From Methanolobus chelungpuianus (GTDB lineage: Archaea; Halobacteriota; Methanosarcinia; Methanosarcinales; Methanosarcinaceae), in contig NZ_JTEO01000004.1 of NCBI RefSeq assembly GCF_024500045.1, forward strand, positions 682,001 through 746,000: a stretch of 64,000 bases of DNA, written 5' to 3'. Numbering within the stretch: position 1 is the stretch's first letter; the number at the start of each line of letters is the position of its first letter. Positions 1 through 64,000 of this stretch are shown in pieces. Under the pieces are notes generated by a model that saw only the letters and a list, made by a program, of their open reading frames with translations, ran no database searches and had not been told where the DNA came from. The position numbers were made by a program, and so were the translations under genes.

Positions 1-1910
1 ACTAGTTGAGCAATAGTGACACTTGCAGGATATTGCGTATTTTTTGTTGGATACCTGACTTTGTTATTTTGCTCTATGAAATATTGTAAATATTCAAGCT
101 CCTTTCGTGTTAACTGTGTAGCATTGCTGTCAGCTGACATTGAATATATAGAGATGGCTCTTTCAAAGTCTTCAAGTGTAGCAAAATAAACGCCGTTCTT
201 TTCCTCTCGCTGGAAGACTTTATAGAGGCAACATGACCTAATCATATCTAGGAATTTTTTTATGTTCCGCAGTTTGGTCTTATCTGCCAGCTTAATTGCC
301 TTTGCATAAGGGATAAGAATCTCGTAGTCTTTAGCTGATAAGATGTCGTAAATGCATCTACATACCTGCACATCAAAATCACTATAGTCAAATCGGCAGA
401 CCTCGGAGTCAAGTATGAAATCGGCCACTTTCTCAAGATGGTTAAAATCATTTTTGGTATCAAGTAGTACAAAGCGGTCTGCCATCTGGTCATCGTTGAT
501 ACCGTTAACACTATTAATAAAAAAAACTTGTCTTTCTGGTGCTTCTAGATCCATGCTCTTACCATTGATCACGGTACCGTGTTTGATTCTCTCTTGGAAG
601 TTTGAAGTTATCTTCTTGATGGTGTTTACTTGATCCTCATTTGAGTCGTCGTCATCAAGAATATTAATCCTCCTAGGAGTTGCCTTCTTATCATAATACA
701 TTTTCTTAGCTGACATTGAGCTATTTAAAATGAAACGTGGAGGTAACAGATGAATACATTTATCAAAAGCATCACTCTTCCCTGTACCTTTGTCTCCTGA
801 TATCTTTACATGCAGGCCCCGTGTATTCGAGATAAACATACTTGCTGCAGCAAGTAAACAACTCCATATAATAGACTCGTCTCCAAGATGGCGCTTTCCA
901 AATGTATCTCGGATGAACTGTGCAGGATCTCCTTTGTAAAGAATGTCATATGCTGTTTTTAAAACTTCCTGGGGATAAGCTTTGATAATATCCTCTATTA
1001 TCAATTGCTCAGTAACATGATCTCTTTTCTCTGTTACTGGTGTGTACTTTTCTGTCAGGCCATCTATGGCCTTCTTGATGGTGTTCTTTAGGTAAGTAGG
1101 ATGTGTATCCCACTTACTACGATCAAGACTTGACATCCTCATGAGTCTCTCAACTTGACTTTCGTCCTGTGTGTAAAAAGAGATGTAGTTAGCAATACCC
1201 AGATCCGCTTCGCTTGCAGACGGATACGTACTTGTAGAGCCTTCCCACAAAGGTTTAAACTTATCTGCTATTGCAGACCCAAATAACAACGAAAGTATCT
1301 CATTGTCTTCCATAGAGGGACTTTCACTAATTACACTCTGTGGAAACTTGTTTAGATTATCTTTTGGTTTGTCGATTTTATCATAGATGGCTTTAAGAGC
1401 TTCAACAGGTGCATAGTTAATGGTTTTTGGTGTCTCCGGAAGGTGTTGTCCTGTCATTACAAAGAAACGTCCTTGGTCATACATCTCTCTGGGACCAGAT
1501 CTGCAACGATTGTTACTGGGTTTCTTGCCTTTACAGATTACATGTGCACCCTTTCCACTCTGGGAAACCTCAGCATAGCTTTCTAAAAGGAGAATCTCCT
1601 GATAAATATCTTCATCAAATTCCCCTGTCTCCTGGTTTCTTACGTTGTCCCAGTCAATACCTACATAGTCATCGTCGCAAGAAAAAACAAATCCAATGCC
1701 ATGATACAAACCCGTATCCAGAGCTTTAATGCATGCATCAAAGGTGGACCAAGTTGTTGGTTTGTCTGTCGAGGCCTCGAAATTATCGACAGTATAAGGA
1801 ACCTTTCGGGGCTTATTTTCCCCTTTCTTTGAAATCAACTTCCACATTACCCACTGGTCATGCTCCTTCATCTCTTGTGGTATGCCGTCAATATTAGGGA
1901 GAAAATCCAC
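1..1910 (-). CDS. Phage/plasmid-type primase-helicase, 3' end outside window
   Basis: An open frame runs uninterrupted on the minus strand from about 1910 past position 1, so the C-terminus is missing. The N-terminal part (HDQWVMWKL near residue 18, then CDDDYVGIDWDN and SQSGKGAHVICKG) looks like the archaeo-eukaryotic primase/polymerase domain of plasmid and virus replication proteins. Around residue 360 a Walker A motif (SGDKGTGKS) is followed by a Walker B-like INILDDDDS, as in superfamily 3/D5-type helicases. The likely role is replication initiation of the integrated element. GTG at 1910-1908 is the likely start because a GGGGAG motif lies 9 nt upstream; ATG at 1877 is the alternative. 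It begins just after the stop of the 1917-2189 gene and in the same frame. Family-level call is firm; exact family membership is not. Confidence 0.8.
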   Translation of the reverse strand, partial: MDFLPNIDGIPQEMKEHDQWVMWKLISKKGENKPRKVPYTVDNFEASTDKPTTWSTFDACIKALDTGLYHGIGFVFSCDDDYVGIDWDNVRNQETGEFDEDIYQEILLLESYAEVSQSGKGAHVICKGKKPSNNRCRSGPREMYDQGRFFVMTGQHLPETPKTINYAPVEALKAIYDKIDKPKDNLNKFPQSVISESPSMEDNEILSLLFGSAIADKFKPLWEGSTSTYPSASEADLGIANYISFYTQDESQVERLMRMSSLDRSKWDTHPTYLKNTIKKAIDGLTEKYTPVTEKRDHVTEQLIIEDIIKAYPQEVLKTAYDILYKGDPAQFIRDTFGKRHLGDESIIWSCLLAAASMFISNTRGLHVKISGDKGTGKSDAFDKCIHLLPPRFILNSSMSAKKMYYDKKATPRRINILDDDDSNEDQVNTIKKITSNFQERIKHGTVINGKSMDLEAPERQVFFINSVNGINDDQMADRFVLLDTKNDFNHLEKVADFILDSEVCRFDYSDFDVQVCRCIYDILSAKDYEILIPYAKAIKLADKTKLRNIKKFLDMIRSCCLYKVFQREEKNGVYFATLEDFERAISIYSMSADSNATQLTRKELEYLQYFIEQNNKVRYPTKNTQYPASVTIAQL

Positions 1911-1916
1911 TTCACA

Positions 1917-2189
1917 TCACTCCCCAGCAACTATACGTTTGGCCAAGTCTACAAATATCAGGAGTGTAGGGTTTGTAGCCTTTATCAAGTCATAAATTCG
2001 ATCATCCATTGAAGCATATTCACGTATAATTGGGTGACTTCTAAGATACTGCAAGTCATCCACTTTTGGAAAAGTATTAGTCTTGTGGCTTATGCTTGCA
2101 TCCGAATTTTCCTCAACAGATGTTATTTTTTGACAGTCTTTTGACAACATTTCTGGGGTTTTACTTACGTCTGTTTGCGAGTAATTCAT
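1917..2189 (-). CDS. Hypothetical 90-aa protein upstream of primase
   Basis: I do not recognise this protein. It has a Ser/Thr/Lys-rich N-terminal half without hydrophobic segments and a C-terminal half that looks helical (YASMDDRIYDLIKA, LIFVDLAKRI). AGGAGT lies 6 nt before the ATG, so it is probably translated. Its TGA stop is followed in the same frame, three codons later, by the GTG start of the primase-helicase, so the two are almost certainly co-transcribed and translationally coupled. It may be a replication accessory protein or regulator of the integrated element; this is inferred from position only. Confidence 0.6.
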   Translation of the reverse strand: MNYSQTDVSKTPEMLSKDCQKITSVEENSDASISHKTNTFPKVDDLQYLRSHPIIREYASMDDRIYDLIKATNPTLLIFVDLAKRIVAGE

Positions 2190-2259
2190 GTGTGACTCCT
2201 AAAGCCACGGGCCCAAAAATCAAAGAATGTGTTCAAAACCCTTTTATCTCAGTCAAACG

Positions 2260-2312
2260 TATACTTTATCTGTAAAGCGAGCAAATCGCTTTACGTACTA
2301 GTAAGGAAAGTA
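2260..2312. promoter_or_regulatory. Nested inverted repeat upstream of replication operon
   Basis: GTAAAGCGA (2272-2280) and TCGCTTTAC (2286-2294) form a perfect 9-bp inverted repeat with a 5-nt spacer. It is nested inside an 8-bp outer repeat, TATACTTT (2260-2267) and AAAGTATA (2305-2312). The site lies 70 bp upstream of the 90-aa gene and primase operon and downstream of the ribbon-helix-helix-like gene. It could be an operator or a replication-origin element of the integrated element. Confidence 0.5.
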
Positions 2313-2399
2313 TAAGTGAATGAGAAAAGTTCGATTTTTCTCGTTCTTGAGTCATGCTCCGGTATTGGCCGTATCGGAGTGTGGCTTATCGACTTTTAA

Positions 2400-2543
2400 T
2401 CAGTTAGATAATTCCTCCATAGAGGGTATATACTGTTCAACAACAGCCCACTGTTTCATTCCATTTTCTTCCGCAAGCTGTTTTATGACTTCGTGTGTTG
2501 ATCTTTTAACCAACATCTGAGTAAACTTTCCCTTATCGTACAT
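2400..2543 (-). CDS. Small ribbon-helix-helix-like protein (47 aa)
   Basis: A 47-codon frame with a strong ribosome binding site: GAGGTG ends 5 nt before the ATG at 2543. A TATA-like run (TTGTATATTATTAG on the minus strand) lies upstream at an archaeal spacing. The protein (FTQMLVKRSTHEVIKQLAEE, then MKQWAVVEQYI) has the short strand followed by two helices of ribbon-helix-helix DNA-binding proteins such as CopG/Arc-type repressors and antitoxins. It precedes the 2260-2312 inverted repeat and the replication genes, so it may be the element's copy-control or operon repressor. No toxin partner is visible beside it. The fold is inferred from sequence pattern alone. Confidence 0.6.
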   Translation of the reverse strand: MYDKGKFTQMLVKRSTHEVIKQLAEENGMKQWAVVEQYIPSMEELSN

Positions 2544-2988
2544 TCCGCACCTCGTACAAATAGACTAATAATATACAATTTATACAAATCAATTTGTTTA
2601 GATATCCTCATACCGTTTTTATAGTTTACTTATGGAATCCGATGCTATCCAATGGTGATGTTCTTAGACCTTATAGGTACAATACCACTGTTATACTAAT
2701 CCATAGGAGTTTTCAGCTTATATACTTTTCCTCTAATAATCCGGCGCTCGCTATCGAAATCTGTCAATTGTTTTATGAGTTTTAGCAGCGGGCGCTCTGT
2801 AGACAATTTTGTGTTACATTCCTCTAAAAGAGTCTACTTCCATGTCGAAAAATATCTCTCTATACAGACTACTTTAAGCTATAACTTGACAAGTTCTATA
2901 TGTCAAAAAAGGCTAGTTTTTAAAAGTTATGACTAAATTTTGAATCAACACTCTTATATGCTAAGAATAATCCTTCTAGAAAGAGCAT
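2544..2988. other. AT-rich intergenic stretch of the element
   Basis: About 445 bp between divergently transcribed genes. Only promoter-like sequence is seen: a TATA-like box for the 2400-2543 gene and TTATATG at about 2953 for the 2989 gene. Short open frames here (for example 2594-2785 plus) lack a ribosome binding site and protein-like composition. Confidence 0.5.
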
Positions 2989-3489
2989 ATGAGCGTTTTA
3001 GAACAATATCATTCTTATTTCAAAAAAGTATGGGATTTAAAAATAGACCTAATTAAATTAGAACATACGTTGGTTAATAATGCAGTAGCCTTATCCAGTT
3101 ACAATTGTTCTAATTATATAAAGCACCTGACAATAACTCATTTTGAGATAATATCTGAATACACTACACTAGTCAATGAGTACTTTGATGCTTACAAAAA
3201 GTCAATTGAAGTCAGCAGAGAGATGTTATCTTTACTTAATGAAGTATTTGCATTTACATCTAGCCATCATGATTACTTAATGCAATGTGAAAAGTTTGAT
3301 TACCCTCGCTTCATAGAAATGTGTAAATATCAAAGAGATTCAGCTTCTGATTTTTTATTGACTATTAGCTTACCTGCATCAAATCACAGAAATTTCTTTA
3401 AACTTGAACAAGAAGAAGAAGGAAAAATATTCAATCTTGAAGATTTCCTTAAAGATATAGAAGATTCGGAAAATAACCCTCTACTTTAA
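2989..3489 (+). CDS. Hypothetical helical protein of integrated element (166 aa)
   Basis: I do not recognise this protein. It is AT-rich, predicted largely helical, with no signal peptide or membrane segment and an acidic tail (LEQEEEGKIFNLEDFLKDIE). A TTATATG box about 33 nt upstream of the ATG and no clear Shine-Dalgarno suggest a short-leader or leaderless transcript. It is the only plus-strand gene of the element and is convergent with the recombinase gene. Its composition is like that of the primase side of the element and unlike the host genes after 6 kb. Confidence 0.55.
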   Translation: MSVLEQYHSYFKKVWDLKIDLIKLEHTLVNNAVALSSYNCSNYIKHLTITHFEIISEYTTLVNEYFDAYKKSIEVSREMLSLLNEVFAFTSSHHDYLMQCEKFDYPRFIEMCKYQRDSASDFLLTISLPASNHRNFFKLEQEEEGKIFNLEDFLKDIEDSENNPLL

Positions 3490-3520
3490 TTGCCTGTTTT
3501 TGTAACTTTTAGGTTATCGC

Positions 3521-4720
3521 TCAGCGTTTGAGTTCCGCCAGCATTTGACGAGCTTTATTATTCTGCAAAACCAACTGCAATATATCAGGTAATTTTGCCT
3601 CATATTTCCCTATCTCATCAAGTGCCTGACGATCAAGGACAAGGGAGCATTGTGAACAGAATCTATCATCTGGCTTGAGTACATTACTGCACCTAGGACA
3701 CTTTTTAAGAGTCACGTGACGCTTATCTTCGGTCTTAAGACCACACTTCTCGAAGATGCGGTCATTAATCTCTTGGTCTGTAAAATTACCATATATCTTG
3801 AACATCTGTGAGGATCCTTTGGACCATCCGGCCCGGTGCTTTATTTCCTGCTCGTTGTAGCCGTCCAGGATCCAGTGAGTAATCGCAAGGTGCCTGAAGC
3901 TGTGAGGGTTCACCCTCTTCTTAATGCCTGCCTTAGCCCCAATATCCACAATTGTCTTCCTCATGGACTTGTAGCTTAATGGTTCCATGTTCTTGTCCCT
4001 TGTAACCCACAGAGGGGCTTCCGGATCGTCCTTGAGGGGATGTATGGCCAACCATTGGTTAAGGTATCCTGTAGACCATGTGATGGGGATACCCTTGGCC
4101 GGTGTGGTCTTCTTTGACTTTGATGTCTTGGAGATGTAGATTATAGCCCCATATTGGTTGAACTCGACATTCTTTATCCTGCAGGACGCCAAGGCACCTA
4201 TACGCATGCCAGAGTCAGCCAGGACAGCAATAACGGCCTTATCTCGGGGGTGCCTGCACGCCTCCAGGAGGGTGTCAAATTCCTTCTGTGTGAGGAGATC
4301 AGAGGGTTGTACAGGGGAATCTTCCTTGTTAAGCTTGAGGTCTCTTACCCACTTGGGAGGTTCGTCATTATGCATCCATCTCATGAGCTTCTTGATGAGC
4401 TTCTTGTAGTTCCACAGGCTTCCTGCAGAGAGCTTCTTAACGTCCTCCACATAGAACAGCAGTCTCTCAAGGTCTTCATGGTCGAAGTCCTGAAGGGGCT
4501 TGTCATAGCCTATTGTCTTAAGAGTCTGGTACATCCGTGTGGTATAGTTTACATACCAAGTAACTGTATTCTTGGCGAGGCCTTCCCTCCGGAGAGCTCT
4601 AAAAAAGGCTTCAAGCTTCTCCCGGTCTGCAGGCTCGATCTCTGCCCGGTTAAACCTATCCATGGCATGCTCAAAAGCATTGTCCAGACTGTGAATATCA
4701 TCTACATTGCGAGTCATCAC
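3521..4720 (-). CDS. Tyrosine recombinase/integrase with C-terminal zinc ribbon
   Basis: A 399-aa site-specific recombinase of the XerC/XerD-like archaeal integrase family, expected to integrate and excise the element. An N-terminal SAM-like core-binding domain (about residues 25-120) precedes the catalytic domain. The catalytic set is visible: Arg in DSGMRIGAL, Lys in SKTSKSKKT, HSFRHLAITHW (H-x2-R-H), HRAGW and the nucleophile Tyr in FKIYGNF. The C-terminus adds a C-x2-C-x11-C-x2-C zinc ribbon (CPRC ... CSQC), common in archaeal plasmid and virus integrases. It lies 78 bp downstream of the 4799-5299 gene on the same strand, probably in one transcript. No tRNA gene is adjacent, so the attachment site is not evident. 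Confidence 0.92.
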   Translation of the reverse strand: MMTRNVDDIHSLDNAFEHAMDRFNRAEIEPADREKLEAFFRALRREGLAKNTVTWYVNYTTRMYQTLKTIGYDKPLQDFDHEDLERLLFYVEDVKKLSAGSLWNYKKLIKKLMRWMHNDEPPKWVRDLKLNKEDSPVQPSDLLTQKEFDTLLEACRHPRDKAVIAVLADSGMRIGALASCRIKNVEFNQYGAIIYISKTSKSKKTTPAKGIPITWSTGYLNQWLAIHPLKDDPEAPLWVTRDKNMEPLSYKSMRKTIVDIGAKAGIKKRVNPHSFRHLAITHWILDGYNEQEIKHRAGWSKGSSQMFKIYGNFTDQEINDRIFEKCGLKTEDKRHVTLKKCPRCSNVLKPDDRFCSQCSLVLDRQALDEIGKYEAKLPDILQLVLQNNKARQMLAELKR

Positions 4721-4798
4721 TGTCTAAATAGGAGTGCTAGGAATATCAACTTTTGGAGAATAGACCCGCCGAGTCCACTTGGAATATACTCAACCAGC

Positions 4799-5299
4799 CT
4801 AGGTCTTTTTCTTCTTGTATCCGATTCCCTCGTCCCATAGATGGCGCGTTAATAAGCTGTGGAAAGTTGGATAAGTGAAATATTCCGTGGTGGCAAACTC
4901 ACTGTCATGCCATATAAGATAATCTTTCAATACTTTCAGATCCTTTTCCATCCTATCGGTCGCCTGCCATTTGCCACCTGAATCTTCCATGCCAGGATGT
5001 TTTGAAATCTCCTGGTCATGTTTCAATGTACTTGCGGTTGTATAGCTTGCGTGAGCTAGCTCACGCACCCACTTATAATCGACTTCCCTTACCAGTTGCT
5101 CCAGATACTCGATGTATTCCTCTTTGCTCATATCCCGGAGATGCTCATTATAGAAAGAGTGCTGGAATTCAACAGACCCTTCGTCGTAAAAGATCCCATT
5201 CACACCCTCAGTGTTCGCAACGGCATACCTCGCCAGTTCTCTGGGGGACTGGCCGGGGGGTTCCTTGCTTACTCTCTTCTTCAAAAACTCATCCTCCAT
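4799..5299 (-). CDS. Hypothetical protein, first gene of integrase transcript (166 aa)
   Basis: I do not recognise this protein. It is charged and soluble, with a helical middle part (SKEEYIEYLEQLVREV) and a Lys-rich end (GYKKKKT). A TATA-like CTTTTATAATCC on the minus strand lies about 25-30 nt upstream of the ATG with no Shine-Dalgarno, which suggests a leaderless transcript running on into the recombinase gene. The association points to an accessory factor of the mobile element, such as a directionality or regulatory protein; this is inference. Confidence 0.55.
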   Translation of the reverse strand: MEDEFLKKRVSKEPPGQSPRELARYAVANTEGVNGIFYDEGSVEFQHSFYNEHLRDMSKEEYIEYLEQLVREVDYKWVRELAHASYTTASTLKHDQEISKHPGMEDSGGKWQATDRMEKDLKVLKDYLIWHDSEFATTEYFTYPTFHSLLTRHLWDEGIGYKKKKT

Positions 5300-5421
5300 G
5301 AGTGATTGCAGAAATAAGGATTATAAAAGATACACAAATTTAATGTGCTGACAATCTGATCAAAGCTCTAACGATGCATGAACATATTTATACTGAACTA
5401 AATAAGTTCCTAAGGTAGGAC

Positions 5422-5529
5422 GAGACACCCTCTGTCACCACGCTTCAGGTGCCTCTTCCCTGCGAACCAGGATATTCCCCAACTTCCCGGCAACTTCTAC
5501 TGTTGATAACCCGCGCGTTACTCCCGCGC
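5422..5529 (-). ncRNA. Three-hairpin RNA element, copy 1 (diverged)
   Basis: On the plus strand three hairpins follow each other: GAGACACC (5422-5429) with GGTGCCTC (5448-5455), one A-C mismatch, loop containing CACCACGC; a weaker stem around 5465-5490 with loop CCCC; and GCGCG (5513-5517) with CGCGC (5525-5529). The order, spacing and loop sequences match the copies at 57229 and 58585. Minus-strand orientation is taken from those copies, where a conserved promoter lies just beyond hairpin 3. Here that promoter is not recognisable, so this copy may be inactive. It abuts the end of the integrated element. Confidence 0.5.
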
Positions 5530-5587
5530 CCACAATTAAAACTTAAGACTTCCTGTTACTTAACTTAATCCCAGCTTAATGAAAGAA

Positions 5588-5608
5588 GTGGTGATAATTT
5601 ATTACCAC
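5588..5608. promoter_or_regulatory. 21-bp near-perfect palindrome
   Basis: GTGGTGATAATTTATTACCAC reads almost identically on both strands: 5-bp arms GTGGT/ACCAC with an AT-rich centre. It lies in the long gap before the surface-protein gene and could be an operator for a dimeric regulator. No second copy was found. Confidence 0.3.
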
Positions 5609-6089
5609 AAATTGTTTTATAACGATCTTGTTCTGGCAGGGTCTTACAACTGCAATATGCACTTAGTTTAGGCGGTCTGCACAAATATGGATCTTCTCAC
5701 AGTTTCCTCGGCCCTGAGAGTTTATTGTAAAATGTGGGAGAGTGCTGGAAACACACCAATCTGATCACTCTTCTGCCTTGTTTATAAATTCCGTTCTGAA
5801 CTGATGATGTGCAAGGGTATCTCTAAAAGGGTGAATATTCCCAATGATTGATTTTCTATTCATGTGCAATCGGTGTCCATAATCCGGCTTACTTTGCTCT
5901 TTATATTAACAATGTATAATTTCTCGTGTACTCTGTAAATAGGTAATATTATTATGATGACTATTATTATATACAAAACTATAGATAATTTTAAATATTA
6001 TAATAATAGCTCCTTTAATAATAAGAGAAAGGATGGTGCGGGATATCCGGATCATCCCCGATAAAAGTAACAATTATTAAAGGTGATAA
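5609..6089 (+). promoter_or_regulatory. AT-rich leader region of surface-protein gene
   Basis: No gene is seen in this roughly 480-bp stretch. It holds several TATA-like AT runs (5940-6015), a possible hairpin at 6031-6057 (GGATG/CATCC outer, CGG/CCG inner) in the presumed 5' leader, and a good ribosome binding site (AAAGGTGATAA) directly before the ATG at 6090. Confidence 0.4.
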
Positions 6090-7193
6090 ATGATGGCAAA
6101 CCTGAAAAACACATGCACGCTGGCGGCCATATTCATCATAGCCATGTCAGCTCTTGTTTCAGCAAATGAGATGAACGACGAAAACCAGATAATGATTTCC
6201 GGATCAATGGAAAATGCGACCAGGATCTTTCCGACTGTCGTGAAGACGCTCTACGCAGGGCAGCATATTGAGGTAGGCACTGTAACCGTATCCAGTGACG
6301 TTGACAACCTTACTATAAAGTATGAGACTACTGATAACTGGACCCTGAAGAATACCCATCTTCATATAGCAACATCCTATGAGAACATTCCGAAAACAGA
6401 CAGTTACAACCCAATACCAGGCCAGTTCGACTACCAGGGTGAGAACCTCCCTTGCGGAACAACGAACGTTACCTATGTGATCCCCATAAGCAATGAGAAC
6501 ATCACTCTCTTCATTGCAGCCCACGCAGACGTATCAAAGATCAACGATAAGGAAGCAGATAAGAAGGACAGAGATAAGGAAGATAATAAAGACAAGGAAG
6601 AGAAGAGCGATGAAGGAGCCTGGGCTGAGGGAATAGAATTCCCCGGAAACAACTGGGCTACATACTTCACCTATGACATAGCCGAGTTCATCGAAGAAGA
6701 AAAAGAGGAGGATAACCCTGTAGATGAGGAAGAGGACGAATCCGGAAGCGAAGGAGAGGATGAGTCAGAAGATGAGGGAGAAAATGAGTCCGGAAGTGAA
6801 GGAGAGGATGAATCAGAAGGCGAGGAGGAAGACCAGTCCGGAATTGATGAAGAGGATGGGTCAGAAGATGAGGAAGGGGACAACTCTGCAGGTAATCCGG
6901 AAGAAGAAAACAAAGCTGACAATACAAAGAAGTCCGGCGGTTCATCAGGCTCAGGCAGGATGGTATCTATAACACCTTCCGCAAGCAGTGAGAATGACAA
7001 TGCGTACATGAACTTTGATGTTCAGGAAGAGCAGCCTCCGATGGTGAGCATGCCGGAGCCGGTATATGAGGACGAGGATCAGGGAACCCTGGCTGCCATT
7101 ATGGAAAAGGGTGGTAACTTCCTGTGGATAATCATAGCCCTCCTCCTTAGCGGAATATGGATAATGTCCGGCTACGGGCTTACCTTCCATTAA
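6090..7193 (+). CDS. Secreted, membrane-anchored acidic surface protein
   Basis: A 367-aa exported protein with an N-terminal signal peptide (hydrophobic residues 10-25, cleavage likely after VSA). An extracellular domain of roughly residues 30-150 follows and carries several N-glycosylation sequons. Next is a low-complexity Glu/Asp/Ser/Gly stretch of about 80 residues built from imperfect repeats of the type ESGSEGEDESED, then a linker and one C-terminal transmembrane helix (LWIIIALLLSGIWIM). This is the layout of a cell-envelope protein anchored by its C-terminus, with the acidic region spanning or coating the S-layer. The soluble domain resembles conserved extracellular domains of methanogens, but I cannot name it. 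The acidic stretch explains the long open frames on the opposite strand here, which I treat as artefacts. Confidence 0.75.
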   Translation: MMANLKNTCTLAAIFIIAMSALVSANEMNDENQIMISGSMENATRIFPTVVKTLYAGQHIEVGTVTVSSDVDNLTIKYETTDNWTLKNTHLHIATSYENIPKTDSYNPIPGQFDYQGENLPCGTTNVTYVIPISNENITLFIAAHADVSKINDKEADKKDRDKEDNKDKEEKSDEGAWAEGIEFPGNNWATYFTYDIAEFIEEEKEEDNPVDEEEDESGSEGEDESEDEGENESGSEGEDESEGEEEDQSGIDEEDGSEDEEGDNSAGNPEEENKADNTKKSGGSSGSGRMVSITPSASSENDNAYMNFDVQEEQPPMVSMPEPVYEDEDQGTLAAIMEKGGNFLWIIIALLLSGIWIMSGYGLTFH

Positions 7194-7493
7194 ATTCATG
7201 GCTGACAGCCTGGCTTTGCCAGGCAATCCTTTTTTGCATCCAAACTATGTCTTTCATCTGCCCCTGCTATATGAACATCAGGATAACATCCCGGGCACGA
7301 TGAAACTAATATACATATGTAAACATACTATGGAGCAAAAGTTCAGAGGTGGGCAGGAATTTCTCAATATCATGCATGTACGCTTTTTCCGGGGGATGCC
7401 TTCAGGGAGTGGCTCATAGAGGTCCTTGGGGACCGGATAAGTAATAAAGACTGCAAGGTCGATGTTTTCAGGTATGCGTCTGCATCGCATACT

Positions 7494-8303
7494 GTGTGCA
7501 GGTACAGGTTCCGGGGAGAGCACTACAGTGTGATGGCAAAATTCTTCGCAGAGCCGGCTGGTGAACTGAGGAACTATGACGCGCACAGGGCAATGCTGAA
7601 AGAGTATGAGAACCTGCAGAAAGCAGGCCAATTCGTCAGTGTATCAAGGCCTCTTGCCGTGCGTGCTGATTATAACTGCGTGCTGATCACCGAATATATC
7701 AGGGGTAATAACCTCCTATGGTATTTTAAGCATCGTGAGCAACTATATGATGTCCTGACATCAGTTGCGCTCATGTATCGCAGGCTCCATGACAGCACAC
7801 GGACATATTATGATAAAGAGCGGGAGTTTGCAAACTTCCATCATATACTGGACCAGCACGCACTGGACCATCGTAAGAGGGAGCACTTCAACCGCCTGCT
7901 GGGAATGTGGTGGTACAGCCCTTTCATTGACAGGGACTGCGGCTGTATGATACACAGGGATGCCTCGCCACTTAACTATATTATCCGGGAAGGAAAACCG
8001 TACATGCTTGATATGGAGAGCTGCTGGCACAACGCAAATAACATAAGGGATGTGGGAACGCTGTGTGCAGAGCTGAAGAACTATTTCCAGCTGAACTGCG
8101 GGTCGGGGATGAAGGCCGAGCCCTATATCGGGCACCTTCTCTGGCAATACAGCAGGAACGAAGAGGAATTCCGCAGAATAAGCAAAACCCTGCCGTTCTT
8201 CATGAGCATAGGCCTGCTCAGGACTGCCAGACTGTACAGGCACACAGCATACTATGAGTATCTTACCAGGGAGGCTCTCGAGTGTTTGAAAGCTATAGAG
8301 TGA
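7494..8303 (+). CDS. Aminoglycoside-phosphotransferase/kinase-like protein, N-terminus uncertain
   Basis: The 269-aa frame from GTG at 7494 carries the small-molecule/protein kinase-like signature: IHRDASPLNYII (catalytic H-x-D-x4-N) followed by PYMLDMESC (metal-binding Asp). It resembles APH, choline kinase and LPS-kinase-like enzymes, so ATP-dependent phosphorylation of a small molecule or glycan is likely. The frame is open upstream to 7323 and reads like protein (GDAFREWLIEVLGDRI) but has no start codon there. A start (ATG 7330, TATA box about 20 nt earlier) exists in the neighbouring frame, so the true gene may be 7330-8303 with a one-base frame break in the T5/G5 runs at 7384-7395. The 3' end overlaps the HAD gene by 22 nt. 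Confidence 0.7.
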   Translation: MCRYRFRGEHYSVMAKFFAEPAGELRNYDAHRAMLKEYENLQKAGQFVSVSRPLAVRADYNCVLITEYIRGNNLLWYFKHREQLYDVLTSVALMYRRLHDSTRTYYDKEREFANFHHILDQHALDHRKREHFNRLLGMWWYSPFIDRDCGCMIHRDASPLNYIIREGKPYMLDMESCWHNANNIRDVGTLCAELKNYFQLNCGSGMKAEPYIGHLLWQYSRNEEEFRRISKTLPFFMSIGLLRTARLYRHTAYYEYLTREALECLKAIE

Positions 8304-8938
8304 AGGGACTTATTTTTGACTGCTACCACACCATCGTGGACATCAAGACGGATGAAAGTGATTACTACACCTATGATACTGTAAGCAAATGGCTCCAATA
8401 CCAGGGAGTGATGATCGACCCCCGGAGGCTGAAGGGCGAATATCATGCCCTGGCAAAGGAAACGGTGGAAGCCTCCGGGGAAGAACACGCCGAGATCAGG
8501 GTCGAGGAGATATTTGAGAGGATCTGCAGGGATAACTCTGTCTGGGATATCGATGAGCACAAACTTGGGATCGAGACCTCGAAGGTGTTCCGTTCGGCTT
8601 CATTACGGAAGATCGGGGTCTTCCCGGAGAGCCTGAAGATAATCGAAGAGAGCCCCTCTTTGATAAAGTGCATGCTTTCCAACGGGCAGCGCGTATTCTC
8701 CGAACTGGAATTGCGTTTCCTGGGACTCTACGACCTCTTTGATATCATTATCTTCTCCTCGGATGTCAGGTACAAGAAGCCCAACCCGAAGATATACAGG
8801 CTTGCACTTGAAAAGATGCAGCTTGAACCCTGGGAAGTGATCTTCATAGGGGACACGCCGGAGAACGACATTATAGCTCCGCAGGAGATGGGAATGCAGG
8901 CCATGCATATCCAGGATGCATGGAAGCTGCTGCCCTGA
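8282..8938 (+). CDS. HAD-superfamily hydrolase
   Basis: A 218-aa haloacid dehalogenase-type hydrolase, probably a phosphatase. Motif I is LIFDCYHT, but the second Asp of the usual D-x-D is Tyr, which is more like haloacid dehalogenases and some atypical phosphatases. Motif II is MLSNGQ, the motif III lysine lies in VRYKKPNPKIY, and motif IV is FIGDTPENDI. The helical cap lies between motifs I and II (about residues 20-95). Its start lies inside the end of the kinase-like gene (22-nt overlap), so the two are translationally coupled. A coupled kinase and phosphatase suggests action on the same metabolite, but the substrate cannot be read from sequence. Confidence 0.85.
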   Translation: MFESYRVKGLIFDCYHTIVDIKTDESDYYTYDTVSKWLQYQGVMIDPRRLKGEYHALAKETVEASGEEHAEIRVEEIFERICRDNSVWDIDEHKLGIETSKVFRSASLRKIGVFPESLKIIEESPSLIKCMLSNGQRVFSELELRFLGLYDLFDIIIFSSDVRYKKPNPKIYRLALEKMQLEPWEVIFIGDTPENDIIAPQEMGMQAMHIQDAWKLLP

Positions 8939-8963
8939 GAACGGATGTCTGTTCATCTAAGCT

Positions 8964-9896
8964 TCAATAAGCGCCTGGAGACCTGACCGTTATATCCATG
9001 GTAGCCGAAGCGATGGTTATCCTGTCGTCCTTCTGGAGGTCCTCAAGTATCAGGCGGCTAAGCCTGTCATGGATATACCTCCTCTGTCTTGCCAGGGTTA
9101 TATATCTTATAGAGAGGTCTATCCAGTTGTCGGTCATCCTGAGGTAGATAGCAGGAACCTGCGTATACTCCGAAAGATAATATTTCTTGCTCAGCCCGGA
9201 TATCTGCTCCTGTGCTGCAAGGGTCACTCCCAGGGTTTCCTCCCTGACTATGCCCATTATTCTTTCATGGGCACCCTTCCAGTCGCTGTGGTAGGTGATT
9301 GGGAGGATTATCTCGTCCCATATGAAGGGATTATCCTTACTGTAGTTGTTTATCACGCTGTCCAGGACCACACTGTTCGGAATGGTGGATATCCTTCCCG
9401 TGGGCTGGTCTGCATTGACCCATTCCTTCAGTTCAAAGAGCGTGGTATTCAGGATTCCAATATCGATTATATCGCCCATCTTTGAGTTGATCTCTATCCT
9501 GTCACCTACCCTGTAGGTCCCCGTTGTGAAAATTATCAACCCGCCCATGAGGTTCTTGAAGAAATCCTGTAAGGCAACGGTCACACCGGCAGCTATCAGT
9601 CCGTATGAAACAAGCAGGACCTGTGTATCTTCCACCCACACACGGATAGACACCAGCAGGAGGAGAACGACATATAATATGGAAACTATCCTGCTGAATT
9701 CGAATCTGGTCTTGTCATCCTTGATCTTCTTAGCTATCCGGTATTCCAGAACCACTTTGAAGAAAAGGTGTATTACCGTGAGCCATAGAAGTGTGGAGTA
9801 TATCCTGAACAGGAAAAAGCTTCTATGCTCAACAGCCAGAAGCCATGCTGTAACGGTCAGCAGCAGGAGAGAGAAAACAACGATGAGATGTTTCAT
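8964..9896 (-). CDS. MscS-family mechanosensitive ion channel
   Basis: A 310-aa membrane channel of the small-conductance mechanosensitive family that releases solutes on hypo-osmotic shock. Four hydrophobic segments lie in the first 130 residues. The pore-lining helix and following loop are seen as GLIAAGVTVALQDFFKNLMG. The beta domain starts at TYRVGDRIEI, typical of MscS. The C-terminal alpha-beta domain is present and the length is normal. It is convergent with the HAD gene and appears monocistronic. Confidence 0.9.
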   Translation of the reverse strand: MKHLIVVFSLLLLTVTAWLLAVEHRSFFLFRIYSTLLWLTVIHLFFKVVLEYRIAKKIKDDKTRFEFSRIVSILYVVLLLLVSIRVWVEDTQVLLVSYGLIAAGVTVALQDFFKNLMGGLIIFTTGTYRVGDRIEINSKMGDIIDIGILNTTLFELKEWVNADQPTGRISTIPNSVVLDSVINNYSKDNPFIWDEIILPITYHSDWKGAHERIMGIVREETLGVTLAAQEQISGLSKKYYLSEYTQVPAIYLRMTDNWIDLSIRYITLARQRRYIHDRLSRLILEDLQKDDRITIASATMDITVRSPGAY

Positions 9897-10057
9897 TGGT
9901 ATATTTTTGGGAAGGATTCAAATAAATACCTTTTTGATTTGCTAATAACTATATTAAAAGTCTCGCGTAAACACAGTCCGCTTTATATGAGGAGGTTGTG
10001 AGTCTATAAGGTCAAAAGCAAGGAATGATCCGAAAGAATGATCCGCTATGGACCGGA

Positions 10058-10093
10058 GTAAGAAAATGAGGCAACGGTATGCTGAACATACCG
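10058..10093 (-). terminator. Hairpin terminator of zinc-ribbon gene
   Basis: CGGTATG (10075-10081) pairs perfectly with CATACCG (10087-10093) over a 5-nt loop. On the minus strand it is followed by a T-rich run (CATTTTCTT). It lies 41 nt past the stop of the 10134-10430 gene. The same region also holds a direct repeat, GAATGATCCG, at 10023-10032 and 10036-10045. Confidence 0.5.
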
Positions 10094-10133
10094 GCCCGAT
10101 ATAAATAAGAACTAATTCAGGGAATTAATCTGC

Positions 10134-10430
10134 TTAATATCTCTTTGGAGGTCTGTGGTTCTGGTAGCATTCCCTGCAGTATACGGGCCTGTCACCTGAG
10201 GGCACGAAGGGCACCTGTGTTTCCTGGCCGCAGTCTGCACAGGTTGCAGGGTGCATCTCCCTCGGACCGCTTGGCCTGAAGCCGCCACTTCCGCCCCTGT
10301 CGTTCCTTGGACCGCTTGGCCTGAAGCCACCGCTTCCGCCTCTGTCGTTCCTGTCGCCCCTGTCATTCCTTGGACCGCTTGATCTGAAGCCACCGTTTCC
10401 GCCGCTGCCGCCTCTCTTATCGTTTCTCAT
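10134..10430 (-). CDS. C-x2-C-x17-C-x2-C zinc-ribbon protein with Gly/Arg-rich repeats
   Basis: A 98-aa protein with two parts. Residues 1-58 are Gly/Arg/Ser-rich with three near-identical units of the type GGSGGFRPSGPRNDR, an RGG-like, RNA-binding-type composition. Residues 59-98 hold a zinc ribbon with CADC, a 17-residue spacer and CREC, the arrangement of the small 'CxxC-x17-CxxC' domain family. A role in nucleic-acid binding or cold/stress response is plausible but unproven. The start at 10430 is preferred because AAAGGAA lies 7 nt upstream; a longer frame exists to 10493. Terminator at 10058-10093. Confidence 0.75.
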   Translation of the reverse strand: MRNDKRGGSGGNGGFRSSGPRNDRGDRNDRGGSGGFRPSGPRNDRGGSGGFRPSGPREMHPATCADCGQETQVPFVPSGDRPVYCRECYQNHRPPKRY

Positions 10431-10906
10431 GTTTGATTTCCTTTGTGTTGTATTTATGTGTAACTTCCTATGCGGAAGAGAGAACCTTCGCATGACTCGT
10501 TCAATCTGATCTTTGTATCTCTTATCCTACCTGACACCAAATCATCATTCTTAAGAGACAGCATGGATTTACCCCTGGCTCCTGAACTGTGATATGTGAA
10601 CAGACCTAGCTGAGACGGAAACATTTATCCTGCAATCGATACGATATTCTCTTTTATTGTCTGCAATTAACCTAAAAGAAGTAATAGAACGGAATCATCC
10701 CTTTTCTTAACCCATCAAGTAAGTTAACTGTAAGTTAGAAATGCTCTTGCAGATATAAATCATTTACCGTCGTCCGGGAGTTATAAACGGGATCAAAGCA
10801 GATGATTTAAGTCTTTGAAGGAGCATAGGGTATTAAAAGCTGTACAGACGTCTGTAATTGCTCTTTAGCAGTTAATTTGAAAAAGGGAAAGAGGATTCTT
10901 ACTATC
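10431..10906. other. Divergent intergenic region
   Basis: About 475 bp between the minus-strand zinc-ribbon gene and hemD. Apart from AT-rich promoter-like stretches near 10610-10660 and 10750-10765, nothing is recognised. No conserved hairpin or small frame with a ribosome binding site was found. Confidence 0.4.
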
Positions 10907-11722
10907 ATGGCACCTGAAACGAGTAAACCTGTGATCGCGGTCATGCGGCCTGAAATGTATCTGGGGACATCTGTGGGACTTGCACAGTCAGCAGGATTTG
11001 GCACTCTTGCAGTCCCCCTGGCAGAGCTCAGCAACATAAAGGATAGTGTATTCGACGGCTTTTTCTCACGTGTTATGAAAGGTGAGACCGACTGCGTGAT
11101 ATTTGCAGGCCCGGGAGAAATAGAGTATACCCTGAGGAAGATACCTTATCCTATCAGGCCCCAATTCATTGAAGCGCTGAACCAGAGGTATGTAGTGGCT
11201 GTCAATACTGAGACCAGGGAGTCACTTGAACAGGAGAATGTAAAGGTGCAGGGTATGCCCGAAATTTACAATACTGAGGAAGTTGCCTTTTACATGCAGG
11301 ACTATGCAGATGAAGCTGTCATAGATGTGGTATATGGCACGCCGGACTCCAATAAGTTCACTGACAGCCTTCGTGATTTCGGCGCTACGGTTTTCGAGAC
11401 AAGGGTTTACAACCTGATCGATCCGGACAGGGAGGAGCAGGTGCAATTCATCAGGACGGCAATGGAAGGCAATATCGATGTGTTTGCTTTTACGGACCCG
11501 ATAACAGTGCACAATTTCTTTGACCACGCCAGACGCCAGGGTCTTGACAGGGATGCAGCACAGGTACTCAACAACTCAATTACTGCCGCAATCGGTGAAT
11601 CAACGGCGTACACGCTGAAGCTGTACAAAGTAAAACCTAAGGTAACGCCTGAGAATTTCACATTCGAAGAACTGCTTCAAGCATCCATGAAGGCTTACAG
11701 GGATAAAAAAGGCAGCAATTGA
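10907..11722 (+). CDS. hemD: Uroporphyrinogen-III synthase
   Basis: A two-lobed HemD-type protein that cyclises hydroxymethylbilane to uroporphyrinogen III, feeding siroheme, heme, F430 and corrinoids. Seen are the N-lobe start (KPVIAVMRPEMYLGTS), the central VIFAGPGEIEY turn, the second-lobe strand VIDVVYG, and the C-terminal pattern VFAFTDPITVHNFFDHAR followed by AAIGESTAYTLK, typical of HemD. ATG at 10907 gives 271 residues; a TTG at 10877 would add ten residues without a ribosome binding site. It stands alone, about 22 kb from the other heme genes, although it acts directly after hemC. Confidence 0.85.
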   Translation: MAPETSKPVIAVMRPEMYLGTSVGLAQSAGFGTLAVPLAELSNIKDSVFDGFFSRVMKGETDCVIFAGPGEIEYTLRKIPYPIRPQFIEALNQRYVVAVNTETRESLEQENVKVQGMPEIYNTEEVAFYMQDYADEAVIDVVYGTPDSNKFTDSLRDFGATVFETRVYNLIDPDREEQVQFIRTAMEGNIDVFAFTDPITVHNFFDHARRQGLDRDAAQVLNNSITAAIGESTAYTLKLYKVKPKVTPENFTFEELLQASMKAYRDKKGSN

Positions 11723-11844
11723 GAACAGGGTGTAAGCAGTGGCGTGACCCGTGGAACGATGACTACTGCCATCAGGGAAAGCAGGGATGGATAAGAAGCC
11801 TCAGGTTTTTGGCCGGCTTTAAGTTCCAAACAAAAATATCGTTT

Positions 11845-12822
11845 TCATGCAGCCTCATCTTCACCACCCCATCTCTTCCTGATCCGGAGCAATGCATGAG
11901 ATATAACTCCCAGCACAGGCAGCTCTATCAAAGGACCGATCACCAATGCCAGTGCTATCAATGGCTCCTCCGGGAAAGCCGTGAGTGCGATCGCCAGCAC
12001 TATTGGTGAATTACGCGCAAGGGTTGTCAGATTCAGGCTTGCAGTATCCTCATATGAGAAAAGCAGTTTCCTTCCGATGACTTGTCCCACGATGAACACT
12101 ATCGTGAAGAACAGCAGTACCGGAGGTATCAGTTTCAACAGCACCAGCGGGTTACGGACCAGGTATTCTCCCTGGGAAGCGAACATGGATATGATAGCAA
12201 GGTTCAGGAAAGAGAACTGCAGGTGGCCAAGCTTCGGGAAGACCTTTTCCTCAAGCCAGTACTCTCCTTTCATTCCCGGCAGGACCGCTTTTGATACAAG
12301 GGACAGGAAGAAGGGAATAAAGAGCACAAGGACCACACTCTCCAGTAGGGTTAAAGGGTTGATCGCTGCAATGGTTCCGGCGAATATGAGTAAGTAAACA
12401 GGCAGCAGTATCAGCTGGAGGATAAGGTTCATAGGAAGGATGGATGCAGAGAGCGGTACATTGCCCCGCGAGAGACCCGTAAAAAGCAGGTACCAGTCAG
12501 TGCAGGGAGTGACCATGAGCATGATGAACCCTATCCAGAGAGCAGGCACGTCCCTCAGGAACAGGAACCCAAGGACAAAGGCCAGCAGAGGATTGAATAT
12601 GAAGTTCACGGCCCCGCTGACAGCAGCGAACCTCCAGTTCCTGAAGGAATCTCTCAGATGACCGAGAGGGACCTGCAAGAATATCCCGTACAGCATCACC
12701 ATCAGGAAAGGAACTATGAAAAATGCTGCATGATCCTTGAAAAAAGGAACCTGCCCGAGGATGAGCCCTACGAAGACTGATAATAGTATGAATAAAGACT
12801 GGTATTTTTCAATTGAGCCCAT
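11845..12822 (-). CDS. ACR3/bile-acid-symporter-family transporter (putative arsenite efflux)
   Basis: A 325-aa membrane protein with about ten hydrophobic segments. It belongs to the BASS/ACR3 superfamily: the conserved cysteine region TPCTDWYLLF in the fourth helix matches the position of the essential Cys of Acr3 arsenite exporters, and SIEKYQSLFILL opens the protein as in ACR3. Arsenite or related anion efflux is the family expectation. There is no arsR or arsenate reductase beside it, so the substrate is uncertain. It is convergent with hemD. Confidence 0.8.
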   Translation of the reverse strand: MGSIEKYQSLFILLSVFVGLILGQVPFFKDHAAFFIVPFLMVMLYGIFLQVPLGHLRDSFRNWRFAAVSGAVNFIFNPLLAFVLGFLFLRDVPALWIGFIMLMVTPCTDWYLLFTGLSRGNVPLSASILPMNLILQLILLPVYLLIFAGTIAAINPLTLLESVVLVLFIPFFLSLVSKAVLPGMKGEYWLEEKVFPKLGHLQFSFLNLAIISMFASQGEYLVRNPLVLLKLIPPVLLFFTIVFIVGQVIGRKLLFSYEDTASLNLTTLARNSPIVLAIALTAFPEEPLIALALVIGPLIELPVLGVISHALLRIRKRWGGEDEAA

Positions 12823-13014
12823 GATAGTTCTTCTTTACAGATGGATTTATACTATTAGATATCTTTCTATTCTCATCGCGTTAAAATTATTCAATAACAA
12901 CAGGCATCCATATTATGCCAGTAGTGACAAGGCTCTTATAGTAGTGTTCTAATCATCTGTTAGAATTGCTTTTTATATCGGTTGTATTCTCAGGAGCAGG
13001 GAGGACACTCTACC
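12823..13014. promoter_or_regulatory. Divergent promoter region
   Basis: Separates the ACR3-like gene (minus) from the DUF1538 operon (plus). TTTTTATATCGG at about 12970-12981 is a good TATA box for the plus-strand operon, and GGGAGG at about 13000 is the ribosome binding site for the ATG at 13015. Confidence 0.5.
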
Positions 13015-13701
13015 ATGATACAGGACTTCAAGGAGACATTCAGGGAGGTATTGCAGGCTGTGCTGCCACTCACTGCAGCCGTGCTCCTGATTATGCTGGT
13101 CATTGGACTTAACTCCGGGATATTCATTTCCTTCTTCACAGGAACTATACTGGTAATTGCAGGCATGGTCCTTTTCCTGATGGGAGTGAAACTGGGTATG
13201 CTGCCTATCGGTGAGTCTATCGGCTCGGAACTGCCAAAACACAATTCGCTGCTATTCATTGTAGGAGTTGCCTTTGCGCTGTCGTTCATAGTTACCATCG
13301 CCGAACCTGATGTAAGAGTGCTGAGCACGATGATCGATTCGGTATCCGAGAATGGTATCTCCCGCAATACACTAATACTCTCCATCGCCCTTGGTGTGGG
13401 TTTCTTCGTATCGGTCTCCATGCTCAGGATAGTCTACGGAGTGCCTATAAAGTACCTGCTGACAGTGGGTTACCTGCTGGTCATAATTTTGTCCTTCTTC
13501 ACAAAACCAGAGTACCTTGCCATAGCCTATGATGCCGGAGGTGTGACTACCGGTCCCATGACCGTGCCTGTGATCCTGGCGCTGGGCATAGGCGTAGTAT
13601 CTGTGCTGGGAGAGAAATCGGAGCTTTCCGAAGGTTTCGGTCTTATAGGACTCGCATCCATAGGCCCGATAATAAGTATAATGTTGATGGGAGTGTTTTA
13701 A
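13015..13701 (+). CDS. DUF1538 membrane protein (first of a pair)
   Basis: A 228-aa integral membrane protein with about seven hydrophobic segments, matching the DUF1538 family by its pattern: FREVLQAVLPL at the start, the central AEPDVRVLS motif, and AIAYDAGGVTTGPMTVP near the end. DUF1538 proteins are probable transporters that often occur in pairs beside a P-II signalling protein, as here. The Gly/Thr-rich GGVTTGP motif probably lies in the transport path. The start at 13015 is chosen for the GGGAGG motif 9 nt upstream. The next gene starts 2 nt after its stop. Confidence 0.85.
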   Translation: MIQDFKETFREVLQAVLPLTAAVLLIMLVIGLNSGIFISFFTGTILVIAGMVLFLMGVKLGMLPIGESIGSELPKHNSLLFIVGVAFALSFIVTIAEPDVRVLSTMIDSVSENGISRNTLILSIALGVGFFVSVSMLRIVYGVPIKYLLTVGYLLVIILSFFTKPEYLAIAYDAGGVTTGPMTVPVILALGIGVVSVLGEKSELSEGFGLIGLASIGPIISIMLMGVF

Positions 13702-13703
13702 CC

Positions 13704-14432
13704 TTGAGCGGCGCAGAGCAGGGATTGCTGGATATCTTTTGGGAGGTTCTGCAGGCATTACTGCCTCTTGTGATGTTTTTCATAATATTCCAATTACTTT
13801 ACCTGAAATTCCCTTCCTCGCAGCTGGTGAAGCTAGCCCTGGGAATATCGATGACAGCCCTTGGGATGATATTGTTCCTTTATGGGGTGTATAACGGTTT
13901 CTTCCCTGTTGGAACGGAGATCGGGAACTATTTCGGGACAATGGAACATAAGTGGATAATGATACCTGTGGGCTTCTTCCTTGGTTTCCTTGCAACCTTT
14001 GCAGAGCCTGCAGTAAGGGTGCTGTGCTATCAGATAGAGAAATCTTCCAGCGGCTACATAAGATCTAAACTGATGCTTTACACGCTGTCCCTTAGTGTGG
14101 CGGTATTCGTTTCCATCGGGATGGCCAAACTTGTGTATGGGATCCCTTTCCTTTACATAATTGTACCCGGCTATCTTCTTGCTATATCGCTGATGTGGCT
14201 TTCGGATAAGGATTTCATAGCAATTGCCTTTGATGCGGGAGGAGTGGCTACAGGACCTATGGCTGTCACCTTTCTCATGTCCATGGCTGTCGGCGTGGCA
14301 TCAGCCCAGGATGGCAGGAATGCTGTTACCGACGGTTTCGGGATGATAGCACTGATAGCGCTTGCACCCATCATCTTTGTAATGCTTTTAGGCGTATATA
14401 TACGGTATATCGGAGGTAAGAATGATGTATGA
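13704..14432 (+). CDS. DUF1538 membrane protein (second of a pair)
   Basis: A 242-aa paralogue of the preceding gene with the same landmarks: FWEVLQALLPL, AEPAVRVLC, and AIAFDAGGVATGPMAV. Its start is TTG, 2 nt after the upstream stop, and its 3' end overlaps the P-II gene by 11 nt, so the three are one operon. The two proteins probably form a heteromeric transporter. In both the second motif reads AEP-x-VRVL, suggesting that the two halves make equivalent contributions to a shared site. Confidence 0.85.
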   Translation: MSGAEQGLLDIFWEVLQALLPLVMFFIIFQLLYLKFPSSQLVKLALGISMTALGMILFLYGVYNGFFPVGTEIGNYFGTMEHKWIMIPVGFFLGFLATFAEPAVRVLCYQIEKSSSGYIRSKLMLYTLSLSVAVFVSIGMAKLVYGIPFLYIIVPGYLLAISLMWLSDKDFIAIAFDAGGVATGPMAVTFLMSMAVGVASAQDGRNAVTDGFGMIALIALAPIIFVMLLGVYIRYIGGKNDV

Positions 14433-14796
14433 TGAGAATGACTTGGTCCTGATAGTGACTATAGTGAAAAAGGGATGGGGCGATAAGGTAGTGAAAGCGT
14501 CCAAGAAGGCAGGTGCCAGGGGCGGTACGATAATATTCGGGCGCGGTACGGGAGTCAATGAGAATAAGAGCCTCCTTGGGATGCTGATCGAACCCGAGAA
14601 GGAGGTAGTGTTCACTATTGCAGAGGCTATAAGTGCTGACAATATAATAGAGAACATCAGCCAGGATGTGGGCCTCGATAAACCGGGACAGGGATTGGGG
14701 TTCGTGGTCCCTCTTGAAAGAGTGTTCGGGACAGCCCAGATCTTATGCGACCTGCACCAGCACTGTGAATCCGTCACTAAGGAAGATAAGGAATAG
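14422..14796 (+). CDS. P-II family signalling protein
   Basis: A 124-aa GlnB/GlnK-fold protein. The N-terminal strand (VLIVTIVKKGWGDKVVKASKKAGARGGTI) leads into a T-loop carrying FGRGTGVNEN. The LGFVVPLERVFG segment replaces the usual B-loop region. The canonical uridylylated T-loop Tyr is not seen. Such variant P-II proteins encoded beside DUF1538 genes probably gate the partner transporter in response to a nucleotide or small ligand. GGAGGT lies 5 nt before the ATG, inside the end of the DUF1538 gene. Confidence 0.82.
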   Translation: MMYDENDLVLIVTIVKKGWGDKVVKASKKAGARGGTIIFGRGTGVNENKSLLGMLIEPEKEVVFTIAEAISADNIIENISQDVGLDKPGQGLGFVVPLERVFGTAQILCDLHQHCESVTKEDKE

Positions 14797-14949
14797 TTCT
14801 GAGACGAATCCGTATAATGCAAAGCTCCCTCCCCCGGGCAAGCTCAAACAACTAATGAGTCCTAATAAATATTCGATGACAGCAGACACCTTTACTACAA
14901 AACCTTTTTTAGTATTAAACCAATTCACCCAAGATAGAGGGGTTACAAA

Positions 14950-16968
14950 ATGGACCTGACATTATTCACTGACATTGAGATCATTTTCGGCTTATCGATC
15001 TTCATACTCCTGCTATTCCACAGGCTCAGGCTCTCGCCGGTCCTAGGCTTCCTTGTTACGGGAATGGTAGCCGGGCCTCATGTGCTTGGTATAATCCGTG
15101 ATGTGGAGCAGGTAGAGATACTCGCGGAGATAGGAATAATCCTGTTGTTGTTCACGATAGGCGTCGAGATGTCCATCAAGGAACTCTGGGATATAAAACG
15201 ATTCGTGCTGCTGGGAGGAGGACTGCAGGTCATAGTCACCTCAGTGCTTGTGTACTACGTCGCCCTTACCATGGGATACAGTTCCAGCACTGCGCTGTTT
15301 CTGGGATTCCTCGTATCGCTTAGCAGTACGGCCATTGTACTTAAGCTGCTTCAGGAAAAAGGGGAGATGTATACGCCCTATGGCAAGATATCCCTTGGGA
15401 TACTCATATTCCAGGACATCGTTATCGTACCCATGATACTGCTGACCCCGATACTCGCAGGTGTCCCTTCCACATCGGGAGATAGTGCCACTTCTTTCCT
15501 GATAAAGGGGCTCGGCATTATGCTGATGGTCATTGTGAGTGCAAGATGGGTAATGCCTTCCCTGCTGTTCCAGATAGTCAAGACCCGGAACAGGGAACTG
15601 TTCCTTGTGACCATCATATTCGTCGTGTTCGGGACGGCATGGCTCACATCCAATGCCGGTCTCTCGCTCGCTCTGGGAGCTTTCCTGGCAGGCCTTATAA
15701 TATCGGAATCCGAGTACAGCCATCAGGCCATCGGTAACATGATGCCCTTCAAGGATGTGTTCATGAGCTTCTTTTTCGTATCTATCGGCATGCTGATGGA
15801 TGTAAGCTTCTTCCTGGAGAACATTGTCATCCTTCTTGCGCTGGCAAGTGTTGTCATATTCCTGAAATCATTTGCAGCCGGGGCTGTTACTTTCATAATG
15901 GGGTATCCACTGAGAACAACGCTCATTACAGGTATGGCACTCTCACAGGTGGGGGAGTTCTCCTTCGTGCTTTCCAGCTTCGGACGGGAATATGGCCTCC
16001 TCGATGAGAGACTTTACCAGAGCTTCCTTGCAGTCTCCATTGTCACTATGGCAGCCACTCCCTTTGTGATGACATCATCTCATCGCATATCACATAACAT
16101 ACTGAAGAGAACAAATAATAGGATACTCATCAACGGCCTCTCTTCAAGAAATACGGAACCGGATAAAGTAGATGAAGAGATGCATGACCACCTTATCATC
16201 ATTGGTTACGGATTTAACGGCAAGACCGTGTCCAACGCTGCAAAGACGGCAGGCATACCCTATGTAATTATCGAGACAAATCCCGAGACAGTACGTACTG
16301 AGAGACAGCATGGGGAAAGGATACACTATGGTGATGCAACCCATGAGACTGTCCTTGATTCAGCGAATATTAAGTCTGCCAGGGTCCTGGTCGTGGGAAT
16401 CTCTGACTTTATAGCCACCAGGACTCTTATCAATACTGCAAAGAGGATGAACCCTGATATCTACATAATCGCCAGGACACGGTACATGAACGAGATAAAG
16501 GCATTGAAGAGCATGGGTGCCGATGAAGTTATTCCAGAGGAGTACGAGACCTCAGTGGAGATATTCAGCCGCCTTCTTAAGAAATATCTTGTGCCGGAAG
16601 AAGAGATATACAGGTTCACCAGGGAAATAAGAGCAAACGGTTATTCCATGCTGCGCCAGCACTCAATGGAAGGTAATGAGAACATATTCAATCTGAAGGA
16701 TGAACTCCCGGGAGTGGAAGTCACATCCTTTAAACTAAGGGATGACTGCAGTTTCCATGGAAAGACGCTGACGGAACTGAACCTGAGAAAGAAGTACGGG
16801 ATAACTGTGCTGGCTATAAAGAGAGGGAAAAGCATGATAGCAAATCCCACAGGAGATGTAGAGTTGCTGTCTGCCGATACCTGTATAGTGCTCGGGAAGC
16901 CTGAAGGACTGTATCAGTTAAGAATGCTGATGGATGGGAATACATCTTCCGAAGAATGCCCTCTCTGA
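14950..16968 (+). CDS. CPA2-family cation/proton antiporter with TrkA-N and TrkA-C domains
   Basis: A 672-aa KefB/C-type monovalent cation:proton antiporter. About 12 membrane segments occupy residues 1-380 (early signature PVLGFLVTGMVAGPHVLG; SLSSTAIVLKLL in a conserved helix). A cytoplasmic TrkA-N/RCK domain follows with the nucleotide-binding GYGFNGK motif near residue 420, then a TrkA-C domain at about 570-660 (VTSFKLRDDC ... LGKPEGLYQL). It regulates internal K+ or Na+ and pH, gated by nucleotides. GAGGGG lies 7 nt before the ATG. No Kef ancillary subunit is next to it. Confidence 0.9.
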   Translation: MDLTLFTDIEIIFGLSIFILLLFHRLRLSPVLGFLVTGMVAGPHVLGIIRDVEQVEILAEIGIILLLFTIGVEMSIKELWDIKRFVLLGGGLQVIVTSVLVYYVALTMGYSSSTALFLGFLVSLSSTAIVLKLLQEKGEMYTPYGKISLGILIFQDIVIVPMILLTPILAGVPSTSGDSATSFLIKGLGIMLMVIVSARWVMPSLLFQIVKTRNRELFLVTIIFVVFGTAWLTSNAGLSLALGAFLAGLIISESEYSHQAIGNMMPFKDVFMSFFFVSIGMLMDVSFFLENIVILLALASVVIFLKSFAAGAVTFIMGYPLRTTLITGMALSQVGEFSFVLSSFGREYGLLDERLYQSFLAVSIVTMAATPFVMTSSHRISHNILKRTNNRILINGLSSRNTEPDKVDEEMHDHLIIIGYGFNGKTVSNAAKTAGIPYVIIETNPETVRTERQHGERIHYGDATHETVLDSANIKSARVLVVGISDFIATRTLINTAKRMNPDIYIIARTRYMNEIKALKSMGADEVIPEEYETSVEIFSRLLKKYLVPEEEIYRFTREIRANGYSMLRQHSMEGNENIFNLKDELPGVEVTSFKLRDDCSFHGKTLTELNLRKKYGITVLAIKRGKSMIANPTGDVELLSADTCIVLGKPEGLYQLRMLMDGNTSSEECPL

Positions 16969-17028
16969 TAGGGGCAAAGTTGGTCGTGCGGACGTCAGCG
17001 CTGTCGATCGCGGTCCCTGCCAGGAGCC

Positions 17029-17190
17029 TTGTGCGTCACCTACATCCGGCTCTTTGAGTGCATGAACGAGCACGGGCTGGAACTGGCAGGCCCATCAAGG
17101 GCATTGTACCTCAACGATCCTCAAGAGGTCGCAGAGGAGGAGCCCATGAGCGAGATACAACTTCCCGTAAAATGGGCGAAGATACTGTCA
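17029..17190 (+). pseudogene. Remnant of GyrI-like effector-binding domain protein
   Basis: A fragment of about 50 codons (RLFECMNEHGLELAGPSRAL, then LNDPQEVAEEEPMSEIQLPV) matches the C-terminal half of AraC-type effector-binding (GyrI-like) proteins, where a Glu in the EEE stretch lines the ligand pocket. The N-terminal half and any start codon are missing, and after the LPV end the frame runs on with unrelated sequence. It is a decayed, truncated gene. Confidence 0.6.
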
Positions 17191-17238
17191 GAGAATATTC
17201 TTTCCCTGACAGTTTTAATTCTGAATCAACCGGAGCAC

Positions 17239-17397
17239 CTATTCCCATTTATGGGCGTGCAGTTCATCATATTTCCAGAATGCCCAGTCATCTACCAGCT
17301 CATCTTCCGGAAGGTCCTTCATGAACTTTGGCAGGATGCCGATTGTGTTTCTGATGTCGTCTACTGTTTCTTTATAGGCTTCGTTATATACTCCCAT
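17239..17397 (-). pseudogene. Truncated AhpD/carboxymuconolactone-decarboxylase-like gene
   Basis: A 52-codon frame starting at ATG 17397. NEAYKETVDDIRNTIGILPKF and the following MKDLPEDEL resemble the N-terminus of AhpD-fold carboxymuconolactone decarboxylase family proteins. It stops before the region that carries the catalytic C-x2-C, so the product cannot be an active peroxidase. It faces the GyrI-like remnant, and the two mark a site of gene decay. Confidence 0.5.
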
Positions 17398-17524
17398 ATA
17401 TGATACCCCAAATTGGGTATTTACTTACTGCCTTATAAATATGATCATTGGCCCACAGGCACTTAGTGCTCAGCGGTGGTGGCTGAGAGAAAAATAAATA
17501 AATTATGAAGCCGACCAGTCACTC

Positions 17525-17857
17525 ATGTTCAGCAGGCATGATGAAAACAGCTATATTGAAGTCCTTCCCGGCATCCGGATGAAAACCACGGTTCATGGTG
17601 ACAGGACCCTGATGACCGAGTTTGCCATGAAGAAAGGAAGCATACTTCCCGAGCATGACCACCCGCATGAGCAGACCGGATATCTCATTTCAGGACATAT
17701 ATGCCTGTCAATCGGTAACGAGACGTTTGAAGTGAATGCAGGCGATTCATGGAACATTCCCGGCAAAGTCCCTCACAGCGCCCGGATAGTCGAGGACTCT
17801 GTTGCAATTGAAGTGTTCTCTCCGCGCAGAGAGGAATACATACAAAAAAGAGAATAA
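17525..17857 (+). CDS. Cupin-domain protein
   Basis: A 110-aa single-domain beta-barrel cupin. Cupin motif 1 is seen as LPEHDHPHEQTGYLISG (G-x5-H-x-H-x3-4-E arrangement) and motif 2 as PGKVPHSARI with its His. It therefore should bind a metal such as Fe, Mn or Zn. Function cannot be assigned: such small cupins include sugar isomerases, dioxygenases and ligand-binding regulators. It follows a TATA-like AAATAAATAAATT run and has no strong ribosome binding site. Confidence 0.85.
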   Translation: MFSRHDENSYIEVLPGIRMKTTVHGDRTLMTEFAMKKGSILPEHDHPHEQTGYLISGHICLSIGNETFEVNAGDSWNIPGKVPHSARIVEDSVAIEVFSPRREEYIQKRE

Positions 17858-17919
17858 AAGAGAACTTGAGAAATCTTAAAAATAGGTTTTTTCCCTGCGG
17901 GTATCGTTGCAGAAGCCCG

Positions 17920-18072
17920 TTACAGGAAGAAACTTACTATTGCCAGTATTATGAAGATTATCACAAGCCACTTTGCAATCTCCATGGAAAATCCAGCAAC
18001 TCCCCTCGCTCCCAATATATAGGCAACGATTGCCAATATCAGGAATATAACAGCTAATTCTATCAAAGCCAT
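17920..18072 (-). CDS. DUF1328-type small membrane protein (50 aa)
   Basis: A 50-aa protein with two hydrophobic helices ([16 protein letters not shown] and [16 protein letters not shown]) joined by a short loop with GARGVAG, matching the DUF1328/YtjA family of small inner-membrane proteins of unknown role. It starts with ATG at 18072, with GGGGGT 9 nt upstream. It is transcribed on its own strand and is convergent with the cupin gene. Confidence 0.75.
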
Positions 18073-18177
18073 TTCATATTACCCCCTATAAAATTACAAC
18101 CTCACTTCTAAGATTAGCCCGAGAGTATTTAAAAGTTAGTATTATAGAGCTATAATCAAAAATATAAATACCAAATA

Positions 18178-18966
18178 TCAGTGTATGACATCAGCACATA
18201 GTTTCCTGTAACATTCCTTTATCAGCGCAGGGCTTGCAGTCATCTCAATGATGTTGAATTCGAAAAGACGTGCGAACTCCTCCACCATTGCATTGAAGTC
18301 TTTTTCATAGTACAGTCCTGTATCCATCCTGGCAACGTTCTTGTATCCGGCATAGTCGAAGACGAACTTGGACATCTTTATATCATCAGGGTTCTGGGTC
18401 AGGCCCGCCGATACCACCATCTCACGCCAGTGCGCTGCCCACATGGGGGTCATGAAGAAAGTGCCTATTCCCCTGGAGCCGGTCAGTTTGGCAAGATATG
18501 CGGCCCTGCCGCCAAGCACGGCACCTATGCAATCGTCCACAACTGTGCCGTTATCCTCTTTCAGTATGCGGACAACACAAGGACTTGAGCTGAAGTCCTG
18601 TTCCACCTTTCCGAGGACATTGCCACAGAGACCATAAAAAAGAAGGATCCCGTCCGAATGTCCTGACAACTCTTCGACCTTTTCATATACAACCTTTTTC
18701 AGGTTGGCAGGAACAGCATGCAGAGCCAGCTCCAGCATGTATACGACCAGGGTCAGCCCGTCCTCACCGCCATCTTCAGACCTGGCAGGAAGGGCCGGGA
18801 GTAGAAGCAGATCATAATTACAACCGGCAGCTTCAAGCTTGCCTGCAAGTCCGGAGCAGTCCTCGTTATCCACAATGACGACTTTCCGGATACAGGGGTC
18901 ACTTTCGATAATGTGGGTGATCTCATCCTCGAACATCCTGCAGGCAATGAAACTCAGTACTGTCAT
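18178..18966 (-). CDS. DUF1638 domain protein
   Basis: A 262-aa soluble protein matching DUF1638, a family frequent in methanogens and in bacteria with methylamine or corrinoid metabolism. Landmarks are LSFIACRMFEDEI at the N-terminus, ILLFYGLCGN in the centre, and the FFMTPMWAAHW segment. Conserved Cys and His residues in these motifs could bind a metal or corrinoid, but no function is established. AAGGAG lies 9 nt upstream of the ATG. A TATA box (TTATATATACG on the minus strand) lies near 19018. It is monocistronic. Confidence 0.8.
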   Translation of the reverse strand: MTVLSFIACRMFEDEITHIIESDPCIRKVVIVDNEDCSGLAGKLEAAGCNYDLLLLPALPARSEDGGEDGLTLVVYMLELALHAVPANLKKVVYEKVEELSGHSDGILLFYGLCGNVLGKVEQDFSSSPCVVRILKEDNGTVVDDCIGAVLGGRAAYLAKLTGSRGIGTFFMTPMWAAHWREMVVSAGLTQNPDDIKMSKFVFDYAGYKNVARMDTGLYYEKDFNAMVEEFARLFEFNIIEMTASPALIKECYRKLCADVIH

Positions 18967-19086
18967 TATAGATACTCCTTATTACTTGACCAATTAATGA
19001 AAAGTGAACTCCGACGTATATATAATAATGCCATTGACTATGATAATGGTATCTTCAGAGGCTGGATTAAGGATGTTGCACAGCCT

Positions 19087-19878
19087 TCATTCAACTTTGA
19101 GCATGTCCTTCCTGAAAATGCCGTAATCGTCAAAACCCCGGTGCATCATAATAAGGATACCGAGGAGTACGTTCACCAATGTGGTCACGTAGATCGCGAC
19201 CATGATAGCGATCTGGTACTCAATGGCGATCAATGGGCTTGAGCCACCTATTATCTGACCTGTCATCATCCCGGGAAGGAAAACGATGCCTACTGTTGCC
19301 ATGTTTGCGAGGGTTGGCCGAAGCGCATTCCTCAGGCTCTTTCTCAGGTACGGTTTGAGCGCCTCATGCTTTTCAGCACCATGGGACAGGCTGAAAAGGT
19401 AGCGATTCTCGTTCCTCTGTATCTGGTCACAAAAATCACTTATCCCTACGATGCTGGCCCGGAGGGAATTGCCTACGACCATCCCTGCCACAGGGATGAA
19501 GTAACGTGCCTCAAAGAGATCGTTCAGACCGATCACAAGCCCATTGAAATAGAGGAGGATCCCTATGTTCGTGACCGCAAAAGAGATAATAAGCGGCAGG
19601 ATCAGGGAGCCATACTTGAGCTGCACGCTCCTGAGGACCGTATAGGATGCAACAGCCGCCATGATCATTACCCAGAGGATGTTAAGCAAAGAACTGTTGA
19701 GCTCAAAGACAAATGTGAGGAAGAATCCCACAAAGACAAGCTGGACGGTCATCCTGAGGGTGCTCTCAATGGTAGGGCCTGTGAGCCTGAGTTTCAGGTG
19801 ATAGCTGACGATGATGGGGATCAGCAACAGGAGAAAACAGAAGACCATTCCCGCGAGGGATATGTCAACTGCAGTCAT
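19087..19878 (-). CDS. fetB: FetB-type ABC transporter permease (UPF0014)
   Basis: A 263-aa permease of the UPF0014/FetB family with about seven membrane helices. The family region after RYFIPVAGMVVGNSLRAS is clear, as are FLPGMMTGQIIGGSSPL and the C-terminal helix. In bacteria FetAB exports iron and protects against oxidative stress. GGAGGG lies 6 nt before the ATG, inside the end of the ATPase gene (14-nt overlap). A longer frame to 19902 exists but lacks this signal. Substrate specificity in this organism is inferred from family. Confidence 0.82.
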   Translation of the reverse strand: MTAVDISLAGMVFCFLLLLIPIIVSYHLKLRLTGPTIESTLRMTVQLVFVGFFLTFVFELNSSLLNILWVMIMAAVASYTVLRSVQLKYGSLILPLIISFAVTNIGILLYFNGLVIGLNDLFEARYFIPVAGMVVGNSLRASIVGISDFCDQIQRNENRYLFSLSHGAEKHEALKPYLRKSLRNALRPTLANMATVGIVFLPGMMTGQIIGGSSPLIAIEYQIAIMVAIYVTTLVNVLLGILIMMHRGFDDYGIFRKDMLKVE

Positions 19879-20518
19879 TGACACCCTCCTGCATCCTTTC
19901 AAGGTCGATGACCCTTACACCTTCACGCTCCCATTCGGAGTCGTGGGATATTACAAGAACTGTCCGGGAAGGATCACTGACAAACATATCCACTACCTTT
20001 TTCTTCAGCCCGGCGTCAAGGTCGGATGTTATCTCGTCCAGCAGGAAGATGTCCTTCCGTGTGAGCAGGGATATGATGATCGCTATGCGTTGCTTCTCTC
20101 CGCCTGACAGGTTCTCGAACCTCTTATCAAGGACATCTTCCCGCAGGGAAAGTTCCGACATCAAAAGGCGCAGTCTATCCGGATCGAGCTTCCCTTTGTT
20201 CTCATTATAGGAAAACACCTCATCCAGCATTTCCTTCACCCTCCCTTCCCCTATATCACTGTCCTGGGAGATGTGTGCTATCCTCTTCCTGATGTCCCAC
20301 GCAAGCCCTGCATCAAGCGGACGGCCGTCGAAATAGATAGCACCCGAAGAAGGTTTCCTGAAACCCATCAGAAGCCTGAAAAGGGTTGTCTTGCCAATGC
20401 CCGAGCGCCCTTTAATGAGCACTTTTTCCCCTCTGCAAAGAGACATGTCAAAACCCGAAAGGATACTCCTGTCTCCCGCAGTGACACAGACCTTTTCCAT
20501 CCTTATCAGTTCTTCCAT
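19865..20518 (-). CDS. fetA: FetA-type ABC transporter ATP-binding protein
   Basis: A 217-aa ABC ATPase: Walker A KGRSGIGKTTL near residue 40, signature LSGGEKQR near 140, Walker B DIFLLDEITSDLD, and H-loop VISHDSEWE. It powers the FetB-like permease encoded immediately downstream with overlapping ends. ATG at 20518 is chosen because it begins the conserved domain (MEELIRMEKV); a frame to 20653 adds non-conserved sequence. The next gene is divergent. Confidence 0.85.
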   Translation of the reverse strand: MEELIRMEKVCVTAGDRSILSGFDMSLCRGEKVLIKGRSGIGKTTLFRLLMGFRKPSSGAIYFDGRPLDAGLAWDIRKRIAHISQDSDIGEGRVKEMLDEVFSYNENKGKLDPDRLRLLMSELSLREDVLDKRFENLSGGEKQRIAIIISLLTRKDIFLLDEITSDLDAGLKKKVVDMFVSDPSRTVLVISHDSEWEREGVRVIDLERMQEGVNDCS

Positions 20519-20724
20519 TATGATGCAAATCCTGAGTTGAATCGGTTCTAAGAATGACAGAACATTCAGTATTGGCTTAGATATAAATGTCTCCTTCCAC
20601 CTCCTTTTACTTCTTTCACCCGTACAGCTACAGTGCATCTGCCGACATCGCATTCCTTATACACCGGGAGAGCCTTCACCACAATAGGTTCTGCTCTGAG
20701 ATTGAGTACAAAGGAGTGAAGAAA

Positions 20725-21234
20725 ATGACAAACATCACAATATCCGAAGGCCAGTCCGCTCCCTCTTTCTGCCTCCCCGACCACGCCGGCAACACCGTGT
20801 GCCTGGAAGACTTCCGCGGCAAGTGGCTGGTCCTATATTTCTACCCCCGCGACAATACAGCCGGCTGCACCCGCGAGGCCCATGAGTTCTCCTCCCTGAA
20901 AGACGATTTTGCTGCCGAGGATGCCTCGATCCTGGGAGTCAGCAAGGACGGTGTGAAGTCGCACCAGAACTTCATCCGGAAACAGGAACTCACAATAACA
21001 CTGCTCTCAGACGAGGACACCGGCGTACACCGGCAGTACGGCGTCTGGAGAACAAAGAAGAATTATGGCAGGGAGTATATGGGCACCGTGAGGAGTACTT
21101 TCCTGATCGACCCTGAAGGCGTGGTGGTGAAGGTGTGGGATAATGTGAGGACGGCGGAGCACGCGGGAGAGGTGCTTATTCAATTGAAGAAGATAAAGGA
21201 AAGTAAATTCCTGGCCGAGCCAGTATTTAAATAG
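20725..21234 (+). CDS. Peroxiredoxin (BCP/PrxQ type)
   Basis: A 169-aa thiol peroxidase of the BCP/PrxQ group that reduces peroxides with thioredoxin-like partners. The peroxidatic Cys lies in RDNTAGCTREAHEF. The E. coli Bcp-type resolving Cys five residues later is absent, so it is probably a one-Cys enzyme. Later landmarks are GVSKDGVKSHQNF and STFLIDPEGVVVKVW. AAGGAG lies 8 nt before the ATG at 20725. Its 3' end overlaps the convergent ahaG-like gene by 8 nt. Cys 37, in the segment before the active site, is unusual. Confidence 0.88.
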   Translation: MTNITISEGQSAPSFCLPDHAGNTVCLEDFRGKWLVLYFYPRDNTAGCTREAHEFSSLKDDFAAEDASILGVSKDGVKSHQNFIRKQELTITLLSDEDTGVHRQYGVWRTKKNYGREYMGTVRSTFLIDPEGVVVKVWDNVRTAEHAGEVLIQLKKIKESKFLAEPVFK

Positions 21235-21397
21235 GTATCAAATGCCGCACTTTGGTATAAATAATAATATAGCCCAGCACAAGCATCATCAGGGAAATAA
21301 GCCATGCCCACCTGATGATCCTGGCAAGGTTCTCAGGTCGGGACAGTCTTATAAAAAAGCGATCGACCAGGTTTGGGCGATCATTGGGTGAGTTCAT
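21227..21397 (-). CDS. ahaG: Small membrane protein at the end of the ATP synthase operon (AhaG-like)
   Basis: A 56-aa protein with a charged N-terminus and one hydrophobic helix (WAWLISLMMLVLGYIIIY). It begins 6 nt after the stop of subunit D. In Methanosarcina mazei the A1AO operon ends with a small hydrophobic gene called ahaG in this position. Identity is based on position, size and topology, and its role in the enzyme is unknown. Its end overlaps the convergent peroxiredoxin gene. Confidence 0.6.
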   Translation of the reverse strand: MNSPNDRPNLVDRFFIRLSRPENLARIIRWAWLISLMMLVLGYIIIYTKVRHLIPI

Positions 21398-21403
21398 AAG
21401 GGG

Positions 21404-22021
21404 TTATCCTTTGATCCTCTTCAGCCTGAAGGTGTTTTCCCTTTCCATCTCCTCGAGACGGAGCCTGATGAAGTTCATTGCTTCTTGGAGCTCGGGGATC
21501 ACCTTGAACTCGAGAGCGTTGACACGCCTCTTTGTCTTCTCGATATCATCGAGAAGCTTCTTCATGGTGGTCTCGATCTCCGCTGCAAGGATGATCTTCT
21601 CAACAAGGATCTCGTATGAATCTGCTGCCTCATCCGTATAGGAACTGGTACCGACGATACCGTATCCACGCTCATCGAGTGCTTTGTGGACACTGGATGA
21701 CTCGATCTTGGGAACGACGACACCCATGATATTGCGGCTTTCCAGCTCGATCTCCGGCTTGCCCTGAAGGGCAAAGGAGGTGGATTTGACGGTGATCACA
21801 CCGTCAACAGCTTCTGCGATGGCTATCCTGCGGGAAGCTACTTCATAGGCGGCATCCAGCTCGGTCCTGACGTCCTTGGCCTTGCCGAGTATCTCGAAGA
21901 ACTCAAGGATAAGTCCGTCCCTCTTCATCTTGAGCAGCTTGTGGCCGCTCTGTGAGAGCTTGATCTTCTTCTTGAGCTCGATAAGTTCGGACCGGGTTGG
22001 TTTCACATCTTTTACGCCCAT
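21404..22021 (-). CDS. atpD: A1AO ATP synthase subunit D
   Basis: A 205-aa central-stalk subunit, the archaeal counterpart of gamma, which rotates inside the A3B3 head. It is almost wholly helical, with the conserved N-terminal coiled coil (PTRSELIELKKKIKLSQSG, then LKMKRDGLILEFF) and the C-terminal coiled coil ending TKRRVNALEF ... IRLRLEEMEREN. It is the ninth gene of the operon, 16 nt after atpB and ahead of the ahaG-like gene. Confidence 0.95.
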   Translation of the reverse strand: MGVKDVKPTRSELIELKKKIKLSQSGHKLLKMKRDGLILEFFEILGKAKDVRTELDAAYEVASRRIAIAEAVDGVITVKSTSFALQGKPEIELESRNIMGVVVPKIESSSVHKALDERGYGIVGTSSYTDEAADSYEILVEKIILAAEIETTMKKLLDDIEKTKRRVNALEFKVIPELQEAMNFIRLRLEEMERENTFRLKRIKG

Positions 22022-22037
22022 GTAGGATCACCTGTCT

Positions 22038-23417
22038 TTACTTGCTCTTGTGAGCGGGGTGGTACTTCTGGATGTACTTGTTGTCCACTCTTGTGAGCAG
22101 GGCTTCCGGAAGTTCTGCAAGGATGCTCCAGGAGACGTTCAGGGTATCCTCGATAGTCCTGTCCTCATCCCTTCCCTGGCGAACGAACCTGTCCTCAAAG
22201 AGGTCCGCGAACTCAAGGATCTTCTGGTCCCTCTCGGAGAGAGCTTCCTTACCTACGATGGCAACGAGACCCCTGAGGTCACGGCCTTCTGCGTAGGCTG
22301 CATACATCTGGTCAGAGACTGCCTTGTGGTCATCCCTGGTCTTGCCTGCACCAATGCCTGAGTTCATCAGACGGGAGAGTGAAGGCAGCACGTTGATAGG
22401 TGGATAGATACCCTTTCTGTGCAGTTCCCTTGAGACCACGATCTGTCCTTCGGTAATGTAACCTGACAGGTCAGGGATCGGGTGGGTGATATCGTCACCG
22501 GGCATGGTAAGGATCGAGAACTGTGTGACTGACCCCTTCCTACCCTTGATGACACCTGCGCGCTCGTAGAGCGATGCAAGGTCGGTGTACATGTAACCAG
22601 GGTAACCACGCCTTCCGGGAACCTCTTCACGGGCCGCACCCATCTGACGCAGTGCCTCACAGTAGTTGGTGATATCGGTAAGGATGACCAGTACGTGCAT
22701 GTCATGCTCGTATGCAAGGTACTCGGCTGCGGTGAGTGCCATCCTTGGTGTGATGAGACGCTCGACTGCAGGGTCGTCTGCGAGGTTGAGGAACACCACT
22801 GCTCTCTCAAGTGCACCGGTCTTCTCGAAGTCCTCCATGAAGTACTGTGCTTCCTCACTGGTGATACCCATTGCAGCGAACACTACCGCGAAGTCCTCGG
22901 TGGAGCCGGGAACCTTTGCCTGACGTGCGATCTGCAGTGCGATCTCGTTGTGGGGGAGGCCTGATCCGGAGAAGATAGGCAGCTTCTGGCCACGTACAAG
23001 GGTGTTGGTACCGTCGATGGTTGAGATGCCTGTCTGGATGAACTCCTCAGGTGGCATCCTTGAATAAGGGTTCATTGATGCACCGTTAACGTCTACCCTG
23101 TCCTCTGGGATGATGCGCGGTCCGCCGTCCAGTGGCTCACCGGATCCGGAAAGGATACGGCCGAGCATGTCCTTGGAAACCGGGAGCTTGATGGTCTCGC
23201 CTGTGAAGACTACACCGGATTCCTCGTTGAGTCCGCCGGTACCTTCGAATACCTGGACTGCTACCATGTCAGCGGAAGTATCAAGGACCTGTCCTCTTTT
23301 GGTGGTCCCGTCCGGAAGGTTGATAGTAACCAGTTCATTGTAACCTACAGGTTCGGTCTTCTCAAGGAAGACCAGTGGTCCTGAGATCTCTGTGATTGTC
23401 TTATATTCCTTGGTCAT
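22038..23417 (-). CDS. atpB: A1AO ATP synthase subunit B
   Basis: A 459-aa non-catalytic nucleotide-binding subunit of the A1 head, alternating with subunit A. It has the degenerate P-loop region [20 protein letters not shown] instead of a GKT loop, plus the conserved SISRLMNSG-like stretch [16 protein letters not shown] and the C-terminal region ending [11 protein letters not shown]. It starts 2 nt after the atpA stop. Codon use and GC content match the rest of the operon. Confidence 0.96.
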
Positions 23418-23419
23418 TT

Positions 23420-25156
23420 TTACTTACCTCCAAGCTGCGCGAATTCCTTATCCATCTTGGTAAGGACAGCGTCAAGTGCACCCTGGAAGTTCTCTTCGAA
23501 CTTTACCTTCGCAAGTTCATCCTTTGACTCGAGGGACAGGATGTCCTTCATCGGGACGCCTGCTTCAAGTGCAGCTGTTGCCATCTCACCGTACTTGGAG
23601 ATTGCTTTCAGTAACTTGTACTGCTTGTCGAAGGGGCAGTATGTGTCCACAGGGTGGAAAGCGTTCTGCTGCAGGAAGTATTCCCTGAGCATACGGCAGA
23701 TCTCGAGCACAAGCTGCTGGTTTTCAGGCAGAGCGTCGGAACCGACCAGCTGCACGATCTCCTGGAGTTCTGCTTCCTGCTGGAGAAGGTCCATTGCATT
23801 GTCCCTGAGGGTTACCCAGTCGGGTGCCACATTCTCACCGAACCAGTCGGAGAGTCCCTGTGTGTACAGGCTGTAACTCGTCAGCCAGTTAATGGACGGG
23901 AAGTGCCTCCTCTGTGCAAGCTTTGCATCCAGGGCCCAGAAAACCTTCACGATACGAAGGGTGTTCTGTGTGACAGGCTCGGAAAAGTCTCCGCCGGGCG
24001 GTGATACTGCACCGATAACGGTGATAGAGCCTTCCTGACCTTCGAGAGTGCGTACGTATCCTGCTCTCTCATAGAACTCGGAAAGTCTTGCTGACAGGTA
24101 TGCAGGGTAACCTTCCTCACCAGGCATCTCTTCAAGCCTTGATGAGATCTCTCTCATTGCCTCTGCCCACCTGGAAGTGGAGTCTGCCATGAGTGACACA
24201 TCGTATCCCATGTCACGGTAGTATTCCGCAATGGTTATACCTGTATAAACAGAAGCCTCACGGGCTGCCACAGGCATGTTTGAGGTGTTGGCGATAAGCA
24301 CTGTACGTTCCATGAGCGGGCGTCCTGTCTTTGGGTCCTGGAGCTCGGGGAACTCGTTAAGCACATCGGCCATCTCGTTTCCACGTTCGCCGCATCCGAT
24401 GTAGACCACAATGTCAGTGTCACTCCACTTTGCAAGCTGCTGCTGGGTAACTGTCTTACCGGAGCCGAAGGGACCGGGGATAGCTGCAGTACCGCCCTTT
24501 GCAACCGGGAACAGACCGTCAAGGATCCTCTGACCGGTAATAAGGGGCCTGTTCGGCATAAGCTTCTTGCCTACAGGACGTGGCTTCCTGACAGGCCACT
24601 TCTGCATCATTGACATCTGCGTGCCGTTCTCAAGAACACATATAATTTCATCGACCTTGAATTTGCCTGCCTTGATCTCGGAGATAGTTCCCGAGATTGT
24701 TGGTGGGACCATGATCTTGTGCTCGATATTCTCGGTTTCCTGCACAAGACCAATTACATCTCCGCCCTTTACGGAATCACCCTTCTTTGCAGTTGGCCTG
24801 AACTCCCACACTTTCTCGCGGCTGAGTCCGTTTGCAGTGACTCCTCTCTGGATGAAGTCACCCATCTTTTCCTGCAGGACCATCAAAGGTCTCTGGATAC
24901 CGTCATAAATACTTTCCAATAATCCGGGGCCAAGTTCTACTGAGAGGGACATGCCAGTGTTCACTACAGGCTCTCCCGGCCTGATACCGGCTGTATCCTC
25001 GTATACCTGGACAGTGGCCTTGTCACCTTCTATCCTGATCACTTCACCCATTAATCCTTCGTGACCAACCTGGACCACATCGTACATTTTAGGCTTGATG
25101 CCCCTGATAGTGACGACAGGACCTGCCACGCGATAAATTTCACCTTTCATTTCCAC
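23420..25156 (-). CDS. atpA: A1AO ATP synthase catalytic subunit A
   Basis: A 578-aa catalytic subunit that makes ATP driven by ion flow through AO. The archaeal P-loop [11 protein letters not shown] lies near residue 235, after the non-homologous insert typical of A/V-type A subunits (about residues 115-190). [12 protein letters not shown] and the catalytic region [17 protein letters not shown] are present. It overlaps the end of atpF by 10 nt. Confidence 0.97.
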
Positions 25157-25446
25157 AGATCAACACCTACCGATTGTTTTATTTTTTCCCTTAGGTTCGA
25201 ACTTTGCGCACTACCTCCAAGAGTCACAATTGTTGGCTCAACAGAGTCATTGATAGTGTTTCTTAGCATCTCCGGTAGTTTATTGAGATCATCGCCATGC
25301 ATTACAAGAATACCTACTTCCTCATCCTCAAGTATCCTGTGCACGGCAGCTTCAAGTTCGCCATCATTAACTTCATATATTTTTCTGACACCTGCGAGCC
25401 TGAACCCTGTCACGAACTCGCTGCGCCCAACCACTGCTAATTCCAT
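25147..25446 (-). CDS. atpF: A1AO ATP synthase subunit F
   Basis: A 99-aa central-stalk subunit with a Rossmann-like N-terminal domain ([19 protein letters not shown]) and a C-terminal helix. It couples subunit D to the head and regulates the enzyme. Its start codon overlaps the atpC stop and its end overlaps atpA, showing tight translational coupling. Confidence 0.93.
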
Positions 25447-26513
25447 CAGATCACCAACTGTTCCCTGATAATTTCATCACTGAGGTTGGCCTCTTTGCCA
25501 CGTACTATTATCCGCAGGTTGTTTACCTCATTCTGCTTGGTTAGCATGTAGTCCATGATTGGTACTATTGAGAGTGGATAAACATGTGAGAAGCTTGCTG
25601 CAGATTTAAGCCTGTATTTCTTGAGGCGTGTCTCAACATCGATCAGTGATTGCATACCCGGGTTCACTATGTCGGATATTTCCTTCCAGTATGAGTACTT
25701 GTCAAGTTCCTCGATGAACTCTCCAAAGGGTAGTGGCATCAACCTCTGTATATCCTTCTGCCCGATCTCAAGACCTCCCTCGATCATCAGATTCATCATC
25801 TGGGGGTCGGTGATCCCGGCCTTCTTCAGGCGGAAAAGGATCATTAGGTTCTTTATGTCAATGCCTGCCCTGATGAACTTGGCAAACAGTTTGCGGTCTT
25901 TGGATTTAGAACCGCCTGCTACTGCAAAGAGTCCTGCATAGTACAACTTATCGAGCTGATTCTCTATATCCGAAAGGTTGGTACCGTCATAGTTCTTGAT
26001 TATAGGATAATATTCGGTACCCTCAAATGCAGATATGACATCTTCCGTTTCCTTTCCGGCCAGGCCTGAGAGGAAAGTGTAGGTAAGAGTGCCTCCGGCA
26101 ACGAGAGCCTCCAGAATCTCTTCAGTTGAAGCCCTGCAGTATTTGCCTCGGAGTATAGTCTTGACGTTCCAGATATCGTATTCCTTGAGGTATTCCGCAA
26201 TAAGGAAGTTTACCTCCCCTTCGGAGATGTTCAGGAGTTTCCTAAAGGTAACAGACAGATTCCTGTTCAGTGCGTGTTCAATAAGGTCCACACCGTCATA
26301 CTTCATTGCCAGTTCATCGACATCCTCCTTGTACCCGGACTCGCCTATGAACCTGGTGATCTCATCGATACTCATGTTCATGAGTCTCGGGTAGGTCTCT
26401 TTTGGCAAGAGCTTACTCTTCATTGCACGAACACGTGATACCGTGTATGCGTAGTTGGTATGGCCTTTTGCATCTGAACTGGAACCACGCTTAAATTTCT
26501 GCAACAGCCGCAT
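25446..26513 (-). CDS. atpC: A1AO ATP synthase subunit C
   Basis: A 355-aa V/A-type subunit C (the archaeal equivalent of V-ATPase subunit d), a funnel-shaped helical adaptor that joins the central stalk to the K ring. The three repeat-like helical domains are recognisable ([50 protein letters not shown]). GGGTGA lies 6 nt before the ATG. It overlaps the atpF start by one base. Confidence 0.94.
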
Positions 26514-26520
26514 TTAGAAA

Positions 26521-27072
26521 TCACCCGAATAGAATATCAGATGTTTGCTTCAACAACTGCTCGCTTACACTTCTAAGGATGACATCGTAGGTATAATCCA
26601 GCCTTACAGTCCCATCTTCATTCTCGATGACAACTCCACCGAGACAGTCGATGTTACCAGCATACTCAAGAGAGGTCAGTTCCCTGACAAGTTTCTCTGA
26701 AGCTGCATTGGAGTATATCCTTTTACCGCTGGCTTCGTTTTTCTCAATTATGGATTTCAGAAGCTCTCTATTCTTTTCTTGAGAAAATGCGGCTATGGAT
26801 TTTTCAGCCCTGGCATATACATCTTCTAGCAATTCCTTACGTGCATTGAGCAGTGTGCGCTTTACTTCAAGATTCGCGCTGGAGGTCTCTTGCTGTCTCA
26901 TTTTACGGATATCATCCTCTGCCTTTGCAAGACGTTCACCTACGATCTTTTTCGCATTCTGCCTGGCATCATTAAGTATCAGTGAAGCCTCTGCATCAGC
27001 CTCGCGATTCAATCTGGCTACTTCCGCCTGCGCAGCATCCATGATATCTTTAACAACAATTTCAAGTCCCAT
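26521..27072 (-). CDS. atpE: A1AO ATP synthase subunit E
   Basis: A 183-aa peripheral-stalk subunit with a long N-terminal coiled coil (residues 5-100, Ala/Glu/Arg-rich) that pairs with subunit H, and a C-terminal alpha/beta domain with CLGGVVIENEDG and the end LRSVSEQLLKQTSDILFG. Of two ATGs, the second (27072) has the better spacing to the AAGGTGA site, so translation probably starts with MGLEIVV. Confidence 0.94.
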   Translation of the reverse strand: MGLEIVVKDIMDAAQAEVARLNREADAEASLILNDARQNAKKIVGERLAKAEDDIRKMRQQETSSANLEVKRTLLNARKELLEDVYARAEKSIAAFSQEKNRELLKSIIEKNEASGKRIYSNAASEKLVRELTSLEYAGNIDCLGGVVIENEDGTVRLDYTYDVILRSVSEQLLKQTSDILFG

Positions 27073-27124
27073 GCTCATTCACCTTCAAAATAAATTTAAG
27101 AGCAAAGTGCGCTCTTAAACTATC

Positions 27125-27361
27125 TTATAGAGACAATAGTGCGACTACCAGGCCGAAGATAACGATCGTTTCTGGGATAACAGTCAGGATAAGTCCCTTA
27201 CCGAAAAGAGCTTCATTCTCGGCCATTGCGCCTACTGCTGCAGTACCGATGTCCTTCTCTGCAATTGCGGATGCAAGACCGGTAAGTCCTACTGCAAGTG
27301 CTGCTCCTATTGCTTTCAGTCCCTCTGGGCTCATTGTTGTTACTACTGCTTCTGTTGCCAT
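27125..27361 (-). CDS. atpK: A1AO ATP synthase rotor subunit K (c subunit)
   Basis: A 78-aa proteolipid with two membrane helices: one single hairpin, not the duplicated or triplicated form of some archaea. The ion-carrying carboxylate is the Glu of IPETIVIF in helix 2. GLASAIAEKDIG marks the end of helix 1. The PET motif is the one found in Methanosarcina rings reported to move H+ and Na+; the coupling ion here cannot be proved from sequence. CGGAGG lies 9 nt before the ATG. Confidence 0.95.
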   Translation of the reverse strand: MATEAVVTTMSPEGLKAIGAALAVGLTGLASAIAEKDIGTAAVGAMAENEALFGKGLILTVIPETIVIFGLVVALLSL

Positions 27362-27362
27362 T

Positions 27363-29312
27363 TTATTTTTCCTCCGTGTATTTTCTTATGTATCCGAATG
27401 GATCGTATTTGCGTCCCCCACCTTCGTAGAATTTACCGAAGAACTCTACATACTGTAACCTGAGTGCATGTAATCCGGGGGCTATTATACTCAGGGCAGT
27501 GTTCAAAGCGTGTCCGAATAGGAACACTACAATCGCAAAGATAGTCATCACACCAATTGGTGATCCGGGCTGCCACATCATCTCAAAGGCGATAAGGTTG
27601 ACAGTTGAGGCAATATAGATGGATGACAATCCGACAGCTATTATACGAGTATAGGACAGAGAATTGCTCAGAAGGGACGGCAACTCTACCGGACCCTTTA
27701 CTCCTTCTCCTTTTACAAGCATGGCTACACCTACAAGGAACACAATGGCCCCTATGATTATCGGTAGCATATCGAGGTAACCAAGCACTGCGAGGAGGAT
27801 GCCAAGCTCTACAACTATCCAGCTGCCTTTCTCGAAGATAGCTGCAGAAATACCGTGTTTCCTCTTCTCATTGATGAAACCCACCACATACCCGAGGTTA
27901 AGGTGGATCAGACCAACAAAAACAGTCGCCACGATGAATGTCATTACAAGGTGAGTCCTGTGCAGGGGGAAACCGATCATTTCACCAGCGGCAAAGGGAC
28001 TTACAAACAATTCCAGGGTTTCAAATCCGGGTATCAGGCCTGGCTCAATACCGTGTTCCCCGTGGTAGCTTGCAAGAGGGAAACCAAGGAACTCGCCATA
28101 TAATATACCAAAGAACAATGTCGATATCTGACAGTAGATAAGAATGTTCATCAGGGGCTTGACTGCATCCGTTGAAACAACCTTTTTGATGATAAGTGCA
28201 CCTATCAGCAGGATAAGGGCGTAACCAATGTCACCAAGGATCATTCCGTACAGGAGTGGGAATGTTATGAATATCAATGCTGAAGGGTCAAGTTCCTTGT
28301 AGGTCGGACGCCCGTAAAGATTCATGATCTCCTGCAGGGGAGACACGATCTTGGGATTGTCGTATTCAATAGGGACCTTCTTGATATCAGGCTTTGTGAT
28401 CTCCTGGGAGGAGACAAATGCACGTCCGTTTGTCGCTGCATTGACAGTGCGCTCAAGCTCTGCATATTGATCCGTAGGGAGCCATCCGTCAATAATGAAA
28501 GAACTTTCCGTGGTTGCGATCCTTAGGGGTGCTTCCGCCTTTTCGATCTCTATGGACAATACCTCGTTGCTTGCAAGAATCAGATCGCTGTATTTGAGCT
28601 TCAGGGCCTCGATCTCAGTATCGATTGCCTGTATCTTTTTGCTGATATCAGCTTCTCTGTTCTCGAGGTCCACCAGCAGTGAAGAAGGGGAACCGGTCAT
28701 ATCGGGAATCTTCGATTCCCTGAAAGAGGTACCTGCGAGCACTTCAGCAATCTGCGGTGCCTTTTCCCGGACAACAAAGAGAACTATTGCGCCAGACTTC
28801 TGATCATAGAACAGCTCATAAGAAGAAGTTATTCTGGCTATATCAGGCTCAACGTTTTCTTTTACGTGACCTGCAAATACAACTAGGTTTTCGTATCCGC
28901 GATAAAGCTCAAGATCCAGGCCAAGATTAGTAAAAGGAAGGATTTCTTTCTTAGAAGAGCCTATGTCCTTAAGCTCAGCTTCCAGCGCATGCTTGTTCTC
29001 AACAAGCACTTCCAGTTCCTGGTCCAGTGTGTCAAGGCAGCTGTCAAGCTGGGAGCAGACCGTAGCAGGATTCTGCTTTGCAACTGCAACGTCCTTTACA
29101 CCAAGCAGGCTTGCAATAGATCGTATCTTGACGAGTCTTTTTGAAACTTCGCTTCCTTTCTCGAACGGCTTGCCTATCTTAAGATCAGAGCCATCCTCAT
29201 TAAAATCTTCTATGTGGAACAGATTAGCTTTATGCAGAGCATCGACCGTTTCTTCAAGGATGTTCTTATGGCCAACTATAACGGCTCGACTCATCTGTTT
29301 TGGCTTAAGCAT
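27363..29312 (-). CDS. atpI: A1AO ATP synthase membrane subunit I (a subunit)
   Basis: A roughly 650-aa V-type a-subunit homologue. The N-terminal half (about residues 1-330) is cytoplasmic and carries coiled coils that contact the stalk. The C-terminal half has about eight membrane helices, beginning near [20 protein letters not shown], with the functional Arg in [12 protein letters not shown]. It forms the ion half-channels with the K ring. ATG at 29312 overlaps the atpH stop and follows GAGGG; a TTG at 29327 would add five residues. Confidence 0.94.
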
Positions 29313-29631
29313 GTACTGCCCTCTCAAATTCAGTCAGTAACATGTCAACTGCTTTATCAACTTTGGAAGATGCCTTCTTTGCGATTGCTTCTGCCTCGCT
29401 TCTGCCTGTCCTGACGATCTCCTCCTTCTCTGCAGAGAGTGTCTCTTCAGCGGATTTGATCGCATTCTGTGCAGATCGATGGGCATCGGCTTCCGCCTGC
29501 TTCAGGATCTCCCTGGCTTCTGCACGTGCACTGGTGATACGGTCCTGTTTACTCTTTGCACCGTTTTCAACCATTTTCCGTGCATTGCCTTCTGCGTCTT
29601 TTATTTCAGACAAGATTTTCTCTTTGGCCAT
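29305..29631 (-). CDS. atpH: A1AO ATP synthase subunit H
   Basis: A 108-aa peripheral-stalk subunit, almost entirely one long Ala/Glu/Lys-rich coiled coil that forms a heterodimer with subunit E. It is the first gene of the operon. A TATA-like TTTATATCCC on the minus strand lies near 29700, and GAGGATTAGC precedes the ATG. Low-complexity helix sequence alone would be weak evidence, but its position at the head of the operon makes the call firm. Confidence 0.9.
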
Positions 29632-29869
29632 GCTAATCCTCGTGATGATTGATTATAATTATCCCGAATAATTCACTCCCTCTAGTGTTAAATGGGATAT
29701 AAAGGTTTCGTAGACGTGATTCATAAATAGGTAATGATCTTTCATTACAGAGGGAGGGCGAAAAACACCAGCTGTGGCATTATTCGCAAAACTTGCCTCA
29801 TCCCTCTGCAAGCATAAGGACAGCAGTTTCATGTTTCCTATTGTTTTATATAGGGGATCCTGCAGGAGA

Positions 29870-31075
29870 TCAGTCCTTTTGCAGGTCCACTCTCAGGGGA
29901 AGCCGTTCACCCTCAGGTATGGTGTGAATATACTTTTCCCTGAACTGGGGATTACGCATCATGCAATAGTCCGCAGATGACCTGTATGCTGTATGCTTTC
30001 CCATGCGTTCCCATATGACTCCAAGATCCTCTTCGCGGATATTCCCGAAGGAAAGGGGTGTATAGGCACAGGGGAGGACATCGCCGCCTGCAGTGGCATG
30101 CATCCAGCGCCTTCCTGCAAAGCACCCGAACTGGTCAGGTCCCAGGAAATAAGGAAAAGCAGTAACCCTTGGTCCTTCGGGCTTCCGGTTGGCGGACTTC
30201 TGGAAATCGGCCAGGCGCTTCACGTCTTTCTCACCGATGACCTCATCCTCGTGTTCCAGCCAGCGCCCCACGGCCACGATCTCATACACGGACATTTCGT
30301 GCATGCCCATGTCGGCAGCAAACTGGTAGAAGCCATCAAGATCATCTATGTTGTGAGGCGATACCACAACAAAGAGGTCGGCAAGGATGCCTGCGGAGAG
30401 CACGTTCTTCACGCCGTTCACAGTATCCCGGAAAGCTCCTTCGCGTCCTCTCACCCGGTCATGTTCCTTCTCGTCAGGGCTGTCAAGGCTCATGTGTGCA
30501 GCAAAAAGTCCTGCTCTTTTCAATTCGGCTGCCTTCTGCTCGTTCATGGAAAAGCCGGATGTGAAGCAGGCTGCTACAGCACGGCTCTTGTCCACGGCAT
30601 CGACCATCCTGGCCAGATCCTTGCGCAGCATTGTCTCTCCGCCATCAAATGAAATATAATAAGTTCCAAGATCAAGAGCCCTGTTAACCGCACCATTGAT
30701 CTCATCGATCGTCAGTTCAGGGTCTGCAACGATGCCTGCAGCACCGCAGTGTATGCAGTTGTTCGGACATCTGCCTGTGATGCCGATGGAAAATTGATCC
30801 GGCACTCTCTTCTTTAGAATGGAGGCAACCTGTGCACTGATCATCCTGTTGAACACCTCTCCGGGCATGGGAGGGACCCAGGTGGAGAAGGTTATGCTCT
30901 CTTCCTCGGACAGGATCGGCTTTTCTTCCTGAAATATGCTGTTTATGCGTTTAATTATGGGTTTTGCCACTGCAGACAGGGGCCCTTCGGTGTCAAGTAC
31001 GACCTTACCATCTTCAGTGTTTGCATTGACTTTTATTACTGACTTATCATATACTCTCATGGATACACCTGGCAT
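29870..31075 (-). CDS. Radical SAM protein with C-terminal cysteine cluster, function unknown
   Basis: A 401-aa radical SAM enzyme. The [4Fe-4S]-binding motif C-x3-C-x2-C is in TGRCPNNCIHCGAAG near residue 105. The SAM-binding GGE is in SFDGGETMLRKDL. A C-terminal region with further Cys residues (GCFAGRR, VLPCAYTPL, YCMMRN) resembles a SPASM-type accessory-cluster domain. The first 100 residues are an extra N-terminal domain that I do not recognise. It is the last gene of a minus-strand operon with a polyprenyl synthase, CcmE and a CcmD-like peptide, so it may act in quinone-like carrier (methanophenazine) or cytochrome biosynthesis; that is inference. It is not AhbC by its N-terminal pattern, though AhbC cannot be excluded fully. 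Confidence 0.85.
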   Translation of the reverse strand: MPGVSMRVYDKSVIKVNANTEDGKVVLDTEGPLSAVAKPIIKRINSIFQEEKPILSEEESITFSTWVPPMPGEVFNRMISAQVASILKKRVPDQFSIGITGRCPNNCIHCGAAGIVADPELTIDEINGAVNRALDLGTYYISFDGGETMLRKDLARMVDAVDKSRAVAACFTSGFSMNEQKAAELKRAGLFAAHMSLDSPDEKEHDRVRGREGAFRDTVNGVKNVLSAGILADLFVVVSPHNIDDLDGFYQFAADMGMHEMSVYEIVAVGRWLEHEDEVIGEKDVKRLADFQKSANRKPEGPRVTAFPYFLGPDQFGCFAGRRWMHATAGGDVLPCAYTPLSFGNIREEDLGVIWERMGKHTAYRSSADYCMMRNPQFREKYIHTIPEGERLPLRVDLQKD

Positions 31076-31097
31076 ATAAAAAGGATTTAAAAGGCGT

Positions 31098-32003
31098 TCA
31101 GCCTGTCCCGAGGACGCTTTCGGGCAGCATGTCTACTGTGATCAGGTTGGTTACCAGGAGGAGCTTGTCCTTTGCAACAGAATCACTGAAGTTATCCAGT
31201 ATCCCCTTTGCCTTATTGACATGGATGAGAACCTCCCTGACCGTAAGAATCACCGCCTCTTCGCGACCGAAGCTTCTTTCGTAAAGCAGTGGCAGAGTGA
31301 CGGATTCAAAGTTTGACTGCTTATCCTCAAGCCTGTTCAGATATTCAAGCAGGTCATCCACTATCTGGTATGCGTTGCCGACGCTTTCGCCGAATGACCT
31401 GAACATCATTGCCTTTTCCCTGTCGGCGCCCGCAACATAGGCACCGATGGCAGCACTTGCAGCAAAAAGGGAAGCCGTCTTCTTGCTTATGCATTCATAG
31501 TAGTTCTGCCTGCCAAATTCCGTCCCGTTACTGGAAATATCAATGGTCTCACCCTCGGCCATATACATGCCGGCTCTGCCGAACTCAAGCACTGAATCCG
31601 TACCGTAGGAAGATATCAGGGATATGGCTTTCGATATAAGGAAATCGCCGCACAGTATGGCTGCAGGAACACCGTATTTCTTATGGGCCGATTCGACACC
31701 CCTGCGAATAATGCCGTCATCAAGTACATCATCGTGTATGAGGGATGCAGAGTGAATGAGCTCGATGGCAAGAGCCGCATTGACGCTTTTGTCGCGGTGG
31801 CCTCCGCATATCTCAGTGCATAGCATCAGTATGATCGGCCGGATACTTTTGCCACCGGAGCTACAGACATGCAGCAGCATCTTCTTCATTTTCGAGCCGT
31901 CATCCATGCAGGCAACCAGACCGTCCATTGAAGCCTTTATCAGCCGGTATTCTTCAAGGTTCTCTATTTCCATCATAACGTCCCGTTTTCTGGTGTCACT
32001 CAC
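31098..32003 (-). CDS. Polyprenyl diphosphate synthase (trans-type)
   Basis: A 301-aa head-to-tail prenyltransferase. The first Asp-rich motif is seen as LIHDDVLDDGIIRRG. The second is QIVDDLLEY, of the form D-D-x2-E in place of the classical D-D-x2-D, which is unusual. GGKSIRPIIL matches the region preceding motif one. In Methanosarcina a geranylfarnesyl diphosphate synthase of this family makes the C25 chain of methanophenazine; the neighbours (CcmE, radical SAM, heme operon) fit that rather than the lipid GGPP synthase. GTG at 32003 overlaps the ccmE end; ATG at 31976 is an alternative. Chain length cannot be stated with confidence. Confidence 0.82.
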   Translation of the reverse strand: MSDTRKRDVMMEIENLEEYRLIKASMDGLVACMDDGSKMKKMLLHVCSSGGKSIRPIILMLCTEICGGHRDKSVNAALAIELIHSASLIHDDVLDDGIIRRGVESAHKKYGVPAAILCGDFLISKAISLISSYGTDSVLEFGRAGMYMAEGETIDISSNGTEFGRQNYYECISKKTASLFAASAAIGAYVAGADREKAMMFRSFGESVGNAYQIVDDLLEYLNRLEDKQSNFESVTLPLLYERSFGREEAVILTVREVLIHVNKAKGILDNFSDSVAKDKLLLVTNLITVDMLPESVLGTG

Positions 32004-32376
32004 TATACTTTGAAGGGCATCCCATAACTATCTTATTAGCCTCGATCCTGCTTTCGGATACCATCCTGCCGCTGACTGTCAGGCCTGCGCCCTCTGCCAG
32101 GTTTGCAGGAAGGACGCCGGTGTAGACCACCTCTACCTCGTATGCCTCATCCTCCGGATCCTCCAGCATGAACGAGATACCTGATGTCGAGACATCAAGA
32201 GTGCCATTCTTCACAGTACCCATTGTATTTACGTTGTGACCCACATACTTATCCGGGTCTTCCAGCAGTTCTGAGACCAGCAGATATCCCTGCGAAAAGT
32301 CCACGTTCCACAGACCTGCAATACCTACGACGGCAATAAAGGCAATTGCAAGCATGGTCTTGTGTTTTTTATCCAT
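31996..32376 (-). CDS. ccmE: Cytochrome c maturation protein CcmE, archaeal C-x3-Y type
   Basis: A 126-aa periplasm-facing heme chaperone: one N-terminal membrane helix (LAIAFIAVVGIAGLW), then an OB-fold beta barrel (YVGHNVNTMGTVKNG; VVYTGVLPANLAEGAGLTVSG). The heme-attaching residue is Cys in GCPSKYSE at the C-terminus, the C-x3-Y variant known from archaea and some sulfate reducers, not the H-x3-Y of classical CcmE. It would hand heme to apocytochrome c, consistent with a c-type cytochrome-containing methanogen. Immediately preceded by the CcmD-like peptide, overlapping the prenyl synthase start. Confidence 0.9.
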   Translation of the reverse strand: MDKKHKTMLAIAFIAVVGIAGLWNVDFSQGYLLVSELLEDPDKYVGHNVNTMGTVKNGTLDVSTSGISFMLEDPEDEAYEVEVVYTGVLPANLAEGAGLTVSGRMVSESRIEANKIVMGCPSKYSE

Positions 32377-32397
32377 TTGAGCACCTATAGTATCCGA

Positions 32398-32514
32398 CTA
32401 TTCGTTCATGTTCCTGTGCTTCTTGACCAGGGAAGTACGGGTACGTATAAGGTGAAGGATATATGCAGCCAGAACGACCCAGGCAGATGCAAGTGCAAGA
32501 TTCAAGGCGTTAAT
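32398..32514 (-). CDS. CcmD-like small membrane peptide
   Basis: A 35-38-aa frame with one hydrophobic helix (LALASAWVVLAAYILHLI), then a basic tail (RTRTSLVKKHRNM): the size and topology of CcmD, the accessory peptide of cytochrome c maturation. It lies 21 nt upstream of ccmE. The start is odd: GAGGTGA sits about 6 nt before an ATT at 32514, while the nearest conventional start is TTG at 32505, 15 nt from the site. An ATG in between leads to an immediate stop in another frame. I infer ATT or TTG initiation. Upstream, AGTTATATTG on the minus strand (about 32547) is the probable TATA box. Confidence 0.55.
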   Translation of the reverse strand: MNALNLALASAWVVLAAYILHLIRTRTSLVKKHRNMNE

Positions 32515-32668
32515 ACATGTTCACCTCTATATTACTTTTGATACAATATAACTCTACTAAGATGATTACCGACAAGAATAAACAGCCTGCTGCAGCTTTG
32601 CATGGCTTGGACATTATTGTACCGATGACTAATTATTAATATGGGTGCGGACTAGTATAGCCCCATCC

Positions 32669-32676
32669 TATATAAG
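32669..32676 (+). promoter_or_regulatory. TATA box of heme operon
   Basis: TATATAAG lies 31 nt upstream of the ATG at 32707, predicting transcription start near 32697-32700 and a leader of only about 8-10 nt. No Shine-Dalgarno precedes the ATG, consistent with a nearly leaderless message. The divergent ccm operon promoter lies about 120 bp away. Confidence 0.55.
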
Positions 32677-32706
32677 CAGAGTGGAACTTTCATCGAAACA
32701 TATAAA

Positions 32707-33762
32707 ATGATCAACATGGCCAGACCTCCAAGACTCATAGCATGGGAAACCACTGCAGGCTGCAACCTGTCCTGCAGGCACTGCCGGGGATCATCGACAT
32801 CCCAGAAACCAGCGGGCGAGCTTAGTACCAAGGAAGCTATGCGCTTCATTGATGAGATATCCGGTATGGGTAAGCCCATATTGATACTCAGTGGCGGTGA
32901 GCCTCTTGTCAGGGACGACATATATGAACTTGCCACATATGCAAACGGAAAAGGTCTCCCTGTCGCACTCGCGACCAACGGGACCCTTGTTACTCCTGAG
33001 GTGGCCTCAAGCCTGAAAGAAGTGGGTATCAGGAGGATCAGTGTGAGCCTTGATGGTGCAAGCCCTGGAACGCATGATGATTTCAGATGCATGCCCGGGG
33101 CCTTTGAAGGGGCAATGCGTGGAATCGACGCCATCAGGGAGGCAGGCATCAGCTTCCAGATCAATACAACTGTCACTAAGCGCAACCTTGCGGAAATACC
33201 AGCTATCCTCGAAATGGCAACTGAGATCGGGGCCGAGGCGCTGCACATCTTCCTGCTGGTTCCCACAGGCAGGGGCAAGGAGCTCGAGGATGAGGAAATA
33301 CCTCCGGTCGAGTATGAAAGAGTGCTCAACTGGTTCTATGACCAGCAGAAAACTGCGCAGATACAGCTCAAAGCGACCTGCGCTCCCCATTACTTCAGGA
33401 TAATGCGCCAGCGTGCCAAAAAAGAAGGCGTCGAGATAAATGTCAAAACGCACGGATACGAAGCCATGACAAAAGGATGTCTCGGAGGCACCGGGTTCTG
33501 CTTTGTATCAAGTATCGGGGAGGTCTATCCCTGCGGATACCTGCCTGCACTTGCCGGCAACATAAAAGATCAGTCTTTCAGCGATATATGGGAGAGCTCC
33601 CGGGTCTTCAACGACCTCCGGGATCCCTCAAGGCTGAAAGGGAAGTGCGGGGACTGCGAATACAATAAGGTGTGTGCAGGATGCCGGGCACGCGCCTATG
33701 CAGCCACAGGAGATTACCTGGCTGAGGAACCCTACTGCATATACACACCCAAAAGACAGTGA
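32707..33762 (+). CDS. ahbD: Heme synthase AhbD (Fe-coproporphyrin decarboxylase, radical SAM)
   Basis: A 351-aa radical SAM enzyme catalysing the last step of siroheme-dependent heme synthesis, oxidative decarboxylation of the two propionates of Fe-coproporphyrin III. The start PPRLIAWETTAGCNLSCRHC holds C-x3-C-x2-C in the form typical of AhbD. ILSGGEPL is the SAM-binding motif. The C-terminal accessory-cluster cysteines run from GCLGGTGFCF through VYPCGYLP to KCGDCEYNKVCAGC, matching the two auxiliary clusters described for Methanosarcina barkeri AhbD. It opens the operon with ahbA and ahbB, whose products act earlier. No clear AhbC is in the window. Confidence 0.85.
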   Translation: MINMARPPRLIAWETTAGCNLSCRHCRGSSTSQKPAGELSTKEAMRFIDEISGMGKPILILSGGEPLVRDDIYELATYANGKGLPVALATNGTLVTPEVASSLKEVGIRRISVSLDGASPGTHDDFRCMPGAFEGAMRGIDAIREAGISFQINTTVTKRNLAEIPAILEMATEIGAEALHIFLLVPTGRGKELEDEEIPPVEYERVLNWFYDQQKTAQIQLKATCAPHYFRIMRQRAKKEGVEINVKTHGYEAMTKGCLGGTGFCFVSSIGEVYPCGYLPALAGNIKDQSFSDIWESSRVFNDLRDPSRLKGKCGDCEYNKVCAGCRARAYAATGDYLAEEPYCIYTPKRQ

Positions 33763-33767
33763 TCCCA

Positions 33768-34223
33768 ATGATATACCTTGATGAAACGGACAAAAAGATA
33801 CTCAACACCATACAACATGAGTTTCCACTTGACACTCATCCATTCCTTAAACTGGGGGAGGGGCTGGAGATCAGCGAAGAAGAGATCCTCACTCGTCTCA
33901 GGAGGCTGCAGGAGGAAGGAGCGGTCCGGAAAATAGGCCCGGTCATCAACCGTAACCGGGTGGGAGGCACCAGTACCCTTGTAGCGGTGAAGGTACCCGA
34001 GGAAATGATCGACAAGGTCGCAGATTACATCGATGAGTATGCAGAGGTATCCCATAACTACCTCCGTCCGGACATATACAATGTGTGGTTCACGCTGTCT
34101 GCATCCGATGAGGAGAGGATACAGGAGATCCTCCGGGAGCTCAGCCAGAAGACGGGTCTTGAGTTTGTCAACCTGCCTACGGTACGATTGTTCAAGATAG
34201 GCGTCAGGTTCAATATCAGATGA
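33768..34223 (+). CDS. ahbA: Siroheme decarboxylase subunit (AhbA-like, Lrp/AsnC fold)
   Basis: A 151-aa protein with an N-terminal winged helix (LDETDKKILNTIQHEF ... LRRLQEEGAVRKIG) and a C-terminal Lrp/AsnC-type ligand domain. In this context it is a subunit of siroheme decarboxylase, which converts siroheme to 12,18-didecarboxysiroheme. HNYLRPDIYNVWFTL is the AhbA-type active-site region, as in NirD/L proteins. ATG at 33768 lies 5 nt after the ahbD stop; a GTG at 33759 is possible. Its stop overlaps the ahbB ATG. The A/B assignment is less certain than the function. Confidence 0.85.
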   Translation: MIYLDETDKKILNTIQHEFPLDTHPFLKLGEGLEISEEEILTRLRRLQEEGAVRKIGPVINRNRVGGTSTLVAVKVPEEMIDKVADYIDEYAEVSHNYLRPDIYNVWFTLSASDEERIQEILRELSQKTGLEFVNLPTVRLFKIGVRFNIR

Positions 34224-34711
34224 AAACAGGTCAAAGTTATCAGGTAAAAGATATGGATGCAACCGATGAAATGATACTGAAGGCCACCCAGGATGGCATA
34301 CCGCTCACAGGATCACCTTTCAGGCATATCGCAGAAAAGCTGGGGCTCACTGAGGAAGAGGTAGTGGAAAGGATACGCCTGATGAAAGAAAAGGGGATAA
34401 TAAGACGATTTGGCGCATCTATCGGACACAGGGACATAGGTATTGTGGCCAATGCCATGTGTGTCTGGAATGTCCCTGATGGAATGGTGGAGGATATAGG
34501 GAGGATAATGGCCTCCTTCCCCGAGGTAACCCACTGCTACGAAAGACCACGGCATCCAGGATGGGACTACAACCTCTTTACAATGGTCCATTCCTATACA
34601 AGGAACGATTGTGAAGAAGTGGCTGCAAGGATCTCGCAGTCCACCGGCATACAGGATTACAGACTCCTGTTCAGCGAGCGCGAGTTCAAGAAGACTGGTG
34701 TCCGCCTCTGA
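34220..34711 (+). CDS. ahbB: Siroheme decarboxylase subunit (AhbB-like, Lrp/AsnC fold)
   Basis: A 163-aa partner of the previous protein. A winged helix (MDATDEMILKATQDGIPLTG; KEKGIIRRFGASIGHRDIG) precedes the ligand domain, whose HCYERPRHPGWDYNLFTMVH carries the AhbB-type pattern. The two form the heterodimeric siroheme decarboxylase; neither should act as a gene regulator despite automatic AsnC annotations. The ATG overlaps the ahbA stop (ATGA), indicating translational coupling. Confidence 0.85.
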   Translation: MKTGQSYQVKDMDATDEMILKATQDGIPLTGSPFRHIAEKLGLTEEEVVERIRLMKEKGIIRRFGASIGHRDIGIVANAMCVWNVPDGMVEDIGRIMASFPEVTHCYERPRHPGWDYNLFTMVHSYTRNDCEEVAARISQSTGIQDYRLLFSEREFKKTGVRL

Positions 34712-34770
34712 ACTGTCGCAACGTTTAACTAAGTTCCGGTTCAAGGCAAATGAAATCCGGAGAGAACCGC

Positions 34771-35445
34771 ATGGCACAAGAAAACTGCTTTCTTCCACTG
34801 CTGATAGATATGTCCGGCCGCAGGATAGTCATCTTCGGCGGCGGTTCCGTGGGCGAACGCAAAGCGCAACTGTTTTCCAGATATGCAGACGTAACGGTCA
34901 TCAGCAGGGATTTCACTCCCTGCATCCGCCAGATGCACTCAGCAGGCGATCTTTCACTTGTGGAGGCTGATGCCGGAGGACTTAGTGCTGCCCGGCTGGA
35001 CAAGTTCCTTGAAGATGCATTCCTTGTCATACCTGCAACCAGTGACAGGGCTGTCAATGAACGTATCACATCTGCTGCAAGGAGGAAGAACATACTCTCA
35101 AACCAGGTCGATGCTGTCGGGGATGTCACGGTTCCCTCGATCATAAAAAAGGGCGACCTTACCATCAGCATATCGACTTCCGGCTCAAGTCCTGCGTTTT
35201 CGAGATTTGTCCGGCAAAGGATCGAAGAGGTCATAACCCCTCAGTTCTCAGACATGATAAGGGTCCAGGAAAACCTCCGGACATACCTTAAAGAGAATGT
35301 GCCCGGGCAGAAGGACAGGAAGGAAATGCTCTGGCAGGTACTGGAAAGCAGCGAGGTATGGGAAGCTCTCCAGGTGTCCTACGAAAAAGGGTATAATGTA
35401 GCACTTGGTATTATAAGTGAAAAAATAAACGGGAAAGTCCGATAA
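34771..35445 (+). CDS. sirC: Precorrin-2 dehydrogenase / siroheme synthase N-terminal type
   Basis: A 224-aa enzyme of the CysG N-terminal/Met8/SirC family that oxidises precorrin-2 to sirohydrochlorin and may insert iron, giving the siroheme substrate of AhbAB. The NAD-binding Rossmann motif is IVIFGGGSVGERKAQLF. The dimerisation part shows TSGSSPAFSRFVRQRIEE. GGAG lies 8 nt before ATG 34771, which is preferred over the ATG at 34750. No CobA-type methyltransferase domain is fused, and none is present in the window. Ferrochelatase activity is inferred. Confidence 0.88.
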   Translation: MAQENCFLPLLIDMSGRRIVIFGGGSVGERKAQLFSRYADVTVISRDFTPCIRQMHSAGDLSLVEADAGGLSAARLDKFLEDAFLVIPATSDRAVNERITSAARRKNILSNQVDAVGDVTVPSIIKKGDLTISISTSGSSPAFSRFVRQRIEEVITPQFSDMIRVQENLRTYLKENVPGQKDRKEMLWQVLESSEVWEALQVSYEKGYNVALGIISEKINGKVR

Positions 35446-35502
35446 CATGTCTGGTCATAAAAAGTTTTCAGCATTGAGAAAGAACATGCGTGGTGAGTCC
35501 CA

Positions 35503-36801
35503 ATGACTGAGATATCCAGCATGGTCATCACCCATTCCAGGGCAAGCGTGGAAGAGATGGAAGAGGTATGGGACGGGGACCTTGAGAATATCCTAAGGGA
35601 CATATATTCCAATGAACTCGTTCATGAATGTGCAGTCCTTAAGACATGCAACCGGATTGAGATGTACGTTGTCTCCAATAAGGGCAGCAGCGTAATGTTC
35701 CAGTTTGCAAAGAAGCTGGGGCTTTCATCCAATATCATCGACTTCTACGACCACGAGGAATCCATTATGCATCTGCTGAGACTCTCTTCCGGCCTTGAGT
35801 CGATGATTATCGGCGAGGACCAGATACTTGGTCAGATAAAGGATCTCTACCAGGTTGCAAAGAACCTCGGCACTACGGGGAGGACTCTGGACACGGCATT
35901 CAGTAAAGCTATCCAGGTAGGTAAGAGGGTCAGGACGGAGACAGACATCAACAGGGGAGCCCTCTCGATCGCATCTGCTGCTGTCGACCTGGCAGAGGAT
36001 ACGGTAGGCGACCTCAAGAACAAGATGGTGCTTGTGATCGGTACCGGGGAAATGGGAACCCTTGTCACGAGGGCTCTCTCTCACAGGGAGATCGAGCTGA
36101 TGTATATCGCTAACCGTACCTATGCCGCAGCAAAGAAGCTTGCTGACGATATGGGAGGTCACGCAGTGCACTTTGACCAGATAGAAGAGAACCTGAAGAA
36201 AGCCGACGTTGTCATCTGTGCCACCGGTGCGCCTCACTTTGTGCTCAGGCACGAGCAGGTGAAAAAGGCAATGGAATCCCGGGAGAAAGCACTCCTCCTT
36301 ATCGATATTGCAAACCCCCGGGACATAGAGCCCAGCATCGGCACGATCCCGCTGGTCACACTATATAATATAGATAACCTGCGTGTCATCAATGAGAAGA
36401 ATCTGGAGATGAGGATGGAGGAGGCCAAGAAGGCCCAGGCCATCATTGACGAGGAGTTCGGCCTTCTGATAAGGCAATACAAGCGCCAGAGAGCCGATCA
36501 TATCATTTCGGGGATGTATGCCCAGTACTACCGGGTACGCAGCCAGGAAAAGGAACGTGCCCTGACAAAGCTTGGCGCATATCACACGATAGGGGATATA
36601 GAGCAGAAGATAATCGATGATATGACCAATTCCATTGTCAACAAGATACTCTCGGAGCCAACGAAGGCCCTGAGGGATGCAGCAGAATTATGTGATGACC
36701 AGATGCTGGATATGGCCTTCAGGCTGTTCAACGTAGATAGATGCAACGAGAAAAAGAGAATAAAAGGAGAGTTGCCGCCATGTTCCCGGAAATCAGAATG
36801 A
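35503..36801 (+). CDS. hemA: Glutamyl-tRNA reductase
   Basis: A 432-aa enzyme that reduces Glu-tRNA to glutamate-1-semialdehyde with NADPH, the entry to the C5 tetrapyrrole pathway. The catalytic Cys is in [10 protein letters not shown] near residue 48. [17 protein letters not shown] is the family signature. The NADPH Rossmann motif is [12 protein letters not shown], and the C-terminal dimerisation helix is present. The last residues are extended and overlap the hemB ribosome binding site and start. Confidence 0.95.
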
Positions 36802-37754
36802 GGAGATTAAGAAACGGAAGAATTAGAGATCTTGTGAGGGAAACCTCGCTCTCGGCAGATAACCTCATCTACCCCATGTTCGTGGATGAGACCATAAGCA
36901 CGGTCCAGAGTACAGCATCAATGCCCGGCGTGGACAGGCTTCCCCTGGACAGGGTCGCCGATGATGCAAAGGAAGCTGCAGACCTGGGGATACCGGCCCT
37001 TATACTCTTTGGCATACCTGCACACAAGGATGCACAGGGAAGCTCTGCCTGGGGGGATGAGGATATAGTCCAGCAGGCTGTCCGCGAGATCAAAGAAGAG
37101 CTCGGCAGGGATATGCTGGTAATTACCGATGTCTGCCTCTGCGAGTATACGGACCATGGACACTGCGGCATGGTGGATATGGAAAAGGGGGAAGTGCTGA
37201 ACGATCAGACCCTTCCCCTGCTTGGCAGGACCGCAGTGAGCCATGCAAAGGCCGGCGCAGACATGGTGGCACCTTCAGGAATGATGGACGGGATGATAGG
37301 GGCCATAAGGTCGGCACTTGACGAGAACGGTTTAAGGGATATTCCCATTATGTCCTATGCCGCAAAGTACTCTTCTGCATTCTACGGCCCCTTCAGGGAT
37401 GTTGCAGAATCCGGCTGCTGTTTCGGTGACAGGTCTACCTACCAGATGGACCCTGCCAACTCCGATGAGGCTATGAGGGAAGTGGAACTGGATATCATGG
37501 AAGGCGCCGATATAATTATGGTCAAACCGGCACTCCCGTACCTTGACATCATATACCGTGTCAAGAATGAGTTCAAGATGCCCACCGCTGCATACAACGT
37601 CAGCGGGGAATATGCCATGATCAAGGCGGCCGCACAGAACGGCTGGCTGGACGAGAAGAAGGTGATGTACGAGTCCCTGCTTTCAATAAAGAGGGCAGGA
37701 GCCGATATGATACTGACCTATTTCGCAAAAGATATGGCGCGGATGCTTAAATGA
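36780..37754 (+). CDS. hemB: Delta-aminolevulinic acid dehydratase (porphobilinogen synthase)
   Basis: A 324-aa enzyme condensing two ALA to porphobilinogen. The metal-binding Cys cluster is seen in [14 protein letters not shown], indicating a zinc-type enzyme. The Schiff-base lysines are in [16 protein letters not shown] and [21 protein letters not shown] lies 9 nt before ATG 36780, inside the end of hemA (22-nt overlap). A longer frame from 36741 lacks this signal. No allosteric Mg motif was checked. Confidence 0.95.
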
Positions 37755-37769
37755 GCAAATGGTGATCCA

Positions 37770-39035
37770 ATGTCCTTAGACAAATCAAGAGAATTATACA
37801 AGAAAGCAAGGACCCTCCTTCCGGGAGGGGTCAGCAGTCCTGTCAGGGCCATCAAGCCCTATCCCTTCTATACCGAATCAGCCTCCGGCTCAAAGATCAA
37901 GGATATAGACGGGAACGAGTATATCGATTACTGCCTGGCATACGGTCCCAACATCCTGGGCCATGCACACCCCCGGCTAAAGGCGGCCATCATAGCCCAG
38001 CTTGAGAAGGGCTGGCTTTACGGTACGCCTACGGAGCTTGAGGTCCGCCTTGCAGAGAGAATAGCAGGCATATACCCGAGCATTGACATGCTTCGGTTCG
38101 TGTCCACAGGTACCGAGGCCACCATGAGCGCACTGCGTGCTGCCAGGGGGTTCACTGGCAGGAACAAGTTCATCAAAATAGAGGGCGGTTTCCATGGGGC
38201 CCACGATGCGGCCCTCGTGCAGGCAGGATCTGGCGCCACGACCCTCGGCAAACCGGACTCCCTTGGAGTTCCTGCTGATTTTACAAAGCATACGCTGCAA
38301 GTGCCATTCAATGATATCGAGGCACTGACCGACGTGATCGAGAGGAACAAGGAAGATGTGGCTGCACTTATAATGGAGCCTGTGCTCGGCAATATCGGAC
38401 CAGTGCTTCCTGAGGGTGATTACCTCCGTGATGTGCGCGAGGTCACAGAGGAGAACGACGTTGTACTCATATTCGATGAGGTCATCACAGGTTTCAGGCT
38501 CGCCATGGGAGGCGCACAGGAATACTACGGTGTCACCCCGGATATGACCACCCTTGGCAAGATAATCGGTGGTGGTTTACCGATCGGTGTTTTCGGTGGG
38601 AAGAGGGAGATCATAGAGATGATAGCACCCTCCGGGGGCGTGTACCAGGCAGGCACCTTCAGCGGCTCCCCTGCCTCGGTTGCAACCGGACTGGCTGTAC
38701 TGGACGTGCTTGAGGAGGAGGATGTACACAGGAGACTGAATGCCACCGGAGACATGTTCAGGGGCAGGCTCATGGAAATAGTAGCTGACCTTGGACTGGA
38801 TTACAGCGTATGTGGCATATCATCGATGTTCAAGATCTTCTTCGGTGACAGGCCGCTGAACTACAGTGAAGTGCTCAGGTGCGACAAGGAAGGATACCTT
38901 GGATTCTTCTTCAGGATGCTGGACAGCGGCGTATTCCTGCCGCCCTCGCAGTTCGAGACAAATTTCCTGTCCACCGCCCATAGCGAAGAGGATATCGAGA
39001 GAACCCTTGCAGCATATGAGGCAAACTTAAAATGA
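37770..39035 (+). CDS. hemL: Glutamate-1-semialdehyde 2,1-aminomutase
   Basis: A 421-aa PLP-dependent class III aminotransferase-fold enzyme converting glutamate-1-semialdehyde into 5-aminolevulinate. The PLP lysine is in [14 protein letters not shown] near residue 264, preceded by [30 protein letters not shown] is the substrate/cofactor region. GGTGA precedes the ATG by 5 nt. It starts 15 nt after the hemB stop. Confidence 0.96.
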
Positions 39036-39048
39036 ACCGGAGAAATAC

Positions 39049-39969
39049 ATGATAATAGGAACCCGCGGAAGTGACCTCGCCCTCGCACAGGCAACGACCA
39101 TCGAGCGCATGCTGGCTGAGAGAGGCGTCAAAACCAGCAGGAAAATAATAAAGACCACAGGCGACACCTTCACGGATCGTCCATTACACGAGGTTGCAGG
39201 CGTGGGCGCCTTTGTCAGGGAGCTTGATGACAGGATGCTGGAAGGGGATGTGGACATCGCGGTGCATTCCATGAAGGATATGCCCACGGTCAGGCCGGAA
39301 AGGCTTTCAACATCAGCAGTCATCAAACGGGATTCGCCCTGCGATGTGCTCCTTACCATAGACGGCTCGAAACTGGAAGAGCTTCCCGAGAATGCCATCA
39401 TAGGGACCACCTCCATGCGCAGGCGCGCACAGCTACTTCGCTACCGCCCCGACCTTGAGGTGCACGACCTGCGGGGCAATATCAACACCAGGATAAGAAA
39501 GCTGGAGGAAGGACAGTATGATGGTATCCTCCTGGCTGAAGCGGGCCTGCAGCGTATGAACTGGGACCTGGACGTGCAACGTCTTGACCCCAAGCATTTC
39601 TGTCCCTCGGCCAACCAGGGCACCATTGCTGTAGTGACGCTCGCCGGAAGCGAGGCAGAGAAGGTGACCTCAGCACTGGATGACCGAAGGACCAGAATAG
39701 AGACTGCAGTGGAGCGCATAGTAGTGACCCCTGTGGAGGGCGGATGTACCGCACCTGTAGGCTCCTTTACCCACTTCATCAATGACAGTGAATTACATGT
39801 GCTGGCAGAAGTGCTCTCTCTTGACGGTACAGAGCAGGTGCGTATCGATGAGGTGATTCCCGCGGAGAACTACGAAGAACATGCCCGGAAACTCGGCATG
39901 GAACTGGTGGAACTGGGCGGGAAAGAGCTTGTGCAGAGGGCAGTCTGCCAGCTCGGCAAGAGAGTCTGA
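39049..39969 (+). CDS. hemC: Porphobilinogen deaminase (hydroxymethylbilane synthase)
   Basis: A 306-aa enzyme linking four porphobilinogens into hydroxymethylbilane. GTRGSDLALAQA at the N-terminus, DIAVHSMKDMPT, RRRAQLLRYRP, and the dipyrromethane-attaching Cys in VEGGCTAPVGSF near residue 235 are all present. It acts directly before HemD, which is encoded 28 kb away. It follows hemL by 13 nt, and pyrD starts 28 nt downstream. Confidence 0.95.
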   Translation: MIIGTRGSDLALAQATTIERMLAERGVKTSRKIIKTTGDTFTDRPLHEVAGVGAFVRELDDRMLEGDVDIAVHSMKDMPTVRPERLSTSAVIKRDSPCDVLLTIDGSKLEELPENAIIGTTSMRRRAQLLRYRPDLEVHDLRGNINTRIRKLEEGQYDGILLAEAGLQRMNWDLDVQRLDPKHFCPSANQGTIAVVTLAGSEAEKVTSALDDRRTRIETAVERIVVTPVEGGCTAPVGSFTHFINDSELHVLAEVLSLDGTEQVRIDEVIPAENYEEHARKLGMELVELGGKELVQRAVCQLGKRV

Positions 39970-39997
39970 GCAAATACAGGAACTAATACTCGATAAC

Positions 39998-40900
39998 ATG
40001 ATAGAGATCACAGGACTTAAGCTCAGGAACCCTGCCATACTGGCGGCGGGTATCATGGGCACTACGGGTGTGTCCCTTGCACGTATTGCCTGGGAGGGCG
40101 CCGGCGCGGTGGTCACGAAATCCATCGGACCGGAGCCTAAGGCGGGCCACAGTAACCCAAGTATGATAAATCTTGGATATGGATTCCTGAACGCCATGGG
40201 ACTCCCGAATCCCTCATACCCGGATTTCTCAGGGGAGCTGGAGATAGCAAAAAGGGAATCGGAGGTCCCGGTAATTGCCAGCATCTTCGGCGGGAACGCA
40301 CATGAGTTCGCTGTTGTCGCTGACGGCCTTATTGATGCGGGACCCGATGCCTTCGAGCTTAATGTCAGCTGCCCCCATGCACAGGGCTATGGCGCCTCCA
40401 TTGGCTGTGATGCATGCGCCGTGGAGGAGATAGCAGCTGCTGTGTGCGACGTTACGGAACTGCCGGTATGGGTCAAGCTCACACCCAATGTAACGGACAT
40501 CGTATCCATAGGCAAGGCCGCCCAGAGAGGAGGCGCTGATGCCATAGTAGCCATCAACACCGTGCGCGGGATGGCCATCGATATACACAGCGGGTATCCG
40601 GTACTGGGTAACAGGTTCGGCGGCCTGTCCGGAAAAGCAGTTAAGCCGGTTGCCATCAAGTGCGTGTACGACCTCTACGCTGCCCTCGACATACCTGTTA
40701 TAGGTGTTGGCGGCATATCCTCATGGGAGGATGCCGTGGAAATGATGATGGCAGGTGCCTCTGCCGTACAGATAGGCTCTGCGGTCTACGACGGACCCGA
40801 GGTGTTCCGGAATGTTGCCGATGGTATTGAGGATTTCATATCCTCCGGCGGATACAAGGACATCGGGGATATTGTCGGGCTTGCCCACAGGAGGACATAA
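39998..40900 (+). CDS. pyrD: Dihydroorotate dehydrogenase, type 1B catalytic subunit
   Basis: A 300-aa FMN enzyme oxidising dihydroorotate to orotate in pyrimidine synthesis. The catalytic Cys is in [13 protein letters not shown], and FMN-binding parts are seen as [13 protein letters not shown] and [15 protein letters not shown]. Type 1B enzymes need PyrK, which is encoded directly downstream with overlapping start and stop. ATG 39998 is chosen because it begins the conserved [15 protein letters not shown]. Confidence 0.95.
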
Positions 40901-41679
40901 TGTACCCGATAGATGTAACAATAACGAGGATCGTACAGGAATCTCCCTCCAACAGGACCTTCTTCTTTGACAGGAGCTTCGATGAGGCTCTTCCGGGCCA
41001 GTTCGTCATGGTGTGGATCAGGGGCGTTGATGAGATCCCCATGACCCTCTCCTACAAGAATGCCATCACGGTCCAGAAGGTTGGGGATGCGACAGCTAAA
41101 CTCTTTGAGATGAAGGAAGGGGACCATCTGGGCATACGCGGACCCTTTGGCAGGGGTTTCACATTGCCTTCCCGGGATGACAATATACTCATTGTGGCCG
41201 GCGGCGTTGGAACTGCGGCAGTTGCCATGCTTGCGGAACATGCCATGTCCCAGGGCACATGCATTACCACCATCATGGGTGCAAGGAATGCGGATGAACT
41301 GCTCTTCACTGACAGGCTCACAGCCTGCAAGGAACTCCACATGACGACGGATGACGGTTCAGCTCATCGCTGCGGCTTTGTCACCGACGTGCTGTGTGAG
41401 ATAGATGCCTCCCAATATGACCGGATATACACGTGCGGGCCTGAGATGATGATGAAGCGCGTGTTCGATATCCTCCAGGAGCAGGACGCCCTTGCCAGAA
41501 CCGAGTTCAGTCTGCACAGGTATTTCAAGTGCGGCATAGGGGTGTGCGGTGCTTGCTGCATGGATAATGACGGGCTGAGGGTATGCAGGGACGGTCCGGT
41601 GTTCAGTGGCATGCAGCTTATCGGCTCAGAGTTCGGGAAATACATGAGAGGAGCGAGCGGGAACAGGAAAAAGGTCTAA
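40900..41679 (+). CDS. pyrK: Dihydroorotate dehydrogenase electron-transfer subunit
   Basis: A 259-aa FAD and [2Fe-2S] subunit that passes electrons from PyrD to NAD or another acceptor. The FAD/NAD-binding oxidoreductase fold ([30 protein letters not shown]) is followed by the iron-sulfur cysteines in [21 protein letters not shown]-x4-C-x2-C-x-C-like near the end. Its ATG overlaps the pyrD stop (TAATG). It closes the heme-pyrimidine operon. Confidence 0.93.
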
Positions 41680-41743
41680 ACGGCAAAGGATCTCCTCCTC
41701 ACCATCCTGGTCCGATATCAAAGCCTGAATTAAAAAAGATGAA

Positions 41744-41980
41744 TCACTGGGTGCATTCCTGCACCATTATCTTTGAGGCCATGCCTTTGCCAAGCGCATA
41801 GTTGCAGCCGTTAAGATCCACAATAAGGGCACCCATATTATCTTTCTTGACCCTGAGGAATGAATTCTCTATAAAGCCCATGGATTTCAGGCGGTTCACA
41901 AGGGAACGACCTGCATTGATCGATATGATCTTACTGACCTTGCCTTCGGGCATCATTGCCAGCGGCATGATTGGAGCCAT
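41744..41980 (-). CDS. FeoA-domain protein
   Basis: A 78-aa SH3-like FeoA protein, associated with ferrous iron uptake through FeoB. Family features are GRSLVNRLKSMGFIENSFLRV and the C-terminal LGKGMASKIMV. No FeoB is next to it, so it may act alone or as part of a divided feo system. The dyad at 42033-42044 upstream would suit metal-dependent control by a DtxR-type repressor. Confidence 0.85.
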   Translation of the reverse strand: MAPIMPLAMMPEGKVSKIISINAGRSLVNRLKSMGFIENSFLRVKKDNMGALIVDLNGCNYALGKGMASKIMVQECTQ

Positions 41981-42028
41981 ATTCTACCTCTCTTAGTCCT
42001 TGATGTCTGTTTGTCAGGTTGGCATGTC

Positions 42029-42049
42029 TTAATAGGCATACCTAATATT
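42029..42049. promoter_or_regulatory. Possible DtxR-type operator upstream of feoA-like gene
   Basis: TAGG (42033-42036) and CCTA (42041-42044) form a dyad around CATA, flanked by AT-rich arms (TTAATAGG ... CCTAATATTAA). The TAGG-N4-CCTA core recalls operators of DtxR/IdeR-type metal repressors. It lies about 50-60 bp upstream of the FeoA-domain start on the minus strand, where the promoter is expected. Confidence 0.4.
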
Positions 42050-42176
42050 AATCGACACTGCGATATAGTGTTTAATGGTATATATAAGTTGTCGGCAGCT
42101 AAGAAAACTTGACAAGATGACAAATCCACTTGAGCAGATGACAAACGATATAAGCCATGCCCCCGCTTAAGCAAAC

Positions 42177-43400
42177 ATGCCTGAGGCCAATGAAAAAGTA
42201 AGCACCCCGGAACTGGTAATGGGAGTCCGTAACCCGGCATCCCTTGGAGCCTGCAAGGAAGATGCCGATGCAGTCTATTTTTCCCTGGACCGGCTCAGCC
42301 TCAGGTCAAGAGCAAAGGAGATCACAACAGAGAATCTGGCAGACTTTGTGGGACAGATACATGAGTGTGGCCTGAAGGGCTACCTTGCGGTCAATTCCGT
42401 CATTTATCCCCGGGACCTGCAGGAGCTTAACAAGGTGATGGAAGCTGCGGCATCTGCATGTGTCGATGCTGTCATAGCCTGGGACCCCGCTGCCATTATG
42501 CAGGCGGTGCAGAACGACCTGGATCTGCACATCTCCACACAGGCTAATGTGTCAAGCCATCAGAGCGCAGAGTTCTACAGATCCCTAGGAGCAAGCAGGG
42601 TCGTGCTTGCAAGAGAGTTGAGCCTGGAGCAGATAAAGGAGATCAGGGCCAATACGGACATGGAACTGGAGGTCTTCGTCCACGGGGCCATGTGCCAGTC
42701 AATATCCGGCAGATGCTACCTGTCGGCACACCTGCTGGGCAGATCCGGGAACTGCGGGGAGTGCAGTCAGCCATGTAGATGGGAATGGTCACTGTATTCC
42801 GACAGGAATGAGAAGGTGAGCCTTGAAGGAAAGTACCTTCTCAGTGCAAAGGACCTCTGCATGATAGAACATATACCTGAACTGATCGAAGCCGGTGTCG
42901 ATGCCTTCAAGGTGGAGGGACGGCTGCGTGATCCCGGATATACCTCCGCGGTCTCAAAGTGCTACAGGAAAGCCATTGACGCTTACATCGACGGTACTTA
43001 TACCCCCGAGGCTGCCGGTCTGCTGAAAGGGGAGATGGGACTGCAGTATAATCGCGGTTTTTCAACAGGTTTCTATTTTGGCGATCCCGGCTCAGAGGGA
43101 TTGGCCCTGGACCAGGCCATGAATGCCTCTCCTGTAAAAAAGCAGGCTGTAGGTATAGTGACAAACTTTTTCCCGAAGAAGAATGCCGCGTCTGTTAGGC
43201 TCCTGGAGGGAGGACTGGACCTGGGGGATGCGATCGTTATTGAAGGCAGTACTACCTATATTGAACAGAAGGTATCATCTCTGACAGTTGAAGGGGAAGA
43301 CGTCCTCTCTGCAGAAAAAGGCCAGGAAGCAGGGCTTGCGGTAGCGGGCAAAGTACGGAGGAATGACCGCGTGTTCAGGATATCCAGTAAATCTTCTTAA
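42177..43400 (+). CDS. Peptidase U32 family protein
   Basis: A 407-aa protein of the U32 family. The PROSITE-type signature is clear: EVFVHGAMCQSISGRCYLS (E-x-F-x2-G-A-x-C-x4-G-x-C-x-L-S), followed by GECSQPCRWEW. Once called collagenases, many U32 members modify tRNA (TrhP-like) or take part in ubiquinone synthesis; the Cys cluster suggests an iron-sulfur site. Specific function here is not known. Starts at ATG 42177 without a strong ribosome binding site. Confidence 0.85.
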   Translation: MPEANEKVSTPELVMGVRNPASLGACKEDADAVYFSLDRLSLRSRAKEITTENLADFVGQIHECGLKGYLAVNSVIYPRDLQELNKVMEAAASACVDAVIAWDPAAIMQAVQNDLDLHISTQANVSSHQSAEFYRSLGASRVVLARELSLEQIKEIRANTDMELEVFVHGAMCQSISGRCYLSAHLLGRSGNCGECSQPCRWEWSLYSDRNEKVSLEGKYLLSAKDLCMIEHIPELIEAGVDAFKVEGRLRDPGYTSAVSKCYRKAIDAYIDGTYTPEAAGLLKGEMGLQYNRGFSTGFYFGDPGSEGLALDQAMNASPVKKQAVGIVTNFFPKKNAASVRLLEGGLDLGDAIVIEGSTTYIEQKVSSLTVEGEDVLSAEKGQEAGLAVAGKVRRNDRVFRISSKSS

Positions 43401-43571
43401 CCTCATCCGGTCAGCAGCAGTCACAGGGGTCAGCCGCATCAGCGATAGTATGGGCGTTGAGACAAGGAAGGATATAGCATCATGAGAGGGCCTGCCTGTA
43501 TTTTTCGACAGGTCGCTGGCCATCAGGAAGTTGCGAACAGGTCTAACTTGAGAGATATATAATATAAGAGT

Positions 43572-43601
43572 TCACTATATGATATAGTGACCACTATGTG
43601 G
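43572..43601. promoter_or_regulatory. Perfect palindrome overlapping deaminase promoter
   Basis: TCACTATAT (43572-43580), one central base, then ATATAGTGA (43582-43590): a perfect 19-bp palindrome. It is followed directly by CCAC-TAT-GTGG (43591-43601), a second dyad with related sequence. It lies 15-45 bp upstream of the deaminase start, over the expected TATA position, so a repressor bound here would block transcription. Confidence 0.5.
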
Positions 43602-43615
43602 TAACAATCCATATC

Positions 43616-44062
43616 ATGGAGGAAAGAGCAGTGGATAAGTTCATGCAATCTGCTATTGAAGAAGCAAGGAAAGGACTTGCAGAGGGAGGTATTCCCATCG
43701 GTTCGGTGCTTGTGAAGGATGGAGAGATCGTTGGCAGGGGTCACAACATGAGAGTGCAGGAGGGCGACCCCATGGCACATGCAGAGATATCCTGCCTGAA
43801 GAATGCGGGGAGGATTGGCAGTTACAAGGATACTGTCCTTTATTCCACATTGATGCCCTGCTATCTTTGTGCAGGCGCAGCCGTGCAGTTTGGTATCAGG
43901 AAGGTGATAGTGGGAGAATCAGAGAATTTCCACGGTGCTCCGGAGTTCATGAGGGAGCATGGCATAGAAGTTCTGGACCTGGGCCTTGAAGAGTGCAAGG
44001 AGATGATGGGCAGATTCATCAGGGACAGGCCTGAGCTGTGGTATGAGGACATCGGTAAGTAA
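43616..44062 (+). CDS. Nucleoside/cytosine deaminase family protein
   Basis: A roughly 148-aa zinc-dependent deaminase with the catalytic set MAHAEISCL (H-A-E) and MPCYLCAGA (P-C-x2-C). GIRKVIVGESENFHGA and the overall pattern fit cytosine or guanine deaminases of the yeast FCY1/CodA-like type. The start may be ATG 43616 or, better placed for translation, GTG 43631, which has GGAGG 8 nt upstream. The palindrome just upstream suggests regulated expression. Its substrate (cytosine, guanine or other) is not decided by sequence. Confidence 0.85.
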   Translation: MEERAVDKFMQSAIEEARKGLAEGGIPIGSVLVKDGEIVGRGHNMRVQEGDPMAHAEISCLKNAGRIGSYKDTVLYSTLMPCYLCAGAAVQFGIRKVIVGESENFHGAPEFMREHGIEVLDLGLEECKEMMGRFIRDRPELWYEDIGK

Positions 44063-44069
44063 AATCTCA

Positions 44070-45551
44070 TTAGGCTTTTTTGAAGGTTGCCCAGAATATG
44101 CTGCCTACACCGGCAGGACCATCCTCTACACCCACCCTGCCCCCGTGAAGGTCAACAACTCTCTTGGCTATTGCAAGACCAAGACCGGTACCTTTGACAC
44201 TTTTTCTTTTTTGCGTGAGCCGTTTAAAGCGGTCAAACACAAGCTCTTTATCAGTAGTGGATATGCCGTCGCCGAAGTCCCGGACATTCACTTTCCACTC
44301 CGTGCCTATATCCCCAACTTCGATAACAATGCTGCTATTGGCAGGTCCGTATTTGATGGCATTGGAGATGTAATTGGTGAAAACCCCTTCCGCCAGGGGA
44401 TTCACCCTTGCCGGGTAGTGATCATTGATCCTTATATCCATCGTTATGTTCCTTTCAGCCAGCAGGGTCGCGAAACTGTCTGCAGCATCCCTGATTATGG
44501 GTCCAAGATCAAGGACCCTGAACTCAAGGTTGTCGGTATCCTCGAGCCTTGCAAAGTGGGCCGTAGACTCGATCATATTAATGAGCCGTGAAATATTATC
44601 ATCTATGATCCTGAGCTTGCGGACCTTGTCACTATTGTCCTCGGCCTGTAAAAGCATGCCGGCAAACCCTTTAGCAATCCCTGCAGGATTCATGAGGTCA
44701 TGCGCCATTATGTCGATGAAGAGGTCTTTCAGGTCGTTAGAGTATTTAAGGTTATGAGCATACTGCTTCAATTGCTTTTCAGCTTCCTTCCTAAGTGTGA
44801 TGTCCTCTCCCGAACTGAGAACACCCAGAGAGTTACCATCCTTGTCCAGAATAGGCTTGCTACACCATGAAACGATTCTTTCTTCCCCGTTTTCAGTTAT
44901 CAGGGGGCCTTCATAATATAATTCTGCCCCGCTCTCAAGATCCATTGCTTTGAGATGGTGTTGCCTGGCCTCATGTCCTGAGGACTGCGGTACAAAGGTA
45001 TCAAACCAGCTGAGCTCCATAATATCCGACTCCTCGCAGCCGAGTATGTCCATAGCCCTCCTGTTGACAAGAGTTACCCGCTGATCCCGGTCGAGTGCGA
45101 GCATCATAACCCCGGCAATATCCAGGTAGTTCTGTGCCTGGTCCCTTTCATAGATCACTTTGTCGTGCAATGACTTGATCCTCAGCAGGGACGTCACCCT
45201 CATCCTCAGTTCCAGCCTGTCCACCGGCTTGGTGAGAAAATCGTCTGCATGGCATTCAACACCTTTAAGGCGGTCCTCTCTTGAAGAAAGCGCGGTCACC
45301 AGGACTACCGGGATGAAGTGGGTTTCAGAGGACTTCTTGATCTGCTCACATACCTTGTACCCGTCAAGCCCAGGCATCATCACATCCAGCAGAACAAGGT
45401 CCGGTCTTTCCTCCACAACCAGCCGCAGGGCCTCAGAACCGCAGTATGCGGGAATAATGTCATACTCCGCAGTAAGATAAGCCTGGAGCAGTTCTACATT
45501 CATCGGCTCATCATCCACTATAAGTATCCGGGGTCTGGGAGATGGGGACAT
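44070..45551 (-). CDS. Sensor histidine kinase with N-terminal receiver and PAS domains
   Basis: A 493-aa soluble hybrid kinase without membrane segments. Domains in order are a receiver (residues about 8-125; ILIVDDEP, phosphoacceptor Asp in LVLLDVMMPGLDG, TKPVD), a PAS domain (about 140-260, with a PAC-like end GVLSSGEDIT), a HisKA-like helix pair with the phosphorylated His in IMAHDLMNPAG, and a HATPase domain (FTNYISNAIKYGP as N box; RDFGDGI as G1; GTGLGLAI as G2). Receiver-PAS-kinase proteins integrate a signal from another kinase. ATG 45551 begins the conserved receiver; upstream codons to 45608 are not conserved. No partner output regulator is adjacent. Confidence 0.92.
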   Translation of the reverse strand: MSPSPRPRILIVDDEPMNVELLQAYLTAEYDIIPAYCGSEALRLVVEERPDLVLLDVMMPGLDGYKVCEQIKKSSETHFIPVVLVTALSSREDRLKGVECHADDFLTKPVDRLELRMRVTSLLRIKSLHDKVIYERDQAQNYLDIAGVMMLALDRDQRVTLVNRRAMDILGCEESDIMELSWFDTFVPQSSGHEARQHHLKAMDLESGAELYYEGPLITENGEERIVSWCSKPILDKDGNSLGVLSSGEDITLRKEAEKQLKQYAHNLKYSNDLKDLFIDIMAHDLMNPAGIAKGFAGMLLQAEDNSDKVRKLRIIDDNISRLINMIESTAHFARLEDTDNLEFRVLDLGPIIRDAADSFATLLAERNITMDIRINDHYPARVNPLAEGVFTNYISNAIKYGPANSSIVIEVGDIGTEWKVNVRDFGDGISTTDKELVFDRFKRLTQKRKSVKGTGLGLAIAKRVVDLHGGRVGVEDGPAGVGSIFWATFKKA

Positions 45552-45608
45552 ATGCTGTTTTTTTAAGGTGCCTTCCGTTCTAAAGAACACTCTGTCTTGG
45601 GAAATCAA

Positions 45609-45950
45609 ACTGTATGGAACTTAATAGTTATTATAGATATCTCAAAAAATAAAGCCAATTATTAAATTAAGATGGAATATATAAAAATTGATGACGCAAG
45701 TCTTTCAACAGGAGAACGGCAGGAAGGCTATGATGGCCGGGAGATGCAAGCTCACTCATCATTATCACAATAAGCATATCGCAAAGAGGAGGCACTTTTA
45801 TATATTTAGGGGAGAATGCATTGATTGGCCGTAGTGCAAGAGTGATACTGTACCTCTGTCATCGGACAGAAGCCTTCTGAAGGCACGGCAAGAATATCTA
45901 GCGGAGTATGAGCGGACCGGGGGGTCCATGTCATTATTCGAAGAAACAGT
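45609..45950. other. Divergent intergenic region
   Basis: About 340 bp between the kinase (minus) and the C39-like gene (plus). TATA-like ATATATAAAAATTG (about 45678) and TATATATTTAGG (about 45799) are seen. No open frame with a ribosome binding site and no clear structured RNA was found. Confidence 0.4.
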
Positions 45951-47090
45951 GTGTCATTAGTAGCGAAAGCTGTCTTTATCCTGTTGCTGGTGTCGTTCAA
46001 TATGGCATCAACAGACTATGCCGGCGTACCTGCCACATATACGAGTGACAACAGTACAGGGACGCATAGGATCATCCTGCCTGTGCCTTACCATAACCAG
46101 GGGGATACAAGCTGGTGCCTCTACTATTGCCTTGCAATGATGGCAGATTATAACAACAGGCATATAGAGCCGTGGATGATAGCGTCGCATTTCAGCTCCG
46201 GTAACAACGAAACTTTTTCAGGCCAATACAACCCTTTCGACCATTCGCTTGAGGATCACATGGAAGAGAACTATTCTCTCGTTATCAGAAAAAGGGTATG
46301 GGGTAACAGTCTAAAACAAGTGGATGCCGAAAGTCTTAACTCTGTGATAAAGAGTAACATTGACCGGGGTCAGCCTGTCCTCATGGCCTTCCAGTACAAT
46401 ACCCCGGAAGGCACAAAGGCGGGACATGCAATTCTTGCAGTGGGTTATGATGATAGTTCCATCTACATCAGCGACCCCAGCGGAGCCCTTACCGTGGATG
46501 TCTTTGGAAAGGGTGGGAAATACATTGCCGTACCCATAAGCTGGGAAGAGTTCAATGAACAGCTGGCGGGAAATGTAAGACCCTCCAACATGGCGTTCAC
46601 CATAGAGGTACTTGACAGCGCGCCAGCCAGTACACCTGCCGGGTCGGTGTATCTGGCAGATTACAGTGATCACGGATATAGCTACCTTAGTTTTGTGAAC
46701 AGGACGGACAGCATGGATATCGGCCTGCTGCGTCTTGACGGCAGCAGGAGAGGATACTATATTGCCCGTGCATCGGATGTATCCAGCTACCGGGAGCCCA
46801 CTTTGAACGACAGCATGTGTGTCTTCTTTACTGTAGCTAACCCGTTTCCGGAAGAAAAGACTTATGTTGTTGTGAACGAGCTGATCCGGAAGGATACAGG
46901 GGACAGCATGAAAAACTTCCGTTGCCTTATGGAAATGGAGGCCCCTGCATATGGCATGGCTTCAAAGGGAGTGAACTATTCTAACCAGCTCGGCGCTGTC
47001 AGCCCGGGAGCTTATTCCGTTGTGGTGACCCTTCTTGACAGTGAGATGCAGGAGATTGCCTCAACATCCGTCGATATTAACATTTCCTGA
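45951..47090 (+). CDS. Secreted papain-like (C39-type) cysteine peptidase domain protein
   Basis: A 379-aa exported protein. A signal peptide (VFILLLVSFNMAS) is followed by a C39-like peptidase domain at about residues 40-225: Cys in NQGDTSWCLYYCLAMMADY, His in GHAILAVGYDD, and Asp in SDPSG. A C-terminal beta domain follows. No membrane anchor is seen. It could process cell-surface proteins or peptides, but no substrate is evident and no ABC exporter is adjacent. The start is GTG at 45951 with a weak ribosome binding site. Confidence 0.8.
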   Translation: MSLVAKAVFILLLVSFNMASTDYAGVPATYTSDNSTGTHRIILPVPYHNQGDTSWCLYYCLAMMADYNNRHIEPWMIASHFSSGNNETFSGQYNPFDHSLEDHMEENYSLVIRKRVWGNSLKQVDAESLNSVIKSNIDRGQPVLMAFQYNTPEGTKAGHAILAVGYDDSSIYISDPSGALTVDVFGKGGKYIAVPISWEEFNEQLAGNVRPSNMAFTIEVLDSAPASTPAGSVYLADYSDHGYSYLSFVNRTDSMDIGLLRLDGSRRGYYIARASDVSSYREPTLNDSMCVFFTVANPFPEEKTYVVVNELIRKDTGDSMKNFRCLMEMEAPAYGMASKGVNYSNQLGAVSPGAYSVVVTLLDSEMQEIASTSVDINIS

Positions 47091-47217
47091 AAGAAGTTTC
47101 AATTTTAGAGGAGTCAAGCCGGGTGAGACGGACTGCACTGCATGCATGTGGAGTCCACCCATAACCTTTAATCTTCAAAGCCGATATACAGCCGGAAAGC
47201 AACAGAATCGCGCCGAA

Positions 47218-47493
47218 ATGGATATTATGATAGGTTACATCGCAGGTACACTCACTACCATAGCTTTTGCTCCTCAGCTCATCAAAGCCCTTAAGACAAA
47301 ATCCACAAAGGACATATCCTTAATGATGCTGTTATGCTCCACAACAGGCATGACCTTCTGGCTGGTCCACGGACTCGTCATCAATGATTACGCGCTGATA
47401 ATCGCAAACAGCATTTCAGTTATACTGGCATCTGCTTTGCTCTTCTATAAGATCAAAAAGGACTACTTCAGAAAGCAAACAGATATAATCTGA
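47218..47493 (+). CDS. SemiSWEET-type small transporter
   Basis: A 91-aa protein with three membrane helices in the PQ-loop/SemiSWEET form. TTIAFAPQLIKALKTKS has the PQ of helix 1, and GMTFWLVHGLVINDYALIIAN is helix 2-3. Such proteins dimerise to move sugars or other small solutes. ATG 47218 starts the conserved domain; the frame upstream to 47035 is not conserved and overlaps the preceding gene. Confidence 0.88.
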   Translation: MDIMIGYIAGTLTTIAFAPQLIKALKTKSTKDISLMMLLCSTTGMTFWLVHGLVINDYALIIANSISVILASALLFYKIKKDYFRKQTDII

Positions 47494-47561
47494 CAATTAA
47501 GCAATAAAAGAAATAAATTCCGGGTAACTCCCGGCTGAAATGTGGCATGGCGGAGGGAATA

Positions 47562-47792
47562 TTAACCGTCATCCCCGATCGCATCTACCGGACAGCTTGC
47601 CATAGCTTCATCACTGGCAGCTTTCTCCTCATCATTTTCCGGTTGCTTGTGAACATATGCATGTGTTCCGTCATCGGTCATTTTGAAATTTGAAGGCGAT
47701 GTATCAACACACACTTCGCACGCAATACATTCTTCATCCACATAATACGGACCCGGGATATTTTCGGGCACTTTAATATTCTTATCAGCCAT
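47562..47792 (-). CDS. Ferredoxin, single [4Fe-4S]
   Basis: A 76-aa acidic ferredoxin. The cluster ligands are in DEECIACEVCVDTSP (C-x2-C-x2-C) with the fourth Cys in MASCPVDAIG. This is a single-cluster type, with the second motif lacking the extra cysteines of the 2[4Fe-4S] form. It is monocistronic and could serve any electron transfer step. Upstream, GGAGTGGAAC lies 6 nt before the ATG. Confidence 0.92.
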   Translation of the reverse strand: MADKNIKVPENIPGPYYVDEECIACEVCVDTSPSNFKMTDDGTHAYVHKQPENDEEKAASDEAMASCPVDAIGDDG

Positions 47793-47819
47793 TGTTCCAC
47801 TCCCTAACTAATAATGTCG

Positions 47820-48311
47820 TGAAATAGTACCACCCCTAAGGAATAAGTCCTTTTCGATAACAATGTTTTCTCGGAAATGTGCAATGTAGAAGGAAGTATC
47901 TTGTAATCAGATATGTCCGGGGCTGGTAGGGTAAAATCGGGAAAGTTGTGCGAATATATTTCTCCTTTTTGTCATAATTATCCGAAATAATAATACCAAA
48001 ATATGCAACTTATGAATAAAAAGACTTATAACTTACAATTACCATACACCTATGGTAAGGGGGTATTAATGCGAAGAGCATTAAACGATGTGCAACACTG
48101 ATAGGTATATTTCCCATCGGGTGCACGGCTAGGGGGGCAACGATGTAAATGAAGATTACATGTGGGAGTAGAGGCAAACAAGCAGTCATGTGAGATATCT
48201 TTACACATCTGATTGCTCACAAATACTACTTTCACTGAAACAGAAAGCCTATTCAGCTCATCTGCAACATGAGATCAGATGACATTACACATAACAAACG
48301 GGGGTTAATTT
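47820..48311. other. Intergenic stretch with possible remnant of a lipoprotein gene
   Basis: Mostly AT-rich sequence. From 48055 the DNA (GGGGGTATTAATGCGAAGA, then a stretch encoding IGIFPIGCTARG in another frame) resembles the 5' ends of the two lipoprotein genes downstream, interrupted by stops. TAATGC/GCATTA around 48070 can form a hairpin. No intact gene or RNA family was recognised. Confidence 0.35.
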
Positions 48312-48521
48312 ATGCGAAGAAGTATAGTAATATCACTTGCCATCCTTTTGGCTGTGTTTTTCGCGATAGGCTGCACAGATACAGGGAGTGAAGAGAGGAC
48401 AGACGATAAAGGGAGCGAAGGGGAAGTAAACGATACAGAGGTTGTGCCTGTCATAGAAGACGAGGAATCAATTGATGCTCAGGCAGTCAATCAGGACGGT
48501 ACAGCCAGTGAAGAAGGATAA
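48312..48521 (+). CDS. Small acidic lipoprotein
   Basis: A 69-aa precursor. A lipoprotein signal (IVISLAILLAVFFAIGC) ends in a lipobox with Cys 22, and an acidic, low-complexity tail of about 47 residues follows. Its first 25 residues and upstream DNA (GGGGGTTAATTT before the ATG) are nearly identical to the next gene, so the two are tandem duplicates; this one has lost the folded domain. Function unknown; it may be a surface coat component. Confidence 0.65.
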   Translation: MRRSIVISLAILLAVFFAIGCTDTGSEERTDDKGSEGEVNDTEVVPVIEDEESIDAQAVNQDGTASEEG

Positions 48522-48595
48522 TCTATATCGAATAATCTTTTTTCATCGGAAATCAGGATAATAAGATCTCATATTAAATAAATGGGGGTTAATTT

Positions 48596-49225
48596 ATGCG
48601 AAAAGGAATAGTAATATCACTTGCTGTGCTACTGGTTGTGTTTTTCGCGATCGGTTGTACAGATACAGGAACTGAAGATGAGACAAATGACACGGTCGTT
48701 GTACCTCCTACTGACAACGAAACAACGGATCAGCAGGAGGAGCCTGTAACGGATGATCAGGCCCAGGAGGATCAGGACGTAGTCGATACCACTGAAGTGA
48801 CTGTTAACGAGGACGGTTTCAGTCCGGAAACTATCAGAGTCATGACAGGAGATACCGTGACCTGGACAAATACAGGCCAGGAAAATGCTACAGTTACATC
48901 TGATGATGACTTCTTCGACTCAGGCATACTCGGCCCGGGAGAGACATTCAGCTACACGTTCGATGTAGCCGGAACCTTTGACTACGGTTCGGAGGAAGAC
49001 TTCCTGACTTCAGGCACCGTGATCGTGGAGCCTGGAGAGGAGGAGAATGCAGGCACAATGAACGATAATCAGACCGTCACCACTGTTCCGGCAGGCAATG
49101 GAACCAATGTGACTGCTGAGGACAGGGGTTTTAATACTACCGGTGAGGGAGATATCGTAGTAGAGAGCGATCAGCCAACTACTACCACCATCACGCCGGA
49201 TGAGGAAGAGAACGATACTCTCTGA
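48596..49225 (+). CDS. Lipoprotein with cupredoxin-like domain lacking copper ligands
   Basis: A 209-aa precursor. The lipobox is FFAIGC (Cys 22), followed by an acidic Thr/Glu/Asp-rich linker (about 25-70), a cupredoxin-like domain (about 70-150; FSPETIRVMTGDTVTWTNTG, then FDSGILGPGETFSYTFDVAG), and an acidic tail. Plastocyanin-type ligands are His after the TWTN turn and C-x4-H-x4-M near the end. Here the first is Asn (ENATVTS), and the second site reads DYGSEEDFLTSGT, so Cys, His and Met are all absent. The fold is kept but copper is not expected. It may bind another protein or simply be structural. Confidence 0.75.
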   Translation: MRKGIVISLAVLLVVFFAIGCTDTGTEDETNDTVVVPPTDNETTDQQEEPVTDDQAQEDQDVVDTTEVTVNEDGFSPETIRVMTGDTVTWTNTGQENATVTSDDDFFDSGILGPGETFSYTFDVAGTFDYGSEEDFLTSGTVIVEPGEEENAGTMNDNQTVTTVPAGNGTNVTAEDRGFNTTGEGDIVVESDQPTTTTITPDEEENDTL

Positions 49226-49367
49226 ATCTGAAAAGATGGTAATATAGGAGGAGGTGTGATGTATCCTCCTACTATTCTATTTGCTTTTTCCCGATCCTGC
49301 TTTAAGCGGATACAATCCATAAAAAGAGTTGTTTTTATATTTCTTTCTGTTTTTCTGTTTTTCAATC

Positions 49368-50552
49368 TCACCCGGAGGACCTTATTTTAGCTGCAAGTTC
49401 CTTCCCCAGACTGGCAATGTTGGCAAAGTCCTCATCCGAGGCAGGGCCGTTTATTTCTATCGCGCCCACCACCTCTATCTTTGTTGGCTTGAGCATTTCC
49501 GATAGCTGCCTGACAGCACCTCCTCCCCAGCCGTAGGAACTGAGCGCTGCCCCATACCGGAGAGGCGGCTTGAGGATCTTAACAAGATGAGTGGCATAGA
49601 CTGCAAGCGGATGCATCTCCCCAAGGACCGTGGGAGTTCCAAGCACGATAGCCCTGGAATCCACAAGCTCCCTGGCGATATCACCTATGTCGGAGTTGAG
49701 GAGGTTGAAATAGCTTATCTGTATCCCTTCGGACATCAGTGTTTCAGCCATGGCCTTGATCATCTTTTCAGTGGCACCCCACATGCTGGCATACACCAGT
49801 ATGGCTTTCTCCTGGGTCTCCCCTGCAGTCCATATGCGATACATATCCAGTATCCTTTCAGGATTCCTGTATATAGGGCCATGGCTCGGGGCAATCATGC
49901 AGATATCCAGGCCGCTTATCCTCTCAAGGGCCTGCGCCCCCTTTCCTTTGAAGGGCATCATGATCTCACCGAAGTATCTTTTAGCTACCGGTATCAGGTT
50001 TTCGACTTCATCATCATAAAAACCGGCTGCTGTGTGCGCACCAAAGTAGTCGCATGGGAACAGGACCTTATTCTCCTCCACGTAGGTGAACATGGTCTCG
50101 GGCCAGTGCAGCCAGGGAGCTTCTATGAAATGCAGTGTCCTGCCACCAAGCTCCAGCGTATCGCCATCTTTTACAATCACCAGCCGCTGCTCGGGTATCT
50201 TGTAGAACACCTGTGCCATTCTGGCCCCTTTTCGGGTTGTTACGAGTTTTGCTTCGCTGGAAACATCCATCACGGCCTTAATGGCATTGGCGTGATCCGG
50301 CTCTGCATGGTTCATTATTACATAGTCCAGTACTTCCGCATCAGTGAGGCTGCGTAGCTTATCCAGGAGCTCGCCCTCGAATCCCGGGTTCACGCTGTCT
50401 ATAAGCGCAGTTCCCCTGCTTCCTTTTATAAGGTAGGCATTGTAGCTGGTGCCATCAGGCAGCGGTATTAAAGCGTCGAACATGCGCCGGTTCCAGTCTT
50501 TTGAACCGACCCAGAAGATACTATCGGATATTTCCGGTGTATAACGTTCCAT
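49368..50552 (-). CDS. fprA: FprA-type A-type flavoprotein (flavodiiron protein)
   Basis: A 394-aa flavodiiron protein. The N-terminal metallo-beta-lactamase domain holds a diiron site with H-x-E-x-D-H in MNHAEPDHANAI, further ligands in APWLHWPETM, PCDYFGAHT, and SHGPIYR. The flavodoxin domain (AILVYASMWGATEKMIKAM) begins near residue 250. In methanogens FprA reduces O2 to water with F420H2 and so protects against oxygen. It is a normal-length member. It is monocistronic, with divergent neighbours. Confidence 0.93.
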   Translation of the reverse strand: MERYTPEISDSIFWVGSKDWNRRMFDALIPLPDGTSYNAYLIKGSRGTALIDSVNPGFEGELLDKLRSLTDAEVLDYVIMNHAEPDHANAIKAVMDVSSEAKLVTTRKGARMAQVFYKIPEQRLVIVKDGDTLELGGRTLHFIEAPWLHWPETMFTYVEENKVLFPCDYFGAHTAAGFYDDEVENLIPVAKRYFGEIMMPFKGKGAQALERISGLDICMIAPSHGPIYRNPERILDMYRIWTAGETQEKAILVYASMWGATEKMIKAMAETLMSEGIQISYFNLLNSDIGDIARELVDSRAIVLGTPTVLGEMHPLAVYATHLVKILKPPLRYGAALSSYGWGGGAVRQLSEMLKPTKIEVVGAIEINGPASDEDFANIASLGKELAAKIRSSG

Positions 50553-50806
50553 AATATTCGCTCCATTACTGCAAAACAGAACCAGGTTGTAGTAAGTGGC
50601 ATTTTACAACTCTATATGGCTCCCTGTTCCGTCCCACATGTACATATTGGGAACAGGATACTTAAGTGATTTGTCAGAAGCATAAGGGCTGACAGATATT
50701 ATCTGAATTGCAGCATAATATTGCACTCTTTTGAGCTTATGTCCCGTATAGAAGTAAGCAAAAATTAAAAGAGCTCATTAAATTAAGCAAAGGTATAATT
50801 AAATAA
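50553..50806. other. Upstream region of fprA
   Basis: AT-rich promoter region of fprA. Nothing else is recognised before the inverted repeat at 50807. Confidence 0.35.
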
Positions 50807-50876
50807 GATGGTTTGATAGTATTTCATATAGATCATGGCGCGGGGGAGCTTGATCTATATTATACCACAAACCATT
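50807..50876. repeat. Long inverted repeat with G-rich loop
   Basis: Arms 50807-50835 and 50851-50876 pair almost fully: GATGGTTTG with the CAAACCATT end, and TATAGATCA with TGATCTATA next to the loop. A few internal mismatches or bulges occur. The 15-nt loop holds CGCGGGGGAGC. A TATA-like TATAATTAAAT precedes it at about 50793. It lies in the leader region of the 48-aa gene. It could be a small RNA, an attenuator or a miniature mobile element. Confidence 0.5.
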
Positions 50877-50967
50877 ATCTGCGGATGATGGATATGAACG
50901 GGCAACTCCGGATACATAGGATGTTGCTCCTGTGTTACTGAAACAAATAAGAAAGAGGGGATTAACT

Positions 50968-51114
50968 ATGTGTTTTTGGGTTAGGTTCTGGGAAGACGAA
51001 AACAATAAGGTGCTGAGAGAAGTACCTGTGCACGCAGAAACAACAACAGAAGCTAAGGATATATTCCAGCATGATTTTCCTGGCGTAAGCCATTTCGAGC
51101 TAAGAATGCCTTAG
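50968..51114 (+). CDS. Small conserved-looking protein (48 aa)
   Basis: A 48-aa protein beginning MCFWVRFWEDENNK and ending HFELRMP. GAGGGG lies 8 nt before the ATG at 50968. Its alternation of aromatic and charged residues suggests a small beta-alpha-beta fold. I do not recognise the family. It stands alone behind the long inverted repeat, which may control it. A longer frame to 50932 lacks a ribosome binding site. Confidence 0.55.
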   Translation: MCFWVRFWEDENNKVLREVPVHAETTTEAKDIFQHDFPGVSHFELRMP

Positions 51115-51453
51115 AAAAAGACGGAGAACAATTGTGGTCCCCCTTTTATTTTATACTTCCTGTTGTATTGACTTCCTGTCGATTAACTGATTGGATAAGC
51201 CTGTGTAATGGTTTTGTCTTTACATTTCCCTTTGTATCCTAACGATCTCAAAAAAATGTTTCCTTCTTTTTTCATGCACTTCCGAACTTCCGCATTCATG
51301 TGGCACTCATGCGATCTATACTTCCTCCGGCAAATGTCCTTTTCTTGCAGGAGATACATTCATAATGAAATTATACAATTCAGATTCACTTTTAAACTAG
51401 AAGCCACATATATCACATATACACAAAAAGTGTAACGCAAAGGGGAGTATGAG
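51115..51453. other. Intergenic region
   Basis: About 340 bp without a supported gene. T-rich runs after 51140 could end the preceding small gene. A CATATATCACATATAC stretch near 51408 is the likely promoter of the GerW-domain gene. AAAGGGGAG lies 7 nt before the ATG at 51454. Confidence 0.4.
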
Positions 51454-52278
51454 ATGGGATTAGAAGACCTCATGAGAGAGATCACCAAAGAGACTGAAAG
51501 TATCGTAGACACGAAAACACTTATAGGTGACCCAGTTACCTCCGCCGGGAAAACCGTGATGCCTATTATCAGAGTTTCTGCCGGTTTCGGAAGTGCCGGA
51601 GGGGAGCGTGACGGGCAGGCAGGCCAGATGGGATTCGCAGCCGGAGGCTACGCGGGAGTGAATATGGAGCCTATTGGCTTTGTTGTCATATCCAAGGACG
51701 ATGTCCGCCTGCTGACAGTATCCGGAAGGCACACCTTCAGCCGGATAGTTGACATGGTGCCTGAAGTCGTGAGCAGGGTAAAGGAAGGCACCGAGGTGTC
51801 CGAAAGAGCGCCCGGGGGCGAAAGAACAGGCAGGAGCGAACGGTCCGAAGGAAGAAGAGAGGGCTTTGATGAAAGCCATCGGGAGTTCAGCAGCAGGTCC
51901 ATGCCTGAAGGCGGAGCAGGCGGTGGCAGCCAGGCCATAGCAGGAAGAGCAGGGGCTGAAGTCCATCGTGATGAGGGCTCCACTGGCGAGAGAACATTTC
52001 CTGATGAGAGCCATAAGGAATTCAGCAGTCGGTCCATGCCTGAGGGTGGAGCCGGGGGAGGAAGCCAGGCCATTGCAGGAAGAGCAGGAGTAGAGAGCCG
52101 CTCAAGGGAAGGGGGTACGCAGGAAGGATCATTCCCTGATGAAAGCCACCGGGAGTTCAGCAGCAGATCCATGCCTGAAGGCGGAGCAGGCGGTGGCAGC
52201 CAGGCCACGGCTGGCAGGGCCGGAGCCGAGAGCAGCCGCTCCAGAAGAAGAGGTTCTTCCCGGGAAGAAGAATGCTGA
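51454..52278 (+). CDS. GerW/YtfJ-family protein with three C-terminal repeats
   Basis: A 274-aa protein. Residues 1-115 form a GerW (YtfJ) domain: TKTLIGDPVTSAGKTVMPII, then the Gly-rich AGFAAGGYAG-type segment, then PIGFVVISKDDVRLLTV. The last 140 residues are three near-identical units, each with a core of ESHREFSSRSMPEGG followed by AGGGSQAIAGRAG, joined by charged linkers. The repeats are hydrophilic and probably disordered, and end with a basic and acidic tail. In sporulators GerW proteins act in germination; archaeal ones have no known role. The tandem nature also shows in the DNA at roughly 129-bp spacing. Confidence 0.8.
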   Translation: MGLEDLMREITKETESIVDTKTLIGDPVTSAGKTVMPIIRVSAGFGSAGGERDGQAGQMGFAAGGYAGVNMEPIGFVVISKDDVRLLTVSGRHTFSRIVDMVPEVVSRVKEGTEVSERAPGGERTGRSERSEGRREGFDESHREFSSRSMPEGGAGGGSQAIAGRAGAEVHRDEGSTGERTFPDESHKEFSSRSMPEGGAGGGSQAIAGRAGVESRSREGGTQEGSFPDESHREFSSRSMPEGGAGGGSQATAGRAGAESSRSRRRGSSREEEC

Positions 52279-52442
52279 TCATGTGAATAACACTTGTTGC
52301 TGTGGCCAGTTCTGTTACTGGCCCACACAAACATCAGCATCTTTCAAGCAGATATCATGCAATATGCAGAGAATACTTCATACAACTTTGATAAGCTGAG
52401 TCGCTTCACTTAAGCGCACGCATCGAGAGAAGGAAGCATAAA

Positions 52443-53504
52443 TTGACTGACAGTTTTGACATGCTTGTATTCTGGGCCGTGGTTATGGCCCGTTTCTTTT
52501 TACCGCTTGTTATTCCTCGGTACCCTCTTCCCGGTGTAGTGGCAGCCCTGATCCTGGACGGTGTTGACCAGACTATATTCCAGTTATTCACAAGCTTACC
52601 TCTGGAAGGTTACCAGAGTTATGACAAGGCCCTTGACATATACTATCTGACCATCACATATCTTTCAACGATGCGCAACTGGACCAACAGCTATGCTTTC
52701 AGAGTGGGCCGCTTTCTTTTCTACTACCGCCTTGTGGGAGTGGTAGCCTTCGAATTAACACAGGTGCGGGCATTGCTGCTTGTTTTCCCCAACACTTTTG
52801 AGTATTTCTTCATCTTTTACGAAGCCGTGCGCCTTAAGTGGGACCCGGCGTCCCTGACGCGGAGGCAGGTAATTGTTGTCACAGCCCTCATATGGATAGT
52901 CATCAAGCTGCCCCAGGAATACTGGATACATGTAGCTCAGCTGGACACTACGGACCTGATAAGAGCATACCCGCCAGCAGCACTCGTGCTTGCTGCCTGG
53001 GCGGCGATCCTGGTTATGATTTCACTCCATATGATCAGATCTTTCCCTCCTGCAAAGGAAGGACTTGCCATAGCTGCAGAGTCCATTCCTGCGGACACCT
53101 CTCTGAAAGAACACAGGGCCCGGCAGGAAAGCTTCTTTAACAGCGCCCTGAAGGAGAAGATAGTGTTTGTATCCCTCCTGGGCACAATTTTTGCAAATAT
53201 GCTGCCCGGCGTAAGGGCCACCAGTCTCCAGATAGCCATAGCCACAGCATTCATAATCATTGTAAATACCGCACTGAGCCAGTGGCTTGCCCGGCGTGGG
53301 ACGCACTGGAAGTCCATCATAAGGGAATTCATATTCATGGCATTTGCCAATCTCCTGACAGTACTGTTCTACATCTTCCTTCTGCGCAGCTATGAAGGTG
53401 CAATCAATCTTACAAACACGCTGTTCTTTATATTGCTGCTGACACTGAATGTGACACTCTATGACCGGTATCGGCAGGTGTACCGAGAGAGGCATCTGGT
53501 GTAA
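52443..53504 (+). CDS. Multi-pass membrane protein, unknown function
   Basis: A 353-aa protein with about eight or nine hydrophobic segments and a charged cytoplasmic loop around residues 205-235. Features are PRYPLPGVVAALILDGVD near the N-terminus and a run of aromatic residues in NSYAFRVGRFLFYYRL. I do not recognise the family and see no catalytic motif. The start is TTG at 52443, with GAAGGAAG 7 nt upstream. Both neighbours are separate transcripts. Confidence 0.7.
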   Translation: MTDSFDMLVFWAVVMARFFLPLVIPRYPLPGVVAALILDGVDQTIFQLFTSLPLEGYQSYDKALDIYYLTITYLSTMRNWTNSYAFRVGRFLFYYRLVGVVAFELTQVRALLLVFPNTFEYFFIFYEAVRLKWDPASLTRRQVIVVTALIWIVIKLPQEYWIHVAQLDTTDLIRAYPPAALVLAAWAAILVMISLHMIRSFPPAKEGLAIAAESIPADTSLKEHRARQESFFNSALKEKIVFVSLLGTIFANMLPGVRATSLQIAIATAFIIIVNTALSQWLARRGTHWKSIIREFIFMAFANLLTVLFYIFLLRSYEGAINLTNTLFFILLLTLNVTLYDRYRQVYRERHLV

Positions 53505-53702
53505 CTCTTGCAGCTTTGAGATAATATAGTTATCAAGAGGAATGAATAGGGATAAATAGCAGTGTACTTAAACCTGTTAAAGGGAAGTGGACGGGTTCAC
53601 AGGCGGGCGGACAGCCATCACTGGATGTGCAGTCATATCATTCGGTAACCTAGGCCTTAACCTGTGCAGCTCCTGCTATCCGTATTTCGAAGGGGGTATT
53701 TG

Positions 53703-54131
53703 ATGGAAAAGATATATGATATACTGAAGCAAGAACATGAGAGGGTCATGCAATTGTTCGATGAAGCGATAAGCAGCAATTCAAAGGATGTTTTCATGCA
53801 GCTCAAGTCGGAACTGGATATCCACATGACAGGGGAGGAAAAACTGTATTATCCTCAGCTTGAGAACAAGAAAGAGGCCACCGAAGTGACTCTTGAGGGT
53901 TATGAAGAGCACCATGTTGCTAAAATGTTGCTCTCCGAGCTCGAGAAGACTCCTGCGGATGATAAAAGATGGCTTGCCAAGATGAAGGTCCTGAAAGAGA
54001 CAGTCGAGCACCATGTAAAGGAAGAAGAATCGGAGATATTCGAGAAATCCCGAAGCGTGCTGAGCGACTCACAGGCAGAGGAGATCGCAAGCAAGTATAT
54101 GGATTTCAAGCAGCAGGAACAAAAAAGTTGA
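53703..54131 (+). CDS. Hemerythrin-domain protein
   Basis: A 142-aa HHE cation-binding protein that probably carries a diiron centre. Candidate ligands are His in LKQEHERVMQLF, His and Glu in DIHMTGEEKLYYP, the paired His in EEHHVAKMLL, and EHHVKEEESEIF. It could store or sense oxygen, iron or nitric oxide. AGGGGG lies 7 nt before ATG 53703. A longer frame from 53664 lacks a conserved start. Confidence 0.85.
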   Translation: MEKIYDILKQEHERVMQLFDEAISSNSKDVFMQLKSELDIHMTGEEKLYYPQLENKKEATEVTLEGYEEHHVAKMLLSELEKTPADDKRWLAKMKVLKETVEHHVKEEESEIFEKSRSVLSDSQAEEIASKYMDFKQQEQKS

Positions 54132-54364
54132 AGCTGCAACGATGTTTTAAAGCAGGCAGATCTTGCTTGCTTTTTCTAATTTTGATACCGCCGTTCACAT
54201 AAGAAAGCGAGTTATGCAGGGCTCTGCTCCGGGCCTGTTTTCATAGTTTATGTAAGAAGCATGAATTATATATCTGTTTTTAACTTTATGAAATATCCTA
54301 AATTATTTTAAATAGGCCTGTGACATATATCCACTGGGATTTCCAGGAAAATGCCTGGATCAAC

Positions 54365-55168
54365 ATGCCGGAAAATGTGATACTAATGATGGAGCTCTTG
54401 GATATTGTGTTCATGTCAGAGAAGAGAAAAGGAGTTCTTCTTTCCCTGTATACCGGCTCCAAGGAGATGCAGGCTCTTCTCAAGTCACTCCGGACAACCA
54501 GGCAGGCACTCCTTCCGCAAATCAGGATACTTGAGAACAGTTGTCTCGTATCCCACAATAAGGACACATACGAGCTGACAGCTATCGGCAGGCTGATCGC
54601 TGACAGGATGATACCTCTGTTAGGCACTATTAAAGTACTGGATGTTGATATCGATTACTGGGGCAGGCATAATATCGACTTTATCCCTCCCTATCTGATG
54701 AAACGACTGCAGGAACTTGGGGAATGTAGTGTGGTTGTGCCTTCACTGCAGGAAATGCATGAGTTTAACAGGGATGTGCACAACAGATCGCTGGAATCGG
54801 GATCCTTTTTTGAAGTGTCCTCCTCCTTCAAGTCAGACTTCCGGATGCTGTTCTCAGATCTGGCCCAAAGGGGAGTCAGGATGTCATTTATTATCTCTTC
54901 CGAGCTGATGGACTATCTTAAAAAAGAACGTTATGAAGACTTTAAGCAATATCTGGGGACAGATGGAACTGAGTTTTACCTGTACCCCAAAAGGATGCCT
55001 TTCATAACTTTTGTTCAGAACGATTTCTGCCTCCTGCTCGAGATGCTGACAAAGGAGGGGACCTGTGATAATACACAACTTGTCTGCTGTGACCCGGGTG
55101 CTCTTAACTGGGGGAGGGAGTTGTTCGAGCATTTCAGGCATAACTCCACACTCATAAGCGGGATATGA
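54365..55168 (+). CDS. FilR1/DUF1724-family winged-helix regulator 1
   Basis: A 267-aa regulator with an N-terminal ArsR-like winged helix (LDIVFMSEKRKGVLLSLYTG; recognition region TTRQALLPQIRIL), then the DYWGRHNIDFIPPYL hinge and the FilR1-middle/DUF1724 domain, ending DPGALNWGRELFEHF. Relatives in Methanosarcina (the Msr regulators) control methyltransferase genes. It is the first and most N-terminally divergent of eight copies in this window. A GTG at 54320 would add 15 residues that other copies lack. Confidence 0.85.
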   Translation: MPENVILMMELLDIVFMSEKRKGVLLSLYTGSKEMQALLKSLRTTRQALLPQIRILENSCLVSHNKDTYELTAIGRLIADRMIPLLGTIKVLDVDIDYWGRHNIDFIPPYLMKRLQELGECSVVVPSLQEMHEFNRDVHNRSLESGSFFEVSSSFKSDFRMLFSDLAQRGVRMSFIISSELMDYLKKERYEDFKQYLGTDGTEFYLYPKRMPFITFVQNDFCLLLEMLTKEGTCDNTQLVCCDPGALNWGRELFEHFRHNSTLISGI

Positions 55169-55404
55169 TCCCAGAATAGTTAAAATGCATCTATAAGAAA
55201 GAGAAATGGGCCCGTTTGTGGAAATCCACTTACAGGGTCCACTGATAGGTGCCTGGCAGTTAGCAGTGGGGATTCAGTATGGAGAATCCAGTAACGGGGA
55301 CCTCCTGCCAGCCACACTATGTAATACTTAATTTTTTAAGATAATTAAGATTATATATTATAGCGCCTATTTATTTTTGCAGTTAAAAACGTCCGGGTGG
55401 TAGC
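55169..55404. other. Intergenic region with possible folded RNA at 55235-55311
   Basis: CTGGCAG (55253-55259) and CTGCCAG (55305-55311) can close a domain that contains a perfect hairpin, GGATTC (55270-55275) with GAATCC (55284-55289). GGTCC/GGACC can also pair. A TATA-like TTATATATTATAG follows at about 55350, probably serving the next gene. It is a weak RNA or terminator candidate. Confidence 0.3.
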
Positions 55405-56037
55405 TTGAAAAGATGGCTTAAGACCACATACACCAAAGCTTTTTGCATTCTCTTATCTGTTCTGGTAGTTATACTTCTGGCAGGTCTTGTATACTCCGAG
55501 GAGTTCAGCGAGAGTGAACAGGCTAAGAACAAGCCAAGACTTAATGCATATAAGGTTTCCGGTTCGCCTGTCATACTCGTAGACAATCCATCGGCACGCA
55601 ATCCCACATGGGAAGAGCTGATGGGGTTCCTGGAAGAAGATGATACCGATCGCATCCTGTATCAGCTCGATAGTTTCAATTGCATCGATTTTGCAGAACG
55701 GCTGCACAATAATGCCGAGCGCAGGGGCTTCAGGGCAGCTTATGTATCTGTCAGCTTTCATGACAGGCAGAACGGACATGCTATAAACGCCTTTGAAACA
55801 GCAGATAAGGGATTGGTCTTCATCGACTGTACAGGCGCCGAGAACCCGCTTGGGGAGCTGGATAGCAACGACAAGGTTGCCTATATATTGCCGGACCGGG
55901 AATACGGGTCGATCTCAATATATTATACCGACACCCCCGAGTATGAGTTCTACGAGCTGAGAAAGGATAAGCGTTTAAAGGGTTTCTTTAAAAGTATCGG
56001 CACGGTCAAAGGTACAAGGATATTCTGGGAAATGTGA
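55405..56037 (+). CDS. Exported cysteine-peptidase/transglutaminase-fold protein
   Basis: A 210-aa protein with an N-terminal membrane anchor or signal (FCILLSVLVVILLAGLVY). The soluble part has an ordered Cys, His, Asp set: Cys in DSFNCIDFAERLHNNA, His in NGHAINAFET, and Asp in GLVFIDCTGAEN. This matches the transglutaminase-like/papain-like superfamily. The substrate is unknown; it probably acts on the outer membrane face. The start is TTG at 55405, with GGGTGG 3-4 nt upstream. It interrupts the regulator array. Confidence 0.72.
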   Translation: MKRWLKTTYTKAFCILLSVLVVILLAGLVYSEEFSESEQAKNKPRLNAYKVSGSPVILVDNPSARNPTWEELMGFLEEDDTDRILYQLDSFNCIDFAERLHNNAERRGFRAAYVSVSFHDRQNGHAINAFETADKGLVFIDCTGAENPLGELDSNDKVAYILPDREYGSISIYYTDTPEYEFYELRKDKRLKGFFKSIGTVKGTRIFWEM

Positions 56038-56231
56038 TCTTCAGGACATACGTCCTCGGATAGGGATTCACAGAAAGTTACTAAAATCCGGGCTTTATAC
56101 TTTTTTATATTCATGAATAATAATCTATAGTCCTGTCTTTATTTAATTCATTATAAATACAATTGGCATATTCTCTATGTTGTTGGAGTGGAGAGTATTG
56201 AAATTACGATTACCTGAGAGGATGTACTGAG

Positions 56232-57050
56232 ATGAGAAAAACGTTGGTTGATGTATTGTTCATGTCTGAAAAACGAAAGAATGTGCTATTATTGCTGCAG
56301 GAAGGTCCGAAGGAAACCCAGTCAATCCTTGATAAGCTAAAGACAACAAGGACTGCGTTGCTTCCCCAGATGAGAGTGCTTGAAGAATCTTTTCTTGTTG
56401 TTCATTATGATGATATCTACGCCCTCACAAAGATCGGGGAACTGATCGTTAATGAAATGAGGTCCCTGCTGGATACTGTTGATGTCCTGGATGTGGATAT
56501 AGAATACTGGGGAACGCATAAGCTGGATTTTGTCCCTCCTCGCCTTCTGGCAAGGATAAATGAACTCGGAATATGCAGGGTGGTAAGTCCCTCCATCACA
56601 GAGATCTTTGAGGTCAATAATGAATTCCATGAGACTTCAAAAAGATCACGTTCCCTCTTCAGGATCACGACCTTCCTGTACCCTAACTATCCCATGCTCT
56701 TGTCGGAGCTGATATCAAATAATGTGGAAATTAATTTAATTATCACTGATGAACTGCTCAATAAAATAAGAACCGATAACGATCCAGGACTCAGGGAACT
56801 GAGCAAGACAGGCCTGATCAAAATTTCAATTTACCCCGGTGAAATGGGTTTCCTGTCCTTTGCATATAATGACTATCAGCTATTGCTGAATCCGATAAAG
56901 ACCGATGGGGATTTTGACAAAAAGCACATCCTTTCTGAGAATCCGGGTGCACTGGAGTGGGGAAAGGAACTTTACGGGCACTACCTGAAAGATGCAGTCC
57001 CTGTCAGCGATATATGGCAGGTCAGCAATCCTGGGTTAAGCGCTGAATGA
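56232..57050 (+). CDS. FilR1/DUF1724-family winged-helix regulator 2
   Basis: A 272-aa paralogue: DVLFMSEKRKNVLLLLQEG, recognition helix TTRTALLPQMRVL, hinge EYWGTHKLDFVPPRLL, and the end PGALEWGKELYGHY. It carries about ten more C-terminal residues than the other copies (VSNPGLSAE). GAGG lies 9 nt before the ATG. The three-hairpin element and regulator 3 follow. Confidence 0.88.
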   Translation: MRKTLVDVLFMSEKRKNVLLLLQEGPKETQSILDKLKTTRTALLPQMRVLEESFLVVHYDDIYALTKIGELIVNEMRSLLDTVDVLDVDIEYWGTHKLDFVPPRLLARINELGICRVVSPSITEIFEVNNEFHETSKRSRSLFRITTFLYPNYPMLLSELISNNVEINLIITDELLNKIRTDNDPGLRELSKTGLIKISIYPGEMGFLSFAYNDYQLLLNPIKTDGDFDKKHILSENPGALEWGKELYGHYLKDAVPVSDIWQVSNPGLSAE

Positions 57051-57228
57051 GATGCTATAATCGACATTATTTGAGGATTCTGTGCTGTTAACAGATTAAT
57101 GGAGCCATTAAGGCAACATTTCAGGAGTAACGCTGTGAAAATGCCCTCTGCAGGAAATCCTGAATCCTGATCAGAACGCCTTTTATAGAAGGAGGGCAGT
57201 TTTAGGCTCAGTGCGAATAAGGTAGTTC

Positions 57229-57329
57229 GAGACACCTGGAAACCACCACGCTTTAAGGTGTCTCTCTCCTTACGAATCCGAAATATTCCCCAATATTTCT
57301 TCTTAGGCTTGCGAGTGACCCATACTCGC
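57229..57329 (-). ncRNA. Three-hairpin RNA element, copy 2
   Basis: Three perfect hairpins: GAGACACC (57229-57236) with GGTGTCTC (57257-57264), 20-nt loop containing CCACCACGC; GAAATATT (57280-57287) with AATATTTC (57292-57299), loop CCCC; GCGAGT (57311-57316) with ACTCGC (57324-57329). Compared with copy 3 both arms change together (ACAC/GTGT to GCGC/GCGC), which is covariation. The TATA box TTATATAA lies 26 nt beyond hairpin 3 on the minus strand, so an RNA starting at hairpin 3 would present GGG, GGGG and GGTGG loops. Strand is inferred from this promoter. Confidence 0.65.
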
Positions 57330-57350
57330 ACTGCCTTATAGGTGCTTTGT

Positions 57351-57384
57351 TTATATAACCTAACCTGTTCTTAATCTCGCGAAC
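57351..57384 (-). promoter_or_regulatory. Conserved promoter of three-hairpin RNA, copy 2
   Basis: On the minus strand GGTTATATAA is a good archaeal TATA box. Directly upstream lies a box of about 20 bp, GTTC-N2-GA followed by ATTAAGAA, that is conserved with 58720-58753. Such conservation beyond the transcript is expected for a regulated promoter and is the main reason to place the RNA on the minus strand. Confidence 0.55.
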
Positions 57385-57538
57385 GACTATGTAATTTGCT
57401 GGCAGGTAATGTTCTAACGGCATTAAAAGTTGAGAGGGCATTTAAGATTATAATCCCGCGTACTGAATCCGGAGGATATTCAGAGTTAAATACATAGACA
57501 TAATACATAAGAGTATATGCCAGGCCGGAGGTTCCAGC

Positions 57539-58327
57539 ATGAAGAAAGATTTGCTAGAGACCATATTTGCTTCTGAAAAACGGAAAAATGTGCTTTTAAT
57601 GCTACTTGAAGGTCCTGCCGAAATGGAGACTTTTCTGAGGTCCATTAAGACTACAAGACAAGCCCTACTTCCACAGATCCGCGTTCTTGAAGAAAGCAAC
57701 CTTGTAAGGCAAAAAAAAGACATTTATGAGCTGACCACCATCGGAAAGCTGATTGCAGAAGAAATGAAGCCTCTGATAGGTACGCTTGGCGTATTCGACA
57801 GCAGCATGGATTACTGGGGAGAGAGGGAAATGGGTTTCATTCCTCCTCACTTGCTCCTAAGGCTTCGTGAGATAGGTCCATGCACGGTCGTTTCAAACAT
57901 CCCTCCCGCAGAGAGTTATTCTCCCAGCAAACAGGCAGTAGAGAGTGGAAAGAGGTCAAAGAGCCAGATTTCAGTCACTACATTCCTCTTTCCAAATTTC
58001 CCATCCATACTTGCCGACTTCAAGCAGCAAGGAGTGAAGATGTGTCTGGTGGTTTCCCCGGAGCTTCTTGAAAAAATGAGACAGACCAGGGATGACAAAT
58101 ACAGGGGCCTCTTAAATAGTGACACAGTTGATATCTTTGTATATCGGGGCAGGATGGACTTTATGGCATTCGGATACAACGACTTCAGCTTCATGATGAG
58201 AATGTTCACAAAAACAGGCGAGCCGGACCAGAAATACGTAATATCCTCCAGTCCTTCTGCACTTGAATGGGGAAAAGAGCTTTTTAATCACTACCTGAAG
58301 GATGCTGTACCGGTGACTGAAATATAA
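57539..58327 (+). CDS. FilR1/DUF1724-family winged-helix regulator 3
   Basis: A 262-aa paralogue: ETIFASEKRKNVLLMLLEG, TTRQALLPQIRVL, hinge DYWGEREMGFIPPHLL, and end PSALEWGKELFNHYLKDAVP. GGAGGT lies 6 nt before the ATG. It is transcribed head-to-head with the three-hairpin element copy 2 (promoters about 100 bp apart). The middle domain (VSNIPPAESYSP) differs most from the other copies, which suggests a different ligand. Confidence 0.88.
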   Translation: MKKDLLETIFASEKRKNVLLMLLEGPAEMETFLRSIKTTRQALLPQIRVLEESNLVRQKKDIYELTTIGKLIAEEMKPLIGTLGVFDSSMDYWGEREMGFIPPHLLLRLREIGPCTVVSNIPPAESYSPSKQAVESGKRSKSQISVTTFLFPNFPSILADFKQQGVKMCLVVSPELLEKMRQTRDDKYRGLLNSDTVDIFVYRGRMDFMAFGYNDFSFMMRMFTKTGEPDQKYVISSSPSALEWGKELFNHYLKDAVPVTEI

Positions 58328-58584
58328 GCTTATGACACGAGACTCACGTTCAACAAGACATAGAGGCAATTCTGCAGATGTCCCATCAGGGAAATACCCC
58401 TGGAAGGAAGGCATGGACAGTAGTGGGAATCCTTTTTTATACTTATAATCACACTCAAGCGCTGAGTGTATAAGATCATCTGAGATGGCTGGAAATAATG
58501 ACGCTTTAGCCTGTCTCTGTTCCTGCAAAGCGGGATATCCCATATCCTGACGTGTTCATAAGCTTTGTATTTATGTAGTAGAAT

Positions 58585-58694
58585 GAGGCGCCTGGAAACC
58601 ACCACGCTTTAAGGCGCCTCTCTTCTTAACGGATCCGAGATGTTCCCCAGCATCTCTCTGTCATTCCGCTCCCCATTTGCGAGCACCCCTTCGC
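58585..58694 (-). ncRNA. Three-hairpin RNA element, copy 3
   Basis: GAGGCGCC (58585-58592) with GGCGCCTC (58613-58620), identical loop to copy 2; GAGATGTT (58637-58644) with AGCATCTC (58649-58656), a G-U pair, loop CCCC; GCGAG (58679-58683) with TTCGC (58690-58694), a G-U pair, loop CACCCC. Stem bases differ from copy 2 but pairing is kept. TTATATAA at 58720-58727 on the minus strand is 30 nt from hairpin 3. A T7 run next to it on the plus strand would alternatively be a terminator, so strand remains inferred. Confidence 0.65.
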
Positions 58695-58719
58695 CCGCAA
58701 CATATAGTAAGTCCTTTTT

Positions 58720-58753
58720 TTATATAACCTGAACCTTTCTTAATGTCATGAAC
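58720..58753 (-). promoter_or_regulatory. Conserved promoter of three-hairpin RNA, copy 3
   Basis: Minus-strand GGTTATATAAAA with the same upstream box as copy 2: GTTC-N2-GA followed by ATTAAGAA. The two promoters align over about 34 bp with two single-base gaps. Confidence 0.55.
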
Positions 58754-58921
58754 TATATTGTGTTTTGTTTATCAATGATCTTTTAATGATATTGAAATTT
58801 CACAGCATATTAAAACAGGCCTGTTTAATGTTTTATGATGGCTGTTCCATATAAATAATACAAGTTACATATTGTTTGCAGGAATGTTATACGAATATGC
58901 TTTCCCGAGGTTGTGCCGCAT

Positions 58922-59704
58922 ATGAAAAAGTTGCTGCTTGATGTGATATTCGCATCAGAGAAAAGGAATAGGGTGATCCTGCTCCTGCAAAAAGGCCCTC
59001 TGGAAATGAAAGTCCTTCTGAGGGAACTGGATACGACAAGGCAGGCATTACTTCCACAGATCAGGATCCTGGAAGATCATCATCTTGTCGCTGGCTCTAA
59101 TGACTCCTACGAACTGACAGCTATCGGTAGGCTGATAGCTGATAAAATGGGGCCTCTTCTGGGAACTCTCGCAGTTCTGGATAATGATGTCGATTACTGG
59201 GGAAAGCATTGGATCGACTTTATTCCGGCTCATCTTCTGGAAAGGATCAGTGATATCAGGGGTTGCAGTATAGTCCAGCCCAGCCTGATGAACCTGTATG
59301 AGATGAACATGGATTTCATTGAAAGTGCTAAAAGATCCGGCTCACTGTTCTTCATATCTTCTTTTATGCAACCCAATTTCTCCCAGATACTGCGACAGTT
59401 CGTCGAGAACAACATTGATGTTTCGATCATCGTGAACCGGGAGCTGCTGGACAAGATGAAGAGGGAATCACATGTGAGCTTTAATAAGTTCATATCCACC
59501 GGCAGAGTTAGGTTCTACCTTTACCCAGGGGAATTCAAATTCCTCTCCTTATCACTTAGCGATGATTGTGCAGTCCTGAGGCTATTCACCATAGGTGGCG
59601 GGTTCAGTAATAAACAACTTGTCTGCTGCACTCCCGAAGCTCGCGGGTGGAATAAGGACCTTTTCGATCACTACCTCAAGGATTCAATCCCAATAACCGA
59701 TTGA
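58922..59704 (+). CDS. FilR1/DUF1724-family winged-helix regulator 4
   Basis: A 260-aa paralogue: LDVIFASEKRNRVILLLQKG, TTRQALLPQIRIL, hinge DYWGKHWIDFIPAHLL, and end FDHYLKDSIPITD. Its middle domain is closest to regulator 1 (both keep QLVCC near the end). ATG 58922 follows GAGG by 10 nt; a GTG at 58913 is too near it. It is head-to-head with three-hairpin element copy 3, 170 bp away. Confidence 0.88.
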   Translation: MKKLLLDVIFASEKRNRVILLLQKGPLEMKVLLRELDTTRQALLPQIRILEDHHLVAGSNDSYELTAIGRLIADKMGPLLGTLAVLDNDVDYWGKHWIDFIPAHLLERISDIRGCSIVQPSLMNLYEMNMDFIESAKRSGSLFFISSFMQPNFSQILRQFVENNIDVSIIVNRELLDKMKRESHVSFNKFISTGRVRFYLYPGEFKFLSLSLSDDCAVLRLFTIGGGFSNKQLVCCTPEARGWNKDLFDHYLKDSIPITD

Positions 59705-59953
59705 TGTGTGCATCATCGTCTGTAGGGCCGTGGTTCTGCGCCGCTTGCAGGGGTGTGGGAGCGATTCAGGGGATTTAAGTTTGTGAGGCGGATAGTTACA
59801 TATTATCTGTTATCAGGTTCTTTGTGTCCAAAGTTAGATCCTTATTTTATTTAAATGAGTATAAATATTATGAGACGCATCTCTAATTTGCTTAAATTAC
59901 TGTGTCTGATATGAAATGTATGGGATCGTTATTCCAGCAAGGATGTGCAGCAA

Positions 59954-60739
59954 TTGAAGAAGCCATTACTTGACGTTGTATTTGCATCTGACAAGCGAAA
60001 GAATGTTCTCCTTCTTTTGCAGGACGGAGCGAAAGAGATGGGGAATCTTCTCAGTGCTTTGAACACAACGAGAACTGCATTACTTCCTCAGATACGAATA
60101 CTCGAAGAGCATTATCTCGTTTCACATATCCTGGATCGCTATGAACTGACACCTATTGGCAAGCTGCTCGTCGATAGTTTGTCCTCTTTGCTGGCTGCTA
60201 CTGAGGTTCTTGATGAGGATATCGATTACTGGGGGGACCATAAGCTGGATTTCCTTCCACCTCATCTCCTGAAAAGAATAGGCCAGCTTCGGAAATGCAG
60301 GATCGTGACTCCCTCTTTTGCTGACGTGTTTAATCTCAATGAAGAGATCCTGAGCACATCGCCTATATCAGGATCACATCATGGGTTTGTGACTTTCTAT
60401 CATCCTTTGTTTCCTCAGTTCTTTGCAAAGATGGTCTCAAACAATGTAAATATATACATGATAATACCGCAGGACGTACTTGACAGATTCAAAGCAGAAG
60501 AGTCGATGCTACTTAAAGAGACTATGAAAAGTGAATTATTCCACTTGTTTGTGTATCCCGAAAAACCGGATTTCATCGCTCTTGTGTATAATGACTATTA
60601 TACTTTTGTACGCCTGCTGAAAAATAACGGCGAGTTCGGCAACAGGTATATCATCTGTAACTCAGAGGAAAGTCACGAATGGGCAAAAGAGCTTTATGAC
60701 CACTACTTAGGAAAGTCTGTTCAGATATCGGAGATATGA
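59954..60739 (+). CDS. FilR1/DUF1724-family winged-helix regulator 5
   Basis: A 261-aa paralogue: LDVVFASDKRKNVLLLLQDG, TTRTALLPQIRIL, hinge DYWGDHKLDFLPPHLL, and end YDHYLGKSVQISEI. The start is probably TTG 59954, which aligns with the MKKPL of the others and has AAGGAT 11 nt upstream; a GTG at 59945 is also possible. No three-hairpin element precedes it. It is closest to regulator 6, with which it is convergent. Confidence 0.88.
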   Translation: MKKPLLDVVFASDKRKNVLLLLQDGAKEMGNLLSALNTTRTALLPQIRILEEHYLVSHILDRYELTPIGKLLVDSLSSLLAATEVLDEDIDYWGDHKLDFLPPHLLKRIGQLRKCRIVTPSFADVFNLNEEILSTSPISGSHHGFVTFYHPLFPQFFAKMVSNNVNIYMIIPQDVLDRFKAEESMLLKETMKSELFHLFVYPEKPDFIALVYNDYYTFVRLLKNNGEFGNRYIICNSEESHEWAKELYDHYLGKSVQISEI

Positions 60740-60831
60740 CCGGCTTTTTTATAAGTGTCCCTATCAAGGCGTTTTCAGTCTGATCTTAGTGCTTAAATGA
60801 GCACTTTATAAAACAAAACCGGCCAACGAAG

Positions 60832-61617
60832 TCAGATCTCTCTTACAGGAACGGAATCCTTCAGATAGTACTCATAAAGCTCTCGATTCCAGTCAACCGG
60901 GTCATGACCTCTGCATAGCATGAACCTGTGGTCAAACTCTCCGTTGTTCTTTAACATGCATGTAAGGGAGTGAGTATCGTCAAATGTGAAGTACAGTAAA
61001 TCCATATTTTTATTGTAGACATACATGTTAAAGGATTCATTCTTAATTAAATCCGCAAATACCGCCTGATATTCTGCTTTGATCTTGTCAAAGACCTCAC
61101 GAGAAAATATGTAGTGTAATGTAAGGCCAGATTCCAGCAGTTCTTTGATTATGGGCTCAAAATTAGGATATAGTATAGTAGTAACCGTATAAACCGACCT
61201 GGATAAGCTATAACCGGGGTTAAGGGACTTATGGATAGAGAATAGTTCTGTAAGGTCAGGATTTATTATTTCGCAATTTCGCAGCTTGTATATTTTCCCG
61301 AAGAGATGGGAGGGGATAAAATCAAGGTTGCGGCTTCCCCAGTAGTCAATATCGTTCTCAAAAGGCTGGATTATACCCAGCAGATGGGCCATCTCATCAA
61401 CGACCAGTTTTCCAATGGTTGTCAGTTCATAGCGATCCAGGGTGTGTGAAACGAGATAATGCTCTTCGAGCATCCTCATCTGAGGAAGCAGCGACTGCCT
61501 ATTCGTTTTAAGCGAGACGAGAATGTCATCCATCTCCTTCACTCCATCCTGCAAAAGAAGGAGGACATTCTTTCTCTTGTCAGACGCAAATATTATATCA
61601 AGTAGTGACTTTTTCAT
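60832..61617 (-). CDS. FilR1/DUF1724-family winged-helix regulator 6
   Basis: A 261-aa paralogue on the minus strand: LDIIFASDKRKNVLLLLQDG, recognition region TNRQSLLPQMRML (the usual TT is TN here), hinge DYWGSRNLDFIPSHL, and end YEYYLKDSVPVREI. GAGGATGAG precedes the ATG. The gene is tail-to-tail with regulator 5, sharing the short 60740-60831 gap, where a T-rich stretch could act as a bidirectional terminator. Confidence 0.88.
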   Translation of the reverse strand: MKKSLLDIIFASDKRKNVLLLLQDGVKEMDDILVSLKTNRQSLLPQMRMLEEHYLVSHTLDRYELTTIGKLVVDEMAHLLGIIQPFENDIDYWGSRNLDFIPSHLFGKIYKLRNCEIINPDLTELFSIHKSLNPGYSLSRSVYTVTTILYPNFEPIIKELLESGLTLHYIFSREVFDKIKAEYQAVFADLIKNESFNMYVYNKNMDLLYFTFDDTHSLTCMLKNNGEFDHRFMLCRGHDPVDWNRELYEYYLKDSVPVREI

Positions 61618-61755
61618 CCGCTGCTCATCCTCTCTGTAAATCCGAACTCTCTTATTTCTACCCTGCCATGGTAGTTATGTGCCTGCTGCTATTTATACTC
61701 GTTTAAATGCCAATCACTGACTGGCTATGTAGAAAACCTGCCTCCTCATTTGAAC

Positions 61756-61820
61756 CACAAGAGTTCACAGAGAACACAGAGGATTAAAACAAATTGGAGT
61801 ATTCTTTGTGAACTCTTGTG
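61756..61820. repeat. Short inverted repeat with CACAGAG motifs
   Basis: CACAAGAGTTCACAGAGAA (61756-61774) and TTCTTTGTGAACTCTTGTG (61802-61820) are inverted repeats with one mismatch, separated by 27 bp containing a further CACAGAGG. It resembles the dispersed CACAGAG-type palindromes found in many prokaryotic genomes and may be a miniature mobile element. It lies in the gap between regulator 6 and the UspA gene. Confidence 0.5.
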
Positions 61821-61889
61821 ATTAACAACATTGTTATGTGTGGCTTTGTGAGCATTTCTGCGCTTAATGGAGGACCCCTGAAAAAGGGG

Positions 61890-62354
61890 TCATTTGACTA
61901 TCATAACTCTTGTCCTTGCATGTCTGGCAACGTCCAGGGCCACACTACCAAGAATCACTCTCTCCAGACCTGTCCTGCCCAAAGTGCCCATTACGATCAG
62001 GTCAATATCGTTCTTCTCGGCAAAACCTATGATCTCAGAACCAGGATGACCTTCAAGCAGTACAGTTTCTATCTGTACACCTGCCCTGTCCCCCATTTCT
62101 TTTACGGCTCCAAGTGCCTTCCTGCCATCCTCTTCAAGTTGATCATGCAAATCATGCTCAGCCGGAGACACATTTCTGGATGGCTCTATAGGTACTCCGA
62201 AGTAAGAAAGGTGTGGTATCGTTGGCATCACATTCACTGCATAAAGTTTAGCCCCGCTCAGCCTTGTGATCTCGATCCCCGAAAGAGCTGCGTTGTTAGC
62301 ATTTTCAGAACCGTCAGTTGCAACCATTATTTTCCTGTACATTTTGCTTTCCAT
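61890..62354 (-). CDS. Universal stress protein (UspA family)
   Basis: A 154-aa protein of the ATP-binding UspA type. IMVATDGSENANNAALSGI is the N-terminal strand-helix, and VMGTLGRTGLERVILGSVA is the G-x2-G-x9-G-S nucleotide loop. It probably senses energy state or stress. GGGTGT lies 5 nt before ATG 62354; GTG 62363 and ATG 62342 are other possible starts. It sits between regulators 6 and 7 as a single gene. Confidence 0.88.
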   Translation of the reverse strand: MESKMYRKIMVATDGSENANNAALSGIEITRLSGAKLYAVNVMPTIPHLSYFGVPIEPSRNVSPAEHDLHDQLEEDGRKALGAVKEMGDRAGVQIETVLLEGHPGSEIIGFAEKNDIDLIVMGTLGRTGLERVILGSVALDVARHARTRVMIVK

Positions 62355-62363
62355 ATTACACAC

Positions 62364-62961
62364 CCTATAACCGTATCTTAGCGTCTAGCCAATTAATGCC
62401 TTATTCAAATGACCTAAAACTAGTCGCTTGAAGATGCGTTATTTTATAGATCGTTACTGCAAATCCAGATTTGTCTGAAAATACATAACACAAACCATGG
62501 TGAACTGTCAACAACCACGGTACATGGCTCCCTGGTAATTACTTCTACAAAGGTATGCATATATCAGTATCTTATGGATTTTGAAAGAAAGCTGTGATTT
62601 GCAGAAGTCTTGCGATTTGCCACATCCCTTGTGACATGCGAAAATCGATCGGCATGCATGTTTGAAAGCGTGATCTTTCTGGTGCAACAGGCTTTATCAA
62701 CAAACAAAAGTAATTACTATCTAAAGCAGCTATCTTCTCTTTTAGCATCAGAAAGACCTTAAGAAAAACTAAATATAACCCTTTTACCCCGGAATGCTAA
62801 CTTAATCAAGAGCTTAATAATGTTAAGAGTTAGCCACTAATATTTAAATTTTATTTATAATACGTGAAAAATAAAAAGGCATCTATTTAATTTAATATAA
62901 GTAGAATATCAGCATAATCATTTTTGCTAGCTCCAATTACAACTTATTGGGATGCGTCTCT
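62364..62961. other. Divergent intergenic region
   Basis: About 600 bp between the UspA gene (minus) and regulator 7 (plus). The last 200 bp are very AT-rich, with TATA-like TTTATTTATAATACG near 62851. No supported gene, three-hairpin element or repeat was found here. Confidence 0.4.
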
Positions 62962-63747
62962 ATGAAAAAGCCATTAATCGAAGTGATATTTGCATCAGAG
63001 AAGCGAAAGGACGTTCTCCTTCTTTTGCAGGATGGATCAAGGGAGATGGAATATCTTCTCAATTCTCTGGACACAACAAGGACCGCATTACTTCCTCAGA
63101 TGAAGATACTGGAAGAACATCAGCTTGTATCCCACGATAGAGACACTTACGAACTGACGCCTATAGGGAAACTCATAGTTAACCGGATGAGCCCCTTGTT
63201 AAGGACAGTCGATGCATTAGGAGCAGACATTGATTACTGGGGAAGCCATATTCTTGACTTCATCCCGTCTCATCTATTGGAACGAATAGGTGAGATCGGG
63301 AAGTGCAATACTATAATTCCTACTGTTCCGGAAACACATTACATACTTAGAAAGTTCCACGAAAGTTCAAAGGATTCTGGTATTCTTTATAGCATAAACA
63401 CGTTTTTTCACCCGAACTTTGTCGAACTATTTGCTGACCTGCTTCAGAATGATGTTGAAATACACTTTATCCTTTCCCAGGACTTATTGACCGATATGAC
63501 AGACAACTATAACAAAATATTTAACAGTCTGATCGATACAAATAAATTCCACTTCTATTTACATCCTAAAGATCTAGGTTTCATGTCTTTAGGAGTAAGT
63601 AAACATTACTTAATGCTGACTTCATTACGGACAGATGGTTTTTTTGATAACAGCCGTATCCTGTGCAATAGCCGGACTGCTGTTGAATGGGGAATAGAGC
63701 TTTTTAACCACTATCTGAAGGACTCCACACGAATAAATGAAGTTTAG
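62962..63747 (+). CDS. FilR1/DUF1724-family winged-helix regulator 7
   Basis: A 261-aa paralogue: IEVIFASEKRKDVLLLLQDG, TTRTALLPQMKIL, hinge DYWGSHILDFIPSHLL, and end FNHYLKDSTRINEV. ATG 62962 aligns with the other MKKPL starts; upstream TTG 62947 adds five residues. The preceding 600 bp is a long AT-rich promoter region. It faces the partial regulator 8. Confidence 0.88.
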   Translation: MKKPLIEVIFASEKRKDVLLLLQDGSREMEYLLNSLDTTRTALLPQMKILEEHQLVSHDRDTYELTPIGKLIVNRMSPLLRTVDALGADIDYWGSHILDFIPSHLLERIGEIGKCNTIIPTVPETHYILRKFHESSKDSGILYSINTFFHPNFVELFADLLQNDVEIHFILSQDLLTDMTDNYNKIFNSLIDTNKFHFYLHPKDLGFMSLGVSKHYLMLTSLRTDGFFDNSRILCNSRTAVEWGIELFNHYLKDSTRINEV

Positions 63748-63841
63748 ATCGATCTTGAACCAGCGATATTTTGAACTGGGCATATCACAAAATACTATTT
63801 CAGAAAAATGGAATTAACCGAGAGATAAATTATAATAACGG

Positions 63842-64000
63842 TCATACCTCAGTGATCGGTATGGAACCTCCCAGGTAATGATCAAAAAGGTCCCTGCTCC
63901 ACTGATAGGACCGAGGGTCATTGCATAATAATTGCTTGTAACTGAAATCCTTGTTCTTTGAAAGCAGCCTCAGGATAAAACAAGAATCCGTTATTGACAG
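63842..64000 (-). CDS. FilR1/DUF1724-family regulator 8, C-terminal part (runs off window)
   Basis: The last 52 codons of another paralogue on the minus strand, with its stop at 63844-63842. SYKQLLCNDPRSYQW, then SRDLFDHYLGG and SIPITEV, match the ends of the other copies. The rest lies beyond 64000, so the array extends further. It is tail-to-tail with regulator 7. Confidence 0.8.
   Translation of the reverse strand: MSITDSCFILRLLSKNKDFSYKQLLCNDPRSYQWSRDLFDHYLGGSIPITEV

Follow-up and report, generated by a model that had tools for sequence, protein, structure and literature searches.

A candidate small RNA gene family of three-hairpin elements in Methanolobus that has expanded together with a subfamily of FilR1 regulators

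The window, a 64,000-nucleotide stretch of the Methanolobus chelungpuianus genome (contig NZ_JTEO01000004.1, positions 682,001 to 746,000), contains a cluster of FilR1 (PF08350) paralogues at 54320-61617, among which lie copies of a short element with three hairpins (Table 1). A sequence-only reading had placed copies of this element at three positions and had given their loop sequences; all three were recovered with these loops, with covariance model scores of 101 bits (57218-57302), 99.8 bits (58574-58659), and 54.6 bits (5411-5491). The second copy is indeed present, but it belongs to a tandem pair whose diverged first unit had been overlooked. Copy 1 folded with a z score of -5.7 on the plus strand. 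The diverged copy at 5422 also exists, but its proposed three-hairpin structure was only partly borne out, as hairpin 2 is poorly paired and the fold is modest overall (z = -1.4). Approximately 0.7 kb from this copy, at 3524-4720, lies a gene whose product, a tyrosine integrase (PF00589), has a zinc-ribbon tail.

Table 1. Features of the element copies and neighboring genes in the window
Feature	Position	Strand	Details
Regulator gene of the FilR1 subfamily, upstream of copy 1	56232-57050	+	
Plus TATA-like box upstream of copy 1	57181-57187	+	TTTTATA
Hairpin 1, copy 1	57229-57264	-	GAGACACC/GGTGTCTC; loop CCACCACGC (+), GCGTGGTGG (-); model match, covariation
Hairpin 2, copy 1	57280-57299	-	GAAATATT/AATATTTC; loop CCCC (+), GGGG (-); covariation
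Hairpin 3, copy 1	57310-57330	-	TGCGAGT/ACTCGCA; predicted 5' end of minus RNA
Minus TATA-like box, copy 1	57351-57358	-	TTATATAA; ~20 nt from hairpin 3
FilR1 (PF08350) regulator gene between copies 1 and 2	57539-58327	+	
Plus TATA-like box upstream of tandem pair	58436-58441	+	
Diverged first unit of tandem pair	58471-58551	-	30.3 bits, E 3e-5
Hairpin 1, copy 2	58585-58620	-	GAGGCGCC/GGCGCCTC
Hairpin 2, copy 2	58637-58656	-	GAGATGTT/AGCATCTC
Hairpin 3, copy 2	58677-58700	-	
Minus TATA-like box, copy 2	58720-58727	-	
Regulator gene of the FilR1 subfamily, downstream of copy 2	58913-59704	+	
Hairpin 1, diverged copy	5422-5455	-	Subfamily common to C10:61556 and C4:791601 (same genome)
Hairpin 3, diverged copy	5513-5529	-	GCGCG/CGCGC
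Minus TATA-like box, diverged copy	5556-5563	-	TTAAGTAA

The copies form a family, as had been proposed, but a much larger one than three. The covariance model (R1), which covers hairpins 1 and 2 in 85 positions and was built from 17 units, found 22 units in the M. chelungpuianus genome; the sequence of copy 1 used as a query gave 16 matches there. Tandem pairs in this genome had units approximately 105 to 115 nt apart (C2:566443/566551 and C4:468382/468490). Between 1 and 31 units per genome were present in 12 of 27 Methanolobus species. Among 112 genomes of the taxonomic family, 12 had matches, all of them Methanolobus, and the same 12 were obtained from 186 genomes of the order. The model had no match in the 26 other genera tested within these sets, although distant relatives there could be missed because Infernal applies stricter filters in large searches. 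In total, 165 units were assigned to 130 loci, 95 with a single unit and 35 with a tandem pair. No Rfam family matched at gathering score, with nothing credible at E values up to 5, and the plasmid collection contained no match to the element. Thus, no known mobile repeat was encountered in these two resources, in agreement with the first reading. Five IMG/VR contigs carrying a 19-nt loop pattern were rejected as family members.

Several individual loci were unusual. Two tandem pairs in one genome (L097:2031-2221 and L098:2038-2228, G043) are identical, including the near-upstream sequence, and represent a recent duplication. At L181:2016-2126 (G046), a weak match of 22 bits overlaps a strong one on the opposite strand, probably because the hairpins are nearly palindromic. 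Six species (L110, L172, L187, L189, L191, and L107, at approximately 2030-2130 in each; G000:C5:5443-5504) carry another, single-copy element, in which the shared hairpin 1 is preceded by a conserved 200-nt part with repeated GAAAAACGG and with GGTGGTT complementary to the hairpin-1 loop; its conservation ends directly after hairpin 1.

The claim that selection acts on RNA structure was upheld by the strong covariation among the 165 units, and it withstood the enlargement of the alignment. In hairpins 1 and 2, each of the 16 stem pairs showed changes on both sides among 108 distinct rows, in which 95.1% of the cells were paired; fitting the rows to the model pushes these counts upward. In an alignment that was not fitted (A2), both-side changes were found in 8 of the 16 pairs. 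None of 500 shuffles reached the observed pairing and changes; the shuffles ignore relatedness, and the measures that count pairs and pair types are more robust and were extreme here. Sliding the partners lowered pairing to 45 to 62% in every slid register. The compensatory changes go beyond chance, as in a structured noncoding RNA family. The loops were nearly invariant while the stems covaried, and the single-stranded linkers were conserved as strongly as the stems. In three groups of orthologs and paralogs, the RNA and TATA regions remained aligned while the distal flanks drifted. Gene conversion among paralogues could add to this conservation.

A dispersed repeat acting at the DNA level, either a mobile element of the MITE or REP type or a protein-binding site with no RNA function, could give rise to scattered copies and to recent identical duplications such as that of L097 and L098. 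The balance of G.U and A.C cells in hairpins 1 and 2 is what a DNA palindrome would produce, and the GGTAG before hairpin 1 resembles the tetranucleotides of REP elements. Against such a repeat stand the promoter motifs, which have the right spacing at either end, linkers conserved like stems, retention at orthologous sites, and the lack of a match in Rfam or among plasmids, and we regard this explanation as very doubtful. A search for an empty site in a near relative (G055) gave no alignable site, the flanks being not alignable.

TATA-like motifs were found at both ends of the element. On the minus strand, a motif reading TATWTAACCTAAACC on the plus strand lies 60 to 69 nt past the end of the model at most loci, and it is kept in approximately 115 of 130 loci (counted by hand) at a nearly fixed distance from hairpin 3. 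A minus promoter had been described as conserved in two copies; its conservation stands, but it is not limited to two. With a stricter pattern, the minus TATA was present at 89 of 126 loci compared with 10 of 127 control windows. Beyond it, TTAAT is also conserved, and ACGAAY is found in many loci. The plus-strand box (TTTATA), mostly 24 to 48 nt before the model, occurred at 84 of 126 loci versus 11 of 127 control windows. At the level of motifs, the loci thus carry putative promoters of their own at both ends, enriched over controls. A differential RNA sequencing study of M. psychrophilus R15 gives a spacing of 19 to 22 nt between TATA box and transcription start (PMC5378194), which, applied to the minus TATA, predicts an RNA start at the hairpin-3 foot.

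The pattern of wobble pairs also leaned toward the minus strand. In the unique stems of hairpins 1 and 2, 55 cells were G.U on the plus strand and 74 on the minus strand, while the common type of hairpin 3, read on the minus strand, had 9 G.U versus 2 A.C variable cells and a constant G.U (22 of 24). Altogether, 83 cells favored the minus strand and 57 the plus strand (p = 0.03 assuming independent cells, which is optimistic because the cells come from related paralogues); for hairpins 1 and 2 alone, the lean had a p value of 0.11. At the tip of hairpin 1, the pair was G.U on the minus strand in 35 of 38 cases and would be A.C on the plus strand. The earlier statement that Watson-Crick pairs become G.U without loss of pairing therefore held only in part, as many or more changes being A.C on the plus strand and G.U on the minus strand. 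T-tracts were enriched on both sides of the loci, so termination does not choose the strand. A small minus-strand open reading frame with an AUG in hairpin 2 was discarded, the AUG being absent from many copies in an alignment read by eye. Motif position and wobble lean agree with the proposed minus RNA that would begin with hairpin 3 and display G-rich loops; from these sequence features, we favor the minus strand as the source of the main RNA, and facing transcription from the other end is likely.

The opposite assignment, in which the plus strand is the functional RNA and its C-rich loops pair with G-rich sites resembling Shine-Dalgarno sequences, as for Methanosarcina mazei sRNA41 and sRNA154 or Listeria LhrC, has several points in its favor: the BRE/TATA-like box upstream, the conserved upstream stretch of FilR1-linked loci, and the greater frequency of G-rich words in ribosome-binding than in control windows (10 and 1 for GGGGA, 12 and 1 for GGGAG, and 5 and 0 for GGTGG). 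However, the plus TATA is missing in approximately one-third of the loci and stands at a variable distance, and full pairing of the tip of hairpin 1 and of the extension of hairpin 3 is seen on the minus strand only. In addition, C-rich probes showed no better affinity for FilR1 start regions than shuffled sequences. Loops complementary to Shine-Dalgarno sequences, as claimed earlier, are thus a property of the plus strand only and showed no special affinity for the FilR1 starts tested. We consider this assignment rather unlikely. Listeria LhrC, a bacterial family of multiple sRNA copies with repeated loop motifs, resembles the Methanolobus family in these two respects but differs in being bacterial and in having C/U-rich loops and few copies.

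The association with FilR1 genes was pronounced. A FilR1 gene was found near 56 of the 130 loci (within 450 nt upstream or 700 nt downstream), in 36 cases upstream on the same strand and often at 76 to 83 nt, compared with a chance expectation of approximately 2%, a figure that we estimated from the number of genes and the size of the genome and that does not allow for the nonindependence of duplicated cassettes. The M. chelungpuianus genome had 39 FilR1 matches, versus 6 to 20 in Methanolobus genomes lacking the RNA. Over 27 genomes, RNA copy number correlated with the number of neighbor-like FilR1 subfamily genes (Spearman 0.73, uncorrected for phylogeny) and more weakly with that of other FilR1 genes (0.62); for the same subfamily in the 12 RNA-positive genomes, the coefficient was 0.81. 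FilR1-linked copies (e.g., L163, L164, and L179) share a conserved AAAATATTCC..GCAGGAAAA..ATTTTCGATTACGAGAA stretch that follows the stop codon of FilR1 and precedes the plus TATA; this stretch is possibly an operator.

The 36 elements directly downstream of a FilR1 gene on its strand, many at a constant short distance, are what would be seen if the element were a 3' untranslated region or leader of FilR1 messages that travels with the duplicated genes. However, 74 of the 130 elements have no FilR1 neighbor within the limits, and the remaining neighbors lie upstream and downstream in both orientations, which leaves a cis element of this kind hardly probable at all. The start of the FilR1 mRNA was also considered as a direct target. 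In duplex tests, the minus-strand hairpin-1 loop and linker paired with FilR1 start regions better than with shuffled sequences and other genes, but in the within-gene control the start was not the best-pairing window. As better windows occurred elsewhere in the FilR1 genes, and as the sequences are homologous, this target was dropped. The comparison with FilR1 genes from RNA-less genomes was weak, the start pattern having caught only 12 of the fetched genes.

Taken together, we favor, with middling confidence, the interpretation that the three-hairpin element belongs to a multi-copy sRNA gene family specific to Methanolobus. Transcription would proceed on the minus strand from the TATA box downstream of hairpin 3, starting at the hairpin-3 foot, and would yield an RNA of approximately 110 to 150 nt with three hairpins, or of approximately 250 nt from tandem pairs. 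This RNA would display the invariant G-rich loops GGGGAA, GGGG, and GUGGUGG and a G-rich linker, GGGAGUGGA. With a plus promoter at many loci, both a sense and an antisense RNA may be produced, their loops being complementary. Most likely, the products are trans-acting sRNAs, mainly from the minus strand, with the G-rich loops as the candidate mode of action; their putative targets would be C-rich RNA sites, opposite-strand transcripts included, and the RNA may be regulated by cold. We prefer loop-initiated base pairing because the loops do not vary and because the two strands could supply loops that complement each other.

An extension of this scheme, which we judge to be unlikely, would be a genus-wide sense/antisense network: each locus would make two facing RNAs whose loops (GGGG with CCCC and GUGGUG with CACCAC) kiss across copies, so that any minus RNA could regulate any plus RNA, including FilR1 read-through messages, and cold would shift the balance. 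The nearly invariant loops on covarying stems, the tandem units in 35 of 130 loci, and the very high copy number would suit titration, in which G-rich loops sequester an RNA-binding protein and tandems and copies add sites. RNAs of the CsrB/RsmZ type also have repeated hairpins with G-rich loops; these are single long RNAs, whereas the Methanolobus family consists of many dispersed genes. No candidate protein emerged, and CsrA is not known from archaea; we judge titration to be quite improbable.

The closest described arrangement is that of Methanosarcina mazei sRNA162 and sRNA171, which have three stem-loops, are encoded next to an ArsR-type regulator gene, were duplicated together with the regulator and promoters, and act on MM2441 through an unstructured linker (PMC3510493). 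That system has two copies compared with 20 to 30 here, and the model had no match in the other genera tested. M. mazei sRNA41, for which pairing to ribosome-binding sites has been proposed (review PMC5867862), resembles the plus-strand reading of the family, but the better-supported strand here has G-rich, not C-rich, loops. Homology with sRNA41 or sRNA162 was not supported: among the order's other genera that were tested, Methanosarcina included by taxonomy, the model found no matches, and no Rfam family matched.

A more direct connection may exist within the genus. The M. psychrophilus R15 study (PMC5378194, Li et al. 2015) reports 195 intergenic sRNA start sites, mutually antisense sRNAs from some intergenic regions, and nine cold-induced sRNAs, described as "highly conserved," that have a common motif upstream of their promoters; for these nine, its main text mentions neither structure nor copy number nor a link to FilR1. 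Genome G043, with 23 units by the covariance model, is very probably that of R15, as its fibrillarin gene at 1.893 Mb (Mpsy_1937) and Hsp20 gene at 0.863 Mb (Mpsy_0869) fit the R15 numbering; however, a second Hsp20 gene (Mpsy_0075) was not at approximately 75 kb, where this identity predicts it. The nine sRNAs thus come from a Methanolobus species and very probably from the G043 genome itself, and they are intergenic and highly conserved. We consider it likely that they belong to the family.

Very few archaeal sRNAs have a known structure or mechanism. The family described here is absent from Rfam, compact, and strongly covarying; as far as searched, it is confined to one methanogen genus, where it reaches 31 units in a single genome and grows in number with regulators of the methanogenesis type. 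If the cold-induced set of R15 is this family, the structure, the strand, and the distribution across the genus would be in hand for those sRNAs, and a question about the cold response of methanogens would become testable.
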